Part shown: piece after piece, positions 1-64,000 of the stretch
How positions within the stretch are numbered: position 1 is the stretch's first letter
Layout of the letters: each line of letters opens with the position of its first letter
Assembly: GCA_002689995.1 (NCBI GenBank)
Contig: NZIV01000031.1
Coordinates: 40,521-104,520, forward strand
From: Fidelibacterota bacterium
Lineage (GTDB): Bacteria; Fidelibacterota; Marinisomatia; SCGC-AAA003-L08; GCA-2689995
Length of the DNA stretch: 64,000 nucleotides
Direction: 5' to 3'
Position numbers and translations under genes: made by a program
Notes under the pieces: model-generated
Told to the model about the DNA's origin: nothing
Seen by the model: only the letters and a program-made list of their open reading frames with translations
The model's database searches: none

Positions 1-1
1 G

Positions 2-274
2 ATGATTATTGAAAATATTGATAAGGACTTTTTTTCAGCATTACTAATAAGTAAACCTATAAATTTTTTACATAAGGTAATTTTGATTACTCAAATTGAC
101 TGGAATAATAAATATCAATATAATTATTTTCAATGGAATACATCTTTTGATAGATTTAGTATAAATTATATATTATCAATTAATCCGAAGGAAATAGTCC
201 CTAGATTCCAAAGAGAAAATACATCGATAGATTATGGTATTTCGCATAAAATAATGTTTATCTTTAATTATTAG
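2..274 (+). CDS. C-terminal part of an unidentified protein, probably truncated by the window edge
   Basis: ORF open at the window start, 8 nt before the ABC ATPase gene; no recognisable domain. Confidence 0.4.
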   Translation: MIIENIDKDFFSALLISKPINFLHKVILITQIDWNNKYQYNYFQWNTSFDRFSINYILSINPKEIVPRFQRENTSIDYGISHKIMFIFNY

Positions 275-281
275 GAAAATA

Positions 282-992
282 ATGGAAAATAATTATGTTA
301 TTAATATTCAAAAATTAGTAAAACAGTTCCCAGTAGGAGATGATTTATTTACAGCTTTGAAAGAAATAAATCTTAATATTAAAACTGCTGAATTTACTGG
401 TCTAGTTGGCTCTTCGGGTTCTGGTAAAACAACATTATTAAATATTATTGGAGGTCTAGATTCAGCGAGTAAAGGTGATATTAATGTTCTAGGTCATTCA
501 ATTAATTCTACAAATCATAATGAAAAAGCTAAAATACGAAGAAAGTATATGGGCTTTATTTTTCAAAGTTATAATTTACTCCCAGTATATACTGTATATG
601 AAAATATTGAATTACCATTATTATTAAATGGAATAAATTCTATAGAACGTGATAAAAAAGTCAAACAGGCAATTGAATGGGTAGGTTTAACAGATAAGAT
701 AAATTCTAAACCAATAACCCTAAGTGGTGGACAATGCCAAAGAACAGCTATTGCAAGAGCTATTGTACATCGTCCTGCACTTGTTTTAGCTGATGAACCA
801 ACTGCTAATTTAGATGCTGAAAATTCACATCAAATAATGAAGATATTGGTTAGTTTAAATAAAGAAATTTCTACTTCATTTCTTTTTGCAACTCATGATG
901 AAAAAATAATGAATTATTTAAAAAGAATAATTCGTTTGGAAGATGGTAAAATTATTAGTGATGTACTAACTGATATTGGAAACAAAGATTAA
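282..992 (+). CDS. ABC transporter ATP-binding protein, LolD/MacB-like
   Basis: Walker A GSSGSGKTT, signature LSGGQ, Walker B ALVLADEPTANLD; followed by two FtsX-like permeases. Confidence 0.93.
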   Translation: MENNYVINIQKLVKQFPVGDDLFTALKEINLNIKTAEFTGLVGSSGSGKTTLLNIIGGLDSASKGDINVLGHSINSTNHNEKAKIRRKYMGFIFQSYNLLPVYTVYENIELPLLLNGINSIERDKKVKQAIEWVGLTDKINSKPITLSGGQCQRTAIARAIVHRPALVLADEPTANLDAENSHQIMKILVSLNKEISTSFLFATHDEKIMNYLKRIIRLEDGKIISDVLTDIGNKD

Positions 993-995
993 ATA

Positions 996-2171
996 ATGCT
1001 CCTAAATATAGCTATTAAAAATTTATTAGGAGCACGTTTGAGAAGTTTCTTAAACATATTTGTTACTTCTTTATCTTTTTTTATTATCATATTTATTTCA
1101 GGGATGTATGATGGTATGCGTCAACATGCAAAGCATATTACTATTAAAACAGAAATTTCAGGCGGTGCTTATTGGCATCCTAATTATGATCCTTTAGATC
1201 CTATGTCATATGAAAAGTCTCATTCTGTTATTCCTTCTAAGATAAATATACTTATAGAAAAAAATAAAGCGGTACCTATTTTGGTTAGCCAGGCAACAAT
1301 ATATCCAAATGGGCGAATGATTCCTGTTATTATGAAAGGTATTTTACCTAGCCAATCTATTTTAGATATACCGGTAAATAAATTTATAGGACATGAAGAA
1401 ATTCATATTCCAATAGTTATTGGAAGAGGTATGGCTGAAAATGCAAAACTTGAAGTCGGTGATTCATTTATTCTAAGATGGTTAGATTCTGATAAAACAT
1501 ATGATGCGAATGAAGCTACTATTGTTCATATTATGGACACTGAAAATTTCAAAATAGATATCGGTCATATATGGCTACCTTTAAATAGTATGAGAAAAAT
1601 GTTAGCTATGGAAAATGAAGCATCTTATGTTGTTTTTGATACTGGGATACCCATTATAAATGAAAAGGAAGATTGGATTCATAGAGATGTAAATTATTTA
1701 ATTCAAGATATTGAAGCGGCAATTGAAGCTGACCAACCTGCAAATATAATTTTATTTATAATTCTTTTAGCTTTAGCTGCTATGGGTATTTTTAATGCAC
1801 AGGTTTTATCAATATTTAGAAGAGGTAAAGAAATAGGGACACTGATAGCATTAGGTATGACTCGTTCACAAGTTATAACCCTTTTTACTCTTGAAGGAAC
1901 ATTGGTTGCTTTTTTTGCTGCTTTAATGACTATTATTTTGTTTGGACCGCTTTTATGGTGGTTTAGTATTTATGGAATCCCTTTACCTATAGATTATTCA
2001 GAAATGGGATTGATAATAGCAAAACGTCTAATACCTATATATTCTTTTAAGCTTATTTTTAATACGACACTTTTAATATCTATAATTGTGTTGATAGTTA
2101 GTTATATTCCATCAAGGAAAATAGCTATTATGAATCCAACGGATGCATTAAGAGGAAAGACTATATTATGA
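996..2171 (+). CDS. ABC transporter permease, FtsX/LolC-E-like
   Basis: N-terminal TM, large periplasmic region, three C-terminal TMs with a GKEIGTLIALGMTRSQV-type FtsX motif. Confidence 0.88.
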   Translation: MLLNIAIKNLLGARLRSFLNIFVTSLSFFIIIFISGMYDGMRQHAKHITIKTEISGGAYWHPNYDPLDPMSYEKSHSVIPSKINILIEKNKAVPILVSQATIYPNGRMIPVIMKGILPSQSILDIPVNKFIGHEEIHIPIVIGRGMAENAKLEVGDSFILRWLDSDKTYDANEATIVHIMDTENFKIDIGHIWLPLNSMRKMLAMENEASYVVFDTGIPIINEKEDWIHRDVNYLIQDIEAAIEADQPANIILFIILLALAAMGIFNAQVLSIFRRGKEIGTLIALGMTRSQVITLFTLEGTLVAFFAALMTIILFGPLLWWFSIYGIPLPIDYSEMGLIIAKRLIPIYSFKLIFNTTLLISIIVLIVSYIPSRKIAIMNPTDALRGKTIL

Positions 2172-3451
2172 TAAAGTTTTTATCAAAAGGTCTTTTAAGA
2201 GATCGATCTAGAAGTTTATTTCCTGTTGTAATCATTACTATTACCGTAACTGTTGTTATTTTTGTTCTTGGTTTTATGAGAGGTATGATGAATACTATGT
2301 TTTTAGATACTGCAGTCATTATTTCTGGATATGAAAAAGTTGTAACAAGAGCATATAATGATGAGAGTCAATTACTACCTAATGATCTTGCACTAGTAGA
2401 TATAGAACCATTGTTAGATCAATTACATAAATTATATCCTGATTATTTTTGGTCTCCCAAAATTTCCTTCGCTGGTTTATTAGATATACCTGATGAAAAT
2501 AATGAGACAAAATCACAAGGACCTGTAATTGCTATGGGAATTGATCTCTTATCACCTAATTCAAGACAGATCGAATTATGGAATCTTGAAAATTTTCTTA
2601 AATCTGGTCGCTTACCTGAAAAATATAATGAAGTTCTAATCAGTACTAAACTTGCAAATAAATTAAATGTTAAAGTTGGTCAGATATTAACTTTTATAGG
2701 GACAACAATGGAAAATGCTTTTACGACCTATAATTTTATACTTGTTGGAACTTTTGATTTAATGAAAGGCCAAATTGATAGACAGATGTTATTAGTGGAT
2801 ATATCTGGAGCTCAGGAAGCACTTGATATGCAAGGAGCAGCATCTGAAATTTTAGGTTTTACGAATGACTTATTTTATGACGATAAAAGTGCCGTTTCTA
2901 TAAGGAACGATTATAATAATAGTTTTTTAGATACTTCTTATATGTATAGTCCCATGATGCTTGCACTTAGAGACTCAGGTCAAATGGGTACGATGGTTGA
3001 TTTTAGTAATTCTGCATTAATAGTTATTGGAGGAATATTTTTAATAATTGTAATGGTTGTACTATGGAATATGGGATTGATGAATGGCTTAAGAAGACAT
3101 GGAGAAATTGGTTTACGATTGGCTATTGGAGAATCAAAAGGTCAGGTATATAAATCAATGATTTATGAAGCAATAATTGTTGGGTTTATAGGTACAATTA
3201 TTGGTACAGTGATTGGTTTAAGTCTGACCTATTACTTTCAAGAGAATGGAATTGATTATACTGAAGCAGTTCAAGGTATGAATACAAGTTCAATGGTGTT
3301 ACCAAATATTTTTTATACGCAAGTTACTTCGGATCTTTATTATATAGGGTTTCTACCTGGTTTATTTGCAACTGTTCTAGGAACCATGTTGGCTGGCATA
3401 GCAATATACAAACGAGAAATGTCTCAATTATTTAAGGAATTAGAATCATGA
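2168..3451 (+). CDS. ABC transporter permease, FtsX/LolC-E-like
   Basis: GEIGLRLAIGESKGQVYKSMIYEA FtsX-like motif; overlaps the upstream permease by 4 nt. Confidence 0.88.
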   Translation: MIKFLSKGLLRDRSRSLFPVVIITITVTVVIFVLGFMRGMMNTMFLDTAVIISGYEKVVTRAYNDESQLLPNDLALVDIEPLLDQLHKLYPDYFWSPKISFAGLLDIPDENNETKSQGPVIAMGIDLLSPNSRQIELWNLENFLKSGRLPEKYNEVLISTKLANKLNVKVGQILTFIGTTMENAFTTYNFILVGTFDLMKGQIDRQMLLVDISGAQEALDMQGAASEILGFTNDLFYDDKSAVSIRNDYNNSFLDTSYMYSPMMLALRDSGQMGTMVDFSNSALIVIGGIFLIIVMVVLWNMGLMNGLRRHGEIGLRLAIGESKGQVYKSMIYEAIIVGFIGTIIGTVIGLSLTYYFQENGIDYTEAVQGMNTSSMVLPNIFYTQVTSDLYYIGFLPGLFATVLGTMLAGIAIYKREMSQLFKELES

Positions 3452-4188
3452 TAAAAACGTTATTTTTTATTTTATTTTTTTCTTTTAGTTTTTCTGATGA
3501 ATTTGATTCAAGTTTAGATTCTATAATCATTAATCTTGATAGTAATTTAAATTCGTATAATAGAGTTGTCGTTAGTGATATGATAATACATGGTAGACGT
3601 AAATCCCGAACAATATCATCAAGAAATTGGAGTATTGGAACAGACACTTCTTTTACTGAACACCTCTCGCCTGCAAGAGAGAAAGGTGTTAAAATGTTAA
3701 AAATAAAAGATAAACTTTGGACATATTCACCTCAAACTGATAGAGTAATACAAATATCTGGTCATATGTTACGACAGTCAATGAATGGATCTGATATGTC
3801 TTATAAAGATATGATGGAAACTAGACCGATGCGTGAATTATATAATTTGAAGTTAGAAGGTTCAGAAATAATAGAAGGTAGAGATCATTGGGTTATATTT
3901 ATGATTGCTAAAGTTAAAGGACTATCTTATCCTAATAGAAAGTCATGGATAGATAAAGAATATTTTTTGCCAATAAAGGAAGAATTATATGCTAAAAGTG
4001 GAAAATTATTAAAAACAACATTTATGAAAGATATTAGAAAGGTTGAGAACAGGTGGTTTCCATTTTATTATAAATATAAAGATGAGTTAAAAATTAATAG
4101 TAAGGGAACTGAATGGATTATAAAAGATGTTAAATTTAATGTAAATATTAATTCAGCTAGATTCTCTAAATCATATCTTCGAAAATAA
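3448..4188 (+). CDS. Outer membrane lipoprotein-sorting protein (LolA-like)
   Basis: Signal peptide; DKLWTYSPQTDRVIQISGHMLRQSMNGSDMSYKDM pattern typical of LolA-like sorting proteins; coupled to the ABC permeases. Confidence 0.8.
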   Translation: MIKTLFFILFFSFSFSDEFDSSLDSIIINLDSNLNSYNRVVVSDMIIHGRRKSRTISSRNWSIGTDTSFTEHLSPAREKGVKMLKIKDKLWTYSPQTDRVIQISGHMLRQSMNGSDMSYKDMMETRPMRELYNLKLEGSEIIEGRDHWVIFMIAKVKGLSYPNRKSWIDKEYFLPIKEELYAKSGKLLKTTFMKDIRKVENRWFPFYYKYKDELKINSKGTEWIIKDVKFNVNINSARFSKSYLRK

Positions 4189-4206
4189 ATTAAAAAAACT
4201 ATAAAT

Positions 4207-6750
4207 ATGAAAAACATTATTTTAATTATTTTATTCTCATCTATTTTTTCTCAAGAAAATATAAATATTAATGGATTTATAAGAGATATAGAATCAGGAG
4301 AACCCATATCTTATGCAAATATTTTTTTAAGTGATACAAATTATGGTACAGCATCAAATATTGATGGTTATTATTTAATAATGGATATTCCTGTAGGTGA
4401 ATATGAACTTAATGTGAATATCATTGGTTATAAATTTTATAAAAAAAATATAATTATAACAACTTTAAACAGTAGAATAGATGTCAGCCTAAAAAAAGAA
4501 GTTTTAAAAGCTGCTGAAGTTAATGTAACGGCTGAAAGGAAGAAATTCGAGAAATCAATTGAGAGTAGTCAAGTATCATTAGATTTTAGAGAAATTAATT
4601 CAGCACCAGCATTAATTGAACCTGATGTTTTTAGGACACTTCAATTATTACCAGGAGTACAAACAATAAGTGATTTTTCTAGTGCGTTGTATGTAAGAGG
4701 AAGTACCCCTGATCAAAATTTAATTTTATTAGATGGTATTTCTGTTTATAATCCATATCATTTAGGTGGGATTTTTTCAACATTTAATACTGAATCAATT
4801 AAAGAGGCAGATTTTCATGCAGGAGGTTTTCCTGCTAGATATGGTGGAAGAATGGGATCAATATTAAATATTATCAACAGAGAAGGTAATAGTAAAGAGG
4901 TAAAAGGGTCAGCAAATATTTCTCTTATTTCAGCTAAGGCATTAATTGAAGGACCTTTGCCTAATTGGAAATCAATTAATGGTTCATGGATGTTTTCAGG
5001 GCGCAGAACTTATTTTGATAAAATAATTGATATGCTTAATATTCCTTTAGATGGAGGTAATGGTAAGGAGCGAAATAAAGACAGTCAAAGTATTGATGAT
5101 AGTGAACAAAATTCTGAACAAACACTACAATTTCCGTATTATTTTTATGATTACCAAGCTAAATTAAATTTAAATATAGGAGATAATCATCGTTTAACAT
5201 ACACGCGATTTTATGGTGACGATAGAATTGATTTTAATGTTAATGATCAGCAATATTCAGAAAATACAAATCAACTAAATAGTAATTTTAATATTGAATG
5301 GCCTTGGGGTAATAAAACAGATGGAATTACATGGAGGTGGATTATATCGCCTAATTTAATTTCAAAAACTTTCATTGCAAATAGCCGTTTTAGATTTGAT
5401 TTTGGAATGTATTTTGGTAATGAATATACATATAATGATACTTTGAGTTATAATGATCAGGAGAATATTAATATATTATCAAATATTTCAAACTTTGGAA
5501 TAAATTTTTATGATATTATAAAAGATCAAACAATAGAATCAGAGTTTACATGGATAAAGAATAATAAACATACTTTAACGGGAGGTTACCAATACAAAGA
5601 TGTCGAATTTAGTTTAGGGATGGAATTTGATAGTTACTCTAGTCAATCTATTTTAGAATATAATCAACAAAATGATTCTTTTTTTGATACAACAATAGTT
5701 CAGGATACAAATTTTATACCTTTAGATATGCAGAATAGCACAAGAGAGCTGTCATTATTCTTGCAAGATGAATGGAAAGTTTCTCAATTATTATCAATTC
5801 AGGCTGGAATTAGAGCCACTAACTATAGTTTGCATGATTCAACTTATTTTGAACCTCGTATTGGTATAAAATATTGGTTATCAAATGATTTATCTTTAAA
5901 ATTTAATTATGGTAAATTTCATCAATTTCTCACAATTGCAAATTCACCAGATGAGAATTTCAGAATTATTGATTTTTGGCTTGGAATACCTGAAAATAAA
6001 AGTGCGAGTCTATCAGAACATACAATAGTCGGATTAGAATATTTTTCAAATAATAATATTTTATATAGAGTTGAAGGTTATTATAAAGATTTTGATAATC
6101 TTTTAACACTAAAAGAAGCAAATTTCTTTTCTAATTCAGATGGTACTGTTCAGACAAGTTCACCATTTAATGAATTTTGGGATACTGATGCTTATTCATA
6201 TGGATTAGAATTACTAATTAAAAAATCGTCTGGAGATATAAGTGGTTGGATTGGTTATACTTATGCTAATGCATTTTATTATTTACCTGAATATGGATGG
6301 CACAGTCCTACTTTTGATAGAACACATACTATTAATGTAGTAGCAAATTTTAATGCATTATCTAAAATTAAATTAAGTTCATCTTTATCCTATTCTAGTG
6401 GCAATCCATATACTCCATTATACGGTCAATATTATGAATGGTGGTTAAATAATGGAGTTAATGTAAATGAAGATCAGTCCATTGCTTTTTTATATGGAGA
6501 AAAAAATTCAAGACGATATGATCCGTATTTTAGAATTGATTTAGGTCTGACTACAAAAAATCTAAAAATATTTGGAGTAAATACTGAATATTACCTTCAA
6601 ATAATTAATTTAACTAATCATAAAAATATATTCCAATATTTTTATAGACAAAAAACTAATATAGATACAGGAAATAGGATTGGGGTTGAAAGATTTCCAA
6701 TTACAATGTTTCCATTTATGCCATTCATAGGAGTAAAATTTGAATTTTAA
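4207..6750 (+). CDS. TonB-dependent receptor with N-terminal carboxypeptidase regulatory-like domain
   Basis: Signal peptide, GFIRDIESGEPISYANIFLSDTNYGTASNIDGYY domain, plug RTLQLLPGVQTISDFSSALYVRGSTPDQNLILLDGISVYNPYH, C-terminal beta-barrel ending ...GVKFEF. Confidence 0.92.
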   Translation: MKNIILIILFSSIFSQENININGFIRDIESGEPISYANIFLSDTNYGTASNIDGYYLIMDIPVGEYELNVNIIGYKFYKKNIIITTLNSRIDVSLKKEVLKAAEVNVTAERKKFEKSIESSQVSLDFREINSAPALIEPDVFRTLQLLPGVQTISDFSSALYVRGSTPDQNLILLDGISVYNPYHLGGIFSTFNTESIKEADFHAGGFPARYGGRMGSILNIINREGNSKEVKGSANISLISAKALIEGPLPNWKSINGSWMFSGRRTYFDKIIDMLNIPLDGGNGKERNKDSQSIDDSEQNSEQTLQFPYYFYDYQAKLNLNIGDNHRLTYTRFYGDDRIDFNVNDQQYSENTNQLNSNFNIEWPWGNKTDGITWRWIISPNLISKTFIANSRFRFDFGMYFGNEYTYNDTLSYNDQENINILSNISNFGINFYDIIKDQTIESEFTWIKNNKHTLTGGYQYKDVEFSLGMEFDSYSSQSILEYNQQNDSFFDTTIVQDTNFIPLDMQNSTRELSLFLQDEWKVSQLLSIQAGIRATNYSLHDSTYFEPRIGIKYWLSNDLSLKFNYGKFHQFLTIANSPDENFRIIDFWLGIPENKSASLSEHTIVGLEYFSNNNILYRVEGYYKDFDNLLTLKEANFFSNSDGTVQTSSPFNEFWDTDAYSYGLELLIKKSSGDISGWIGYTYANAFYYLPEYGWHSPTFDRTHTINVVANFNALSKIKLSSSLSYSSGNPYTPLYGQYYEWWLNNGVNVNEDQSIAFLYGEKNSRRYDPYFRIDLGLTTKNLKIFGVNTEYYLQIINLTNHKNIFQYFYRQKTNIDTGNRIGVERFPITMFPFMPFIGVKFEF

Positions 6751-7867
6751 TAAATTAAATAATAAAATATTTATATGTTTATTTTTTTTGATATTTTATT
6801 CTTGTAATTGGACTAATATGTATGAATCTTCGAATTGGGAAGAAGTAAATGAGCCACATAGCTCAAAACTAAATATTAAAGCGATTATAGTATTAGATTC
6901 GTTATTGAATTATGATGAAGATAATATGGATAATTGTGATTATGATTATCATGGAGATATAATTAATCTCTGCCAGATAAAAGATGAAATCTACTTTGAG
7001 CATGGACTATCATCTGTTCAGATATATTCTACTATGGGATTAAATGAAATTAGTGCAACTGTTAGTGATACAATGCCTGAATGGTACGACTGTATTGCTA
7101 GTGCTGAACAGGATTGGGATAACCAATGGTGTAATCAACAATTCTTTATTTATCAACCAGAGTCTATTGTTAAGGATGCAAATGTAATAGTAAAAGACGT
7201 TGATTCTGGAATAGAATATATTTTCAATTATATTGAAACTGAATATGTTTATGTAAATACAGAATTTTTTGCTGATAGTCTAAATATTGATGTACATCAT
7301 TATAAAGATACTTCAGGTAATTTTATACCAAAATCTAATACAACATATTCACTTTTTATTTCACATAATGATTATGATGATATTAATGGCGAAATAACTA
7401 CTCCTAATATTCCCTATATAAGTATGGAATTAGCAGATACATTAAGTGTTGGAGAGGTGTATACCATAAATTGGAACCCTATAGAAAATCAAGGAATAAT
7501 CGAGGGTTATATAGATGGATATAAGTTCCATAACTTTGAAGAATCTAAACGATTTTGTGGTGGAAGATTTTATTCTGAAATAAATTTACAAGATAGCTCT
7601 TATATTGTATTCCCTGATTTCATTGAAACAGAAGATGATTATTGTTCTGACGAACCCACAGATTTATTAATTAATCTTATCAGTATGGACCATAATTATT
7701 ATGAATATTTTGTAATAGGTAATGGGCTAAAATTTGAAAATTTTCTTCTAGAAGGAGCTGGTACAAGCGGACAATCTATTGGTATTGATGGTGGTTATGG
7801 CATCTTTGGTTCTTATGGTTCAAATAAATTATTTAGAATAATATTACCTCAAAATTACCTTGAGTAA
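6740..7867 (+). CDS. Putative secreted lipoprotein, DUF4249-like partner of the TonB receptor
   Basis: Lipobox-like FYSC near the N-terminus; overlaps the TBDR gene end; the DUF4249 resemblance is by position and general pattern. Confidence 0.55.
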   Translation: MNFNKLNNKIFICLFFLIFYSCNWTNMYESSNWEEVNEPHSSKLNIKAIIVLDSLLNYDEDNMDNCDYDYHGDIINLCQIKDEIYFEHGLSSVQIYSTMGLNEISATVSDTMPEWYDCIASAEQDWDNQWCNQQFFIYQPESIVKDANVIVKDVDSGIEYIFNYIETEYVYVNTEFFADSLNIDVHHYKDTSGNFIPKSNTTYSLFISHNDYDDINGEITTPNIPYISMELADTLSVGEVYTINWNPIENQGIIEGYIDGYKFHNFEESKRFCGGRFYSEINLQDSSYIVFPDFIETEDDYCSDEPTDLLINLISMDHNYYEYFVIGNGLKFENFLLEGAGTSGQSIGIDGGYGIFGSYGSNKLFRIILPQNYLE

Positions 7868-7871
7868 TAAT

Positions 7872-7904
7872 AGAGTCTTATTTCTAATAAAGGAATAAGG
7901 CCCT
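7872..7904. terminator. Candidate hairpin just downstream of the TBDR/lipoprotein operon
   Basis: agagtcttatt ... aataaggccct pairs over 11 positions with one mismatch and one G-U. Confidence 0.4.
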
Positions 7905-7920
7905 ATATTTAAGTAAAAAT

Positions 7921-7963
7921 AAAAAAGGAGCAATTTTAAGGCTTATTATATCACTCCTTTTTT
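7921..7963. terminator. Candidate bidirectional intrinsic terminator
   Basis: AAAAAAGGAG (7921-7930) is the exact reverse complement of CTCCTTTTTT (7954-7963), with an A/T run on each side; lies between convergent genes. Confidence 0.6.
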
Positions 7964-7978
7964 TACTGACAGAAGACT

Positions 7979-8128
7979 TTATTTTACGAGGTAAAGCTTT
8001 TGTGATTTAATTTGGTTATTAAAATCAAACTTTATAGCATCTCTAATTCTAATCTTCTGATTCTCTTTAACCTTTTGAAAATCAATCCATTGTTCTTTTA
8101 TTTTCTGAAATTGATGTTTATAGTTCAT
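7979..8128 (-). CDS. Small protein, 49 aa, not in the ORF track
   Basis: ATG at 8128, TAA at 7979: MNYKHQFQKIKEQWIDFQKVKENQKIRIRDAIKFDFNNQIKSQKLYLVK; flanked by a Fur-like box upstream and a convergent terminator downstream. Confidence 0.5.
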   Translation of the reverse strand: MNYKHQFQKIKEQWIDFQKVKENQKIRIRDAIKFDFNNQIKSQKLYLVK

Positions 8129-8170
8129 TAATATTATATGTTGATACACAAAAAATATAATGTAATTTAA

Positions 8171-8185
8171 TGAGAATCATTCTCA
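8171..8185. promoter_or_regulatory. Fur-box-like operator
   Basis: TGAGAATCATTCTCA is a perfect 7-1-7 palindrome resembling the Fur core TGATAATNATTATCA; overlaps a TTGAGA -35-like hexamer on the minus strand. Confidence 0.6.
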
Positions 8186-8229
8186 ATATCATATATATTT
8201 ATTAACCTAAAATATTTTTCAATTGAATT

Positions 8230-8281
8230 TCAATAAGTTTTTATTTTTGCATATATCAATAAGTTTTTATTTTTGCATATA
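8230..8281. repeat. Perfect tandem duplication, 2 x 26 bp
   Basis: TCAATAAGTTTTTATTTTTGCATATA at 8230-8255 repeated exactly at 8256-8281. Confidence 0.97.
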
Positions 8282-8347
8282 GTAATAGATTTGAAGTATT
8301 TTTTATTAAAGAAATTAATTAGTTAAAAAAAGAAAAGTGAACATAAG

Positions 8348-11300
8348 ATGAAAAATATTTTTACATTATTAATATTCAATTTTTTAATGGCTGAAATTAT
8401 TCAAGTTGGATCAGGTAGTTATACAACTAATTTCCCTGGATTTGATGAGGCTGGTAGAAATGACTATCCTTCAGGTCAGCCTCAGATAAGTGGTCCTGCT
8501 TTAGAAAAAAAAATACCGACTAACGACTGGTGGTCCAAGTTAATCAAAGAAAATCATGCAAATAATCTTTTTAATTATCCGATGGCATTAAAAACAATAA
8601 ATCAAGGATTAGTAACTAGTTATATTCCATGGGGTGTATATGATGATCAAGAGCCAATTATTCATGGAATTTCTAATTTAAATGTTATTAAATCAAAAGT
8701 ATATGATTTTTCAGATTGGACAGTTACGATGGAATGGTCAGATGGGAATCATTTTTTTCATGCAACTTCTGGTATTGGAATGCCTTTTTTGTATTTTACT
8801 AAAGATGCAGAATCACTAGCAAGAGTGGAAATTAATCTAGGTACAGTTACAATTATTGATGAAAAAATTATTATTGAAGATGCAAGAAATGGTGCTGATT
8901 TTATTATTTATGCGCCTTCAGGTAGTGTATGGAGTCAGTCAGGATCAGTTTATACTTCTAATTTAAATGGTAATAATTATTGGTCAATGGTAATGGCTCC
9001 AGGTTTAAATGATAACTTAATAGCTTTATCAGAAGAGTATTCAGAATATGCTTATGTTTTCCCTCAAAATACATATGTAAATTGGAATTATGATGAGACT
9101 AATTCTATTTTAGAAACAGAATTTAATATAGATGTCGAGATAAAAGAAGGTGAGTATTCCAACATATTGCAAGGTTTACTACCTCACCAGTGGAATAACT
9201 TAGCTGATGACTCGCCTTACCCTAATGGATATAGTTATGAAACAGTGAGGGGTGAATTAAAAATTAATGTTGGGAATTATTTTAAAACCGAAAATCAATT
9301 TATTGGAATTTTACCAACATTGCCAGCATTAGCGCACTATAGTGATGGTTTTAATCCTGCAGAATTGGAAAATAAAATTTCTCAAATTGAAAATGAACAA
9401 CTATCTTCATGGACAGATTCATATAATGAAGGTCAAGTAATGAATCGTCTTATTCAAACAGCAAGGATAGCAGAGCAAATAGGAAACCAAAATGCATTGA
9501 ATACTATAATTGAGACTATCAAAACTCGATTAGAGGATTGGTTGACTGCGAATAGTAACGAAGTAGCCTTTATTTTTTACTATAATGAAACATGGTCAAC
9601 TATGATTGGTTATCCGGCAGGACATGGACAAGATTATAATATCAATGATCATCATTTTCATTGGGGGTATTTTATACACGCAGCTTCATTTATAGAACAA
9701 TATAATCCTGGATGGGCCGATAATTGGGGTGGGATGATTAATCATTTAATACGTGACGCTGCATCTATCGATAGAAGCGATACATTATACCCATTTTTAA
9801 GAAGTTTTAGCCCTTTTGCGGGACATTGCTGGGCTAATGGTTTTGCTACATTTCCACAAGGAAACGATCAAGAATCATCATCTGAGAGTATGCAATTCAA
9901 TTCTTCATTAATACATTGGGGAAGTGTTACAAATAATGATGAAATTAGAGATTTAGGAATTTATTTATATACTACAGAACAGACTGCAATTGATGAATAC
10001 TGGTTCGATATGTATCAAAGAAACTTTTCATCAAATCATCCATATAGTCTTGTTTCAAGAGTATGGGGTAACTCATATGACAATGGAACTTTTTGGACTA
10101 ATGATATTGCTGCATCATATGGTATTGAGATGTATCCAATTCATGCTGGCTCATTTTATTTAAGCCATAATTTAGATTATGTTAATGATTTATGGTCTGA
10201 AATAACAAATAATACAGGTATAATGTATAATGAAGAGAATCCTAATCTTTGGCATGATGTTTTTTGGCAGTATTTATCTTTTATTGATCCATCGAACGCA
10301 ATAGAATTGTATAATTCATATCCTGAAAGAAATTTAAAATTTGGTATATCCGATGCTCAAACATATCATTGGATACATAATATGAATGCTCTTGGAGAAT
10401 TAAGATCTGATATAACTTCTGATTATCCAATTGCATTAAGTTTTAATAAAAATGGAGAATATACATATGTTGCACATAATTATAGTGATATACCGATTAG
10501 AGTTACATTCTCTGATGGATTTGAACTAGATGTAGAACCAAGACAACTTAAAACAAATAGGGAATCTGATATTTATGGAGTTATTTCATCAGAATTTAAT
10601 CAAGCATATCAATATGGGAATGTAAATTTAACTATTGATACTGATAATATTAGTATCACAAGAGTTGAATTTTATAAAAATTCTGAATTTTTAGGGGAAG
10701 ATTTCAATTACCCATATAGTATTGTAGCAGAAAATTTATCATTGGGCGCTCATGGTTTTTATGGTAAAATTTATTCAGGTACAGAAGTTAATATTACTAA
10801 TATTATATATGTACAAGTTGGAGAACAAAGCCCTTATAATGGAAGTATATTTAATTTACCTGGTATTATTGAATCTGGAAAGTATGATTCTTATCATGAT
10901 GAAATAGCTCAAAATATTTCTTATTATGATAACACACAAACAAACTTTGGAACATATCGACTAGACCAGTACGTCGATGTGGAATATTTAAATGGAATGG
11001 AAGGTCCAACTCTTGGCTGGATTGAGGGTGGTGAATGGGTTGAATATAGTATTTATGTCGAAGAACCTGGATTTTATGATCTGGAATATCGTTATGCTAC
11101 TAACAATCCAAGTGGTGGTGGTCCATTTTATTTTGAAATTGATGGAGTACGAATATCTGATGATTTTGATGTATCTTTTACTGGTGACTGGTATAATTGG
11201 ATGAGTGAGACTGTATCAAATATTGAATTTAATGCAGGTGAGCATATCTTAAGATTAGTTTTTGTTAATGGTCAGTTTAATTTAGGAAAAATGGTTTTTT

Positions 11301-12193
11301 CCTACGATAGAGAATTAGATTATAATCCACCAATTGCTAATGCTGGAGAAGATATTTCTATAAATAGTCCAGAAACAAGTACTTCTTTAGATGCATCGCT
11401 TAGTTATGATACAGACTCCGAAAATTTAAATTATTTGTGGCAACAAATTTATGGTCCAAATAGTGTGATAAATTCTAATTTAAATGGAACTATAAATGAA
11501 ATATCAAATCTTGTTCAGGGAGTATATAAATTTAAATTAATTGTAGATGATGGTAGTTATACTTCTTCTGATTTTATTTATGTATTTAAAGATTTTGAAA
11601 TACCCACTGATGCATGTGAAAATATTTTTTGCGATGATGGGCAAGAATGTCAAGAGGGTGAATGTATAGATTTACCTTCAGATCCAACTGTTACATTTTT
11701 AGTAGATATGACGAATGAAGAGATTGATGATTCAGGAGTTTATGTTTCAGGTTCAGATATTCAGCTAGCAGGACCTTCAGGTTTATTAATGACAGAACAA
11801 GGTAATAATATTTGGTCATTAACAATTTCACCTACACCAGGAACCTATACATATAAATTTAGAAATGGACTTTATGACTATTGGGATGGACCTGGTTGGG
11901 AGTCTGATTTACCTGAAGAATGTGGATTTGGACAGTGGAATGATCGACAATTTACTTTTGAAAATATAGATTTAATTTTAGGTCCTTATTATTTTGGATC
12001 ATGTGAGCTTTCGGATCAAGAATTTTCACTAGGTGATATTAATAGTGATGGAGAAGTAAATGTCGTAGATGTTATTAATGTCGTAAATATGATTTTAGGT
12101 GATTCTATAAGTTTAGAATCAGCAGATATAAATCAAGATGGATATGTAAATATCCTGGATATACTTATTTTAGTAAATATCATTATTTACTAA
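8348..12193 (+). CDS. Secreted GH81 endo-beta-1,3-glucanase with CBM6-like, PKD-like and C-terminal dockerin-like domains
   Basis: DHHFHWGYFIHAASFI and GHCWANGFATFPQGNDQESSSESMQFNSSLIHWG match the GH81 catalytic region; CBM6-like WIEGGEWVEYSIYVEEPGFYDLEYRYAT; C-terminal GDINSDGEVNVVDVINVVNMIL...ADINQDGYVNILDILILVNIII. Confidence 0.9.
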   Translation: MKNIFTLLIFNFLMAEIIQVGSGSYTTNFPGFDEAGRNDYPSGQPQISGPALEKKIPTNDWWSKLIKENHANNLFNYPMALKTINQGLVTSYIPWGVYDDQEPIIHGISNLNVIKSKVYDFSDWTVTMEWSDGNHFFHATSGIGMPFLYFTKDAESLARVEINLGTVTIIDEKIIIEDARNGADFIIYAPSGSVWSQSGSVYTSNLNGNNYWSMVMAPGLNDNLIALSEEYSEYAYVFPQNTYVNWNYDETNSILETEFNIDVEIKEGEYSNILQGLLPHQWNNLADDSPYPNGYSYETVRGELKINVGNYFKTENQFIGILPTLPALAHYSDGFNPAELENKISQIENEQLSSWTDSYNEGQVMNRLIQTARIAEQIGNQNALNTIIETIKTRLEDWLTANSNEVAFIFYYNETWSTMIGYPAGHGQDYNINDHHFHWGYFIHAASFIEQYNPGWADNWGGMINHLIRDAASIDRSDTLYPFLRSFSPFAGHCWANGFATFPQGNDQESSSESMQFNSSLIHWGSVTNNDEIRDLGIYLYTTEQTAIDEYWFDMYQRNFSSNHPYSLVSRVWGNSYDNGTFWTNDIAASYGIEMYPIHAGSFYLSHNLDYVNDLWSEITNNTGIMYNEENPNLWHDVFWQYLSFIDPSNAIELYNSYPERNLKFGISDAQTYHWIHNMNALGELRSDITSDYPIALSFNKNGEYTYVAHNYSDIPIRVTFSDGFELDVEPRQLKTNRESDIYGVISSEFNQAYQYGNVNLTIDTDNISITRVEFYKNSEFLGEDFNYPYSIVAENLSLGAHGFYGKIYSGTEVNITNIIYVQVGEQSPYNGSIFNLPGIIESGKYDSYHDEIAQNISYYDNTQTNFGTYRLDQYVDVEYLNGMEGPTLGWIEGGEWVEYSIYVEEPGFYDLEYRYATNNPSGGGPFYFEIDGVRISDDFDVSFTGDWYNWMSETVSNIEFNAGEHILRLVFVNGQFNLGKMVFSYDRELDYNPPIANAGEDISINSPETSTSLDASLSYDTDSENLNYLWQQIYGPNSVINSNLNGTINEISNLVQGVYKFKLIVDDGSYTSSDFIYVFKDFEIPTDACENIFCDDGQECQEGECIDLPSDPTVTFLVDMTNEEIDDSGVYVSGSDIQLAGPSGLLMTEQGNNIWSLTISPTPGTYTYKFRNGLYDYWDGPGWESDLPEECGFGQWNDRQFTFENIDLILGPYYFGSCELSDQEFSLGDINSDGEVNVVDVINVVNMILGDSISLESADINQDGYVNILDILILVNIIIY

Positions 12194-12233
12194 GTTTTAC
12201 TTTTATTTAAAATATATGATTAAATGATATTAG

Positions 12234-12588
12234 TGGAGGTGGGGAGATTCGAACTCCCGTCCGAATAAGGTACTCTATCAACTTCTACATGTTTAGGCGA
12301 ATCTTTTTTTCTTATTAATTTTTTGGGTTTCGCCACCCGCCAAATTAACCAGTCTGAGAAGTATCATTTAATTCTGACAGACACAGAATTAAATTAGTCT
12401 GCTAAAGATAACATTCCCATATAAAATCACAGACAAATTCTAAAGAGAATGGCTGCCGAACTATTTAAGCGGCAGCAGCGTAGCCATAATCGGCATTTAA
12501 GGTTTGTTCCAAGGTGATTAACGAGGTGACTTGAAATCCTCGACATGCAATCGACAGTTTAGCTTACCCGTCGAAACCAGGCACCCCC
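12234..12588 (-). ncRNA. ssrA: Transfer-messenger RNA (tmRNA)
   Basis: 5' GGGGGTGCCTGGTTTCGACGGG; 3' GGGAG-TTCGAAT-CTCCC T-arm; 7-bp acceptor GGGGGTG/CACCTCC including G3-U70; tag ORF ...GCC GAT TAT GGC TAC GCT GCT GCC GCT TAA with its stop in the loop of a GCTGCCG/CGGCAGC hairpin. Confidence 0.95.
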
Positions 12589-12645
12589 AATATCAAAAAG
12601 CAGTTATAATATCTGATGAATTATAAATACAAAAAAAGGATTCAA

Positions 12646-13458
12646 TTATAATTTTTGGCAATGTGGGCAAAAATGAGTTCCTCTTCCTGCACATTTTATT
12701 TTTTTTATATAGTTTGAGCAACTTTGACATTTTTCATTATTTTTATTAAATACTTTTAATTGAGAACCATACTTTCCACTTGAATTTTTATCAAATGAAA
12801 AATTAATTATAGTTGTACCCATTGAATCAATTGCATTTTTCAAAATACTTTGAGTTGCTAAAATAAGTTCTGATAGTTTTTTAGAATTTAATGTTTTTGC
12901 TGGAATTTGAGGATGTACTTTAATTTTAAATAAAATTTCATCGGCATAAATATTACCAATACCTGCAATTATAGATTGGTTTAATAATGTACCTTTTATC
13001 GGACCAGGTCTCAATTTTAATTTATTATACAAATACTTGGTATTTAAATTTTTAGAGAATGGTTCTAATCCTAATTTATTATTTAAGAAATTTAAATTTT
13101 CATGATATCCAATTCTTCCAAACTTACGGATATCTGTAAAAATTAGTTTACTTTTATCATTAAACAGAATTTCAAATCTAGAATGTTGGAGTGGTTTTAT
13201 ATTTTTTTTTTGAAATATAAGTTTCCCTGTCATTCGTAAATGAATAATTAAAAATCTATTCTGAAGATGAATAATAATATACTTTCCTCTTCTTGAAACA
13301 GAAGAAATACATTTATTTTTTAAAGACTTATTTAGTTCTGATTCTGAATGGGTATAAAGAGTTTTATCCCAATTTAATTTAATTCCAATTATTTTTTGTT
13401 TAATAATTTTGGGAGTGATTGAACGAATAACTGTTTCAACTTCAGGAAGTTCGGGCAA
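12646..13458 (-). CDS. mutM: Formamidopyrimidine-DNA glycosylase
   Basis: N-terminal MPELPEVETV; GIGNIYADEILF; C-terminal zinc finger CQSC...CPHCQK. Confidence 0.96.
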   Translation of the reverse strand: MPELPEVETVIRSITPKIIKQKIIGIKLNWDKTLYTHSESELNKSLKNKCISSVSRRGKYIIIHLQNRFLIIHLRMTGKLIFQKKNIKPLQHSRFEILFNDKSKLIFTDIRKFGRIGYHENLNFLNNKLGLEPFSKNLNTKYLYNKLKLRPGPIKGTLLNQSIIAGIGNIYADEILFKIKVHPQIPAKTLNSKKLSELILATQSILKNAIDSMGTTIINFSFDKNSSGKYGSQLKVFNKNNEKCQSCSNYIKKIKCAGRGTHFCPHCQKL

Positions 13459-13461
13459 GTA

Positions 13462-13755
13462 TTAACCTAAAATATTATTTGTTGCTTCTACCATTTTTAA
13501 ATCATAGTTAGAAAGTCCATTCAAATCATGGGTATAGAAACAGATTTTAATATTACAATATCCAATTTTCATATCAGGATGATGGTTTAGTTCTTCAGCT
13601 TTAATTGCAATTTTATTAATAAAATCAATACTCTTCAAGTATGTGTCAAATTTAAGTTCTCTTTCGATTCCATTATTACTGAGTTTCCATTCATTATGAG
13701 ATTTTAAAAATTTATCTATTTCAGTTTGGGATAATAATTGACAATTTTCAGACAT
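13462..13755 (-). CDS. Pterin-4a-carbinolamine dehydratase
   Basis: EELNHHPDMKIGYCNIKICFYTHDLNGLSNYD matches the PCD signature. Confidence 0.9.
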   Translation of the reverse strand: MSENCQLLSQTEIDKFLKSHNEWKLSNNGIERELKFDTYLKSIDFINKIAIKAEELNHHPDMKIGYCNIKICFYTHDLNGLSNYDLKMVEATNNILG

Positions 13756-14327
13756 TAAATTTTTTCTCTTAAAGCAGCATTTAGTTTTTCCATGAATTGA
13801 ACATATCCATATTGTCCTTTTATAATTGCACCAGGAAATGACGTTATAATATTTCCTTTTCTTCCAATGATAAAAGATGTTGGGACAGCATATACTCCAC
13901 CATAACTTCGAGTAATTTTGTCCATATTTCGAGGTGAATCAAATAGTAAAGGATAATCAACCTTATAAGATTTGGAGAAATTCTTAAGGGCTTTTTTATT
14001 ATCACTTATACTAATCCCTAAAATCTCAAGACCATCTTTTTGATGTTTTTTATATAATTCATTAAAATCTGGAATTTCTAATCTACAGGGTCCGCACCAC
14101 GTTGCCCAAAAATTTAATATAACTACATTACCTCTGAGTTGAGATAAATTATATGTTGAATCGTTTATGGATGGTAAAGAAAAATCAGGAGCAAAGTCAA
14201 TATCTTCTGTAATTTTACTAATTGCTCTTTTTTGTGTTTCAGTAATATCATTACTTTGACACATTGCAAAACATAAAGTAAAAATTATTAGGAGTATTTT
14301 ATTTATTTTTTGATAAATCAATTTCAT
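13755..14327 (-). CDS. TlpA/ResA-family thioredoxin-like lipoprotein
   Basis: NFWATWCGPCRLEIPDFNELYKK; lipoprotein-like N-terminus. Confidence 0.93.
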   Translation of the reverse strand: MKLIYQKINKILLIIFTLCFAMCQSNDITETQKRAISKITEDIDFAPDFSLPSINDSTYNLSQLRGNVVILNFWATWCGPCRLEIPDFNELYKKHQKDGLEILGISISDNKKALKNFSKSYKVDYPLLFDSPRNMDKITRSYGGVYAVPTSFIIGRKGNIITSFPGAIIKGQYGYVQFMEKLNAALREKI

Positions 14328-14330
14328 TTT

Positions 14331-16199
14331 TTAGCTAATACCTTTTTTTAAGAAATTTATAAATTTACTTACATCAGTATCCATACCAGGGAAACGTGCA
14401 ACTTCTTTATCATCAGGAGTTAAAATAACATAATAAGGGAGAGCCGCTGTTCCAAAACGATCAACTTCCATTTGTTGGTATTCACGTGCTCGAGGCCCAC
14501 CATCAGTATAAAGTCGAATTAATGTAAATTCTTTAAAGAACTCAATTACTTGAGGATTTTCAAAAATATTTGTTTCCATCCATCTACAGTTAGTACAGGT
14601 ATATCCCGTAAAATCAATAAAAATTGGCTTGTCTGTTTCTTTGCTTGAAGCTACTCCTTCATCATAGTCTTCAAACCAAACCAAATCATGATGAGACAAT
14701 ATATTTTTTTGTTCATTATTAGTATGAGAAATTTTATTAATTGGTGTATCAGAATATGATATAATTGGCGGTAAATATGAGTCAATTAGTCCATGAATGG
14801 GCTGACCAAACAAACCCGTACTAAGATAGAGTCCAAAACTAAGACATACCATACTCATCATTAGTCTTGGAACACCAATCATATCCATTTTAGTATCATG
14901 AGGTAATTGTATTTTACCAAGTAAATACACTCCCATTAGAAAAGCAATAACTGTCCAACTTGCTAAAACCATTGGTCTTGTGAAAAGACCAATCTGCCAT
15001 ACTAAATCTGTATTACTAAAAAATTTAAAAGCAGCACCGAGCTCTAAAAATCCCATTATTACTTTTACTGAATTTAGCCATCCACCACTTTGGGGTAATT
15101 TGGATAAATATTGAGGAAACAATGCAAGAAAGAAAAATGGTAGTGCAAATGCTGTAGCAAAGCATATCATGCCTAAAATTGGCCAAAGGTAATCACCTTG
15201 GCTTGCTGTTACGAGCAAAAGTCCTACAAATTGAACAGTACAAGTAAATGAAGTGAGGGTGAATGTAAATGCCATAAATAGAATCCCTATTATACCGCCA
15301 CGTTGCTCTTGCTTCATACTAAATTGCCTTAATGCTGCCGGCATTTCAATTTCGTAGTGTCCAAACAAACTAAATGCAAAATAAACAAAAAGACAACCTA
15401 TAAATATATTAACCCAAGGATTAGATGCTATTTGGTTAGCACCTGCTGCACCTAAAGTTGCTGCTAAAATTAATCCTAATGTTGTGAATATACTAATAAT
15501 TCCAAGTGTATATATAGTTGCACTTTTTAATGGTGAAGATCCTTTTGTTTCACCCATTTTTGTAAAAAAAGAGACTGTAATTGGAATCATTGGAAATACA
15601 CAGGGAGTCAACAATGCCAAAAACCCCATTGTAATTGCGAGCAATATAAAAGAACCCAATCCTTCTGAGATTGCATCATCAATCATGGAATCAGAGTTAC
15701 TTGTTTTAGCCGCAGAGGGGATGAATTTACCTTCCTCAATCAAAAGAGTAAATTCAAAATCATCCCACATAGGAATACACATTGTTGGATCACAAGCCAA
15801 ATATACTAGGGTACTTTGGATTTGATATTTACCTGGTTTTAAAGATTCTGAAACAAATAAATCTTTAGAAATCCTGAAGTTTTTTTTAAGAATACCAACA
15901 TCCATATCAAAGTTTTTATCATATTTAATTGTTGGGTTTGGTTCGTTAAAATCACCGTATATATCAAAAAATGTTGAGTCATAAAATTCAAGTTCAGTTG
16001 GTCTTAATGAATTAACAGGATTTGTAGAATAAATATGGAAATTTTCAGCAACTTTTACGTCAAAATGTAAAACTAATGGTTCCCCTGCTTTGTAAGATGA
16101 TTTATTGAGGGAAGTTTTAAAATTAACTGCTTCATCAAATTCAATTGCAAATCCAATACTTTTAAAAAGTAAAAACAATATTAGTAAAATATTTTTCAT
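14331..16199 (-). CDS. dsbD: Thiol:disulfide interchange protein DsbD
   Basis: N-terminal DsbD-alpha-like region, membrane domain LTPCVFPMIPITVSFF, C-terminal thioredoxin domain FIDFTGYTCTNCRWME. Confidence 0.93.
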   Translation of the reverse strand: MKNILLILFLLFKSIGFAIEFDEAVNFKTSLNKSSYKAGEPLVLHFDVKVAENFHIYSTNPVNSLRPTELEFYDSTFFDIYGDFNEPNPTIKYDKNFDMDVGILKKNFRISKDLFVSESLKPGKYQIQSTLVYLACDPTMCIPMWDDFEFTLLIEEGKFIPSAAKTSNSDSMIDDAISEGLGSFILLAITMGFLALLTPCVFPMIPITVSFFTKMGETKGSSPLKSATIYTLGIISIFTTLGLILAATLGAAGANQIASNPWVNIFIGCLFVYFAFSLFGHYEIEMPAALRQFSMKQEQRGGIIGILFMAFTFTLTSFTCTVQFVGLLLVTASQGDYLWPILGMICFATAFALPFFFLALFPQYLSKLPQSGGWLNSVKVIMGFLELGAAFKFFSNTDLVWQIGLFTRPMVLASWTVIAFLMGVYLLGKIQLPHDTKMDMIGVPRLMMSMVCLSFGLYLSTGLFGQPIHGLIDSYLPPIISYSDTPINKISHTNNEQKNILSHHDLVWFEDYDEGVASSKETDKPIFIDFTGYTCTNCRWMETNIFENPQVIEFFKEFTLIRLYTDGGPRAREYQQMEVDRFGTAALPYYVILTPDDKEVARFPGMDTDVSKFINFLKKGIS

Positions 16200-16569
16200 A
16201 TGATTATTTATTCCGTTAAAACACTATAATATTAGTTTTTTTTAATGATTTTTCATTAATCATTAAAATTTAATTTATAAAATTTTAACCATTTTAAATT
16301 AATTTTTATATTTTTGAAAATTTATTATTAAATAAACTTTATTTATCAGGCTTAAAAAGACAATTAAAATATTACTATTTAATTTAGACATTTTTTTTGT
16401 TGTAATTTGTTCAGATATTCCTAAAGTTTGTATCAAAATTATATTCATTAATACCTGAAATTATTATAAGTTTGTATGTAAATCATATCTCTCCTACAAA
16501 CATTCTTCATGAATAAGATTTTTTATTACATGACTAAATGTAATTTTGGTATTAGATCTGAAAGGATTT

Positions 16570-17433
16570 TTAATTATCATCTGGTTTTACCCGGATTTTT
16601 TTGATAATAATTTCTGACAAAGGCTTATCACTATTAAGTAATCTTTGTTGTTCTTGACGATAACTATTTGGATTCATATTGAGAGGGATTTTAGAAAAAA
16701 TTTCTTTTCCAGTTTTAGGATCAGTAAGATTAACCCAGTTCTCTTTATTTTCTCCAGCTGGTATAACAGGTTTTGAACTCATTTTTGCGACGCTGTAGCC
16801 AGTTGGAGATTTTACAATTCTATCAATAATATGGATATTATTTATAACCTCTCCGAAAACAGTATAATTATTATCTAAATGAAAAGCATCTTCAACGCAT
16901 ATAAAAAATTGACTTCCTGCAGAATTAGGATCTGTTGATCGTGCCATAGATAAAATTCCTCTTTTGTGGGATTTATTATTAAACTCTGCAGGAATTATCC
17001 ATCCAGGACCACCCATACCATCATTATCTGGGTTGAAATCTCTAGATAATATATCACCGCCTTGAATCATAAATCCCTTTATAACTCTGTGAAAAGTCGT
17101 CCCATCATAAAATCCACTATTAGCTAATCTCTTGAAGTTTTTACAATGTTTTGGTGCTACTTCTGGGAAAAGTTTTAATTTAAATTTTCCAACAGAAGTT
17201 TCAATATATACAACATCATCTGCGTTTATATTTTCTATTGAATGATTTTTAGTCTTATTAATTATAAACTCAATTGCTTGTTCTGTTATTTTAATAGAAC
17301 TGTTAGGTTGATTTATCAATCCTTTCATATCTAACCCTAAATTAGGATTATATTTCATAATTGCTAAAGAGTCTTTACTTGATAAAAATGTTAGTAATAT
17401 TAATAAATTTACTAGTTGATAAATTGTTTTCAT
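16570..17433 (-). CDS. Cyclophilin-type peptidyl-prolyl cis-trans isomerase, exported
   Basis: FKRLANSGFYDGTTFHRVIKGFMIQGGD...GSQFFICVEDAFHLDNNYTVFGEV. Confidence 0.94.
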   Translation of the reverse strand: MKTIYQLVNLLILLTFLSSKDSLAIMKYNPNLGLDMKGLINQPNSSIKITEQAIEFIINKTKNHSIENINADDVVYIETSVGKFKLKLFPEVAPKHCKNFKRLANSGFYDGTTFHRVIKGFMIQGGDILSRDFNPDNDGMGGPGWIIPAEFNNKSHKRGILSMARSTDPNSAGSQFFICVEDAFHLDNNYTVFGEVINNIHIIDRIVKSPTGYSVAKMSSKPVIPAGENKENWVNLTDPKTGKEIFSKIPLNMNPNSYRQEQQRLLNSDKPLSEIIIKKIRVKPDDN

Positions 17434-17559
17434 ATTGTTTCAGTATTTATGTTAGAAAGTAAAACGAATCCCAAGTAATTTATATTATCATATTATTATT
17501 ATTTTAAAATAAATTTGTTAATTCTGTTTAATAGTCAAACTTATAAATATATTAAAAAA

Positions 17560-18135
17560 ATGGAACAACTTGCCTTAGGAATATTAGAAAAATCTAAAAT
17601 AAAGGTAATTGCCGAGGGTTTGAATGGGTTTAGAATTGAACTCATTGAAAAAATAGGTAGTGACGATATTGCTCAGCTTATAGAAGTATCCGATGAATTA
17701 GTTAAAAAATTTGGTGAATCTGCTAAGTTAACAAAAAGTAATATAACTAAATATTTTAATAAGGATACAATTCCTTTTGTTGCACGACAAAATAATAAAA
17801 TTATTGGATATATTATTGGTGTACCATTGGAATATTTTCGAAAGGAAGCCTGGGCGCATTATGATGTAAATCTTGGTCTGCAAAATACAATTTATACTTA
17901 TGCTTTTGTTGTAAAGGGAAACTTTCAAAAAAGGGGTGGATATTCAAAATCTTTAAAAAGAGTGTATTTAAATTGGGTTAGAAAACGAAATTATAAGTTT
18001 ATTACAGGACATACAGAATTAGGAATTGCTAAAAACTTTTCTTCAAATACCGAAACTGTAAAAATATTTCCTGAGTGGTATAACAGTAAAGTTTCATTCG
18101 AATATTATAGAAGACCAATAAAAAAGGAAAAATAA
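17560..18135 (+). CDS. GNAT-family N-acetyltransferase-like protein
   Basis: YTYAFVVKGNFQKRGGYSKSLKRVYLNWVRKRNYKFITGHTELG; likely ATG at 17560 rather than the TTG at 17515. Confidence 0.65.
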   Translation: MEQLALGILEKSKIKVIAEGLNGFRIELIEKIGSDDIAQLIEVSDELVKKFGESAKLTKSNITKYFNKDTIPFVARQNNKIIGYIIGVPLEYFRKEAWAHYDVNLGLQNTIYTYAFVVKGNFQKRGGYSKSLKRVYLNWVRKRNYKFITGHTELGIAKNFSSNTETVKIFPEWYNSKVSFEYYRRPIKKEK

Positions 18136-19031
18136 TGAAAACTTATTTCTTATTAATATTTATTTTATTTCAGTTTGGACATTCAATATCAATGTGGGAT
18201 GTATATTTTGAAGCTGGGCCTGCATATGGATATGATAAATATTTAATTTTAGATCCAAATGAAGAGTATACTGGTGGATTTGGTATTTACGAGGGAACTG
18301 TATTTATTCAAGGTAATGGAGCTATCATAAATTTAGATGAAGGACTAGGAATCTGGGTTTCAGCGCAATTCGAAGATTCAGATGTCAGATTAGATATGGA
18401 ATACGTATCAATTATTAATGGTTTTGAATATGGTGCATATTATTCTGGATATGCTAAAGGTGAAATTCGAAATTGTAATTTTATAAATGATTACATGGGC
18501 TTAAAATTATTAGATAATACTGATGTTTCTGTAGTTAACTGTAATTTTATAAATAATGAAGCGTATGGTTTGGCAATTTATACAGAAATTCCAAACTGTC
18601 ATGTATCCTATTGTAATGGGTGGGGTAATGGGGAAGTATACATGGAAAATTGCCCTGGCTGAGGAAATATTTGGACTCAGTTAGAGCCCGAACCTGGTAT
18701 TGGAAATATTAATCAAAATCCATATTTTACAGATTTAAATAACTTTAACTTTAATTATATTGAATCTTCTCCATGTATAAATCAAGGTAGCCCTGAATTG
18801 ACTGATCCTGATGGATCAAGAAGCGATATTGGTGCTAATTATTTTAGTTATATAATTTTGGGGGATTGTAATAGCGATAATACAGTTAATGTAATTGATA
18901 TAGTTAATATTATTGATGGGTGTATTTTAGGAGATTCTCTAGATAGCTGTAGTTGTGGAGATATGAATTCAGATAATATTTTAAATATCGTAGATATTGT
19001 TTTGTTAGTTAATATTGTATTAGAAATTTAA
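18135..19031 (+). pseudogene. Secreted beta-helix protein with C-terminal dockerin-like domain, interrupted by one in-frame TGA (18660-18662)
   Basis: ORFs 18135-18662 and 18798-19031 are in the same frame (offset 663 = 221 codons) and the intervening frame is open and protein-like: ...ENCPG*GNIWTQLEPEPGIGNINQNPYFTDLNNFNFNYIESSPCINQGSPELTDPDGSRSDIGANYF... Confidence 0.8.
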
Positions 19032-19522
19032 TTTTCTAAAATCAAGGAAATAGCTGTAGTTAGTTTAAGAATATCGTCTCCTTGTTTTACTACGTGATTG
19101 GTAATATTCTTCGTTAAGTTTTTTATTACTAAATAACCAAGCTGATAATCTGACTCACAAATTTGAAAAAAATCTTCAGCCATCAATACACCAATCTCAC
19201 CATCAGTACTTGCAGCTATATTTGCAGTTCTTTTATTATTATCTGTAAATAAAGAATAATCTCCAAAAAATGGATAAATTGAAGAATTTAGAGTTATCAT
19301 CTCTTTTTCTCTATCATCAAAATCATTAGTATTTGTGACAAGTGTTAAAGGTTTTGAAATTCTTACTTCACCATCTAATAAAAAAATTAATGAATCTCCC
19401 GCATCACCTTCTTTTATGATTTCATCATTCATAGACACTTTTTTTCTTGTTACTACTTTTTCAAATTTTGCGATTTGAACTGAACTTAAGCCTTTAAAAA
19501 GAGAAAATTTATTTAATTCCAT
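19028..19522 (-). CDS. Stand-alone cyclic nucleotide-binding domain protein
   Basis: EGDAGDSLIFLLDGEVRIS...FFGDYSLFTDNNKRTANIAA resembles a cNMP-binding fold; no HTH domain visible. Confidence 0.85.
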   Translation of the reverse strand: MELNKFSLFKGLSSVQIAKFEKVVTRKKVSMNDEIIKEGDAGDSLIFLLDGEVRISKPLTLVTNTNDFDDREKEMITLNSSIYPFFGDYSLFTDNNKRTANIAASTDGEIGVLMAEDFFQICESDYQLGYLVIKNLTKNITNHVVKQGDDILKLTTAISLILEN

Positions 19523-20646
19523 TATTCTATTACTAAAGCCCCTTCATTTGGTTTAATAATGTAATCATCTTCTGGATTGATAACTACTCCTGTTTTATCA
19601 TTATTTACTAGCTGGTGACCCGCTTGTTTTAATTTATTTTCTATGAATAAATCAAGAGCAGAAGTATCCGATGATAATATTTCATTTACACCCATTTTAT
19701 GGTGAATTTCGTAGACTCCTATGCATATCAATTTTTTATTATTTCTTAGATAATTAAATAAATCATTGAATGATTTGCCGATATAAGGTTTTGGAATATC
19801 AATACTTCTTAAACTATTTGGTGAGTTATAATCTAAAATTCGATTTATTACTTCTGGTATTCCAGGAGCAAGGATATGTGCTGCAGCCATAAAGGTTTCA
19901 AAATCATCATCAAAAATAATTGCATCTGCATTTGCTCTTTTTAAATACCTCAAGCTATCTTTATCATTAGCATAAACTATAGTTTTACAATCTGAAGAAA
20001 GATGCTTTATACCGAGCGTTGTAATTATTGCTTTTTGGTCATTACCTTGCTTGTAATCCATAAGAATTATAGCTGCATTTGCTTTAGATACATTGGCTTT
20101 TTTCAAAATGGATTCCTCAGAATAATCACCAATAACAAATTTGATGTTAATATCGAATTTTTGGATAAATGAATTTAATTTATCAGAAGCTTCTTCATTT
20201 ACTAATACTAAATCAATCTTATGTTCTGATAAATTGATTAAGGAATTAATAATATGTTCCATTTTTCGATTCCATCCACAAATCAGGATATGATCTTCGA
20301 GTGATATTTTTTCCAATCCCTTCCCTTCTCTTATTTTTTTTGCAACAAATATTGAAGAAATCGTACCTGTGACGAGTGCAATTAGTCCAATTCCAGACAT
20401 CATTATGATTATTGCAAATATTCTACCAGGTATTCCTGTTGGAGACATATCTCCATATCCAACAGTAGTCATGGTGACAATTGTCCACCAAAGTGAATTT
20501 AGAATACTATTGAAGTCAGATTGAGGATGTCCTTCTAAAAAATAGATTCCAATTCCACCAATAGTCCATACAGCAATTAAGGCAAAAATAACCTTTGAAA
20601 TTGGTCTTGCCCAAAGATCTTTTATTTTTTCTATTAGATTATTCAA
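19522..20646 (-). CDS. Potassium channel with RCK/TrkA-N domains
   Basis: Selectivity filter TMTTVGYGDMSP between two TMs; RCK Rossmann domain ILICGWNRKMEHI; TrkA-C-like C-terminus. Confidence 0.94.
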   Translation of the reverse strand: MNNLIEKIKDLWARPISKVIFALIAVWTIGGIGIYFLEGHPQSDFNSILNSLWWTIVTMTTVGYGDMSPTGIPGRIFAIIIMMSGIGLIALVTGTISSIFVAKKIREGKGLEKISLEDHILICGWNRKMEHIINSLINLSEHKIDLVLVNEEASDKLNSFIQKFDINIKFVIGDYSEESILKKANVSKANAAIILMDYKQGNDQKAIITTLGIKHLSSDCKTIVYANDKDSLRYLKRANADAIIFDDDFETFMAAAHILAPGIPEVINRILDYNSPNSLRSIDIPKPYIGKSFNDLFNYLRNNKKLICIGVYEIHHKMGVNEILSSDTSALDLFIENKLKQAGHQLVNNDKTGVVINPEDDYIIKPNEGALVIE

Positions 20647-20710
20647 AGATAATTAAATTAATTAAGTTATTAAATTTGGAATTTTTTCTTTTTTATTGCA
20701 AGTATTATTT

Positions 20711-20726
20711 TGTGACATTTATCACA
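20711..20726. promoter_or_regulatory. CRP-type operator-like palindrome
   Basis: TGTGACATTTATCACA is a perfect TGTGA-N6-TCACA, 65 bp upstream of the K+ channel start. Confidence 0.6.
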
Positions 20727-20744
20727 GACTTATATCATTAACAA

Positions 20745-21746
20745 TTAATTTGAATTTTTAGTTGTTTTTAAAGGATCAGGTACATTTCTTGTAATCCAAT
20801 AAAGAGTTATAAAAGTAACAATTAGCATAATCGAAACTATCGTCCAATGGAATCTAGATTTATGGTAGATTGATGATCTTGCAATCAATTGATAATCTTT
20901 ATCTGCAAAATCTATTCCTGAAAAACGCCAAAGCAACGTGTCGTTAAAAATTGAATCAGCATTTGTTTCATAATAAAAACCTGGGAGAAATAGATATAAT
21001 TCAAAAATATCATCGGCCAAATCAATTGTTATACGTGTTTCTTGTTCAAATTTTGTTAGTAATATTATAAAATTTTCAATAGAATCATCAATTAAATGTT
21101 TTTTTACAATTTCAATTCCATCCATTTTAATAAACTCAAAATTTTCTTGAAGTGACTCATTATCGTAGTTTCTCTTTATGATATTAAGCCAGTCATTTAT
21201 AGCAAGAGATATAATGTTTTTTATATTAAAACCAATGTTAGACTCAATTATTGCCTGATTAAAGATATAAGATAAACCATTATGAACCCAACCCTGCGGA
21301 GCCTGTTCTTGATTCTGTATGAATGAATGTAGAATAGGATATTTTTCTTTAGCATCTCTGCCCTCAAATGAGAAATTGAAATTATAATATTCATATATTA
21401 ACCTATTTTTATAATCTAGATTCATCTTATGATTTAATAGAATATCTTTTCTTATGGAGTCGTCATTATAAAAATTATTTGGTAAGGTTTGATTTTCATT
21501 GAATTTTTTTTCAAATGAGTAAAAATATGGTTCAGTTAGATTATTTAAATTATTTTTAATAATCCAATCGGATGACTCTGGTATTGGATAGTCTAAATTT
21601 AAGATATCATCCTTGTCGCCTTCAATTAAATGAGAATATTTGAAGCTTCCATTAGGTTCAACAGAAATACGAATTTTATGTTCGACACAATTTGTTATTG
21701 TAATTAAAATAATTAAGTTGGATAGAATTTTTTTTAAAGTTGCCAT
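20745..21746 (-). CDS. Hypothetical lipoprotein with a C-terminal TM
   Basis: From Met at 21746: MATLKKILSNLIILITITNC lipobox-like; C-terminal WTIVSIMLIVTFITLYWI. Confidence 0.65.
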   Translation of the reverse strand: MATLKKILSNLIILITITNCVEHKIRISVEPNGSFKYSHLIEGDKDDILNLDYPIPESSDWIIKNNLNNLTEPYFYSFEKKFNENQTLPNNFYNDDSIRKDILLNHKMNLDYKNRLIYEYYNFNFSFEGRDAKEKYPILHSFIQNQEQAPQGWVHNGLSYIFNQAIIESNIGFNIKNIISLAINDWLNIIKRNYDNESLQENFEFIKMDGIEIVKKHLIDDSIENFIILLTKFEQETRITIDLADDIFELYLFLPGFYYETNADSIFNDTLLWRFSGIDFADKDYQLIARSSIYHKSRFHWTIVSIMLIVTFITLYWITRNVPDPLKTTKNSN

Positions 21747-22027
21747 CAAATTTAATTCCTTAAATATCATACTGAAAATTACGAAAATAATTATGAATTA
21801 TCTGAAACTCATTATTAGCTAATTTGCAATTAATCAATAATAATAACAGAATATTTTCTAATTAATTAAAATTAAATTTTAAAAATAGTTAAATCATTGC
21901 AAACTTAGTTGAATTAATTAATGATTTGATTTAATTATTATTTTAAATTAAAACAATTTCAATAAGTAAATTACTATACAAATGTTTATTGGTTTTTTGT
22001 TCAATTAAGAAGATTCAATAGTTAAAA

Positions 22028-22783
22028 ATGACTGTAATAAAAAATATAGAAGATAAAATTGCTATCCTTCAATTAAATCGACCAAAAGCAAATGCGATAA
22101 ATGAGGAGATGGTAGACGAAATTTTGGTACATTTGTCTAGTATTAGAAATGATGACTCAATTGATGGAATAATACTTACAGGTAACTTAGGTTTTTTCTC
22201 TGCTGGATTAGATGTTTTAGAGCTTTTTCCTCAATCAAAACAGGAAATAACAAACTTTTGGATTAAATTTAATCAGCTTTTAGTAGAACTCTTTTCATAT
22301 CCTAAATTAATATTTAGTGCAATTACGGGCCATAGTCCTGCAGGAGGAACGGTTTTAGCTATAATGACAGACTATAGGGTTATGGCGGAAGGTAATTATA
22401 AAATTGGATTAAATGAAGTAGCTGTTGGTTTGATTTTACCTGGAGCAATTGGGAAAGTTTTTCAATATATTTTAGGTCCACGCAACGCAGAAAAATATGG
22501 GCTTACAGGTAAATTAGTTTCAGCTAAAAAGGCATTAAATGTTGGATTAATAGATGAAATAATACCTTTAGATAATGTATTGGAAGAAACTAAGATTAGA
22601 ATGAAAACTTGGTTAAAGCTACCTAATTATCAACAAAGATTAACAAAATTGAAATTAAGAGATTCTATTATTAAAGAAATTAAACAGAATCAAAAGATTT
22701 ATACACAAGAGATTATTGATATTTGGTTTAGTAAGCCTGGACAGGAAATTCTCAGTGGACTTGTTAGTAAGCTGAAAAAATAA
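22028..22783 (+). CDS. Enoyl-CoA hydratase/isomerase family protein
   Basis: ILTGNLGFFSAGLDVLEL...SAITGHSPAGGTVLAIMTDYRVMAEG crotonase motifs. Confidence 0.92.
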   Translation: MTVIKNIEDKIAILQLNRPKANAINEEMVDEILVHLSSIRNDDSIDGIILTGNLGFFSAGLDVLELFPQSKQEITNFWIKFNQLLVELFSYPKLIFSAITGHSPAGGTVLAIMTDYRVMAEGNYKIGLNEVAVGLILPGAIGKVFQYILGPRNAEKYGLTGKLVSAKKALNVGLIDEIIPLDNVLEETKIRMKTWLKLPNYQQRLTKLKLRDSIIKEIKQNQKIYTQEIIDIWFSKPGQEILSGLVSKLKK

Positions 22784-22796
22784 ATGCAGGAGATAA

Positions 22797-23555
22797 ATGT
22801 CAGGTCATAGTAAATGGTCAACAATAAAGCGTAAAAAAGCAGCTATTGATGCAAAGAGAGGGGCTGCATTCACACGAGTTTCTAAGGATATTACATTAGC
22901 TTCTCGAGATGGTGGTGGTGATATTGAAATGAATCCTGCATTACGTTTAGCTATTCAAAAAGCAAAATCTGTTAATATGCCCAAAGATAATATAGAAAGA
23001 GCTATTAAAAAGGGAACAGGTGATCTGCCAGGGATGAAATTTGAGGATTATATCTATGAAGGTTATGGTCCTGGTGGTGTTGCCATTTTACTTTCTGTAT
23101 TAACAGACAATAAAAATAGAACAGTCCCTGAAATCCGTCATTTAATGTCTAAAAATGGTGGAAATTTAGGTGAGCCAGGCTGTGTAAATTGGATGTTCGA
23201 GAAAAAAGGAATCATTACTGTATCTAAAAAAAATAGTAATGAAAATAAATTATTTGAAACTGCTTTAGATTTAGGTGCAGATGATTTTAGTTCGGAAGAT
23301 GAACATAACTTTACCATAATTACTTTACCAGAATTTTTTGGAGATGTGAGTAAAGGGTTGGAGGAAGCTGGAATCGAGATTGAATCGGGAGAATTAACAT
23401 TAGAACCTCAAAATAAAGTTAATATTAAGGGTGATAACGCGGTTAATTTACTTAAACTATTAGATTTGCTTGAAGACTATGAAGATATTCAGAAGGTATA
23501 CACAAATTTTGAAATTGATGATGATGAACTTGCTAAAATATCTCCGGAATTATAA
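22797..23555 (+). CDS. YebC/PmpR-family protein
   Basis: MSGHSKWSTIKRKKAAIDAKRG...PKDNIERAIKKGTG. Confidence 0.97.
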   Translation: MSGHSKWSTIKRKKAAIDAKRGAAFTRVSKDITLASRDGGGDIEMNPALRLAIQKAKSVNMPKDNIERAIKKGTGDLPGMKFEDYIYEGYGPGGVAILLSVLTDNKNRTVPEIRHLMSKNGGNLGEPGCVNWMFEKKGIITVSKKNSNENKLFETALDLGADDFSSEDEHNFTIITLPEFFGDVSKGLEEAGIEIESGELTLEPQNKVNIKGDNAVNLLKLLDLLEDYEDIQKVYTNFEIDDDELAKISPEL

Positions 23556-23558
23556 TTT

Positions 23559-24038
23559 TTGACTATTTTAGGGATTGATCCAGGAATACGAAAAATGGGA
23601 TTTGGTTTGATAAATATGCAAAATGAAAACCCTAATTTAATTGATTTTGGAATTATTTCTACAAATTCTGATATGGCGTTAGAAAAAAGATTGAGAGTAA
23701 TTTATAATGATATTGAGTTAGTTATTAATCAGTTTAAACCCAAGGCTATGTCCGTTGAAGGTAGTTTTTTCTCTAAAAATGTTAAATCTATGATGATGTT
23801 GGGGCATGCTAGAGGGATGGCTCTCTTGGGTGCTGCACAGTCGGGAATTCCTGTTTATGAATATTCCCCAAGGAAGGTGAAGCAAGCTGTTACGGGCAAT
23901 GGAAATGCATCTAAAGATCAGGTGAAATATATGGTAAAAATGATATTAGGACTAAAATCTGATACAATTCCAGATGATGCGAGTGATGCACTTGCAATTG
24001 CACTATGTCATACAAAACAGTTTAGATATGATGATTGA
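23559..24038 (+). CDS. ruvC: Holliday junction resolvase RuvC
   Basis: ILGIDPGIRKMGFGLI...SVEGSFFSKNVKSMMMLGHARG...DDASDALAIALCH; TTG start. Confidence 0.96.
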   Translation: MTILGIDPGIRKMGFGLINMQNENPNLIDFGIISTNSDMALEKRLRVIYNDIELVINQFKPKAMSVEGSFFSKNVKSMMMLGHARGMALLGAAQSGIPVYEYSPRKVKQAVTGNGNASKDQVKYMVKMILGLKSDTIPDDASDALAIALCHTKQFRYDD

Positions 24039-24624
24039 ATATTTACACGGGAAATTACACAGTAAAAATAAATCTAATGTTGTAATTGATGTGAACGGAG
24101 TAGGCTATTTATGTAATATAACTTCGAGTACCTATGATCAATGTCCTCAAGCGGGGGAATTGATTTCATTGTTAATTCATTTTAGTGTAACTGAAAATTC
24201 ACAAGAGCTTTTTGGGTTTCATGATGAAAAAGAACGAACAATGTTTAAAATGTTAATCGGGATTTCTGGGATTGGACCTAAAACAGCAATTGCGATGTTG
24301 TCTAATATTTCACCACAAGAATTTAAAAAACGAATTATAAGCAGTGAAGTAAGTATGCTTACTGCAGTACCAGGGATTGGGCCAAAAACTGCAAAAAGAA
24401 TTATTATTGAATTGAAAGATAAGTTTATAAAGATGTCTGATGATGATTTGCCAATTGAAGAGGGAAGCGGTGGAAGTCTAGCACAAATAGAAGCAAGTGA
24501 TGCATTAGCTTTATTAGGGTTTAAATCTAAAGATATTCAGCATGTCTTAGATTCTATTGTAGAATCTGATGGTCTAGATAAAACAGAAAATTTGATAAGA
24601 AAGGCATTGAAATTACTCAATTAA
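24031..24624 (+). CDS. ruvA: Holliday junction DNA helicase subunit RuvA
   Basis: MIEYLHGKLHSKNKSNVVIDVNGVGYLCNI; helix-hairpin-helix GISGIGPKTA and AVPGIGPKTAKRIIIELKDK; start moved from 23974 to 24031. Confidence 0.96.
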   Translation: MIEYLHGKLHSKNKSNVVIDVNGVGYLCNITSSTYDQCPQAGELISLLIHFSVTENSQELFGFHDEKERTMFKMLIGISGIGPKTAIAMLSNISPQEFKKRIISSEVSMLTAVPGIGPKTAKRIIIELKDKFIKMSDDDLPIEEGSGGSLAQIEASDALALLGFKSKDIQHVLDSIVESDGLDKTENLIRKALKLLN

Positions 24625-24650
24625 AGAAAACAATACTTTATCCTTCTCAT

Positions 24651-25697
24651 TTGAAATTAAATGCAAAACTGGTACCATATGCAGGATTTGAAATGCCTGT
24701 TCAATACCCTGAAGGAATAAAAAAAGAATATCAATCAATCCGCAAAGATGTTGGAATGTTTGATGTATCTCATATGGGCGAATTTGAATTTTCAGGGGAA
24801 AATGCAGAGCGATTTCTCCAAAGATTGACTATAAATGATGTTTCTCGGCTTTATAATGGTCGTGCTCAATATTCAGTAATGTGTAATCAAAATGGTGGGA
24901 TTATTGATGATTTAATTTTATATAAATTTAAAGATAGATACTTTATGGTTATTAATGCTTCTAATATTGATAAGAACTGGAGTTGGGTTAATAGAAATTT
25001 AATTGAAAATGTTGAAGTTAAAAATTTGAGTGATTCATATTCATTGATTGCAATTCAAGGACCTAATTCTAGAAATACACTCGAAAATATTTTCCAACAA
25101 GTAAATGACTTAAAATTTTATCACGCACGTGAAATTGATTTTAATGGAGAAAAAATAATATTAAGTAGAACTGGATATACTGGTGAATTGGGGTTTGAAA
25201 TTTATGCTTCTGGAAATAATATCCAAAAGATATGGGAGGTTTTATTAAGTAAAGGTGTTCAGCCTTGTGGATTAGGAGTAAGAGATCTACTCCGGATGGA
25301 AATGAAATATTGTCTCTATGGAAATGATATTGATGAAAGTACTAATCCATTAGAGGCTGGATTAAGCTGGATAACTGACTTTAAAAATCAATTTATTGGA
25401 ATTGAAAATTTAAAAAGATGTAAATCAAATGGTTTAGATCGAAATCTCGTAGCATTAAAATTAGAAGAAAGAGGAATCCCTCGAAAAGGATATTTGATTT
25501 ATAATGAAGATAACATAATTGGTGAAATTTGTAGTGGTACTCAATCATTAGCTTTAAATTGTGGAATTGGTCTTGGGTATGTGAAAAATGGATTTCATAA
25601 TATAGGTACAAAAATATCTGTATCTATTCGAGATAAAAAATTAAACGCAGTAATAATTAAGCCACCATTTATAGGATTAACCTCACTTTTTGCCTAA
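24651..25697 (+). CDS. gcvT: Glycine cleavage system aminomethyltransferase
   Basis: LVPYAGFEMPVQYPEG...DVGMFDVSHMGE...RTGYTGELGFEIY; the true N-terminus probably lies upstream of the 24651 TTG. Confidence 0.95.
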   Translation: MKLNAKLVPYAGFEMPVQYPEGIKKEYQSIRKDVGMFDVSHMGEFEFSGENAERFLQRLTINDVSRLYNGRAQYSVMCNQNGGIIDDLILYKFKDRYFMVINASNIDKNWSWVNRNLIENVEVKNLSDSYSLIAIQGPNSRNTLENIFQQVNDLKFYHAREIDFNGEKIILSRTGYTGELGFEIYASGNNIQKIWEVLLSKGVQPCGLGVRDLLRMEMKYCLYGNDIDESTNPLEAGLSWITDFKNQFIGIENLKRCKSNGLDRNLVALKLEERGIPRKGYLIYNEDNIIGEICSGTQSLALNCGIGLGYVKNGFHNIGTKISVSIRDKKLNAVIIKPPFIGLTSLFA

Positions 25698-25710
25698 GTT
25701 TCTAGATAAT

Positions 25711-28008
25711 ATGTCAACTAGACAGCGGGAAATTGTTGGAATCTTGATGATGGGTTTAGGCTTCTTAGTTCTCCTTAGTTTAGTTTCATATAACCCTACG
25801 GAAGAAATGACTTTTCCTCATGATCAGAAAAGTAATAATTATTTAGGTTATTTTGGGATTTACGTATCACATATTTTAATTAAATATACATTTGGAGTTG
25901 GTGCATTTTGTTTCCCCATTATTTTAGGAGTAGTTGGAGGAGGACTATTCTCAAATAAACCTTTTAGATTTTTAATTCATCAATGTTCTTATTTCTTTGG
26001 AGCGGGTCTTTGGTTAGGTATTTTTAACTGGACAATTTTACTCTTTAAAGAATCTGATATATCTAATTTTACACATGCAGGTCTATTTAGCTCAATGCTT
26101 GGTAAGTTCATCTATGATTTTGTTGGCGGTTTAGGACTATTTATAATTATAAGCACATCATTGGTTTTTATTATTTCTGGATACTTTAATTATTCTGTGA
26201 AAGACGGTTTAGTAATTTTTAAGAAATTTATTTTAAATCTATTTAATATAATTATTATTAAATTAAAGGAATACAAAAAAGCAAAAGTATTTGGTGTCGA
26301 TCCAGAAATAAAAATTGCTGAAAAAGAAGAATTAACATCTAATTCCGAAGAAAGTCTAAATGATAAAATTGAAGAAGAATTAGAAGGAAAGGAAGACTCT
26401 TTATTAGAAATTAATAGGCATGAACAAAAAGACCAAGAGCAATTAAATATAAATGAAATAACTGAAGAAATTGATACTGAAGAAATTGAAATTAGTGAAA
26501 TTACTCAAGTTGAACAAGGTGACCTAGATTCTGAAGCAGAAAGACGAGCTAGATTTTTACAATATAAGCTTCCAACACTAAATTTATTATATAACCCACC
26601 TGAAATTCGTGAAGATATGTCTGAGGAGATTTTAAATGATAAAGCAAAGGAGCTAGAACATGCTTTAGAAACTTTTAATGTTCATGGACGGGTTTTGCGA
26701 ATTTCGCCTGGTCCAGTTATAACGCTATTTGAAGTAGAGCCATCAGAGGGTGTTAGAGTCAATAAATTTGTTAATCTTGCAGATGATTTAGCAAGAATTA
26801 TGAAAGCGCAAAGAGTTAGAATAATTGCTCCAATTCCAGGCTCTAAAACCGTAGGAATTGAATTACCAAATATAAATCCAGCGATTGTTTTTATTCGCAA
26901 TATTTTAAATTCACGAAAATATATTGAGGCAGAGTCTAAATTAACTTTAGCTATCGGTCGAACCACAAAAGGTGAAGCATTTACCTTTGATCTAGCAAAA
27001 ATGCCACACTTATTAATAGCTGGTGCAACGGGTGCAGGGAAATCTGTTTGTATCAATACTGTAGTTATTTCAATCCTATATAAGGCACGACCTGATGAAG
27101 TTAAGTTTATAATGATTGATCCGAAAAGAATTGAACTATCAACTTATAGAGAATTGGTTGGATATCATCTTATTACATCGCCTAATATTGAAGAATACGT
27201 CATGACGACACCTGAAAATGCAGTTGCTGTTCTTCATGCAGCTCTCTCTGAAATGGAGCGACGGTATGATGTCTTTTCGAAAGCAACTGTTCGAAATCTT
27301 GGTGAATATCATAATAAATGCAAGTCAAATCCAAACTTAGAGAAAATGCCATTTATAGTGGTTTTAATTGATGAATTAGCAGATTTAATGCAAACTTCTG
27401 GCCGAGAAATAGAGGATCCAATTGCTAGGCTAGCTCAAATGGCTAGAGCTGTTGGGATACATTTAATTGTTGCAACTCAAAGGCCATCAGTAGATGTAAT
27501 AACTGGTGTAATTAAAGCAAATTTTCCTGCAAGAATAGCTTTCCAAGTTTCTTCAAAAGTAGATTCTAGGACTATTATTGACCAGATGGGAGCTGAAAAA
27601 TTATTAGGTAGAGGAGATATGTTATTACTGCCTCCAGGACAGTCTACACCAATTCGTTTACATAATGCATTTATTACTCTTGAAGAGATTGAAAAAATTA
27701 TGAATCATATTACTTCGCAACCTAGACCTGAAGAAGTTAGACTTCCTGAAATTGTAAAGAAAAGTGATAGTCCCGAGATTAATTTTGGTCAAGATAGGGA
27801 TGAATTATTATCTGATGCTGCACGATTAGTTATTCAAATTGATCAGGCATCAGTTTCTCTATTACAAAGAAGATTCAGAATTGGATATAGTCGTGCAGGT
27901 CGCTTAATTGACGAATTGGAGGCTTTGGGTATAATATCTGGATACAGTGGAAGTAAAGCTCGTGATGTACTTGTTGATGAATCCTATTTGGAGCAAGTTG
28001 GATTATGA
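25711..28008 (+). CDS. ftsK: DNA translocase FtsK/SpoIIIE
   Basis: N-terminal TMs, PHLLIAGATGAGKSVCINT Walker A, LIDELADLMQTSGREIEDPIARLAQMARAVGIHLIVATQRPS, C-terminal gamma winged helix; ATG at 25711 within track ORF 25690-28008. Confidence 0.96.
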   Translation: MSTRQREIVGILMMGLGFLVLLSLVSYNPTEEMTFPHDQKSNNYLGYFGIYVSHILIKYTFGVGAFCFPIILGVVGGGLFSNKPFRFLIHQCSYFFGAGLWLGIFNWTILLFKESDISNFTHAGLFSSMLGKFIYDFVGGLGLFIIISTSLVFIISGYFNYSVKDGLVIFKKFILNLFNIIIIKLKEYKKAKVFGVDPEIKIAEKEELTSNSEESLNDKIEEELEGKEDSLLEINRHEQKDQEQLNINEITEEIDTEEIEISEITQVEQGDLDSEAERRARFLQYKLPTLNLLYNPPEIREDMSEEILNDKAKELEHALETFNVHGRVLRISPGPVITLFEVEPSEGVRVNKFVNLADDLARIMKAQRVRIIAPIPGSKTVGIELPNINPAIVFIRNILNSRKYIEAESKLTLAIGRTTKGEAFTFDLAKMPHLLIAGATGAGKSVCINTVVISILYKARPDEVKFIMIDPKRIELSTYRELVGYHLITSPNIEEYVMTTPENAVAVLHAALSEMERRYDVFSKATVRNLGEYHNKCKSNPNLEKMPFIVVLIDELADLMQTSGREIEDPIARLAQMARAVGIHLIVATQRPSVDVITGVIKANFPARIAFQVSSKVDSRTIIDQMGAEKLLGRGDMLLLPPGQSTPIRLHNAFITLEEIEKIMNHITSQPRPEEVRLPEIVKKSDSPEINFGQDRDELLSDAARLVIQIDQASVSLLQRRFRIGYSRAGRLIDELEALGIISGYSGSKARDVLVDESYLEQVGL

Positions 28009-28574
28009 AGCTAATTGTATTTTTTATTTCTATTGGATTTGGAAATTCAATAATTGATAATTGGATTGACCATAAATTAAAATTACTAAAGATTTCACCT
28101 TTAATGATTTCTGGTAAATTATTAAGTAGTAATCAATATTCTGAAATTAATTCGAGCTTTGAGATAATTATTGTAGATGATAGTAAGTTCCAAATAAAAT
28201 TAGGAAAAAAAAACATATATTATTCACTTGAATCGACACAAGTTTATGATAGTATAACAAATCAATTGATCATCGATGTTCCTGACTTAAGTTTAATTAG
28301 AAATTTCTATGATATTTTTAAAAATAGAAATGTAAAAATTGATACTAATTGTTATAATAATGATATTATCGAATGTGAAGTCGAAATAGCTAAATATAAT
28401 TTACTTTTTAACGTAAGTTTTTCACCATTAGATTCTTCAGTAATAGAACTTGAACACTATTTGATGCCAACTTTATCGCAGGTAAAAGATCTACAAATAA
28501 AAAATATAAATTTAGATAATAAAAAGTTGAATACTGATTTTAAAGACAGTTTTATTATTGATTTAAGGCCTTAA
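28005..28574 (+). CDS. Probable LolA-like outer-membrane lipoprotein carrier protein
   Basis: Signal peptide; ISGKLLSSNQYSEINSSFEIIIVDDSKFQIKLGKKNIYYSLESTQVYDSITNQLIID resembles LolA; overlaps the ftsK stop. Confidence 0.55.
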   Translation: MKLIVFFISIGFGNSIIDNWIDHKLKLLKISPLMISGKLLSSNQYSEINSSFEIIIVDDSKFQIKLGKKNIYYSLESTQVYDSITNQLIIDVPDLSLIRNFYDIFKNRNVKIDTNCYNNDIIECEVEIAKYNLLFNVSFSPLDSSVIELEHYLMPTLSQVKDLQIKNINLDNKKLNTDFKDSFIIDLRP

Positions 28575-28576
28575 TA

Positions 28577-29506
28577 TTGAATATTTTAAACTTTAAATTA
28601 GATTTTAAAACTATTTTTGGTATTTTTATTAGTTTAATAGGATTGATATGGGCTTTTCAAGATTTTAAATTCAATGAATTTATAATTGCATTTAAAAAAG
28701 CAAAATTTTTTTATATTGCTTTAGCTTGCATCTCTATTATATCGTCTGTATGGCTTAGGGCTATTAGATGGAACTTATTGATTAAATCGGATAAAGTGAC
28801 AACGAATAATTTATTTGATATTGAGATGGTTGGTTATTTTGGTAATAATGTGCTTCCAATTCGAGCGGGTGAAGTTTATAGAACTTTATTGCTTTCTAAT
28901 AAAACCGGACTTTCTAAGAGTTATTGTTTTGGTACCATCGTATTAGAACGTATTATGGATTTGGTTGGGTTATTTATATTCTTTGGAATTTTAACTGTTT
29001 TTTATCCGATACCTAAAGATATAAAGAGTTGGATGAATTTAGTAGTTTTAATATTATTTTTATTTATTTTTCTGTTTTTTATTTTTAATAAATTTTTCAA
29101 AATAGGAAAATATATAAAATTCAATTTTTTAAAACAATTTTTTAGTGTTTTTACTGATATCAAATTAGAATCTTCAATTTATATTTTATTTTGGACAATA
29201 ATTATTTGGTTTATTTATTGGCTTGATACACATTTAATACAATATGCATTCCAACTAAATATGTCTTGGCAGCAAACGATGTTAGTTTTAGTTTTAACTT
29301 CTCTTACAATGGCAGTTCCTTCAGCTCCAGGTGCAATAGGTACATTTCATGCAGCAGTTAAATTTACAATGGTATCACTTTTAGGGTTTAGTGCAGATAT
29401 ATCTAATTCATATAGCATAATTCTTCATGCTTATAGTTATATAACTTTAACAATTATCGGTGCATATTATTTTATTAATTCAATTAAAAAAGAGAAATTA
29501 ATTTGA
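28577..29506 (+). CDS. Lysylphosphatidylglycerol synthase TM-region/UPF0104-family membrane protein
   Basis: Multi-TM; LRAIRWNLLI, VGYFGNNVLPIRAGEVYRTLLL, AVPSAPGAIGTFHAA. Confidence 0.88.
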   Translation: MNILNFKLDFKTIFGIFISLIGLIWAFQDFKFNEFIIAFKKAKFFYIALACISIISSVWLRAIRWNLLIKSDKVTTNNLFDIEMVGYFGNNVLPIRAGEVYRTLLLSNKTGLSKSYCFGTIVLERIMDLVGLFIFFGILTVFYPIPKDIKSWMNLVVLILFLFIFLFFIFNKFFKIGKYIKFNFLKQFFSVFTDIKLESSIYILFWTIIIWFIYWLDTHLIQYAFQLNMSWQQTMLVLVLTSLTMAVPSAPGAIGTFHAAVKFTMVSLLGFSADISNSYSIILHAYSYITLTIIGAYYFINSIKKEKLI

Positions 29507-30840
29507 ACATATATATTATTGGGACGGGATATGTTGGTTTAGTAACAGGTGCTTGTTTAGCTGAAATGGGCAATAATGTTACTTGTGTGGATAGCGATTT
29601 AGAAAAAATTAGAAAATTAAATGAAGAATCTGAATTACCAATATACGAACCTGGATTAAAGGATATAGTTGAAAATAATATCCATTCGAATAGATTGAAA
29701 TTTTCTACTAAAGTTCCTAATACTATTCCTGAAAATGCTGTAATTTTTATTGCAGTTGGTACACCCTCTGATGAAAGCGGAAATGCCAATTTAAAATATG
29801 TATATCAAGTAGCAAACGAGATAGGTGCAAAAATAGATAATTATTGTATTATTGTAGATAAATCTACTGTGCCCGTTGGAACTGGGGATAAGGTTGAAGA
29901 AATTATTCAAAATCAAATTAATTCAAGAAATTTAAATATTCAATTTGACGTTGTAAGCAATCCTGAATTTTTAAAAGAAGGTGATGCTATTAAGGATTTT
30001 AATTATCCAGACAGAATAATCATTGGCTCAAATTCTAAAAAAGCAAATGAAATTATGAGTCAACTCTATACACCATTTTCAATGAAAAAATCTAAGATTA
30101 TAAATATGTCAAGGCGTGATGCGGAGATGACAAAGTATGCTGCAAATGCTATGCTTGCTACTAAAATTTCTTTTATGAATGAAATTTCTCAAATTTGTGA
30201 GTTAACAGGTGTTGATGTTGAAAATGTTCGTAAGGGTATTGGCTCAGATAGTCGAATTGGTTATTCTTTTATATATCCAGGATGTGGGTATGGAGGCTCA
30301 TGTTTCCCCAAGGATGTAAAAGCAATTGTTCAAACTGCAAAAAATAATAATTTTGATCCAATAGTTTTAAACTCCGTGGAAAAAAGAAATAGAAAACAGA
30401 AAAATATTTTATTTAAAAAGGTAAAAAAGAGGTTTAACCAGGATTTAACTTGTAAGGTTTTTGCAATTTGGGGATTATCGTTTAAACCTGGAACAGATGA
30501 TATGAGAGAAGCTCCATCTATTTATTTAATTAGGTCTATTATAGAAAGTGGGGGAAAAATAAAGGCTTTTGATCCAATTGCTATGAAAAGTGCACAAAAA
30601 GAATTCAACCAAGAAGAGTTGACAAAAATCACTTTTTGTAATTCAGAATATGATACTTTAGATGACTCCGACGCATTAATTTTAGTCACTGAGTGGGCAC
30701 AGTTTAGGCAGCCCAATTTTGAAATAATTAAAGATAAGTTGAATTATCCAATTATTTTTGATGGAAGGAATCAGTATAATCCTAATTTTTTAAAAAAAAT
30801 AGGAATGGAATATTACGGAATAGGTAGAACAAATATATGA
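29503..30840 (+). CDS. ugd: UDP-glucose 6-dehydrogenase
   Basis: IIGTGYVGLVTGACLAEMGNNVTCVD; YPGCGYGGSCFPKDVKA active site. Confidence 0.95.
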   Translation: MNIYIIGTGYVGLVTGACLAEMGNNVTCVDSDLEKIRKLNEESELPIYEPGLKDIVENNIHSNRLKFSTKVPNTIPENAVIFIAVGTPSDESGNANLKYVYQVANEIGAKIDNYCIIVDKSTVPVGTGDKVEEIIQNQINSRNLNIQFDVVSNPEFLKEGDAIKDFNYPDRIIIGSNSKKANEIMSQLYTPFSMKKSKIINMSRRDAEMTKYAANAMLATKISFMNEISQICELTGVDVENVRKGIGSDSRIGYSFIYPGCGYGGSCFPKDVKAIVQTAKNNNFDPIVLNSVEKRNRKQKNILFKKVKKRFNQDLTCKVFAIWGLSFKPGTDDMREAPSIYLIRSIIESGGKIKAFDPIAMKSAQKEFNQEELTKITFCNSEYDTLDDSDALILVTEWAQFRQPNFEIIKDKLNYPIIFDGRNQYNPNFLKKIGMEYYGIGRTNI

Positions 30841-31616
30841 TTGATTTCCATAATCATGTTTTACCTAATTTAGATGATGGATCTAAAAGTATGCAACAAA
30901 CATTATCTATGTTAAAAACAGCCTCAGAACAAGGTATTACAGATATTATTTGTACTGTACATTATCAACATCCTAAAATGGGCGAGAAAGAAATTAATTT
31001 TGAAATTGTAAATCAGTGTATTGAAAATGTACAAAATGAAATGCAGGGTATAAACATTAATTTACATCCTGGGGCAGAGGTTTTTTACTTGCCAAACTTA
31101 ACAGAAATTAAAAGTGATCTGATTACTGTCTTTGGTCATGGTAAATATATGCTGATTGAATTTTTACCATATCAATTACCTATCAATTATGATGAAGAAT
31201 TATTTAAATTAAGCCTATCAGGAACAACTCCGATTATTGCGCATCCTGAGCGCTATAAACCGATTCAAGACAATATTGACATCGTTGTTAAACTTATAAA
31301 TTCTGGTTGTCTTATACAGATTGATGCGGGAAGCTTAATTGGCCATTTCGGGAAAAAATGTAAAAATACTTCGGAAATCTTGTTAAAAAGAAATATGGTA
31401 CATTTTATAGGTTCAGATGCACACAATGATTTGAAGCGAAATTTTTGTTTAAAAGATGCTATGCTATTATGTGAGAATATCATGGGTAGAAAAAGTGAAA
31501 AATTGGTAAAAGAGAATCCGTTAAAACTAATAAAAGGAGAAAAAATACTTCCATTTGAAATTCAAGAAAGCAACGCGAAAAATCTTTTCCAAAAAATATT
31601 AAATAGAATGATATGA
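30837..31616 (+). CDS. CpsB/YwqE-type PHP tyrosine-protein phosphatase
   Basis: MIDFHNHVLPNLDDGSKSMQQTLSML; PIIAHPERY; FIGSDAHN. Confidence 0.92.
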   Translation: MIDFHNHVLPNLDDGSKSMQQTLSMLKTASEQGITDIICTVHYQHPKMGEKEINFEIVNQCIENVQNEMQGININLHPGAEVFYLPNLTEIKSDLITVFGHGKYMLIEFLPYQLPINYDEELFKLSLSGTTPIIAHPERYKPIQDNIDIVVKLINSGCLIQIDAGSLIGHFGKKCKNTSEILLKRNMVHFIGSDAHNDLKRNFCLKDAMLLCENIMGRKSEKLVKENPLKLIKGEKILPFEIQESNAKNLFQKILNRMI

Positions 31617-32578
31617 AAAAAAAAATATGTGTAATAGGCGCTGGTTATTGGGGAAAAAATCATATAAAAACATTAAATGAATTAGGTTGTCTTTATGCAA
31701 TTGTAGAGCCAGATAATCGCTTAAACCAAAAAAATCAAACGTTATATCCGAATTTAAAGTTTTATTCAAATTTGGAAGAAGCGATAGACGATTTTTATAT
31801 TGATGGATTTATTATTGCCACTCCAGCTCAAACTCATTTTAATCTTGCAAAAAAAATTATTTTAAGAAAGAAGCCTGTTTTAGTAGAAAAGCCATTTACA
31901 CTGAATTTAGAAGATGCAGAAGAACTGAAAAATTTAGCTGAAATAAATAAAACAAATGTAATGGTTGGACACGTGCTATTGTTCCACCCAGCAGTTCAAA
32001 AAATTAAAGAAATTATTGATTTAAATAAAATTGGCAAACTTCAGTATATTTACAGCAATAGGTTGAATCTTGGGCAAATACGTAAAGAGGAAAATGTCTT
32101 TTGGAGCTTGGCACCCCATGATATTTCAATTTTTCAATATTTAACAAATTCGTTCCCAACTAGAATAACTTCGAATGGGGGTGATTTTGTTCAGGAGGGA
32201 GTTCATGATACAACAATAACATTTTTTGAATATCCAGAAAATGTAAAAGCTCATATTTTTGTTAGTTGGCTTCATCCGTTCAAAGAACATCGTATTGTGG
32301 TCATTGGTTCAAGAGGAATGATTACATTTGAGGATTCAGTTGAAGGTAAGCCGTTAAAATTATATCAAAAAGGGTTTGAAATCATAGATGGAGACAATCT
32401 TCCATTGAAAAACGATGGGCCAATAGAAGAAATTGATTATGATATGAAAATGCCATTAACCGAAGAATTAAAATATTTTATTGGTAATATGGATAAAGAA
32501 TATAGAATATCTGGTATTAAAAATGCATATGAAGTGACAAAAATTTTGTTAAAATCTAGCGATGAATTAAAAAAATAA
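31613..32578 (+). CDS. Gfo/Idh/MocA oxidoreductase, WbpB/WlbA-like
   Basis: CVIGAGYWGKNHIKTL; VEKPFTLNLEDAEEL; adjacent to WbpD- and WbpA-like genes. Confidence 0.88.
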   Translation: MKKKICVIGAGYWGKNHIKTLNELGCLYAIVEPDNRLNQKNQTLYPNLKFYSNLEEAIDDFYIDGFIIATPAQTHFNLAKKIILRKKPVLVEKPFTLNLEDAEELKNLAEINKTNVMVGHVLLFHPAVQKIKEIIDLNKIGKLQYIYSNRLNLGQIRKEENVFWSLAPHDISIFQYLTNSFPTRITSNGGDFVQEGVHDTTITFFEYPENVKAHIFVSWLHPFKEHRIVVIGSRGMITFEDSVEGKPLKLYQKGFEIIDGDNLPLKNDGPIEEIDYDMKMPLTEELKYFIGNMDKEYRISGIKNAYEVTKILLKSSDELKK

Positions 32579-32584
32579 ATAAAT

Positions 32585-33085
32585 ATGAAGTCTAATTTTT
32601 TTATACATGAATCTTCTTTCGTAGATGAGAATGTAATAATTGGTAAAGGTACTAAAGTATGGCATTTCAGTCATATTCAATCAGGTGCAAATATTGGGAA
32701 AAATTGTTCTTTGGGACAAAATGTGAATATTGGCAATAATGTAAAGATTGGTAATTCTGTAAAGATTCAAAATAATGTTTCAATTTATGAAGGAGTAGAA
32801 TTAGATGATTTTGTGTTTTGTGGGCCGTCAATGGTATTTACAAATATTAAATTACCCAGAGCTGAATTTCCACAAAAAGGTACTCAATTTTATTTAAAGA
32901 CCTTTATAGGGAAATCTGTTTCAATTGGAGCAAATGCGACTATTGTATGTGGAATAACAATTGGTGAATATTCATTAATTGGTGCAGGTGCTGTAGTTAC
33001 CAAAGATATTCCTCCATTTTCGTTAGTGGTAGGAAATCCCGGAAGAATCGTAGGTAGTGTGGATAAATACGGAAATAAAATTTAA
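32585..33085 (+). CDS. Hexapeptide-repeat sugar N-acetyltransferase, WbpD/WlbB-like
   Basis: Hexapeptide repeats GTKVWHFSHIQSGANIGKNCSLGQNVNIGNNVKIGNSVKIQNNVSIYEGV. Confidence 0.9.
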   Translation: MKSNFFIHESSFVDENVIIGKGTKVWHFSHIQSGANIGKNCSLGQNVNIGNNVKIGNSVKIQNNVSIYEGVELDDFVFCGPSMVFTNIKLPRAEFPQKGTQFYLKTFIGKSVSIGANATIVCGITIGEYSLIGAGAVVTKDIPPFSLVVGNPGRIVGSVDKYGNKI

Positions 33086-33087
33086 TC

Positions 33088-34344
33088 ATGAAAATTAAGA
33101 TTGCAGTTATTGGCTTAGGTTATGTTGGACTACCTTTAGCGTTAGAGTTCTCAAAAAAGTATGATGTTGTTGGGTATGATATTGATATCAATCGTATAAA
33201 TGAATTGATTAATGGAATTGATCAAACAAAAGAGGTCGAAATATCTGATTTAGAAAGTTCAAAAATGATTTTCACATCAAATACTGAAAAAATAAAAGAT
33301 TGTAATTTTTACATTGTAACAGTACCAACGCCAATTGATGAGTATAATAAGCCTGATTTGAATCCTTTAAATAAAGCTTCAATAATGATTGGTAAATTTT
33401 TGAAATATGAAGATATAGTGATTTATGAATCAACAGTTTATCCTGGATGTACCGAAGAAAACTGCGTTCCAATATTAGAGAAAGAATCTGGATTAATATT
33501 CAATAAAGATTTTTATTGTGGTTATTCTCCAGAAAGAATAAATCCCGGTGATAAAAAAAATACACTTACAAAAATTAAAAAAGTTACCTCAGGCTCTACT
33601 ATAGAAATTGGAAAAATAGTTGATGATTTATACGCTTCAATAATTACTGCAGGTACTCATCTAGCTCCATCCTTGAAAGTTGCAGAAGCTTCTAAGGCTA
33701 TTGAAAATGCACAAAGAGATGTAAATATTTCATTTGTAAATGAGTTAGCATTAATTTTTGATAAAATTGGAATAGATACTAATGAAGTCTTAGAAGCAGC
33801 CGGTACTAAATGGAATTTTTTAAATTATAAGCCAGGATTAGTAGGCGGTCATTGTATTAGTGTAGATCCATATTATTTAGCTCATAAAGCTGAAAGTCTT
33901 GGGTATTATCCCGAAGTAATTTTATCAGGAAGAAGAGTTAATAGTCGAATCGATAGGTTTGTTGCAAATAAAGTAATAAAATTAATGATTCAAAAGGGAA
34001 TTAGAATAAAAGGTGCAAATGCATTAGTTATAGGAATAACTTTTAAAGAAAATTGCCCCGATATCCGTAATACAAAAATTATTGGAATATATGATGAGCT
34101 TAAAGAATTTGGACTAAATATTGATGTTTATGATCCTATTGCTTGCAAAAAAGAAGTTAAAAGAAATTTTAATATTGAATTAATAGATTCACCAAACATA
34201 TCAGATTATGATTCAATTATTTTAGCAGTCCCCCACAATGAAGTAATATCAGAATATGAAAATAAAATAATTAAATCTAATAACAAGGTTATTTTTGATT
34301 TGAAAGCTATCCTTGATAAGAATAAAAGTGATAGTCGTTTATAA
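33088..34344 (+). CDS. Nucleotide-sugar (UDP-HexNAc) dehydrogenase, WbpA-like
   Basis: IAVIGLGYVGLPLALEFSKKYDVVGYDID; YKPGLVGGHCISVDPYYLAHKAE. Confidence 0.93.
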   Translation: MKIKIAVIGLGYVGLPLALEFSKKYDVVGYDIDINRINELINGIDQTKEVEISDLESSKMIFTSNTEKIKDCNFYIVTVPTPIDEYNKPDLNPLNKASIMIGKFLKYEDIVIYESTVYPGCTEENCVPILEKESGLIFNKDFYCGYSPERINPGDKKNTLTKIKKVTSGSTIEIGKIVDDLYASIITAGTHLAPSLKVAEASKAIENAQRDVNISFVNELALIFDKIGIDTNEVLEAAGTKWNFLNYKPGLVGGHCISVDPYYLAHKAESLGYYPEVILSGRRVNSRIDRFVANKVIKLMIQKGIRIKGANALVIGITFKENCPDIRNTKIIGIYDELKEFGLNIDVYDPIACKKEVKRNFNIELIDSPNISDYDSIILAVPHNEVISEYENKIIKSNNKVIFDLKAILDKNKSDSRL

Positions 34345-35367
34345 TTGAAAATTAAAATATTAATTACCGGTACCGCTGGTTTTGTAGGCTTTCACCTGGC
34401 AAAAAAATTAATTAACACCAATTATTCAATTATTGGTATAGATAATATAAATAATTATTACGATGTTGAACTAAAATACTCTCGTTTAGAGGAGCTTGGA
34501 ATAAAAAAAAGCTCTTTAAAAAATAATAAAATTGTTAAAAGTAATAAATTTCAGAACTTACATTTTTTAAAACTTGACATTGCAAATCTTCATAAATTAA
34601 ATGACCTAATAGCATCACAAAATATTAATTTAATTATCCATCTTGCTGCACAAGCAGGTGTAAGATATTCTATAGAGAATCCTCAAGCCTATATTGATTC
34701 AAATATTATAGGATTTCTCAATATTTTAGAATCATCTAGAATCAATAAAGTTAAAAAATTGATATATGCATCAAGCTCCTCTGTTTATGGAAATAATTCG
34801 AAAGTTCCATTTTCAACAAAAGATAGAGTAGACTCTCCTGTGAGTTTATATGCAGTAACAAAGAAGTCAAATGAATTAATGGCTTATACTTATAACAATT
34901 TATATGGAATAAATTCAGTCGGTGTTCGTTTTTTTACTGTTTATGGTCCCTGGGGAAGGCCAGATATGGCATATTTTAAATTTACTAAATCTGCTTTTGA
35001 TGGTAATGAAATTAAAGTTTATAACCATGGTGATTTATCAAGAGATTTTACATATATTGATGATGTAATTGATGGACTAAATAAAATATTAGAAAGAATG
35101 ATTGAGCGAAATGATATTTGTGAGATTTTTAATATTGGAAATAATAAGCCAACGCAATTAAAATCTTTTATAGAGATAATAGAGGCAAAAACTAGGAAAA
35201 ATATAAAGAAACGAAATATTCAAATGCAAAAAGGAGATGTATACAGTACACATGCTGAAATAGATGAGTCTATCTCAAAATTAAATTATAATCCAATAAC
35301 AAGCATAGAAGTTGGTTTACAAAATTTCGTAGATTGGTACAAAAAATATTATAATATTGAAAACTAA
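34345..35367 (+). CDS. NAD-dependent epimerase, UDP-glucuronate 4-epimerase-like
   Basis: ITGTAGFVGFHLAKKL; QAGVRYSIENPQAYIDSNI; RFFTVYGPWGRPDMAYFKF; TTG start. Confidence 0.88.
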   Translation: MKIKILITGTAGFVGFHLAKKLINTNYSIIGIDNINNYYDVELKYSRLEELGIKKSSLKNNKIVKSNKFQNLHFLKLDIANLHKLNDLIASQNINLIIHLAAQAGVRYSIENPQAYIDSNIIGFLNILESSRINKVKKLIYASSSSVYGNNSKVPFSTKDRVDSPVSLYAVTKKSNELMAYTYNNLYGINSVGVRFFTVYGPWGRPDMAYFKFTKSAFDGNEIKVYNHGDLSRDFTYIDDVIDGLNKILERMIERNDICEIFNIGNNKPTQLKSFIEIIEAKTRKNIKKRNIQMQKGDVYSTHAEIDESISKLNYNPITSIEVGLQNFVDWYKKYYNIEN

Positions 35368-35398
35368 CCAAACAAAATATTAATTTGGAACTATTTAA

Positions 35399-36376
35399 GT
35401 GAGTAATATTTTAATTATTGGCGGTGCAGGGTATATTGGGTCTCATGTCGTTTTAGAATTTTGTGAACAAATTGAAAATGTATTTGTATTTGATGATTTA
35501 TCTACGGGTGATTTTAATAATATAGATTCAAGAGCTGAATTTATAAAGGGATCAATTCTAAATTCAAATGAGATTGAAAAAGCATTTCAGATTTCTAAGC
35601 CGAGTACTGTTATTCATTTAGCTGCGTTAAAAGCTACTGGTGAATCAATGAAACAGCCTGTTAATTATAGTAGAACAAATATAGTTGGTTCATTAAATAT
35701 TTTAGAAATGATGGTGAAGTTCTTGGTTCAAAATATAATTTTTTCATCTACATCTGCTGTGTATGGAGATCCTCAATATTTACCTATCGATGAAAATCAC
35801 CCAATAAATCCAATTAATTATTATGGTTTTACAAAAAAGTCTATTGAGGAGTATATAATTTGGTATTCTCGTCTAAAAGGAATTCGATATTCAATTTTAA
35901 GATATTTTAATGCAGCTGGCTATGATTCAAAAGGAAGGATTAGGAGAGTAGAAAAATCTTCTCAAAATTTATTACCAATTGTAATGGAAGTTTTAATAAA
36001 AAATAGAAAAAGTATTAGTATTTTTGGAGATGATTATGACACTAAGGATGGAACATGTGAAAGAGATTATATTCACGTATCTGATTTGGCGTCTGCACAT
36101 TATCTTTCATATAAAAAAATATTAAAAAGTGATGAAAATTTACTATTGAATTTAGCAACAGGAAAAAAATATTCTATTTTAGAAGTCATTAATGGGTGCG
36201 AGAAATATTTAAATAAACCAATCAAATTTGATTTTACTGAGCGAAGACTTGGTGACCCTGATTTATTGTATTCTAATTCACTTTTAGCTCAATCAAAGCT
36301 TGGTTGGAAGCCCAAGTATTCTGACTTAAGAATTTTATTAACAAGTATGTATAATATATATAAAAATAGAGGTTAA
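35399..36376 (+). CDS. UDP-glucose 4-epimerase GalE-like
   Basis: IGGAGYIGSHVVLEF; HLAALKATGESMKQPVNYSRTNI; RYFNAAGYD; GTG start. Confidence 0.88.
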   Translation: MSNILIIGGAGYIGSHVVLEFCEQIENVFVFDDLSTGDFNNIDSRAEFIKGSILNSNEIEKAFQISKPSTVIHLAALKATGESMKQPVNYSRTNIVGSLNILEMMVKFLVQNIIFSSTSAVYGDPQYLPIDENHPINPINYYGFTKKSIEEYIIWYSRLKGIRYSILRYFNAAGYDSKGRIRRVEKSSQNLLPIVMEVLIKNRKSISIFGDDYDTKDGTCERDYIHVSDLASAHYLSYKKILKSDENLLLNLATGKKYSILEVINGCEKYLNKPIKFDFTERRLGDPDLLYSNSLLAQSKLGWKPKYSDLRILLTSMYNIYKNRG

Positions 36377-36377
36377 T

Positions 36378-37496
36378 TTGCAGTTTATAGATTTAAAATC
36401 ACAATATAAAAGAATGGAAGGGGAAATTCAATCCGGAATAAATAATGTATTAAACCATGGTAAATATATTATGGGGCCAGAAGTTATTGAATTAGAAAAA
36501 AAATTATCAGAATTTGTTGATTCCAAGTATTGTGTTTCATGTGCATCTGGAACTGATGCACTCCTAATGCCTTTAATGGCATTTGATATTGGTCCTGGTG
36601 ATGCTGTTTTTACGACGCCTTTTACTTTTATTGCTACTGCAGAAGTAATTCAACTTTTAGGGGCCACACCTATTTTTGTTGATATTGAAAAGGATACATT
36701 TAATATTTGTCCATTAAACCTTGAGCAAAAAATTAATGAAGTTAAAAATAATACTAAACTGAATTTAAGAGCAGTAATTCCTGTATGTTTATTTGGTTTA
36801 CCTTCTAATTTGGTTCAAATTGAAAAGATTGCAACAAAAAATAATTTAAAATTAGTTGTAGATTCAGCTCAGGGGTTTGGTGCAACAATTAATGATAAAA
36901 AGTCATGTAGTTTTGGAGATGTTGGTGCAACTTCATTTTTTCCTGCAAAACCGTTGGGTTGTTATGGTGACGGAGGAGCAATATTTACAGATGATGAAAG
37001 TCTTTATAAAAAATTAATTTCCATCCGTGTACACGGTAAGGGTGATGATAAATATGATAATATTCGAATTGGTATTAATGGAAGATTAGATTCTATCCAA
37101 GCTGCAATTTTATTAACAAAATTTAAATATTATGCTGAAGAAATTGAGTTGAGAAATGAAGTCGCTACAAAATATATTGAAAAACTAGATAAAAAAGTTA
37201 AAACTCAAAATATTCCTAGTGGATATAAATCTGTCTGGGCTCAATTTTCAATTTCAGCAGAAAACAAAAATTTACGAGAAATTATTCAAAATAAATTAAA
37301 AGAAAATGGTATTCCTACTGCAGTTTACTATCCAAAACCATTACATTTGCAAACAGCATTTAATAAATTAAATAATAATTACGGTGATTATCCAATTTCT
37401 GAACATACTAGTGAAAAAATATTTAGTATACCAATGCATCCTTATTTAAAAGATGAAGAAATTGACGTTATAGCTAAAATAATTAATCATTGTTAA
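36378..37496 (+). CDS. DegT/DnrJ/EryC1/StrS aminotransferase, WbpE-like
   Basis: FIDLKSQYKRMEGEI; SGTDALLMPLMA; TTPFTFIATAEVI; SFFPAKPLGCYGDGGAIF PLP-lysine motif. Confidence 0.92.
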   Translation: MQFIDLKSQYKRMEGEIQSGINNVLNHGKYIMGPEVIELEKKLSEFVDSKYCVSCASGTDALLMPLMAFDIGPGDAVFTTPFTFIATAEVIQLLGATPIFVDIEKDTFNICPLNLEQKINEVKNNTKLNLRAVIPVCLFGLPSNLVQIEKIATKNNLKLVVDSAQGFGATINDKKSCSFGDVGATSFFPAKPLGCYGDGGAIFTDDESLYKKLISIRVHGKGDDKYDNIRIGINGRLDSIQAAILLTKFKYYAEEIELRNEVATKYIEKLDKKVKTQNIPSGYKSVWAQFSISAENKNLREIIQNKLKENGIPTAVYYPKPLHLQTAFNKLNNNYGDYPISEHTSEKIFSIPMHPYLKDEEIDVIAKIINHC

Positions 37497-37612
37497 TTCT
37501 AATTTTTTTGAAAGGAAGAGAAATATATAATTACTATAATTATTTTAATGTGTTACTTCAATTTTCTAGAAAGGATACTTAAACCATTAATTTTCAATTT
37601 GTAAGAATATAA

Positions 37613-38545
37613 GTGAATACCGTACTTGTAACAGGTGGTGCAGGTTTTTTGGGTTCTCATTTATGTCAAAAATTAATTAAGATTGGTTATAAAGTTATTT
37701 GTATTGATAATCTTTTTACTGGCTCATTAAAAAATATTGAAGCTATTTTAGAAAATAAAAATTTTAGATTCTTAAATCATGATATAAATATCCCAATAGA
37801 GAATGTTAATGCTGATTATGTTTTCAATTTAGCTTGCCCTGCAAGTCCCTTTCAATATCAAAAATATCCCGTAGAAACAATCAAGACAAATGTTTTAGGA
37901 ACATTAAATGTATTAGAATTAGTAAAAAAAAATAACGCGAGAGTATTACAGGCATCTACTTCAGAAGTTTATGGAAATCCATTAGAGCATCCTCAATCTG
38001 AAGAATATTTGGGTAACGTAAATCCAATTGGCCCAAGAGCATGTTATGATGAAGGGAAAAGAGCCGCCGAAACATTATTCTATGATTACAACAGACAATT
38101 TGGAGTAGATATAAGGGTCGCTAGAATTTTTAATACATACGGTCCAAATATGGCAAAAGATGATGGTAGAGTTGTTTCAAACTTTATTATTCAAGCGTTA
38201 AAAGGAAATCCGATAACCATTTATGGTGATGGAAATCAAACAAGATCTTTTTGTTATGTTGATGATTTAATTGAAGGATTAATTAAATTAATGTTTAATT
38301 TAAAAAGAAAGTTACCTGTAAATTTAGGAAATCCTCAAGAGGTAAAAATTAAATACTTAGCGTCGCAGATTTGTAAATTAATAGGAAATAAACAAGTGAT
38401 TGCAACTAAAGAACTACCAAGTGATGATCCTATAAGGAGAAATCCAGATATTAAAATTGCAACGAACTATTTAAATTGGAAGCCAAAAACAAATCTTGAA
38501 TTAGGATTAAAAAATACAATTAAATATTTTAAGAAAATCTCATGA
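37613..38545 (+). CDS. UDP-glucuronate decarboxylase (UDP-xylose synthase)-like SDR
   Basis: VTGGAGFLGSHLC; CPASPFQYQKYPVETIKTNVLGTLN; ACYDEGKRAAETLFYDY; GTG start. Confidence 0.92.
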   Translation: MNTVLVTGGAGFLGSHLCQKLIKIGYKVICIDNLFTGSLKNIEAILENKNFRFLNHDINIPIENVNADYVFNLACPASPFQYQKYPVETIKTNVLGTLNVLELVKKNNARVLQASTSEVYGNPLEHPQSEEYLGNVNPIGPRACYDEGKRAAETLFYDYNRQFGVDIRVARIFNTYGPNMAKDDGRVVSNFIIQALKGNPITIYGDGNQTRSFCYVDDLIEGLIKLMFNLKRKLPVNLGNPQEVKIKYLASQICKLIGNKQVIATKELPSDDPIRRNPDIKIATNYLNWKPKTNLELGLKNTIKYFKKIS

Positions 38546-39030
38546 AGTTAAATATATTTAAGTATACAATACTTTTTTCATTTTTTTTATCAATATCATT
38601 GTTTTCACAATCAAATTTAGTCAATAAATATGGTAATGTATCAGGGCAATATATATTGAGCAGTGAACCTTATGTAACAGGAGATGATGGAATCATTCGA
38701 ATGTATGTGAATGTAATTGGCCATGTGAAGTACCCTGGTACATATTTAGTTTATGAAGGAATTGACATCTTATCTTTATTATCATTAGCGGGAGGACCAT
38801 TACCTGGCACGAAATTAAATTCAATTAAACAGGTTAATGGAGAAAAGGTATTAAATATAAATTTAGAAGAGATTTTGAATTCTAAGGAAGAAGTTACTTT
38901 TAAGTTGTATCCTCATAATACAATTTTTGTTGAACAATCTATTAGCTCTTATTTATTTACTAATTCAAGTTTAATAAGTTCTTCTCTTCAGATTCTTTCC
39001 ATAATTTTAACAATTTTAAATTCAAAATAG
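38542..39030 (+). CDS. Short SLBB-domain polysaccharide export-associated protein
   Basis: VNVIGHVKYPGTYLVYEGIDILSLLSLAGGPLPGTKLNSIKQ; N-terminal signal and C-terminal TM; no Poly_export domain. Confidence 0.75.
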   Translation: MKLNIFKYTILFSFFLSISLFSQSNLVNKYGNVSGQYILSSEPYVTGDDGIIRMYVNVIGHVKYPGTYLVYEGIDILSLLSLAGGPLPGTKLNSIKQVNGEKVLNINLEEILNSKEEVTFKLYPHNTIFVEQSISSYLFTNSSLISSSLQILSIILTILNSK

Positions 39031-39034
39031 TTGA

Positions 39035-41338
39035 ATGTCAGAAAAAAATAAAATTATCAATTCAATAGAAAATTATGAAATATCATATTGGGATATTTAT
39101 TTTATATTAAAAAGGCATCTAAAGTTAATATGTTTTTCAACAGTTCTTATTTTATTTTTATCTGTTATCTATACTTTGAGATTGGCACCCGTTTATAGTT
39201 CTACGGGGGTGATTCTAATTGAAGACCCTTCATCTAGGGTAAATATATTTGATATGGGAGTGGGTTCTGATAAGAATTTATTAGAAAATGAAATTGAAAT
39301 ATTAAATTCTCATACAACAGCTGAATCTGTAGTAAATAGATTACTAAATTCGAACCATAAAGATAATTTATATTTTTTTGGAACAAGAAAATATACTCCA
39401 GTTGGTCTAAGTAAATTATTAGATAGTTTTTTTAGTATTAATGGAGAGGAATATGAAAAAAATGAGTTCTTAATTAGTGATTCTTTAGTGAATCAATTAA
39501 CTTTAGATTTACAACAGAACATTTCTGTAAATAGTCAAAGGAATACAGATGTTTTAAAAATCTCGATTACAAGTATTGATCCTAATGAAGCTGCTTTACT
39601 AGTTAATACTCTAATAGATGAGTATAAAAACATAGATTTAAAATGGGCAAATGGGGAAATGTCTCATTTAAAGTCATTTTTATTGGAGCAGATTGAGAAA
39701 AAAGAAATTGAATTAACTGAATTTGAAAATTCATTGAAGCAATACCAAGAAAAAGAAAAAATCTTTGGTATGAGTGAGATGTCAAATTTATTATTAAATA
39801 ATTTAATTAATTCAGAATCTCAATTGTATAAATCAAAAGCAGAATACAATATATTACAGGAAAGAATCAATTATATAAAAAATTTACTTACTGATGAAGA
39901 AAAGTTACTATCTGAAAAAGTAATTAATACAATTAATGAAAGATTATTTACATTAAAAAATGAAATTGCTATAAAAGAAGCTGAGTTAGTTTCAACAATA
40001 GTCCAACAAGGTGAAAATCATAATATTGTACAAGTATTAACAGAAAAGCTAGATCGATTAAAATTAAATTTACAAAAAGAAACGAGAGTACTTATTTCGC
40101 AAGGAATATCTGTTGCGGATCCAATTAAGTATCGTCAATCACTAATGGACTCAGTAATTAGTATTACTGCTGTTTCAGCAGTTTATGAATCAAAAATTAA
40201 AGAATTTGATAATCTAGTTGAAAATTATGAACTACAATTGGGTGAATTACCAGAAAAAGTTTTAAAATATACAAGGCTAGAAAGAAATCTAAATATTCAC
40301 GCTGAAACATATTCATTAATGCGTCAAAAGCTAGAGGAAGCAAGAATAAATGAGGCCTCAAAGGTTGGAAAGGTTAGAATTATTGATAAGGCAAGACCTG
40401 ATTATAACAGGATAAAACCTAAAAATAAAGTAAATGTATTAATAGGCTTAATGCTAGGATTAGGGGTTGGAATAGGAATTTCTTTTTTACTTGAATATGC
40501 TGATAATACAATTAAATCAATTGATGAAATTGATAAAAGAGGTTTATCTATATTAGCATTAATACCTTCAATAGGAAAAAAAATAAATAATAAAAGAGAA
40601 CATTCTAAAAACTTATCAAAAAAAATAGGGAATATTGAGAAAATTCAACGTAGGTTGATTACTCATGAAGATCCGAAATCTCCAATATCAGAAGCATATA
40701 GAAGTTTAAGAACAAGTCTAATGTACTCAAAAGAATCGCTAAATCATGCTAAAATAATATTGGTCAGCTCCCCTGGTCCAGGTGAAGGTAAGACAACAAC
40801 AATCATGAATTTAGCAATAACATTTGCGAATTTAGGAAAAAAAACACTTCTAGTTGATTGTGATTTAAGGAAACCTGTCACCCATAAAATATTTAATGTA
40901 GAGAAAGATATTGGGATTACTAATTTTTTAGTAGGTAATATCAGTAATGTAGATAAGATAATTAACCCTACCGAGATTGAAAATTTATCAATTATTACAA
41001 GCGGTATAATACCACCCAATCCATCTGAAATATTAGCTTCAGAAAATATGGAAATATTAATAAAAAAAATAAAAATGGATTATGATGTAATTTTAATTGA
41101 TTCACCCCCATTATTAGCTGTGACAGATACTTTTATTTTATCCAAATTCGCTAGTCAATTTATTTTAGTAGTAAGAGCTGGAAAAACGGAAAAAGGAGGA
41201 TTAGATAGGTCTTTAGATCAGATGAATCAAGTTAATGTAAATCTATTTGGTATAGTAATGAATGATGTTGATGAATCGAATTCATACGGAAAAGGTTATT
41301 ATTATAATTATTACCAATATTATTATGGAGATAGTTAA
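39035..41338 (+). CDS. Wzc-like polysaccharide copolymerase/BY-kinase
   Basis: Wzz domain; SSPGPGEGKTTTIMNLAITFANLGKKTLLVDCDLRKP; VILIDSPP; Tyr-rich tail GKGYYYNYYQYYYGDS. Confidence 0.95.
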   Translation: MSEKNKIINSIENYEISYWDIYFILKRHLKLICFSTVLILFLSVIYTLRLAPVYSSTGVILIEDPSSRVNIFDMGVGSDKNLLENEIEILNSHTTAESVVNRLLNSNHKDNLYFFGTRKYTPVGLSKLLDSFFSINGEEYEKNEFLISDSLVNQLTLDLQQNISVNSQRNTDVLKISITSIDPNEAALLVNTLIDEYKNIDLKWANGEMSHLKSFLLEQIEKKEIELTEFENSLKQYQEKEKIFGMSEMSNLLLNNLINSESQLYKSKAEYNILQERINYIKNLLTDEEKLLSEKVINTINERLFTLKNEIAIKEAELVSTIVQQGENHNIVQVLTEKLDRLKLNLQKETRVLISQGISVADPIKYRQSLMDSVISITAVSAVYESKIKEFDNLVENYELQLGELPEKVLKYTRLERNLNIHAETYSLMRQKLEEARINEASKVGKVRIIDKARPDYNRIKPKNKVNVLIGLMLGLGVGIGISFLLEYADNTIKSIDEIDKRGLSILALIPSIGKKINNKREHSKNLSKKIGNIEKIQRRLITHEDPKSPISEAYRSLRTSLMYSKESLNHAKIILVSSPGPGEGKTTTIMNLAITFANLGKKTLLVDCDLRKPVTHKIFNVEKDIGITNFLVGNISNVDKIINPTEIENLSIITSGIIPPNPSEILASENMEILIKKIKMDYDVILIDSPPLLAVTDTFILSKFASQFILVVRAGKTEKGGLDRSLDQMNQVNVNLFGIVMNDVDESNSYGKGYYYNYYQYYYGDS

Positions 41339-41395
41339 GTCGTTAATTTCAATTTAACATTAAACTAATTATTAAATAAAATATATCAAATAATA

Positions 41396-42091
41396 ATGAA
41401 TGTATTATGTGTAATTCCTGCAAGGGCTGGAAGTAAAGGGGTTAAAAATAAAAATATTAGAGATTTTAAAGGAAAACCTCTAATCGCTCATACTATTGAA
41501 TACGCACAAAAATGCGATTTATTAACTAAGATTATTGTTTCTACTGATTCAGTAAAATATGCCGAAATTTCTAAAGAATATGGTGCTGATGTACCATTTA
41601 TTAGGCCTGAAAAATTTGCTAAAGATTCATCTCAAGATATTGATTTCATTTACCATGCATTATTTGAATGTGAAAAATTATATAAATTACAATTTAAATA
41701 TGTAGTCCTATTAAGGCCAACTTCACCAGTAAGACTATCAAATTTAATAGAAAAAGGACTGGCTCTTATCGACTCTGATCCTAATTCAACATCATTAAAG
41801 GCTGTTACAGAATCAACCGAACACCCATATAGACATTGGGAGCTGTATGATAATTCATATATCGCAGGTTATGAAAAAACAATACATGAGCCATATAATC
41901 TCCCACGTCAAGAACTTCCTAAGTTATATTATTCTGCAGGAGATATTGAGATTATTCGTAGAGAAACTATTATAAATGGATCAGTCTCAGGCGAAAAAAT
42001 TATACCATTTATTTTAAATAAAAAAGATGTTATTGATATAGACACGAATGAAGACTTTAATAACGCACTTGAAAAATATGACTATAAATAA
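41396..42091 (+). CDS. Acylneuraminate (nonulosonate) cytidylyltransferase, NeuA-like
   Basis: VIPARAGSKGVKNKNIRDFKGKPLIAHTIEYA; LLRPTSPVR. Confidence 0.93.
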   Translation: MNVLCVIPARAGSKGVKNKNIRDFKGKPLIAHTIEYAQKCDLLTKIIVSTDSVKYAEISKEYGADVPFIRPEKFAKDSSQDIDFIYHALFECEKLYKLQFKYVVLLRPTSPVRLSNLIEKGLALIDSDPNSTSLKAVTESTEHPYRHWELYDNSYIAGYEKTIHEPYNLPRQELPKLYYSAGDIEIIRRETIINGSVSGEKIIPFILNKKDVIDIDTNEDFNNALEKYDYK

Positions 42092-42129
42092 TAGTAAAAT
42101 AAAATATATGAAAAGGAATATTCTAAAAG

Positions 42130-43020
42130 ATGACAGAATATATTAATTATAAAAAAGAAAAAAATTATTTTAATAATATTTTTAAGAATTCAAATGATAA
42201 GAGTTATAATATTGCAGAAATAGGTATAAATCATAATGGTGATTTAGAACTTGCTAAAGAATTAATCAAAATATCATATAATATTGGATTTGATTGTGTT
42301 AAATTTCAGAAAAGAGTACCAGAACTATGTGTACCTCAGGATAAAAGAAATGAGATAAGAATCACTCCATGGGGTGAAATGACATATTTTCAGTACAAAA
42401 AGAAGATAGAATTTTCTAAGAGTGATTATGATGAAATTGATATTTATTGTAAAGAATTAGGCGTTGATTGGTCTGCCTCTGCCTGGGATATTGAATCTTT
42501 GAAATTTTTAAACCAATATGATATACCTTTTATAAAAGTTCCATCAGATAAATGTACAGATATTAATTTTATCAAAGCACTTAAAGAAGTTAAAATTCCT
42601 TTAATCATTTCTACTGGCGGTACAGATTTTAATCAAATTGAAAAAATATTTGATATCTTAGATGATAATAAGATTATATTGTTACAGTGCACCAGCATAT
42701 ACCCATGTCCTACTGAAAAAATAAATCTTAAAGTAATAAATGCTTTAAAAGATAAATATAAATTGCCTGTAGGTTTTTCATCACATCATACATCGCCATT
42801 AATTCCTGCAATGTCAGTTGCATATGGTGCAAAAGTAACAGAGGTTCACGTTACTTTAGATAGAGCTATGTGGGGTACAGATCAAGCAATGTCACTAGAA
42901 CCAAGAGGTATGCAGGTTATGATTTCAGCAATTAAAAACTTTGAGTTGGCATTGGGTGTAGATTCTAAGGAAATCTTAGAAGACGAAAAAAGTACTCTGA
43001 AAAGAACCGTAGGTAGATAA
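42130..43020 (+). CDS. N-acetylneuraminate/nonulosonate synthase, NeuB-like, without C-terminal SAF domain
   Basis: NIAEIGINHNGDLELAKELI; CTSIYPCPTEKINL; VGFSSHHTSPLIPAMSVAYGAKVTEVHVTLDRAMWGTDQAMSLEP. Confidence 0.93.
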   Translation: MTEYINYKKEKNYFNNIFKNSNDKSYNIAEIGINHNGDLELAKELIKISYNIGFDCVKFQKRVPELCVPQDKRNEIRITPWGEMTYFQYKKKIEFSKSDYDEIDIYCKELGVDWSASAWDIESLKFLNQYDIPFIKVPSDKCTDINFIKALKEVKIPLIISTGGTDFNQIEKIFDILDDNKIILLQCTSIYPCPTEKINLKVINALKDKYKLPVGFSSHHTSPLIPAMSVAYGAKVTEVHVTLDRAMWGTDQAMSLEPRGMQVMISAIKNFELALGVDSKEILEDEKSTLKRTVGR

Positions 43021-43033
43021 AAAAGTAATATTT

Positions 43034-44089
43034 ATGAAAAAAATTAATATAGCTATAATAGGTTATGGATTTATGGGCAAGGTGTATAATTATGCATCAA
43101 AAGTTTTAAATGATTATTATCCAGACTTACCACCAATAGAAGTTTCTAGTATATTGATTTCTCCAAGAAAATCAGATGATGAAATAAAAATTTTAAATGA
43201 TAGGTATGGTTTTAAGCTTATCACGAAAAATTATTCTGATCTTTTAAATGATTCATCTATTGATGCATTTTATATAGCTACTCCTAACAATTTTCACTAT
43301 AATCAAGTTGAACTTGCTCTAAAATATAATAAGCATGTACTTTGTGAAAAGCCTATGGCACTTTCAATAGATGAAACAAAAAAAATGTTAAAAATATCTA
43401 AAGATAAAAGAAAACTAATTACTAATATGGTTTTTGAATATAGATATATTCCTGCAATAACATATATTAAAAATCTTCTTAGTTCAGGAGAATTAGGCGA
43501 TATAATTCAATTTAGAATTATGTACTTACATGGAAGTTATATTGATAAAAGACCTATTACATGGAGATTAAAGCCTGGAACAGGTGGTGCCTTAATTGAT
43601 TTGGGGCCGCATGTATTAGATTTGATTCATTATTTACTCGGAGATTTTAAAATAAATTCCTTTAAGAAAAAAACTAAAATTCTTAATAGAGAAGTTGATG
43701 ATATAGCTTGGATATTATGTGAAACCAAAAATAATGCAGATGGCTACATAGAGGTTTCAAGACTTTCAACAGGTAGTGTTGACGACTTAAGATTAGAAAT
43801 ACATGGAACTAAAGGAGCTATTAAATGGAATTTAGAAGATTTAAATAATTACTATTATTATTCAAAAAAATCTAAAAATAATGGTTATACATATGTTCCA
43901 TGCTATACAAATATTGAGGATAATTCAGACTTCCCACCTCCTAAAGTTACTAGTGGATGGCTTTCTGCTCATGTGCACTGCTTATATCACTTTGTTAAGG
44001 AAATTTCAGATACTGACTATCAAAATGATAATATAGCAAAGTTTGAAGATGGACATTATGTTCAACTATTATTAGAAAACCTAAAATAG
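43034..44089 (+). CDS. Gfo/Idh/MocA-family oxidoreductase
   Basis: IAIIGYGFMGKVYNYAS; ATPNNFHYNQVELALKYNKHVLCEKPMALSIDE. Confidence 0.9.
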   Translation: MKKINIAIIGYGFMGKVYNYASKVLNDYYPDLPPIEVSSILISPRKSDDEIKILNDRYGFKLITKNYSDLLNDSSIDAFYIATPNNFHYNQVELALKYNKHVLCEKPMALSIDETKKMLKISKDKRKLITNMVFEYRYIPAITYIKNLLSSGELGDIIQFRIMYLHGSYIDKRPITWRLKPGTGGALIDLGPHVLDLIHYLLGDFKINSFKKKTKILNREVDDIAWILCETKNNADGYIEVSRLSTGSVDDLRLEIHGTKGAIKWNLEDLNNYYYYSKKSKNNGYTYVPCYTNIEDNSDFPPPKVTSGWLSAHVHCLYHFVKEISDTDYQNDNIAKFEDGHYVQLLLENLK

Positions 44090-44093
44090 TCTT

Positions 44094-45218
44094 ATGGAAA
44101 AAATACAAGTAAAAGCATTATTAATTACACCTAAAAAAAATATTGATTTAAAAGAAACAACTATTCCAGTTAAAAGGAAGTCAGATGTATCTGTTAAGTG
44201 GGCTGTTTCATCTGTTTGTAATTCAGAGAGAAGAAGATATAATTTAACAAAATCAGCTAGTGACCTTAATGCATTTATAGGTGGTCATGAAGCTATTGGA
44301 AACATTGTAGGTGAGGACTATCCTAAAAAGACATACGCTCTTTTACCTCATTCAAATTGCTTAACAAGAGGCGATAAAGATTTATGTATAAGCTGTGAAA
44401 ATAGAACAGAAAATTTATGTGACAGAATGAGACATGCAGGTTTAGATAGTGGTGAACCCAGTGGTTTTACTGATTTTATGAGTGTTAGTAGAAGTCAATT
44501 ATTTGATATTTCAGGCATAAGATTAGATTTAGCATCTTTTTTAGAGCCACTTTCATGTGTAATAAGGTCGTGGCGAATTTCTAAAATAAATATTAAAGAA
44601 AAAGATATTAAAATATGTATTGTAGGGGGAGGCCCTATCGGTTGTTTACATGCTTTTTATCTTAATAAATTAAATGAGAAAATAAAAATTACTATAGTAG
44701 AATCTTTAGAGAAAAGAGTCAACGTCCTAAATAAAGTTTTTAAGGATTTTGATAATATTAAAATTGAAAATAATAGTATTTCAGATAGATTTGATGTCAG
44801 TGTAATGGCCGCATCTTCATCCTCTGCATTTGATGATTCAATTAAATATCTTAAACCAAAAGGAAAATGTATTTTATTTTCGGGATTCAATCAGACAACT
44901 TATGAAGGAGATAATTATTTACCTGAAGTTATACATAGAAATGAATTTAGATATTTTTCTAATAATAAAATTCTAATTGGAAGTAGTGGATATACTGAAA
45001 AAGATTTATTATTATCAAAAAGTACCTTGTTTGATTTTGAAAATTGTATGAATATTGTTACAGGTAGAGTTTATGGATTAGATTCTAATGTAATCATTAG
45101 AAACGATGGTATAATTCAAGAGTATGACGAGCCAATATTAGTGAAAGATATTAAAGGAGATTTTCGTGAAAATCATATAAAAATTCAATATTATAATAAT
45201 TTATATAAAAGTCCATAA
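44094..45218 (+). CDS. Medium-chain (zinc) alcohol/sugar dehydrogenase-like protein
   Basis: GGHEAIGNIVG; GDKDLCISCENRTENLC structural zinc-like cysteines; IVGGGPIGCLHAFYL Rossmann. Confidence 0.8.
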   Translation: MEKIQVKALLITPKKNIDLKETTIPVKRKSDVSVKWAVSSVCNSERRRYNLTKSASDLNAFIGGHEAIGNIVGEDYPKKTYALLPHSNCLTRGDKDLCISCENRTENLCDRMRHAGLDSGEPSGFTDFMSVSRSQLFDISGIRLDLASFLEPLSCVIRSWRISKINIKEKDIKICIVGGGPIGCLHAFYLNKLNEKIKITIVESLEKRVNVLNKVFKDFDNIKIENNSISDRFDVSVMAASSSSAFDDSIKYLKPKGKCILFSGFNQTTYEGDNYLPEVIHRNEFRYFSNNKILIGSSGYTEKDLLLSKSTLFDFENCMNIVTGRVYGLDSNVIIRNDGIIQEYDEPILVKDIKGDFRENHIKIQYYNNLYKSP

Positions 45219-45358
45219 TATTTTATTCCTTAATTAGCCCCGAAATATATAGTAACCTCTTTTAATATTATTCCAATAAATTATTTCTTTATATGGTGGA
45301 TATAAATATATCTACAATTTTTATTTAATAATGGTCCTATATCAATAATAATTATTTT

Positions 45359-46726
45359 ATGAAAAATATAAATATTTCAAATTTATCTAAATGGAAGGAA
45401 TTCCGTCAATTAGAGGAAAAAGTTATTATTTCTTTTTTTGAAGAAATTCAAACCTCTCAAAATCAATTAGAAAAAGATATCATATCCATAGGATTTAGAT
45501 CTTTTATCGATGTTTGTAATTGTATATATATCCAAAATAGTTCCATTCAAAATTTTAACAATGAGTATTTTAATATAATAAAAATAAAAAATAAATTAAA
45601 CAAAATTAAATATAAATCAGTCATTGATTATGATTTAGAAAAAGAGAAAATATTTTCAGATTTCAGAATATTTAAATTGTTAAAACTATTTATAAAAATT
45701 AACATGAATAGACTTAAATACATATTTAAGCCTACTGCTTTTGTTTTTATTGAATCAATTAATTTAGAAAAACTAAAAATATATGATAAGTATGGACTTA
45801 TTCTACCCATATCAATTACAAATTTCTTGAATAAAAGTAATGAAAAAAATGATGCAGAATCTTTAATTGGATTATCAAATAGATTAGCCGATAGAATATT
45901 GAATAATATTAATTCAATTCAATTTGATAAAAAATATGTAGCTAAAATTTTATATGAGCATTTTCGTTCGATATATAATGATTATAAAAAAATAAAAATC
46001 AATACACTTCCTAAAAATTTAATAATTAATTGTGGCAACAAGACACCTTTAAGACTATTGTGTAGAGTTATGAAAATGAACAAAAAGAATGTAGTTTCAT
46101 TTGCTCACGGGGAGATTTTGCAAAATAAAGATTATCATAGATTATGGTTAGATAATATTATAAGCACTAATTATGTCGAGCAGTATTCTTTTTTAGCGGA
46201 TGATTTAAAAACAAAAATAAAAAAAACACCATTTATGAATTTATTTACAAGTAAAATTGAATCATTAAAAAATGACATTGAATTTCCTAAAAAGGGAAGA
46301 CTTCTTTTTGAAAATAAAAAAGTATTATTAATTGGAAATGCCACAAAACTACATTCATATTCAACCGTCACGTCATTTATTCCTTCTATTCAAGCTGAAA
46401 TCGAATTGACTATTTTAAATTTCATGAAAAATAAACATTCTGTAGTTAATTATAAAGCACATCCAGGAGGACACGTAAAAACTGAGTTGATTGAATTTTA
46501 TAAAAGTAAAAATTTTATTAATATAGAAAATGAAATATTTGAAAAAGTGATTCCACATTATGATATTATTATTTTTTATTATGCAAGAACATCAACAATT
46601 AATGCTGCTTTTAAAAGTAAAAAACATTTAATTTTTATTGACCTTGGAATTGAGAAGTATGAAGTAAATAGTTTTAATAAAATTAAAGATAGATGTCATA
46701 TTATTAAATATGAAGATATTTTATAG
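45359..46726 (+). CDS. Hypothetical protein, possibly surface-carbohydrate biosynthesis
   Basis: Long ORF within the locus; PTTIF-like motifs KNVVSFAHGEIL and NYKAHPGG suggest a capsule/GT-B-like enzyme. Confidence 0.5.
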   Translation: MKNINISNLSKWKEFRQLEEKVIISFFEEIQTSQNQLEKDIISIGFRSFIDVCNCIYIQNSSIQNFNNEYFNIIKIKNKLNKIKYKSVIDYDLEKEKIFSDFRIFKLLKLFIKINMNRLKYIFKPTAFVFIESINLEKLKIYDKYGLILPISITNFLNKSNEKNDAESLIGLSNRLADRILNNINSIQFDKKYVAKILYEHFRSIYNDYKKIKINTLPKNLIINCGNKTPLRLLCRVMKMNKKNVVSFAHGEILQNKDYHRLWLDNIISTNYVEQYSFLADDLKTKIKKTPFMNLFTSKIESLKNDIEFPKKGRLLFENKKVLLIGNATKLHSYSTVTSFIPSIQAEIELTILNFMKNKHSVVNYKAHPGGHVKTELIEFYKSKNFINIENEIFEKVIPHYDIIIFYYARTSTINAAFKSKKHLIFIDLGIEKYEVNSFNKIKDRCHIIKYEDIL

Positions 46727-46738
46727 ATATAAATATTC

Positions 46739-48160
46739 ATGTTATTTAATTCATTCATATATTTTATTTTTTTATTTGTTTTTCTGCCGATTTATCACAA
46801 AATACCTTTCAAATATAAAAATCCGTTTTTATTAATTAGTAGTTATATTTTTTATGGTTATTGGGATTGGAGATTTACACTCTTACTTTTTATATCAACA
46901 GTCTCAGATTTCTATTTAGGGAAAAAAATATTTTTAAGTTCTAATCAAAAGAATCGAAAGTACTTATTATTTGCGAGTTTATCAGTAAACTTGGGAATAT
47001 TATCTTTTTTTAAATATTATAATTTTTTCATTGACTCCTTTTCAATTCTTATGAATCACTTTAATCTAAGCCTAGACTACCTACATTTTAATATTATATT
47101 GCCTGTTGGGATTTCATTTTACACATTTCAAACAATGTCTTACACGATAGATATTTATAAACGAAAACTAAATCCTACAAATAATATTGTTGATTTTGCA
47201 GTTTTTGTATCATTTTTCCCACAATTAGTAGCTGGTCCAATTGAAAGAGCTAAGAATTTATTACCTCAGATATCAATTAAAAATTCTCCAACTAAAATTC
47301 AGATAAATGAAGGTATTGCTCTAATTATATCTGGATTATTCAAGAAAGTTCTTATTGGTGATACTACAGGAAGGATTGTGGATAAGATATTTGCGCAACC
47401 AGAATTATACAAATCACCTGAATTATTATCAGCAATTATATTATTTTCAATTCAAATTTATGCAGATTTTTCAGGATATAGTAATATAGCCAGAGGGACA
47501 GGGAAGTTACTTGGGATTGAATTGATGAAAAATTTTCAACAACCTTATTTTTCAAGAAATATAACAGAGTTTTGGAGAAGGTGGCATATCTCATTATCAT
47601 CTTGGTTAACTGATTACCTATATATACCTCTAGGAGGAAATAGAAAGGGGTTGTTTAGAACATATCAAAACTTATTAATCACTATGCTTTTAGGAGGACT
47701 TTGGCATGGTGCTAGTTGGAATTTTGTTATTTGGGGAGGCCTTCATGGAATTTATTTAGCTATTCATAAATTTCTTTTGAATGGAAAAAAAATTAGCATT
47801 AAAATGGTTAATTTTAATTTTAACAATATTATTAAGATTATTTTTACATATTTATTAGTATTATTTACATGGTTATTTTTCAGAGCAGATAGCTTTGAAT
47901 CTTCAATATATTTCATAAAAAAAATAATATTTTGGGAATCAAGTGATTTGACCATTAGATTTTTTAAAATAACATTATCATTCATATTTATTACTTTAGC
48001 ATATGATTTAGTAGAACACATAACAAAAAAACACAGCTTCCTCGTATTAATATCAAATAAATATTATTTTCGCACGGGTATTTTATTTGCTATTAGCTTA
48101 GTAAGCTTTCTGTACTTATTTAATTCTAAACCATCTCCATTTATGTATTTTCAGTTTTAA
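46739..48160 (+). CDS. MBOAT-family O-acyltransferase, AlgI-like
   Basis: FFPQLVAGPIERAKNLLPQ; NITEFWRRWHISLSSWLTDYLYIPLGGNRKG; LLGGLWHGASWNFVIWG. Confidence 0.94.
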   Translation: MLFNSFIYFIFLFVFLPIYHKIPFKYKNPFLLISSYIFYGYWDWRFTLLLFISTVSDFYLGKKIFLSSNQKNRKYLLFASLSVNLGILSFFKYYNFFIDSFSILMNHFNLSLDYLHFNIILPVGISFYTFQTMSYTIDIYKRKLNPTNNIVDFAVFVSFFPQLVAGPIERAKNLLPQISIKNSPTKIQINEGIALIISGLFKKVLIGDTTGRIVDKIFAQPELYKSPELLSAIILFSIQIYADFSGYSNIARGTGKLLGIELMKNFQQPYFSRNITEFWRRWHISLSSWLTDYLYIPLGGNRKGLFRTYQNLLITMLLGGLWHGASWNFVIWGGLHGIYLAIHKFLLNGKKISIKMVNFNFNNIIKIIFTYLLVLFTWLFFRADSFESSIYFIKKIIFWESSDLTIRFFKITLSFIFITLAYDLVEHITKKHSFLVLISNKYYFRTGILFAISLVSFLYLFNSKPSPFMYFQF

Positions 48161-48162
48161 TT

Positions 48163-49221
48163 ATGTATTATAATAGAAATATTATTGGATTCTTTATTGG
48201 GTTTATCATTACTATAATAGTTTTAGAAGTTTATCTTCAAGTATCTGAAATAAATAACCTTTCAAATACGAAAAGACATATTAATATTGGACCTATTTTA
48301 AAGCCTAATCATAAATTTACCTATTTCAATGAAGGTTTTTCAATTGGTAAAGTAAATAAATATGGTTATTATGGTAAAGATTATGATTATCAAAAGAGTG
48401 AAAATGTAAAAAGGATTGCATTAATTGGAGATTCATATGTTGAAGGTATACAGGTATTTGAACGAAATCATTTTAGAAGTAAGTTAGAAAAATTATTAAA
48501 TAAAGGCAAAGTTGATAATATTTATCAGGTACTAAACTTTGGAAGAAGTGGCTTTAATTTAAATGATATTTATTGTTATAATAAAAACTTTATTAGTTCT
48601 TTTGAGCCTTCAACTAAATTAGTTTTTATATCTCCTGGTGACTTAATCTCTCGTGGAAAAATAGAATCAAGACCGTACGCATATATTGAAAATAATGAAA
48701 TTAAAATTGATTATAATCTTGATAATAATTCTAACAATATTTTCAACTTATTCAGAGGTAAAAGTATTATTTTGGGTTACATAAATAGGTCTATTCAATT
48801 AATTAAAAATAATGAATATAAATCAATTTTATTTGGAAAATTATCTCACTTAATAAATAATGATATTCAAAATATTAAAAATATAAATAAAATTAAATCA
48901 TTATCAGAATTAACAAAAAAAATTATACTTGATTTAAGAAAAGAAAATTGTATTTTTGTTATACATAAAGAAACGACTGTTAGCGATTACGATTATTTAA
49001 TTAATGAATTTATAGAATTTTCAAAAAAAAACAATATTAATTATATTGATTTATCTCCATTATTTTATAAATTGAAAATACAAAATATTAATTTCAATTA
49101 TTGGCCTTTAGCAAAATCAAAAGGTCATTTTAATGAAAAAGGTCACACGGAAATAGCCAACTACATCTATGAATATTTAAAAAGAAATGAAAATAAAAAT
49201 AATAAAAGAAAAAAGTTTTAA
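48163..49221 (+). CDS. SGNH/GDSL-like hydrolase, AlgJ/X-like partner
   Basis: N-terminal TM; RIALIGDSYVEGIQV GDS block; C-terminal KGHFNEKGHTEIANYI. Confidence 0.8.
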   Translation: MYYNRNIIGFFIGFIITIIVLEVYLQVSEINNLSNTKRHINIGPILKPNHKFTYFNEGFSIGKVNKYGYYGKDYDYQKSENVKRIALIGDSYVEGIQVFERNHFRSKLEKLLNKGKVDNIYQVLNFGRSGFNLNDIYCYNKNFISSFEPSTKLVFISPGDLISRGKIESRPYAYIENNEIKIDYNLDNNSNNIFNLFRGKSIILGYINRSIQLIKNNEYKSILFGKLSHLINNDIQNIKNINKIKSLSELTKKIILDLRKENCIFVIHKETTVSDYDYLINEFIEFSKKNNINYIDLSPLFYKLKIQNINFNYWPLAKSKGHFNEKGHTEIANYIYEYLKRNENKNNKRKKF

Positions 49222-49378
49222 TCATAGAAATTATATTGAAGTTAGTTAAGAAATCGTAGATTCTCACAAAATATTTAGCAAAGTTAATGATATTAAGTTT
49301 CAAAAAGAGATAAAAATTATTGGTTGTCAATTAGGCCAATACTCATGCAGTTATATTTTTTAAATAAGTAATTATAAA

Positions 49379-50974
49379 ATGAAAACAGGAATTCATAAAG
49401 TAAATAAACTATATGTAAACGTGAAAGTTGATGATACTTTTTATTTTGAAAAAAGAAAACATGATTATGTTTATTTTAAGGGTTCTTTTTATTATAATGG
49501 GAAGTGGTTTAGTGGCAAAAGTGCTATAAATATTTTATTTAATATGTTGCCTAATATTCCGGATGTCGGTTTCTTCTGCATATTGTATGAAATAAATAAA
49601 GTATTTGGTGCATATGTTGATAAAATTAGAAGCTTCCCACTATTTTACTACACCAAAGGCAATAATTTTTTTATTAGTTGTTTTTTAAACTCACTGCATG
49701 AATTAGGAGAAAAATATATTTTTGATATGTTTTCTTCTTCAGGTTTTGTTCTTGGTAAAAACACTTTGCTAAAAGAAGTTTATCAAATTGAGGCAGGAAG
49801 CAGTCTAAACTATAAACCTGGTGACTCTAATATGATTATAAAAGACTATTTTAGTTATAAACCTTCATTTACTGTAAATAAATTTAATTATTTTGAAAAA
49901 GTCTTAAATGAAATATTTCAACGATTAATAGATTATAGTAATGGAAGACGAATTGTTATTCCTTTGAGCGGTGGACTTGATTCTAGAATTATTGCAGTTT
50001 TTCTAAAAAAACTTAATTATAAAAATATTATTTGCTTTTCATATGGAACTAAAGGCCATAAGGATGTAATAACAAGTAAAAAAATTGCAAATAAATTAGG
50101 TATTAAATGGTTTTTTGTAGAATATGAGTCAAGTAAGTGGAAAGAGTTACTAGACGATAAGGTATTTAGTAATTATTTAAAATTTTCAAGTAATTATTCG
50201 TCATTACCACATATACAGGACTATTTAGCAGTAAGTGAACTTAAAGCTAAAAAAATTATTTTAGAAAATGATATAATTGTTCCAGGCCATACTGGTGACT
50301 TTATTAGCGGTGGTCATATACCTTTTAAATATAAAGAAAATTTAGTATTTGAAAAAAAACAGTTATTGAAAGATATAATTCTAAAGCACTTTAGAGTAAA
50401 TAATGTTCAGAATCTACGATCAGAATCATTAGAAATGATAAGCCAATCAATTATAGACGTTCTAGGTATTAAGGATAAAAATATTTTTAATAATATTGAG
50501 TGTGCACAATTATTTGAGACATTTGACTGGAAAGAAAGGCAATGTAAATTTATTATTAATTCTATTCGAGTTTATGATTTTTTCAAATTAGATTGGTATT
50601 TACCATTATGGGATTCTAAGTTTATTGACTTTTGGAGTGAAAGAAGTTTAGATGAAAAACTGCAAAAGAAATTGTACAAGATTGAGCTTGAAAAAATATT
50701 TCCAAATTATTTTTGTGGAATAAATAATAAGTCTATTAGTCTAATGAATAAATATAAAAAAAACTATATTTTATACTTCATTATTAAATATCTTAAAGTG
50801 TTAGAACAATTTTTCTTAGATAGATCAAAGGTTTATCGTGATTATTTTTATCACCCTTTAAAGTGGTATAGCCTTTTTCCTTTTCGCACAGTTATAAAAA
50901 AAAGAGGCTTTCAAAATATAAATTCATATTTAGTTGATTATTTTATAAATAAGTATACTATTCATAAAAAATGA
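49379..50974 (+). CDS. Asparagine synthetase-like protein
   Basis: IPLSGGLDSRIIAVFLKKL PP-loop; N-terminal region similar to asnB-like proteins of polysaccharide loci. Confidence 0.8.
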   Translation: MKTGIHKVNKLYVNVKVDDTFYFEKRKHDYVYFKGSFYYNGKWFSGKSAINILFNMLPNIPDVGFFCILYEINKVFGAYVDKIRSFPLFYYTKGNNFFISCFLNSLHELGEKYIFDMFSSSGFVLGKNTLLKEVYQIEAGSSLNYKPGDSNMIIKDYFSYKPSFTVNKFNYFEKVLNEIFQRLIDYSNGRRIVIPLSGGLDSRIIAVFLKKLNYKNIICFSYGTKGHKDVITSKKIANKLGIKWFFVEYESSKWKELLDDKVFSNYLKFSSNYSSLPHIQDYLAVSELKAKKIILENDIIVPGHTGDFISGGHIPFKYKENLVFEKKQLLKDIILKHFRVNNVQNLRSESLEMISQSIIDVLGIKDKNIFNNIECAQLFETFDWKERQCKFIINSIRVYDFFKLDWYLPLWDSKFIDFWSERSLDEKLQKKLYKIELEKIFPNYFCGINNKSISLMNKYKKNYILYFIIKYLKVLEQFFLDRSKVYRDYFYHPLKWYSLFPFRTVIKKRGFQNINSYLVDYFINKYTIHKK

Positions 50975-52173
50975 GATTCTTATTTTTAACAAGTTTTTAT
51001 AGTTCAATTCAACATTCAATTCTAAATAATAAATGGAATCCTAAAGGGATGCCAGCATTTTACTTATTTTTAGAAGGGCTTGATAAAAAATATATTGAAT
51101 TTGATTGCATCTTTATTGGGAAGAATGCTAGCAGCGTCCAATGTTTGAAAAATACAAGATTTACTAAATCTACTTTTTGGATAATTAATTCAGAAAAAGA
51201 AAAAACTTCGTTTAAAATTCTTGATGATTTTTGGTATTTTAAAAATCTTAATACTAAAGTTATAAATTTATTAAACTTAAATAATTATGATATAATCTAT
51301 ATTGATAGAGCTAATATAGGTTTTATACCGTTTATAGATAAAAAATATAATGGCAAAATTATATTAAGACTTCATGGTATAGCGACATTATTCCAAGACT
51401 TTAAAAGCATTAAGGCTAAACTATTTAACTGGTATAGAATTTTTTCATATAGAAGGGAGGTCGATCTTGCAATTGGAACTCGTGACGGTACCCCTGTTGC
51501 CATGTTTTTCGAAAAATATTTAAATAAAAAAACCCCTAAATTAATTATTATGAATGGTGTTAAAAGAAAGAAAGAAAGGATAGAAAAAAACAACTCTAAT
51601 ATAAGATTTCTTTTTCTAGGTAGGTTAGAAGAGGATAAGGGGATTGTTGAAGTACTAGAGGCATTTAAAAAAATAGGTACAGATTATGGTGCGAAAGTTG
51701 AATTAATTATTGTAGGTAATGGTTCAGAAAGGAACACTGTAAAAAATTATTGTAAAAGATATAGTTATATTATTTATAGGGGAGAGTTAAATCACTCTGA
51801 ATTAAGATTGCTTCATAATGATATTGACGTAACAATATCAATTAATTATTTAGGTAATATTTCAAATGTTATCCTTGAATCAATAGTAAATGAGACTGCA
51901 ATTATTACATTAAAAGAGGATAAAAAAAATTTTTATGATATTGATTCTAATTCTTTTTTAAATAATAATGTAATGTACGTTGATAGAAACAATGTTCCCA
52001 ATGATCTTAGTAGAATAATTATTGAACTTATAAATGATAGAAATACATTACAAAGCTTTAAGGATTTAACTAAAAATAATCTGAAACCACAATTAACTAC
52101 GTGGAATTATCGTATTAATAAAGAAATTGAATATATAAAAAAGGTATTTAATAAAGAATTTTTTGAGAGATAA
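50971..52173 (+). CDS. Glycosyltransferase family 4-like
   Basis: IRFLFLGRLEEDKGIVEVLEAFKKI; IIVGNGSERNTVK. Confidence 0.88.
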   Translation: MRFLFLTSFYSSIQHSILNNKWNPKGMPAFYLFLEGLDKKYIEFDCIFIGKNASSVQCLKNTRFTKSTFWIINSEKEKTSFKILDDFWYFKNLNTKVINLLNLNNYDIIYIDRANIGFIPFIDKKYNGKIILRLHGIATLFQDFKSIKAKLFNWYRIFSYRREVDLAIGTRDGTPVAMFFEKYLNKKTPKLIIMNGVKRKKERIEKNNSNIRFLFLGRLEEDKGIVEVLEAFKKIGTDYGAKVELIIVGNGSERNTVKNYCKRYSYIIYRGELNHSELRLLHNDIDVTISINYLGNISNVILESIVNETAIITLKEDKKNFYDIDSNSFLNNNVMYVDRNNVPNDLSRIIIELINDRNTLQSFKDLTKNNLKPQLTTWNYRINKEIEYIKKVFNKEFFER

Positions 52174-53446
52174 AATTAAAATATTAAAGAATAAGAAATC
52201 TTTAATGGATATAGTTAAGCTTTCTAGTATTCAAATTGTCTTAAGACCATTGCAGATTATAAAAAGTTTTGTAGTAGCAAAATATTTAGGACCAGAATCT
52301 TATGGAATTTTGAAATCTGTAGAATTAATAGCAATGCTTAATAAATTTGGGAGTTTGGGATTTAAACCAACTATAATACGTAATGGAATTACTGCAATGG
52401 CAAAAGGTGATATAAATGAACTAAAAAGTATAAAAGATAATGCATATTCTGGAGAATTAGTTCTTAGTTTCATTCTATTACTTTTTGGAATAATTAGTTC
52501 ATTTTTTTTTGATAATAAAATAATAGTTTCAGCAATTTTATTAGCATCAGTAGGATTATTTACAGCAAAAATGTTCGGAATATTTCAAACAGAATTACAA
52601 TTAAATAAAAATTTTGGTTCCCTTGCTAAAGTGATCTTGTACCAAGGAATATTAAATTCGGTATTTGTGATGGTATTAGTCCCATTTTTTAATATTCACG
52701 CAGTACTCATGGTTCCCATTATTTCCAGTCCTATTATTATATATTTAGCATATAAAAAAACAGGCAATTTTTTTTCACTTAAAATTGATAGAATAGGAAT
52801 AAAAAAAATTTTAAAGGTAAGTATTCCATTTACATTTGGAACTTTAGCATATGGTTTATTTAGATATACTGAACGTACTATAGTAATTATTTTTATGGGT
52901 TTAAAGGCTACAGGTTTTTTTGGTTTTGCTGATACCATTGCTAATATATTTATTACATTAATGTTAGGCTCAGTTATGAAAGTTCGAAGTATAAAACTTT
53001 TTGAATATTTAGGCAAAAAAAAATATCTTCAAACTCATAGAATGGTTATAAAGGAAACTAGTATTCTAGTTGGAATTTCATTTGTGATTATTTTAGGATT
53101 AGCAATTGGAATGAAATTACTTATTCCACAAATATTACCAAAATGGGAGGGTGCAATTTTAGCCACGATAATTTATAGTTTTGTCATTCCAATAAAACTA
53201 TCATCATCTTATATTGCTTCTGTAATTAAATCACCTACTGTTAATGAGCTTAATTTTGAACCAATAATGCAAATTATTTCAACATTTATCATTATTATTG
53301 GTGCCACTATTTTGCATTATAATGATAGTTTATCATTGAATAATTATATTTTAATCATTTTAATTGCCTTATTATTTTTGCATTCTGGATATATAGTGTT
53401 TTATTATTTTAAATATTATTTGCCCTATATTAAGATAAAGAGTTAA
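52163..53446 (+). CDS. Polysaccharide flippase, Wzx-like
   Basis: About 12 TM; VKLSSIQIVLRPLQIIKSFVVAKYLGPESYGILKSVELI. Confidence 0.88.
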   Translation: MRDKIKILKNKKSLMDIVKLSSIQIVLRPLQIIKSFVVAKYLGPESYGILKSVELIAMLNKFGSLGFKPTIIRNGITAMAKGDINELKSIKDNAYSGELVLSFILLLFGIISSFFFDNKIIVSAILLASVGLFTAKMFGIFQTELQLNKNFGSLAKVILYQGILNSVFVMVLVPFFNIHAVLMVPIISSPIIIYLAYKKTGNFFSLKIDRIGIKKILKVSIPFTFGTLAYGLFRYTERTIVIIFMGLKATGFFGFADTIANIFITLMLGSVMKVRSIKLFEYLGKKKYLQTHRMVIKETSILVGISFVIILGLAIGMKLLIPQILPKWEGAILATIIYSFVIPIKLSSSYIASVIKSPTVNELNFEPIMQIISTFIIIIGATILHYNDSLSLNNYILIILIALLFLHSGYIVFYYFKYYLPYIKIKS

Positions 53447-53486
53447 TTGGTTATTTTAATCTCTAGAATAAATTAATGGCTATCTA

Positions 53487-54698
53487 TTGCTAAATAAAAA
53501 CATAAAAATGGCGATTACCTTAATTCTAATATTTACACTTAAAACAAATTTTTGGTTTAGTGAAATGTTTTATAATATTGGAATCCCTTATTTAAGATAC
53601 CAAAAATTATGGTTTTTCTTATTGCCAGGATTTTATATTCTAATACTAGCTTATCAAAATAGAAATTTAAAGTTTAAAAATACACTAATATTTATAACCT
53701 TTTTCATAACACACTATTTTATGGAGCAATATGCCTACGGAAATTCATATCAACCTAGTACACCAATAGATTTACTTAATAGATGGTTATATATATTTTT
53801 ACCATTTATTTTTTTTATCAATGCAGGGCCTAAATATCTTTATTTTATTTTGAAAACTACAATAACATTACTTCTTATAAATCTTATACTTATTTATTCT
53901 GATTTATTAGGTTTATTAAATGTTTCAAATATTTCTATTGGAGAAGGCGTATGGGAAAATAGGTTAGAATCATCCCAAAATTTAAATACTGTTAATGATA
54001 TGGGCGTTTTTGCCTTATTCATTTTATTTTGGCTTAAATTAAAAGGAGAACCTTATAAATTTTTTAATAAGAAACTTCCTTATTATATTTATGTCATACT
54101 TATTGCTCCATTGATTTTCTTTCAATCTTCTCGAGGCTCTTTCATATTGTTAATTCTTATCGCAGTATTTTATTTTAAATCTATTTGGGAGAACTTCAAA
54201 ATAAGTTCAAAAATATTATTAATTCTTTCTTTTCCATTATTAATTATATCACAAAATTATATATTGAATATTTTGTCTGAGGTTAATGTAATAAATAGAT
54301 TAATTGAAACGCCTTTTTCTGAAGAATCTGGTAAGGTTGGAAGGGTATATCAAATAATAGCTACTTGGGAAGTTTTCCAAAATAGTCCTTTTATTGGTGT
54401 TGGCTATCAAAATGCAACAGGAAATATTTTCTATGGAATATTACGTTCAAACTTTCAGTATACTCAGATATTGGCTAGCGGTGGTGTAGTTCTATTTTTA
54501 TTGTATTTTTATATGGTATTTAAATTTTTCGGGAAATCGTTAAGATCAATTAGAAATAATCTCCCTGTGCTTTCTATTTTGTCGTTTGTGTTAGTTCTAT
54601 TTATTTTTAGAAGGCCTGAACCATATTTGGCAGTTATGGCATATGCTACATATGTATTTGATATTAATTATAGAAATGGTACAATTATTGAAAAGTAA
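53487..54698 (+). CDS. O-antigen ligase/polymerase (Wzy)-like membrane protein
   Basis: Multi-TM; FFQSSRGSFILLILIAVFYF; SPFIGVGYQNATGN. Confidence 0.82.
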   Translation: MLNKNIKMAITLILIFTLKTNFWFSEMFYNIGIPYLRYQKLWFFLLPGFYILILAYQNRNLKFKNTLIFITFFITHYFMEQYAYGNSYQPSTPIDLLNRWLYIFLPFIFFINAGPKYLYFILKTTITLLLINLILIYSDLLGLLNVSNISIGEGVWENRLESSQNLNTVNDMGVFALFILFWLKLKGEPYKFFNKKLPYYIYVILIAPLIFFQSSRGSFILLILIAVFYFKSIWENFKISSKILLILSFPLLIISQNYILNILSEVNVINRLIETPFSEESGKVGRVYQIIATWEVFQNSPFIGVGYQNATGNIFYGILRSNFQYTQILASGGVVLFLLYFYMVFKFFGKSLRSIRNNLPVLSILSFVLVLFIFRRPEPYLAVMAYATYVFDINYRNGTIIEK

Positions 54699-55803
54699 TT
54701 GTTTAGAAATAAAAAGTATTTTAGTTATTGATAATAATTTACCTTACCTATTGAATGATATTAATTTTCGAGTTGGAGGTGCTTCCGTTCAAACGCTAAG
54801 CTGGATTCGTGGATTCGAAGAGTTAGGCTATAAAATTTTTATTGGCTCTCCTGTTTGTCTTGAAAATAAAAGTAAATATAAAATCTTCGACACAGGTAGA
54901 TATTATCACGGTAATCCTATAATTAAAGCTTTTATGTTACTTTATAAATCCTTAATTATGATTTTCATAATAAAACCAAATTTTATTTATATAAGCACCC
55001 CTTGTTGGATTAATATTTTCATTATATTTTCATCATTTTTCAGTCATTCAAAGGTAATTCAGCGAATCTCAAATGATAACTTAGTTGATAATCGTTCTAT
55101 AGAAAAGTTTGGGAAAAAGAAGAATTTAATCTACAAGTGGACTTTGAAAATGGCCTCCCTTATTCTTTGTCAGAATGAATATCAATATACAGTAATTAAA
55201 AAACAGTATCCTGAAAAGAGAATAATGAAATTAACTAATCCCTTTTTTTTTGAAAGAAGAGGAAGAGTTTTATCAGACCGGTCCTATGTAGCATGGGTTG
55301 GTTTATTTCAATATCAAAAAAATATGCCAGCTTTGTTGAAAATAGTGAAAGAATTACCTCATATTAGCTTTAAAATTGCTGGAGAACAGTATGAAAATAT
55401 TGATGAGGATACTAAAGAAGCTATTATTTGTTTAGAAAAGCAAAAAAATGTAAAGTTTGTTGGCTTAGTCTCACGACCAAAGATGGCATCTTTTTTATCT
55501 CAAGCATCATGTTTATTAAATACTTCTTATTATGAGGGCTTTTCAAATACATTTCTAGAGTCATTTTCTGTTAATACTCCGGTTGTGACAAGAAAGATAA
55601 CAGACCCCGATAATATTATAAAAAATTATAAATTAGGCATCGTCGTTGATAATTATTTAGAGATTCCTAAAGCTATAAAAAGTATTATTTCTAATAGTCA
55701 AGATTACAGTCATTTGACTGCTTACTTAAAAAAAAATCATCAACCTAAAATAATAGCTAAACAGCTTATATGTAAAATAGAAAAACATTTTAAAATTGAT
55801 TAG
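54643..55803 (+). CDS. Glycosyltransferase family 4-like
   Basis: SYVAWVGLFQYQKNMPALLKIVKEL; LLNTSYYEGFSNTFLESFSVNTPVV; real start probably near 54676-54688. Confidence 0.85.
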   Translation: MLHMYLILIIEMVQLLKSNCLEIKSILVIDNNLPYLLNDINFRVGGASVQTLSWIRGFEELGYKIFIGSPVCLENKSKYKIFDTGRYYHGNPIIKAFMLLYKSLIMIFIIKPNFIYISTPCWINIFIIFSSFFSHSKVIQRISNDNLVDNRSIEKFGKKKNLIYKWTLKMASLILCQNEYQYTVIKKQYPEKRIMKLTNPFFFERRGRVLSDRSYVAWVGLFQYQKNMPALLKIVKELPHISFKIAGEQYENIDEDTKEAIICLEKQKNVKFVGLVSRPKMASFLSQASCLLNTSYYEGFSNTFLESFSVNTPVVTRKITDPDNIIKNYKLGIVVDNYLEIPKAIKSIISNSQDYSHLTAYLKKNHQPKIIAKQLICKIEKHFKID

Positions 55804-56239
55804 GAATTTGTGTTTTTAAACTTTTAACTTTTAAAAATTATTTGTTTTATTACTCACTATTTTATTTTTGATATGAAATTGGGTGAATATTGAAAAAAAT
55901 ATATATTTGAAAGGAATTTTATTTCATTTATTTCCGATTAATATTTTAATATAATTTGATATAAATTTGAGATAACTGTAGATATAAAAATTGAAGTTTT
56001 TACATATAAATATACTTAGAAATAATATTTTAAAAACATTAAAGCTAGTAATAATCTAAATCTGAATATTCTATTAATGAAGGTTTACTAATAGTACAGG
56101 TAAGTATTATAATAATAAATATCATAGTTAATTGCATTATGATGAGAACTTCAATATAAATCATTAAAAATATAAAAAGTCTAAACTAGATTTTTTCTTG
56201 TAATTTTTTAAAATAGAGAGCTAGAAATAAAAATATATT

Positions 56240-57352
56240 TTGAGAAAAATTAAAATTTTATTTTTTATAGGTAATCTTTGCTATGGTGGTAAAGAAAGAA
56301 GATTAATAGAGCTTATAGCAGGTTTGAAAAATAAATCTAATGTAGATATCCTGCTTGTTCTTGCATTTAATCAAATCGATTATGAGTATTTTTTTGATAT
56401 TGGAATTAAATTTATTTCTATTGACAAAAAACCTAAAAGTAAAAGTATAAAAGTATTTTTTCAATTAAATAAAATAGTTAGAGAGTATAAACCTAATTTG
56501 ATTCATACTTGGGGAAGTATGCAAACTTTTTATATGATACCAATAGCTTTAATGAATCAAATTAATTTAATAAATAGTCAGATTACAGATGCGCCACCAC
56601 ACATAAAAAAACTATCCTATAAGAATTTTCTTAATAAAATTAATTTTAGGTTTTCAGATATTAATTTGTCTAATTCTTATGCTGGTTTAAAAGCTTATGG
56701 AGTATCAACCTCAAATAAATCTAGAGTTATTCATAATGGTTTTGATTTTAAGAGAATATCTAATCTTACTAAACCAATAGATGTTAGAAATCACTTTCAA
56801 ATAAAAACAAAATATGTAATTGGAATGGTCGCATCTTTTTCAGAAAAAAAAGATTATACAACATATATTGATTCCGCAATTTCAATTTTATCAATAAGGA
56901 ATGATGTTACCTTCTTGTGTGTGGGTGCTGGGAATGATAAGCCATTTATAAGAAAGATTCCAGAAACTTTTAGAAATAAAATAAAGTTTCTTAGTAGACA
57001 AGAAAAAGTAGAATCAATTATGCGTATTTGTGATATTGGGGTATTGACGTCGAATCCAATTACGCACGGCGAAGGAATATCTAATGCTATTATGGAGTTT
57101 ATGGCTCTTTCTAAACCTGTAATAGCTTCTGATAATGGTGGTACCTCAGAGATTATAAAAACAAACGTCACAGGCTTTATTATTCCTAATAGGTCTAAAC
57201 AGAAATTAGAAGAAAAAGTTTTAGTTTTATTAAATAATTCTGATAAAAGAAAAGAAATGGGGAATGCAGGTATTGAGAGAATAAAGAATAAATTTAACAT
57301 TGGTAATATGGTAAATAGCTTCTTAGAACTATATAATCATTTAAGTACATGA
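56240..57352 (+). CDS. Glycosyltransferase family 4-like
   Basis: FIGNLCYGGKERRLIELIAGL; IGVLTSNPITHGEGISNAIMEFMALSKPVIASDNGG; TTG start. Confidence 0.9.
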   Translation: MRKIKILFFIGNLCYGGKERRLIELIAGLKNKSNVDILLVLAFNQIDYEYFFDIGIKFISIDKKPKSKSIKVFFQLNKIVREYKPNLIHTWGSMQTFYMIPIALMNQINLINSQITDAPPHIKKLSYKNFLNKINFRFSDINLSNSYAGLKAYGVSTSNKSRVIHNGFDFKRISNLTKPIDVRNHFQIKTKYVIGMVASFSEKKDYTTYIDSAISILSIRNDVTFLCVGAGNDKPFIRKIPETFRNKIKFLSRQEKVESIMRICDIGVLTSNPITHGEGISNAIMEFMALSKPVIASDNGGTSEIIKTNVTGFIIPNRSKQKLEEKVLVLLNNSDKRKEMGNAGIERIKNKFNIGNMVNSFLELYNHLST

Positions 57353-58413
57353 TGAAAATATCTTTAAACTGCAAGCTTGATTCGGTAGGTGCTTTTGGAT
57401 TTATAAAGCCAATTTCAGATATTAAAGAAATTGATAGGATTGATGTTTTTAGAGACTCAGAAGCCCTTAAATGTAAAAAAGTAATCTATCACGCTTCATT
57501 TAAGAATCAGAATAATTTTATTGGCCATATAAGTAAACTAGTTAAAATGTTTATAACTTTAAATAAGCGATATGAACTTTTTATTGGTATTTATGAAATT
57601 CCACATGGTTTATTTGCTTATATTATGGGAAAGATATACGGGGTTCCAGTAGTTATTTCTATAATAGGTAATCCTTCTTATTCAAAAGTGCGAACTAGAA
57701 TTCGTGAAAAAATTACGTATTTCATGTATAAGCGTATTCAAGCAATAACTGTGACTGGTAGTAAATCAAAACAAGTAGTTGTAAATAATGGTATTCCAAA
57801 AAATAATGTGTATGTATTACCTAATTCAATAGATGTAGAGAGATTTACACCTAATAAATTGATTAAGAAAGAGTTCGATTTGATTAGCTTGGGTAGGTTA
57901 AGTCCTGAAAAAGAATTAAAAAATTTATTAAGAATAGTAGTATCGCTAAAATTAAAACGGCCTGATATTAGGGTAGCTATTGCTGGTAAAGGTCCAGAAT
58001 TAGAAAAATTAAAAGAATATATTTTCAAAAATAAATTAACTGATAATATAAATTTATTAGGCTTTGTAGATAATATTGTTGAATTCTATAATAAAGGTAA
58101 AATATTCGTACTAACCTCTAGTACTGAAGGTCTGCCTAGAACGGTAATAGAAGCTATGGCATGTGGTATTCCATGTGTAGCATCAAAGGTAGGTGATTTA
58201 GAAGATCTAATTGAAGATGAAGTTAACGGTCATTTAATAAATGATTATAAAGATTTGGACAGATATGCAGAAAAAATCGATAGATTATTAAGTAATGAGT
58301 CTGAATATCAATTAATGTCAAATAAATCAATAAAGGAAATTAGAAAAAACTATTCATATAGTGCTGCTACAAAAGTATGGAACAATATAAAGGACAAAAT
58401 TGGAGGTCAATAA
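57349..58413 (+). CDS. Glycosyltransferase family 4-like
   Basis: DLISLGRLSPEKELKNLLRIV; FVLTSSTEGLPRTVIEAMACGIPCVASKVGDLEDLI. Confidence 0.92.
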   Translation: MMKISLNCKLDSVGAFGFIKPISDIKEIDRIDVFRDSEALKCKKVIYHASFKNQNNFIGHISKLVKMFITLNKRYELFIGIYEIPHGLFAYIMGKIYGVPVVISIIGNPSYSKVRTRIREKITYFMYKRIQAITVTGSKSKQVVVNNGIPKNNVYVLPNSIDVERFTPNKLIKKEFDLISLGRLSPEKELKNLLRIVVSLKLKRPDIRVAIAGKGPELEKLKEYIFKNKLTDNINLLGFVDNIVEFYNKGKIFVLTSSTEGLPRTVIEAMACGIPCVASKVGDLEDLIEDEVNGHLINDYKDLDRYAEKIDRLLSNESEYQLMSNKSIKEIRKNYSYSAATKVWNNIKDKIGGQ

Positions 58414-59400
58414 TTGACAAAAGTTTTAGTAACAGGTGCCGATGGTTTTATTGGAAGCCATTTAGTAGAAGAATTGGTACGAAAAGGTATGAAAGTAAGA
58501 GCATTTATATATTATAACTCTTTTAATACATGGGGTTGGATTGACTCCTTAGCTGAATATATTAAAAGTGAAATTGAAATATTTACAGGAGATATACGAG
58601 ATCCGAATGGTGTACGAATTGCGATGGATGGATGTGACATTGTTTATCATTTGGCAGCATTAATTGCAATTCCATTTAGTTATCATTCTCCTGATAGCTA
58701 TGTTGATACAAATATCAAAGGTACTCTTAATGTACTCCAAGCTGGTAAAATTTTAAATACAAAACGTATTCTAATCACTTCCACTTCAGAGGTTTACGGG
58801 ACGGCTCAATTCGTACCAATTACAGAAGAACATCCTTTTCAAGGGCAATCTCCTTATAGTGCTACAAAAATTGCAGCAGATAGATTGGCTGAATCGTTTT
58901 ATCGTTCTTTTGATTCGCCTATTACTATTGTAAGACCTTTCAATACTTATGGTCCGCGGCAATCTGCTAGAGCGGTAATCCCAACAATTATTTCTCAATT
59001 ACAAAATGGATTAGAAAAAATCAAACTTGGAGATTTATCTCCAACAAGAGATTTTGTTTTTGTCAAAGATACCGTTCAGGCTTTTATTAAAATTGCTAAA
59101 TCAAACAAAACCATTGGTGAAGAAATAAATATTGCAACTCAATCTGAAATTTCTATCGGAGAATTGGCATCTGAAATAATCAGTCAAATTAATCCAAATG
59201 CAAAAATTGAATGTGACCAAATACGATTGCGTCCAGAAAAAAGTGAAGTAAATCGTCTTTTTGGTTCAAATAAAAAAATTAAAGAACTAACAGATTGGAC
59301 TCAAAAATATTCGTTAGAAAAAGGGCTAAGCCAAACAATTGAGTGGTTTGGGAAAAAAGAAAATTTAATAAAATATAAATCAGGTATCTATAATGTCTAA
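58414..59400 (+). CDS. Nucleotide-sugar 4,6-dehydratase-like SDR (LegB-like)
   Basis: VTGADGFIGSHLVEELVRKGMKVRAFIYYNSFNTWGWID; SYVDTNIKGTLNVLQAG; FNTYGPRQSARAVIPTIISQL; TTG start. Confidence 0.88.
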   Translation: MTKVLVTGADGFIGSHLVEELVRKGMKVRAFIYYNSFNTWGWIDSLAEYIKSEIEIFTGDIRDPNGVRIAMDGCDIVYHLAALIAIPFSYHSPDSYVDTNIKGTLNVLQAGKILNTKRILITSTSEVYGTAQFVPITEEHPFQGQSPYSATKIAADRLAESFYRSFDSPITIVRPFNTYGPRQSARAVIPTIISQLQNGLEKIKLGDLSPTRDFVFVKDTVQAFIKIAKSNKTIGEEINIATQSEISIGELASEIISQINPNAKIECDQIRLRPEKSEVNRLFGSNKKIKELTDWTQKYSLEKGLSQTIEWFGKKENLIKYKSGIYNV

Positions 59401-60097
59401 AAGAGCAATTATTTTGGCGGGTGGAAAAGGAACTAGATTGAAACCTTATACAGTTACATTACCAAAGCCACTTGTTCCAATTGGAGATAAATCTATTCTA
59501 GAAATAATAATTAAGCAGCTTATAGATAATGGATTTAATCATGTCACTATTACAATAAATCATTTAGCTGATATTATAAAAGCTTTTTTTGGTGATGGTT
59601 CTAAATGGAATATTAAAATTGATTATTCTTTGGAAGAAATACCCTTGAATACTATGGGACCATTAAAACTAATTAACGATTTACCTCAGAATTTTTTAAT
59701 AATGAATGGAGATGTACTAACAAATCTTAATTTTAGTGAGTTATATAAATATCATGTTGAAAATAAAAACATTTACACTATATCATCTTTTAAAAGAAAA
59801 CATAAAAATGATTATGGTGTATTAAAAATAAATGATAATGGGTATTTAGTTGATTTTCATGAAAAACCTATTACTGAATTTATTGTGAGTATGGGTGTTT
59901 ATATGGCAAATAAGGAAATCTTAAATTATATACCTGAAAACCAAGCTTACGGCTTTGATCATTTAATGCTTGATTTAATAAAAAGAGGTAAAAATGCAAG
60001 TGTAAAAAGTTTTGACGGTTATTGGTTAGATATTGGTAGGCCGGATGATTATGCTAAAGCCTGCAAAGATATTGATAAATTATCTTTGAATGATTAA
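59393..60097 (+). CDS. Sugar-phosphate nucleotidyltransferase
   Basis: AIILAGGKGTRLKPYTVTLPKPLVPIGDKSILEIII. Confidence 0.93.
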   Translation: MSKRAIILAGGKGTRLKPYTVTLPKPLVPIGDKSILEIIIKQLIDNGFNHVTITINHLADIIKAFFGDGSKWNIKIDYSLEEIPLNTMGPLKLINDLPQNFLIMNGDVLTNLNFSELYKYHVENKNIYTISSFKRKHKNDYGVLKINDNGYLVDFHEKPITEFIVSMGVYMANKEILNYIPENQAYGFDHLMLDLIKRGKNASVKSFDGYWLDIGRPDDYAKACKDIDKLSLND

Positions 60098-60953
60098 AGT
60101 AGCAATAACAGGAAGTCGTGGATTTTTAGGAAAACACTTAGTTAGTAGGCTGAAGAATACTTACAATTCTATTAAGATTATTGAAATAAATTTTGATCTT
60201 GGATACGATTTACTGGATAAAGATAGCTTGAATTCTATAAAATTCTTTGATGTTTTAATACATCTTGCAGCAAAATCTTATGTCCCTGATTCTTTTCGAA
60301 ATCCGAGAAGTTTTTACAAAACAAATGTTTTGGGTACTTTAAATGCCTTAGAGCTTTGTAGAAAATTTAATGCTAAAATGATTTTTACAAGTTCTTACGT
60401 TTATGGATCTCCTATTTATTTACCAATTAATGAGGTACATCCATTACGTGCATTCAACCCTTATGCACAATCTAAATTAATTGCAGAAGATTTATGTCAT
60501 GCTTATAATCGTGATTTTGATATTCCTTCAGTTATATTTAGACCATTTAATATTTATGGTAAAGGGCAAAAGGAGCATTTTTTGATACAAAGTATTATTA
60601 ATCAAGCAAAAACAGGCAAAATAATGCTTAAAGATTCCAGGCCCAAAAGAGATTATATATATATAGATGATATTGTAAGTGCCTATATCAAGGCAATAAA
60701 TTACAGTTTTAATGGAGTTGAGGTGTTTAATTTAGGTTCTGGAGTTAGTACTTCTATAAAAGGATTAACCAAAATATTTTTAAAACATATTGATAATGAT
60801 TTTACTATTAAATTTTCAGAAGAAAGAAGAAAAAATGAAGTATTAGAAACACTAGCAGACATTAAAAAAGCTCAAAATTTATTAGAATGGGAGCCCCTCA
60901 TTTCTATTGATGAAGGTATCTCACGCATAATAAAAGAAGATAAATGTCAATAA
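60090..60953 (+). CDS. NAD-dependent epimerase/dehydratase
   Basis: VAITGSRGFLGKHLVSRL; SSYVYGSPIYLPINEVHPLRAFNPYAQSKLIAEDLC. Confidence 0.88.
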   Translation: MIKVAITGSRGFLGKHLVSRLKNTYNSIKIIEINFDLGYDLLDKDSLNSIKFFDVLIHLAAKSYVPDSFRNPRSFYKTNVLGTLNALELCRKFNAKMIFTSSYVYGSPIYLPINEVHPLRAFNPYAQSKLIAEDLCHAYNRDFDIPSVIFRPFNIYGKGQKEHFLIQSIINQAKTGKIMLKDSRPKRDYIYIDDIVSAYIKAINYSFNGVEVFNLGSGVSTSIKGLTKIFLKHIDNDFTIKFSEERRKNEVLETLADIKKAQNLLEWEPLISIDEGISRIIKEDKCQ

Positions 60954-62266
60954 GAAATCTATTTACAGAGAAAATGATTTTACCATTTAGTGATGTCATT
61001 TCAAGTAAGAATATTTCATCATCCTTAAAGTTTTTAAGGGAAAGTCAAAAGTGGACAGCAGATGAAATAAAAAATTTCCAAAACAAAAAGTTACGTCAAC
61101 TAATAAATCATTCTTACAATAATGTACCATACTACAATGAATTATTTAAAAAAATAAGCCTTCTCCCATCTGATATTAAAACTATAGAAGATTTACAGAA
61201 ATTACCAATTCTTACAAAAAAATCAATTAAAGAGAATATAGCTAATGGTAAATTATTAGCTTCTAATTTTAATAAACGAGTTTTTTTAAAAAACAGTTCT
61301 AGTGGTTCTACTGGAGAGCCATTGCAGTTTTACGAAACAGCAACTTCTTATGGTATGAACATAGCCGCTAATTTAAGAGGTTGGTATGGTATGGGTTATC
61401 GTCTAGGAGACTGTTATGTGAAACTTAGCGTTAATCCAAGAAGCAGTAAGGTTAAAAGAATACAAGATTATGTTAATAATTGCTTGTATTTTTCAAGCAA
61501 AGGAGTTAATGACCACGACATTATACGTTTTTTAGAATTAATTAGAAAATGGAAGCCAAAGATCTTAAGAGGTTATCCTTCAACTTTAAGTGTAATAGCC
61601 AATTATATTATAAATAATAATATAGAAATAACTGGGATTTCAGCTATAAATACTACTGGTGAAATTCTCTTTGATGAGATGAAAATAAGTATGGAAAAAG
61701 CATTTTGTACAAAAGTATTCGATTCCTATTCTGGAGAGGGAGGAGCAACTATGTTTCAGAATAATGAAGGAGTATATCATATTGCACATGAATATGCAAT
61801 TACAGAATTAATTAATGTTTCTAAAGGGAGTTTAAATACCAGTATAGGAGAAGTTATCACAACAGATTTATGGAACTATGCTAATCCTTTTATTAGATAT
61901 GCTGTGAATGATAAAGTTGAAGTATATAAAAGCAATGATACTAAACCAATGATTGCAAAAAAGATATTAGGACGAAATGTTGATATGTTGAAAACACCAA
62001 AAGGCAAGGTCCTTATAGTTCATTTTTTTACAGGATATTTTGAGTGGATTTCAACGGTAGATCAGTTTCAAATTAGACAAGACTCTCCAAAAGATTTTAT
62101 TTTAAGTTTAGTAGTCAATGGTTCTTTTACTAGCTTTGAAGAAAAAAAGATATTTGATTATGTTCAAAACTATATAGGTGAGGATGCTATTCTTCATTTG
62201 AATATCACAAAAGAAATTCCCGTTCAGAAGAATGGTAAAACTAGGTTTATGTTAAAAAATTTTTAA
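60944..62266 (+). CDS. CapK/phenylacetate-CoA ligase-like adenylate-forming enzyme
   Basis: NHSYNNVPYYNELFKKISLLPSDIKTIEDLQKLPILTKKSIKEN; SSSGSTGEPLQFYET; YSGEGGATMFQ. Confidence 0.88.
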   Translation: MSIRNLFTEKMILPFSDVISSKNISSSLKFLRESQKWTADEIKNFQNKKLRQLINHSYNNVPYYNELFKKISLLPSDIKTIEDLQKLPILTKKSIKENIANGKLLASNFNKRVFLKNSSSGSTGEPLQFYETATSYGMNIAANLRGWYGMGYRLGDCYVKLSVNPRSSKVKRIQDYVNNCLYFSSKGVNDHDIIRFLELIRKWKPKILRGYPSTLSVIANYIINNNIEITGISAINTTGEILFDEMKISMEKAFCTKVFDSYSGEGGATMFQNNEGVYHIAHEYAITELINVSKGSLNTSIGEVITTDLWNYANPFIRYAVNDKVEVYKSNDTKPMIAKKILGRNVDMLKTPKGKVLIVHFFTGYFEWISTVDQFQIRQDSPKDFILSLVVNGSFTSFEEKKIFDYVQNYIGEDAILHLNITKEIPVQKNGKTRFMLKNF

Positions 62267-62268
62267 AG

Positions 62269-63462
62269 ATGAAAAATAAATTAAAGAATATATTCAATAA
62301 TCATACGAAGTTGCGTCAGGAAAGTATAAATCTTTTACCTTCCGAAAATGCTATCAGTCCACATGCGAGAAAATATTTATCAAGTGATTTTGGTCAGAGA
62401 TATTATTTTAAGGCTCCTTTTTCAACTGGAAGTGGTATCTCTTATTCATACAGTGGTACAGATTATATTGAAGAAATGGTTTATTTAGGGGAAGAGATTA
62501 CTAAAGAAATATTCAGTGCAAGTTATGTTTCTTTATATCCTATTTCTGGACATCAGGCAAATTTAGCAGTTCTTTTTGCATTTACAAAGCCCGGGGATAG
62601 TATTATGGTTTTTGACACTGCGAATGGAGGTTATCCTGGTTTAGATAAAGATAAACTTCCAAAATATTTAAATTTAGATGTTCATTTTATTCAAGTAAAT
62701 CCAAAAAAACCCGAGTTTATTGATTATGAAAAAACATATCGTTTAATTGAAAAAATAAGACCTAAAATTGTAATTTATAGCTCTGCTCACACGTTATTTC
62801 CCATTGATGTTAAGGGTTTATCCAGTAAATGTCATGAAGTAGATGCTAAATTTATATACGATGGTTCACATCCATTAGGATTAATTGTGGGTGGGATTTT
62901 TCAAAAACCTTTATTAGAGGGAGCAGATGTTCTAATAGCAGGTACCCAAAAATCATTTCCTGGTCCTCAGGGAGGTTTGATCGCTACTAATAAGTACGCA
63001 AAAGAGTTAGAAAAAGTGAACCATTTTGTAATCATTGATAATCCTCATTTCCATCGTATTGCTTCATTAACAGCAGCTATGATTGAGATGAAAAAATATG
63101 GTAATGAGTATGCTCGACAAGTAGTAAGAAATACAAAGACCTTGGCAAGAGAACTCCATTCCCATGGATTTAACGTTAAATATGCAGAAAATAATTACTC
63201 AGAATCACATATGTTTAAGATTGAAGTAAATAATAATTATCTACGCCTCATAAAAAAACTTGAGGATATAAATATTATGGTTGATACTGCTGGCAGAATT
63301 GGTGTTGCGGAAATGACTAGATTTGGAATGAAAGAAGATGAAATGAAATCAATCGCTATGTTTATTGTTCAATCTGAGGGTTCAGTAGACATGGAATCTC
63401 TTAAGAAAAGAGTTATTACTTTTAAGAAAAAATTCAGTACCTTTCATTATTATAAATTTTGA
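62269..63462 (+). CDS. Serine hydroxymethyltransferase-like PLP enzyme (divergent)
   Basis: ESINLLPSENAISPHARKYLSSDFGQRY; YDGSHPLGLIVGG; AGTQKSFPGPQGGLIATN at the PLP-lysine position. Confidence 0.85.
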   Translation: MKNKLKNIFNNHTKLRQESINLLPSENAISPHARKYLSSDFGQRYYFKAPFSTGSGISYSYSGTDYIEEMVYLGEEITKEIFSASYVSLYPISGHQANLAVLFAFTKPGDSIMVFDTANGGYPGLDKDKLPKYLNLDVHFIQVNPKKPEFIDYEKTYRLIEKIRPKIVIYSSAHTLFPIDVKGLSSKCHEVDAKFIYDGSHPLGLIVGGIFQKPLLEGADVLIAGTQKSFPGPQGGLIATNKYAKELEKVNHFVIIDNPHFHRIASLTAAMIEMKKYGNEYARQVVRNTKTLARELHSHGFNVKYAENNYSESHMFKIEVNNNYLRLIKKLEDINIMVDTAGRIGVAEMTRFGMKEDEMKSIAMFIVQSEGSVDMESLKKRVITFKKKFSTFHYYKF

Positions 63463-63478
63463 TAATTATTTTTTTAGC

Positions 63479-64000
63479 ATGAAATCAAAAATATGTGTGC
63501 GTTGTATCCTAGATACAACAATAAAAGATATCTGGTTCGATGGACATGGAGAATGTAAATACTGTAAAATCCATAATGAATTAGAGAAAAAACACCCCAT
63601 GGGACCTAGTTTAACAAAAGAACTGGACGAAATGGTTCTTAAGATTAAGAAATTTGGTAAAAATAAAAAATACAATTGTATCGCAGGAGTTAGTGGAGGT
63701 AGGGATAGTACATATGTATTATTGACTGCCAAGAAGTTAGGTTTGAACCCTCTTGCAGTTCATTTTGATAATGGATGGAATTCGGATATTTCAGTTCGGA
63801 ACATCAAAAAGGCATGTGAGAAATTGGATATTGATTTATATACTGTAGTAGCAGATTGGGAAGAATTTAAAGATTTACAGATTTCCTTTCTTAAATCATC
63901 AACCCCAGATGCTGATATCCCAACTGATTATGCTATTTATTCAGTTTTATATGATGTCGCAAATAAAGAGGGAGTTAAATATATATTAAATGGTCATTCT
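63479..64000 (+). CDS. N-acetyl sugar amidotransferase, WbpG/PseA-like (3' truncated by window end)
   Basis: Open to the window end so absent from the track: MKSKICVRCILDTTIKDIWFDGHGECKYCKIHNEL...YNCIAGVSGGRDSTYVLLTAKKLGLNPLAVHFDNGWNS; PP-loop SGGRDS and paired cysteines. Confidence 0.92.
   Translation, partial: MKSKICVRCILDTTIKDIWFDGHGECKYCKIHNELEKKHPMGPSLTKELDEMVLKIKKFGKNKKYNCIAGVSGGRDSTYVLLTAKKLGLNPLAVHFDNGWNSDISVRNIKKACEKLDIDLYTVVADWEEFKDLQISFLKSSTPDADIPTDYAIYSVLYDVANKEGVKYILNGHS

Follow-up and report, generated by a model that had tools for sequence, protein, structure and literature searches.

The four-gene cassette described here comes from a genome placed in a Neomarinimicrobiota order. 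It is distinguished by a remodelled NeuB-type synthase and by two oxidoreductases that are, as far as sampled, private to this genome, and not by the absence of a SAF domain from the synthase. The core of the cassette very probably serves the synthesis of a CMP-ulosonate for a polysaccharide. Our overall best explanation, offered tentatively, is a CMP-ulosonate cassette in which the two redox enzymes alter either the acceptor sugar or the product. A side result on lipid A, obtained across the order, may matter more than the cassette itself.

The window, the whole stretch of 64,000 nucleotides that was analysed (GC 0.278), lies on a 138 kb contig of a 2.9 Mb genome. Re-checked ORF coordinates give four intact reading frames on the forward strand between 41396 and 45218 (GC 0.279), separated by gaps of 38, 13 and 4 bases in the order NeuA, NeuB, Gfo/Idh, MDR (table 1). 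Coordinates and domain matches bear out the earlier note, which had described four co-directional genes of these types and a NeuB/NeuA-type ulosonate cassette. The cassette sits in a surface-polysaccharide locus spanning about 28.5 kb to the window end and containing nucleotide-sugar enzymes, a polysaccharide co-polymerase, glycosyltransferases, an MBOAT acyltransferase and a flippase-like protein (gene names assigned by eye, MBOAT excepted). It is flanked by the co-polymerase (39035–41338) and by an uncharacterised protein whose one distant relative in the phylum is sited in another polysaccharide locus; this protein is a candidate ulosonate or other glycosyltransferase. No UDP-GlcNAc 2-epimerase (NeuC) was recognised by eye among the window ORFs; one is encoded on another contig (L011).

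Table 1. Coordinates (window positions), strand and matches of the cassette genes, of two NeuB active-site segments and of the adjoining downstream gene.
Feature	Position	Strand	Match or remark
NeuA-like CMP-ulosonate cytidylyltransferase, 231 aa, motif IPARAGSKGVKNKN	41396..42091	+	PF02348 (CTP_transf_3) 8e-22
NeuB-like ulosonate synthase, 296 aa, without SAF domain	42130..43020	+	PF03102 2e-66
NeuB His219-His220: metal-ligand His219 kept; His220 where 153/153 relatives have Glu	42784..42789	+	
NeuB Glu238-Val239-His240: catalytic Glu and His kept; Val for the Arg of 153/153 relatives	42841..42849	+	R239V
Gfo/Idh/MocA oxidoreductase, 351 aa	43034..44089	+	Pfam Gfo/Idh N- and C-domains
Zinc-dependent MDR dehydrogenase, 374 aa, L-idonate/threonine dehydrogenase type	44094..45218	+	ADH_N 1e-3, below gathering score
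Uncharacterised 455-aa protein, directly downstream of cassette	45359..46726	+	no Pfam, NCBIfam or PHROGs match

What kind of synthase and transferase are these? The NeuA-like protein scores 78.5 bits against PF02348, where the gathering score is 22.6, and 152 bits against the PseF model, under its cut-off of 206; its NeuA matches in the PDB are 6ifd and 1eyr. The cassette NeuB falls short of the cut-offs both for N-acetylneuraminate synthase (TIGR03569; 226.7 bits against 399.65) and for pseudaminic acid synthase, PseI (TIGR03586; 172.5 bits against 340.25). An AlphaFold model built on 45 sequences (mean pLDDT 89.9) has a complete eight-stranded barrel with a terminal helix, and its nearest folds are PseI 8h2c, NeuB 1xuu and the Leptospira NeuB 6ncs. 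The completeness of the modelled barrel rules out a truncated pseudogene. Pfam gives no SAF (PF08666) match in this protein, and the modelled barrel ends in a helix, in keeping with the earlier note's observation that the C-terminal SAF is absent.

Might the SAF domain be supplied in trans nearby? The earlier note had proposed a search for a separate SAF-domain protein. The window's own contig has no SAF match, and the five matches in the genome all belong in frame to NeuB genes other than this one, located on contigs C30, C38, C39 and C41. There is therefore no nearby SAF gene, and this possibility is ruled out.

The earlier note had treated the lack of SAF as remarkable, and the relatives of the cassette NeuB contradict this. 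As a single sequence it gave no match in a scan of genome contigs, and a 13-member NeuB alignment was needed instead; 84,980 species genomes were searched with it and the best 80 loci kept, from Chloroflexota, Actinomycetota, Bacteroidota, Ignavibacteria and others. SAF is absent from all 81 best-match NeuBs at these 80 loci. Viral stretches encoding NeuB relatives number at least 548, the best 80 of them mostly SAF-less. The cassette protein, a PF03102 barrel without PF08666, has both the Ser117/Trp119/Ser189 signature of the subfamily and its KFQKR...TPWG loop. In the tree it clusters among SAF-less relatives with support 0.919, although its branch is long and its inner placement weak; its neighbours are marine viral NeuBs and SAF-less Neomarinimicrobiota NeuBs. 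A literature search for SAF-less NeuB found no precedent, which is not proof of absence. We conclude that SAF-less NeuB is a large, widespread natural Kdn-type subfamily of bacteria and marine viruses, almost always found in bacteria with a Kdn-9-phosphatase-type enzyme, and that the view of it as exceptional needs correction.

The neighbours of the subfamily bear on its substrate. At the best 80 genome loci a HAD of the KdsC/Kdn-9-phosphatase type lies within 4.5 kb of NeuB in 72 cases and a NeuA in 65; in several loci NeuA and HAD seemingly form one reading frame. In both Bacteroides thetaiotaomicron and Prymnesium parvum, Kdn is made by a synthase that uses mannose-6-phosphate, after which a phosphatase acts (PMC6200933). 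Given that order of steps and the usual HAD neighbour, the subfamily most likely acts on aldose phosphates, for example mannose-6-phosphate. The cassette, unlike those 72 relatives, has no adjacent phosphatase, which counts against our best explanation; two Kdn-9-phosphatase-like HADs are encoded elsewhere in the genome (181 and 174 bits, cut-off 180). Because the HAD is a usual companion and not a part of the protein, membership of the NeuB in the subfamily stands despite the missing neighbour. Redox enzymes also recur near these NeuBs, an SDR at 32 and a different Gfo/Idh at 12 of the best 80 loci. Upstream of NeuA-HAD-NeuB, loci of Chloroflexota, KSB1 and Poribacteria have that Gfo/Idh in 12/80 and an SDR in 25/80, and seven Bacteroidota/Ignavibacteria-type loci have another SDR and a class III aminotransferase, five of the seven also transketolase subunits. 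Such enzymes thus accompany the SAF-less subfamily repeatedly, though they are of other types than the cassette pair.

The Gfo/Idh and MDR enzymes of the cassette both look active, to judge from their motifs. The former keeps EKP at 105 and Asp189-x3-His193; its nearest NCBIfam entry is levoglucosan dehydrogenase (1e-52), far under the curated cut-off. The MDR, probably NAD-dependent, keeps Cys42, His65-Glu66, the structural-zinc set Cys89/98/101/109 and the nucleotide loop GGGPIG. It comes closest among NCBIfam entries to L-idonate 5-dehydrogenase (4e-14, likewise far under the curated cut-off), and its two nearest structures are an L-idonate 5-dehydrogenase (6dkh) and an uncharacterised zinc-binding dehydrogenase. 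To our knowledge, neither oxidoreductase is part of the standard Neu5Ac, legionaminic or pseudaminic routes; the earlier note had said so too, and general pathway knowledge agrees.

How widely are the two enzymes shared? The 244 other genomes of the phylum hold no relative of the MDR at 1e-20 and none of the Gfo/Idh at 1e-40. The MDR is absent from the best 80 genome loci and the best 80 viral loci and has no match in viral contigs, and its matches in plasmids and phages are all distant, none above about 27% identity; the Gfo/Idh has only distant matches, of 22–34% identity, at some of the best 80 genome loci. As a pair they are absent from 245 phylum genomes and from the best 80 genome and best 80 viral loci. 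The earlier note had said that absence of the oxidoreductases from orthologous loci would refute its reading, and, taken literally, that is what we find: neither occurs with any NeuB relative. The four-gene order and the Gfo/Idh–MDR pair are therefore private to the source genome so far, as far as sampled. Operon membership rests on one locus, since no second genome has NeuB together with the cassette Gfo/Idh and MDR; this too weighs against our best explanation.

How far has the active site of the cassette NeuB diverged? For the comparison we use the residue numbering of the NmNeuB active site. The catalytic residues K58, Q60, K136, S139, S161, Y191, S217, H219, E238, H240 and D251 are kept, and the NmNeuB-aligned catalytic residues otherwise differ only where the whole SAF-less subfamily differs. 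Among 153 NeuB relatives, 76 columns are near-invariant (at least 93% conserved); the cassette NeuB is substituted in 13 of these, against a mean of 0.94 among the 153 relatives, none of which has more than 9. Substituted positions beside the phosphoenolpyruvate, metal and acceptor sites are D140, G164, T165, F216, S218, H220 and V239: A140D comes directly after S139, M164G and S165T directly after S161-G163, and Y216F, G218S and E220H surround S217 and H219. These substitutions are the best sequence evidence for an altered acceptor. At the protein level, the EVHVTL motif recurs in a single further NeuB among all loci retrieved (L150, 14296–15375), which has SAF and neither MDR nor Gfo/Idh adjoining; a degenerate DNA pattern for the EVHVTLDR...WG[T/S]DQ motif had no match in viral contigs.

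Divergence of this extent allows two further readings. A NeuB that has decayed or been recruited elsewhere, producing no ulosonate, would account for the long branch and the 13 changes at near-invariant positions, but the frame is intact, every compared catalytic residue is kept, the modelled barrel is complete and confident and an intact NeuA adjoins, and we regard this reading as very improbable. Alternatively, NeuB may make an ulosonic acid of other chain length, with seven or eight carbons for example, from a shorter aldose prepared by the oxidoreductases. Several strictly conserved acceptor-side positions are altered, the fold family also contains Kdo-8-phosphate and DAHP synthases, and some SAF-less relatives adjoin transketolase subunits, a class III aminotransferase and SDRs, which implies other acceptors. 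However, the closest relatives adjoin a Kdn-9-phosphatase-type HAD and not an arabinose-5-phosphate isomerase; a changed chain length seems improbable to us.

Under the explanation that we favour, the surface polysaccharide of the surrounding locus would receive a CTP-activated ulosonic acid from the cassette. NeuB, a diverged member of the SAF-less subfamily with its catalytic residues kept and its acceptor pocket changed, would condense phosphoenolpyruvate with an aldose, and NeuA would convert the product into a CMP-sugar. Gfo/Idh and MDR could plausibly work together as a redox pair on the acceptor or the product. Most likely they would oxidise and then reduce either the acceptor hexose or the ulosonate, so that one carbinol centre is changed or a keto group is left; the result would be a Kdn-like acid with an altered configuration or oxidation state. 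Phosphate removal, if needed, would be performed in trans by one of the two genomic Kdn-9-phosphatase-like HADs. The sequences themselves show which genes are present, that their motifs are intact, the subfamily of the NeuB, the changes in its active site and the absence of the pair elsewhere; the cassette's substrate and product, and the redox step itself, we infer. A free oxidised product, including the oxidised 9-carbon sugar of the earlier note, is possible as a guess. The cassette may make an undescribed ulosonic acid with its two private oxidoreductases, and its NeuB, an outlier in its subfamily with its own redox pair, offers a good lead to a new acidic sugar.

Two further considerations weigh against this favoured explanation: the substrate of NeuB is not readable from sequence, and Gfo/Idh and MDR might be needed for a different sugar of the polysaccharide. 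In the latter case NeuA and NeuB would make CMP-Kdn or a close known nonulosonate, with the phosphatase in trans, and Gfo/Idh and MDR would act on an unrelated polysaccharide sugar. The cluster does encode enzymes that make other nucleotide sugars (UDP-sugar dehydrogenases, epimerases, a DegT-type aminotransferase and a WlbA-like Gfo/Idh), the Gfo/Idh–MDR pair is missing from all NeuB relatives, and Kdn-9-phosphatase-like HADs are present elsewhere in the genome. Yet the four genes are tightly packed, and the NeuB active site departs from the subfamily as expected for a changed acceptor. We treat CMP-Kdn with unrelated oxidoreductases as a serious but doubtful alternative.

What becomes of Kdo itself, a nearly universal sugar of lipid A, in this order? 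Our sample of 41 genomes, 11 of family f5 and 30 of families f1–f4 (source genome included), consists of drafts whose cases share ancestry and are known from genes alone. KdsA occurs in 11/11 f5 genomes against 0/30 of f1–f4 (TIGR01362 has no match anywhere in the source genome), KdsD over its cut-off in 10/11 against 1/30, and KdsB (E below 1e-25) in 11/11 against 3/30. Across the order, LpxC is present in 39/41 genomes, KdtA in 38/41 and a KdsC-type HAD in 38/41. The gene order in f5 is KdsA-KdsC-KdsD; in f1–f4, NeuB-(NeuA)-HAD-KdtA is contiguous in at least 12 genomes and NeuA-HAD-KdtA in six, the source genome among them. The f5 HADs score better on the KdsC model than on the Kdn-9-phosphatase model, whereas HADs of G182 (185.0), G180 (187.4) and the source genome (181.2) exceed the Kdn-9-phosphate phosphatase cut-off of 180.

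With KdsA and KdsD gone, LpxC and KdtA kept, and NeuB and HAD beside the WaaA/KdtA homologue in a putative operon, the simplest reading is that a NeuB-made nonulosonate replaces Kdo. On this gene content it seems reasonably likely that a nonulosonic acid, probably Kdn, has taken the place of Kdo on lipid A in f1–f4. That such a replacement holds and that the cassette is also its SAF-less, remodelled relative making an undescribed ulosonic acid is, as a joint proposition, unlikely. A literature search for Kdn or another nonulosonate replacing Kdo on lipid A found no precedent, which is not proof of absence. If true, the exchange in this order would bear on the fixedness of the LPS inner core.

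How does the cassette compare with known systems? Levoglucosan dehydrogenase is the nearest characterised family to its Gfo/Idh, and L-idonate 5-dehydrogenase one of the two nearest structures to its MDR, family scores in each case lying far under the cut-off; we know of no role for either in ulosonate synthesis. The cassette NeuB has its barrel fold and catalytic residues in common with Neisseria meningitidis NeuB (1xuu) and Campylobacter PseI (8h2c); those two carry SAF, whereas the cassette protein is without it and under both family cut-offs. Leptospira borgpetersenii NeuB (6ncs, 290 aa), whose solved chain is about the length of the barrel, matches it with a target-normalised TM-score of 0.85, but at 27% identity and from outside its SAF-less clade in the tree. 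The Kdn pathway of B. thetaiotaomicron, and likewise that of P. parvum, comprises a Kdn-9-phosphate synthase, a Kdn-9-phosphate phosphatase and a CMP-Kdn synthetase (PMC6200933). The cassette, known from sequence, differs in having no phosphatase, a remodelled NeuB pocket and two extra oxidoreductases; it resembles that pathway in its NeuB-type synthase and CMP-transferase, and the loci of nearly all relatives of its NeuB do so in their HAD of the KdsC/Kdn-9-phosphatase family.

What surrounds NeuB when it lacks the SAF domain? Across Chloroflexota, KSB1 and Poribacteria, a conserved module joins it to a Gfo/Idh oxidoreductase, an SDR, NeuA and a HAD of the KdsC/Kdn-9-phosphatase type; at several Chloroflexota loci one more NeuA comes after the module, along with a D-2-hydroxyacid dehydrogenase and a further SDR. 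Elsewhere, in Bacteroidota, Ignavibacteria and Methylomagnum, the SAF-less NeuB is surrounded by a split transketolase, a class III aminotransferase and an SDR, with a HAD present at some of these loci, which probably represent a route to another acceptor sugar. The genome of the window itself holds, on another contig (C30), a further case of NeuB, this one with a SAF domain, associated with oxidoreductase genes.

A separate, second type of SAF-less NeuB (L069–L072) is about 34% identical to that of the window, and at two of these loci (L070, L071) it adjoins polysaccharide-export genes homologous to the window's. SAF-less relatives are also very common on viral contigs, marine ones included (L167–L246 of IMG/VR, L051, L052). 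Among the best viral matches listed, identity to the window NeuB is 42–50%, and two copies on one contig are frequent.

The 455-residue protein encoded directly downstream of the four-gene cassette has a single distant relative among 245 genomes of the phylum (in genome G171), and an asparagine-synthase-like gene lies near both.

Gene distribution and gene order (L, fetched loci; C, contigs of the window's genome)
Feature	Location	Remark
Gfo/Idh–SDR–NeuA–HAD–NeuB module	L088, L090, L110, L111, L116, L120, L145	
Transketolase/aminotransferase/SDR with SAF-less NeuB	L113, L132, L135, L147, L151; L047	
NeuB with SAF, NeuC-like epimerase, NeuA, two tandem Gfo/Idh-like genes	L011 8069–12861 (C30)	
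455-aa protein	window 45359–46726	no family match
Kdo/KdtA observation, families f1–f4	L053, L055–L057, L262–L270	
The same, window's genome	L009 (C41), L261 (C26)	

How do the Kdo genes behave in families f1–f4 of the window's order? KdsA occurs in none of their 30 genomes, and KdsD and KdsB are mostly missing from them. LpxC and KdtA are retained, and KdtA is adjoined by NeuB and a HAD of the Kdn-9-phosphatase type. In these families a nonulosonic acid may take the place of Kdo on lipid A.
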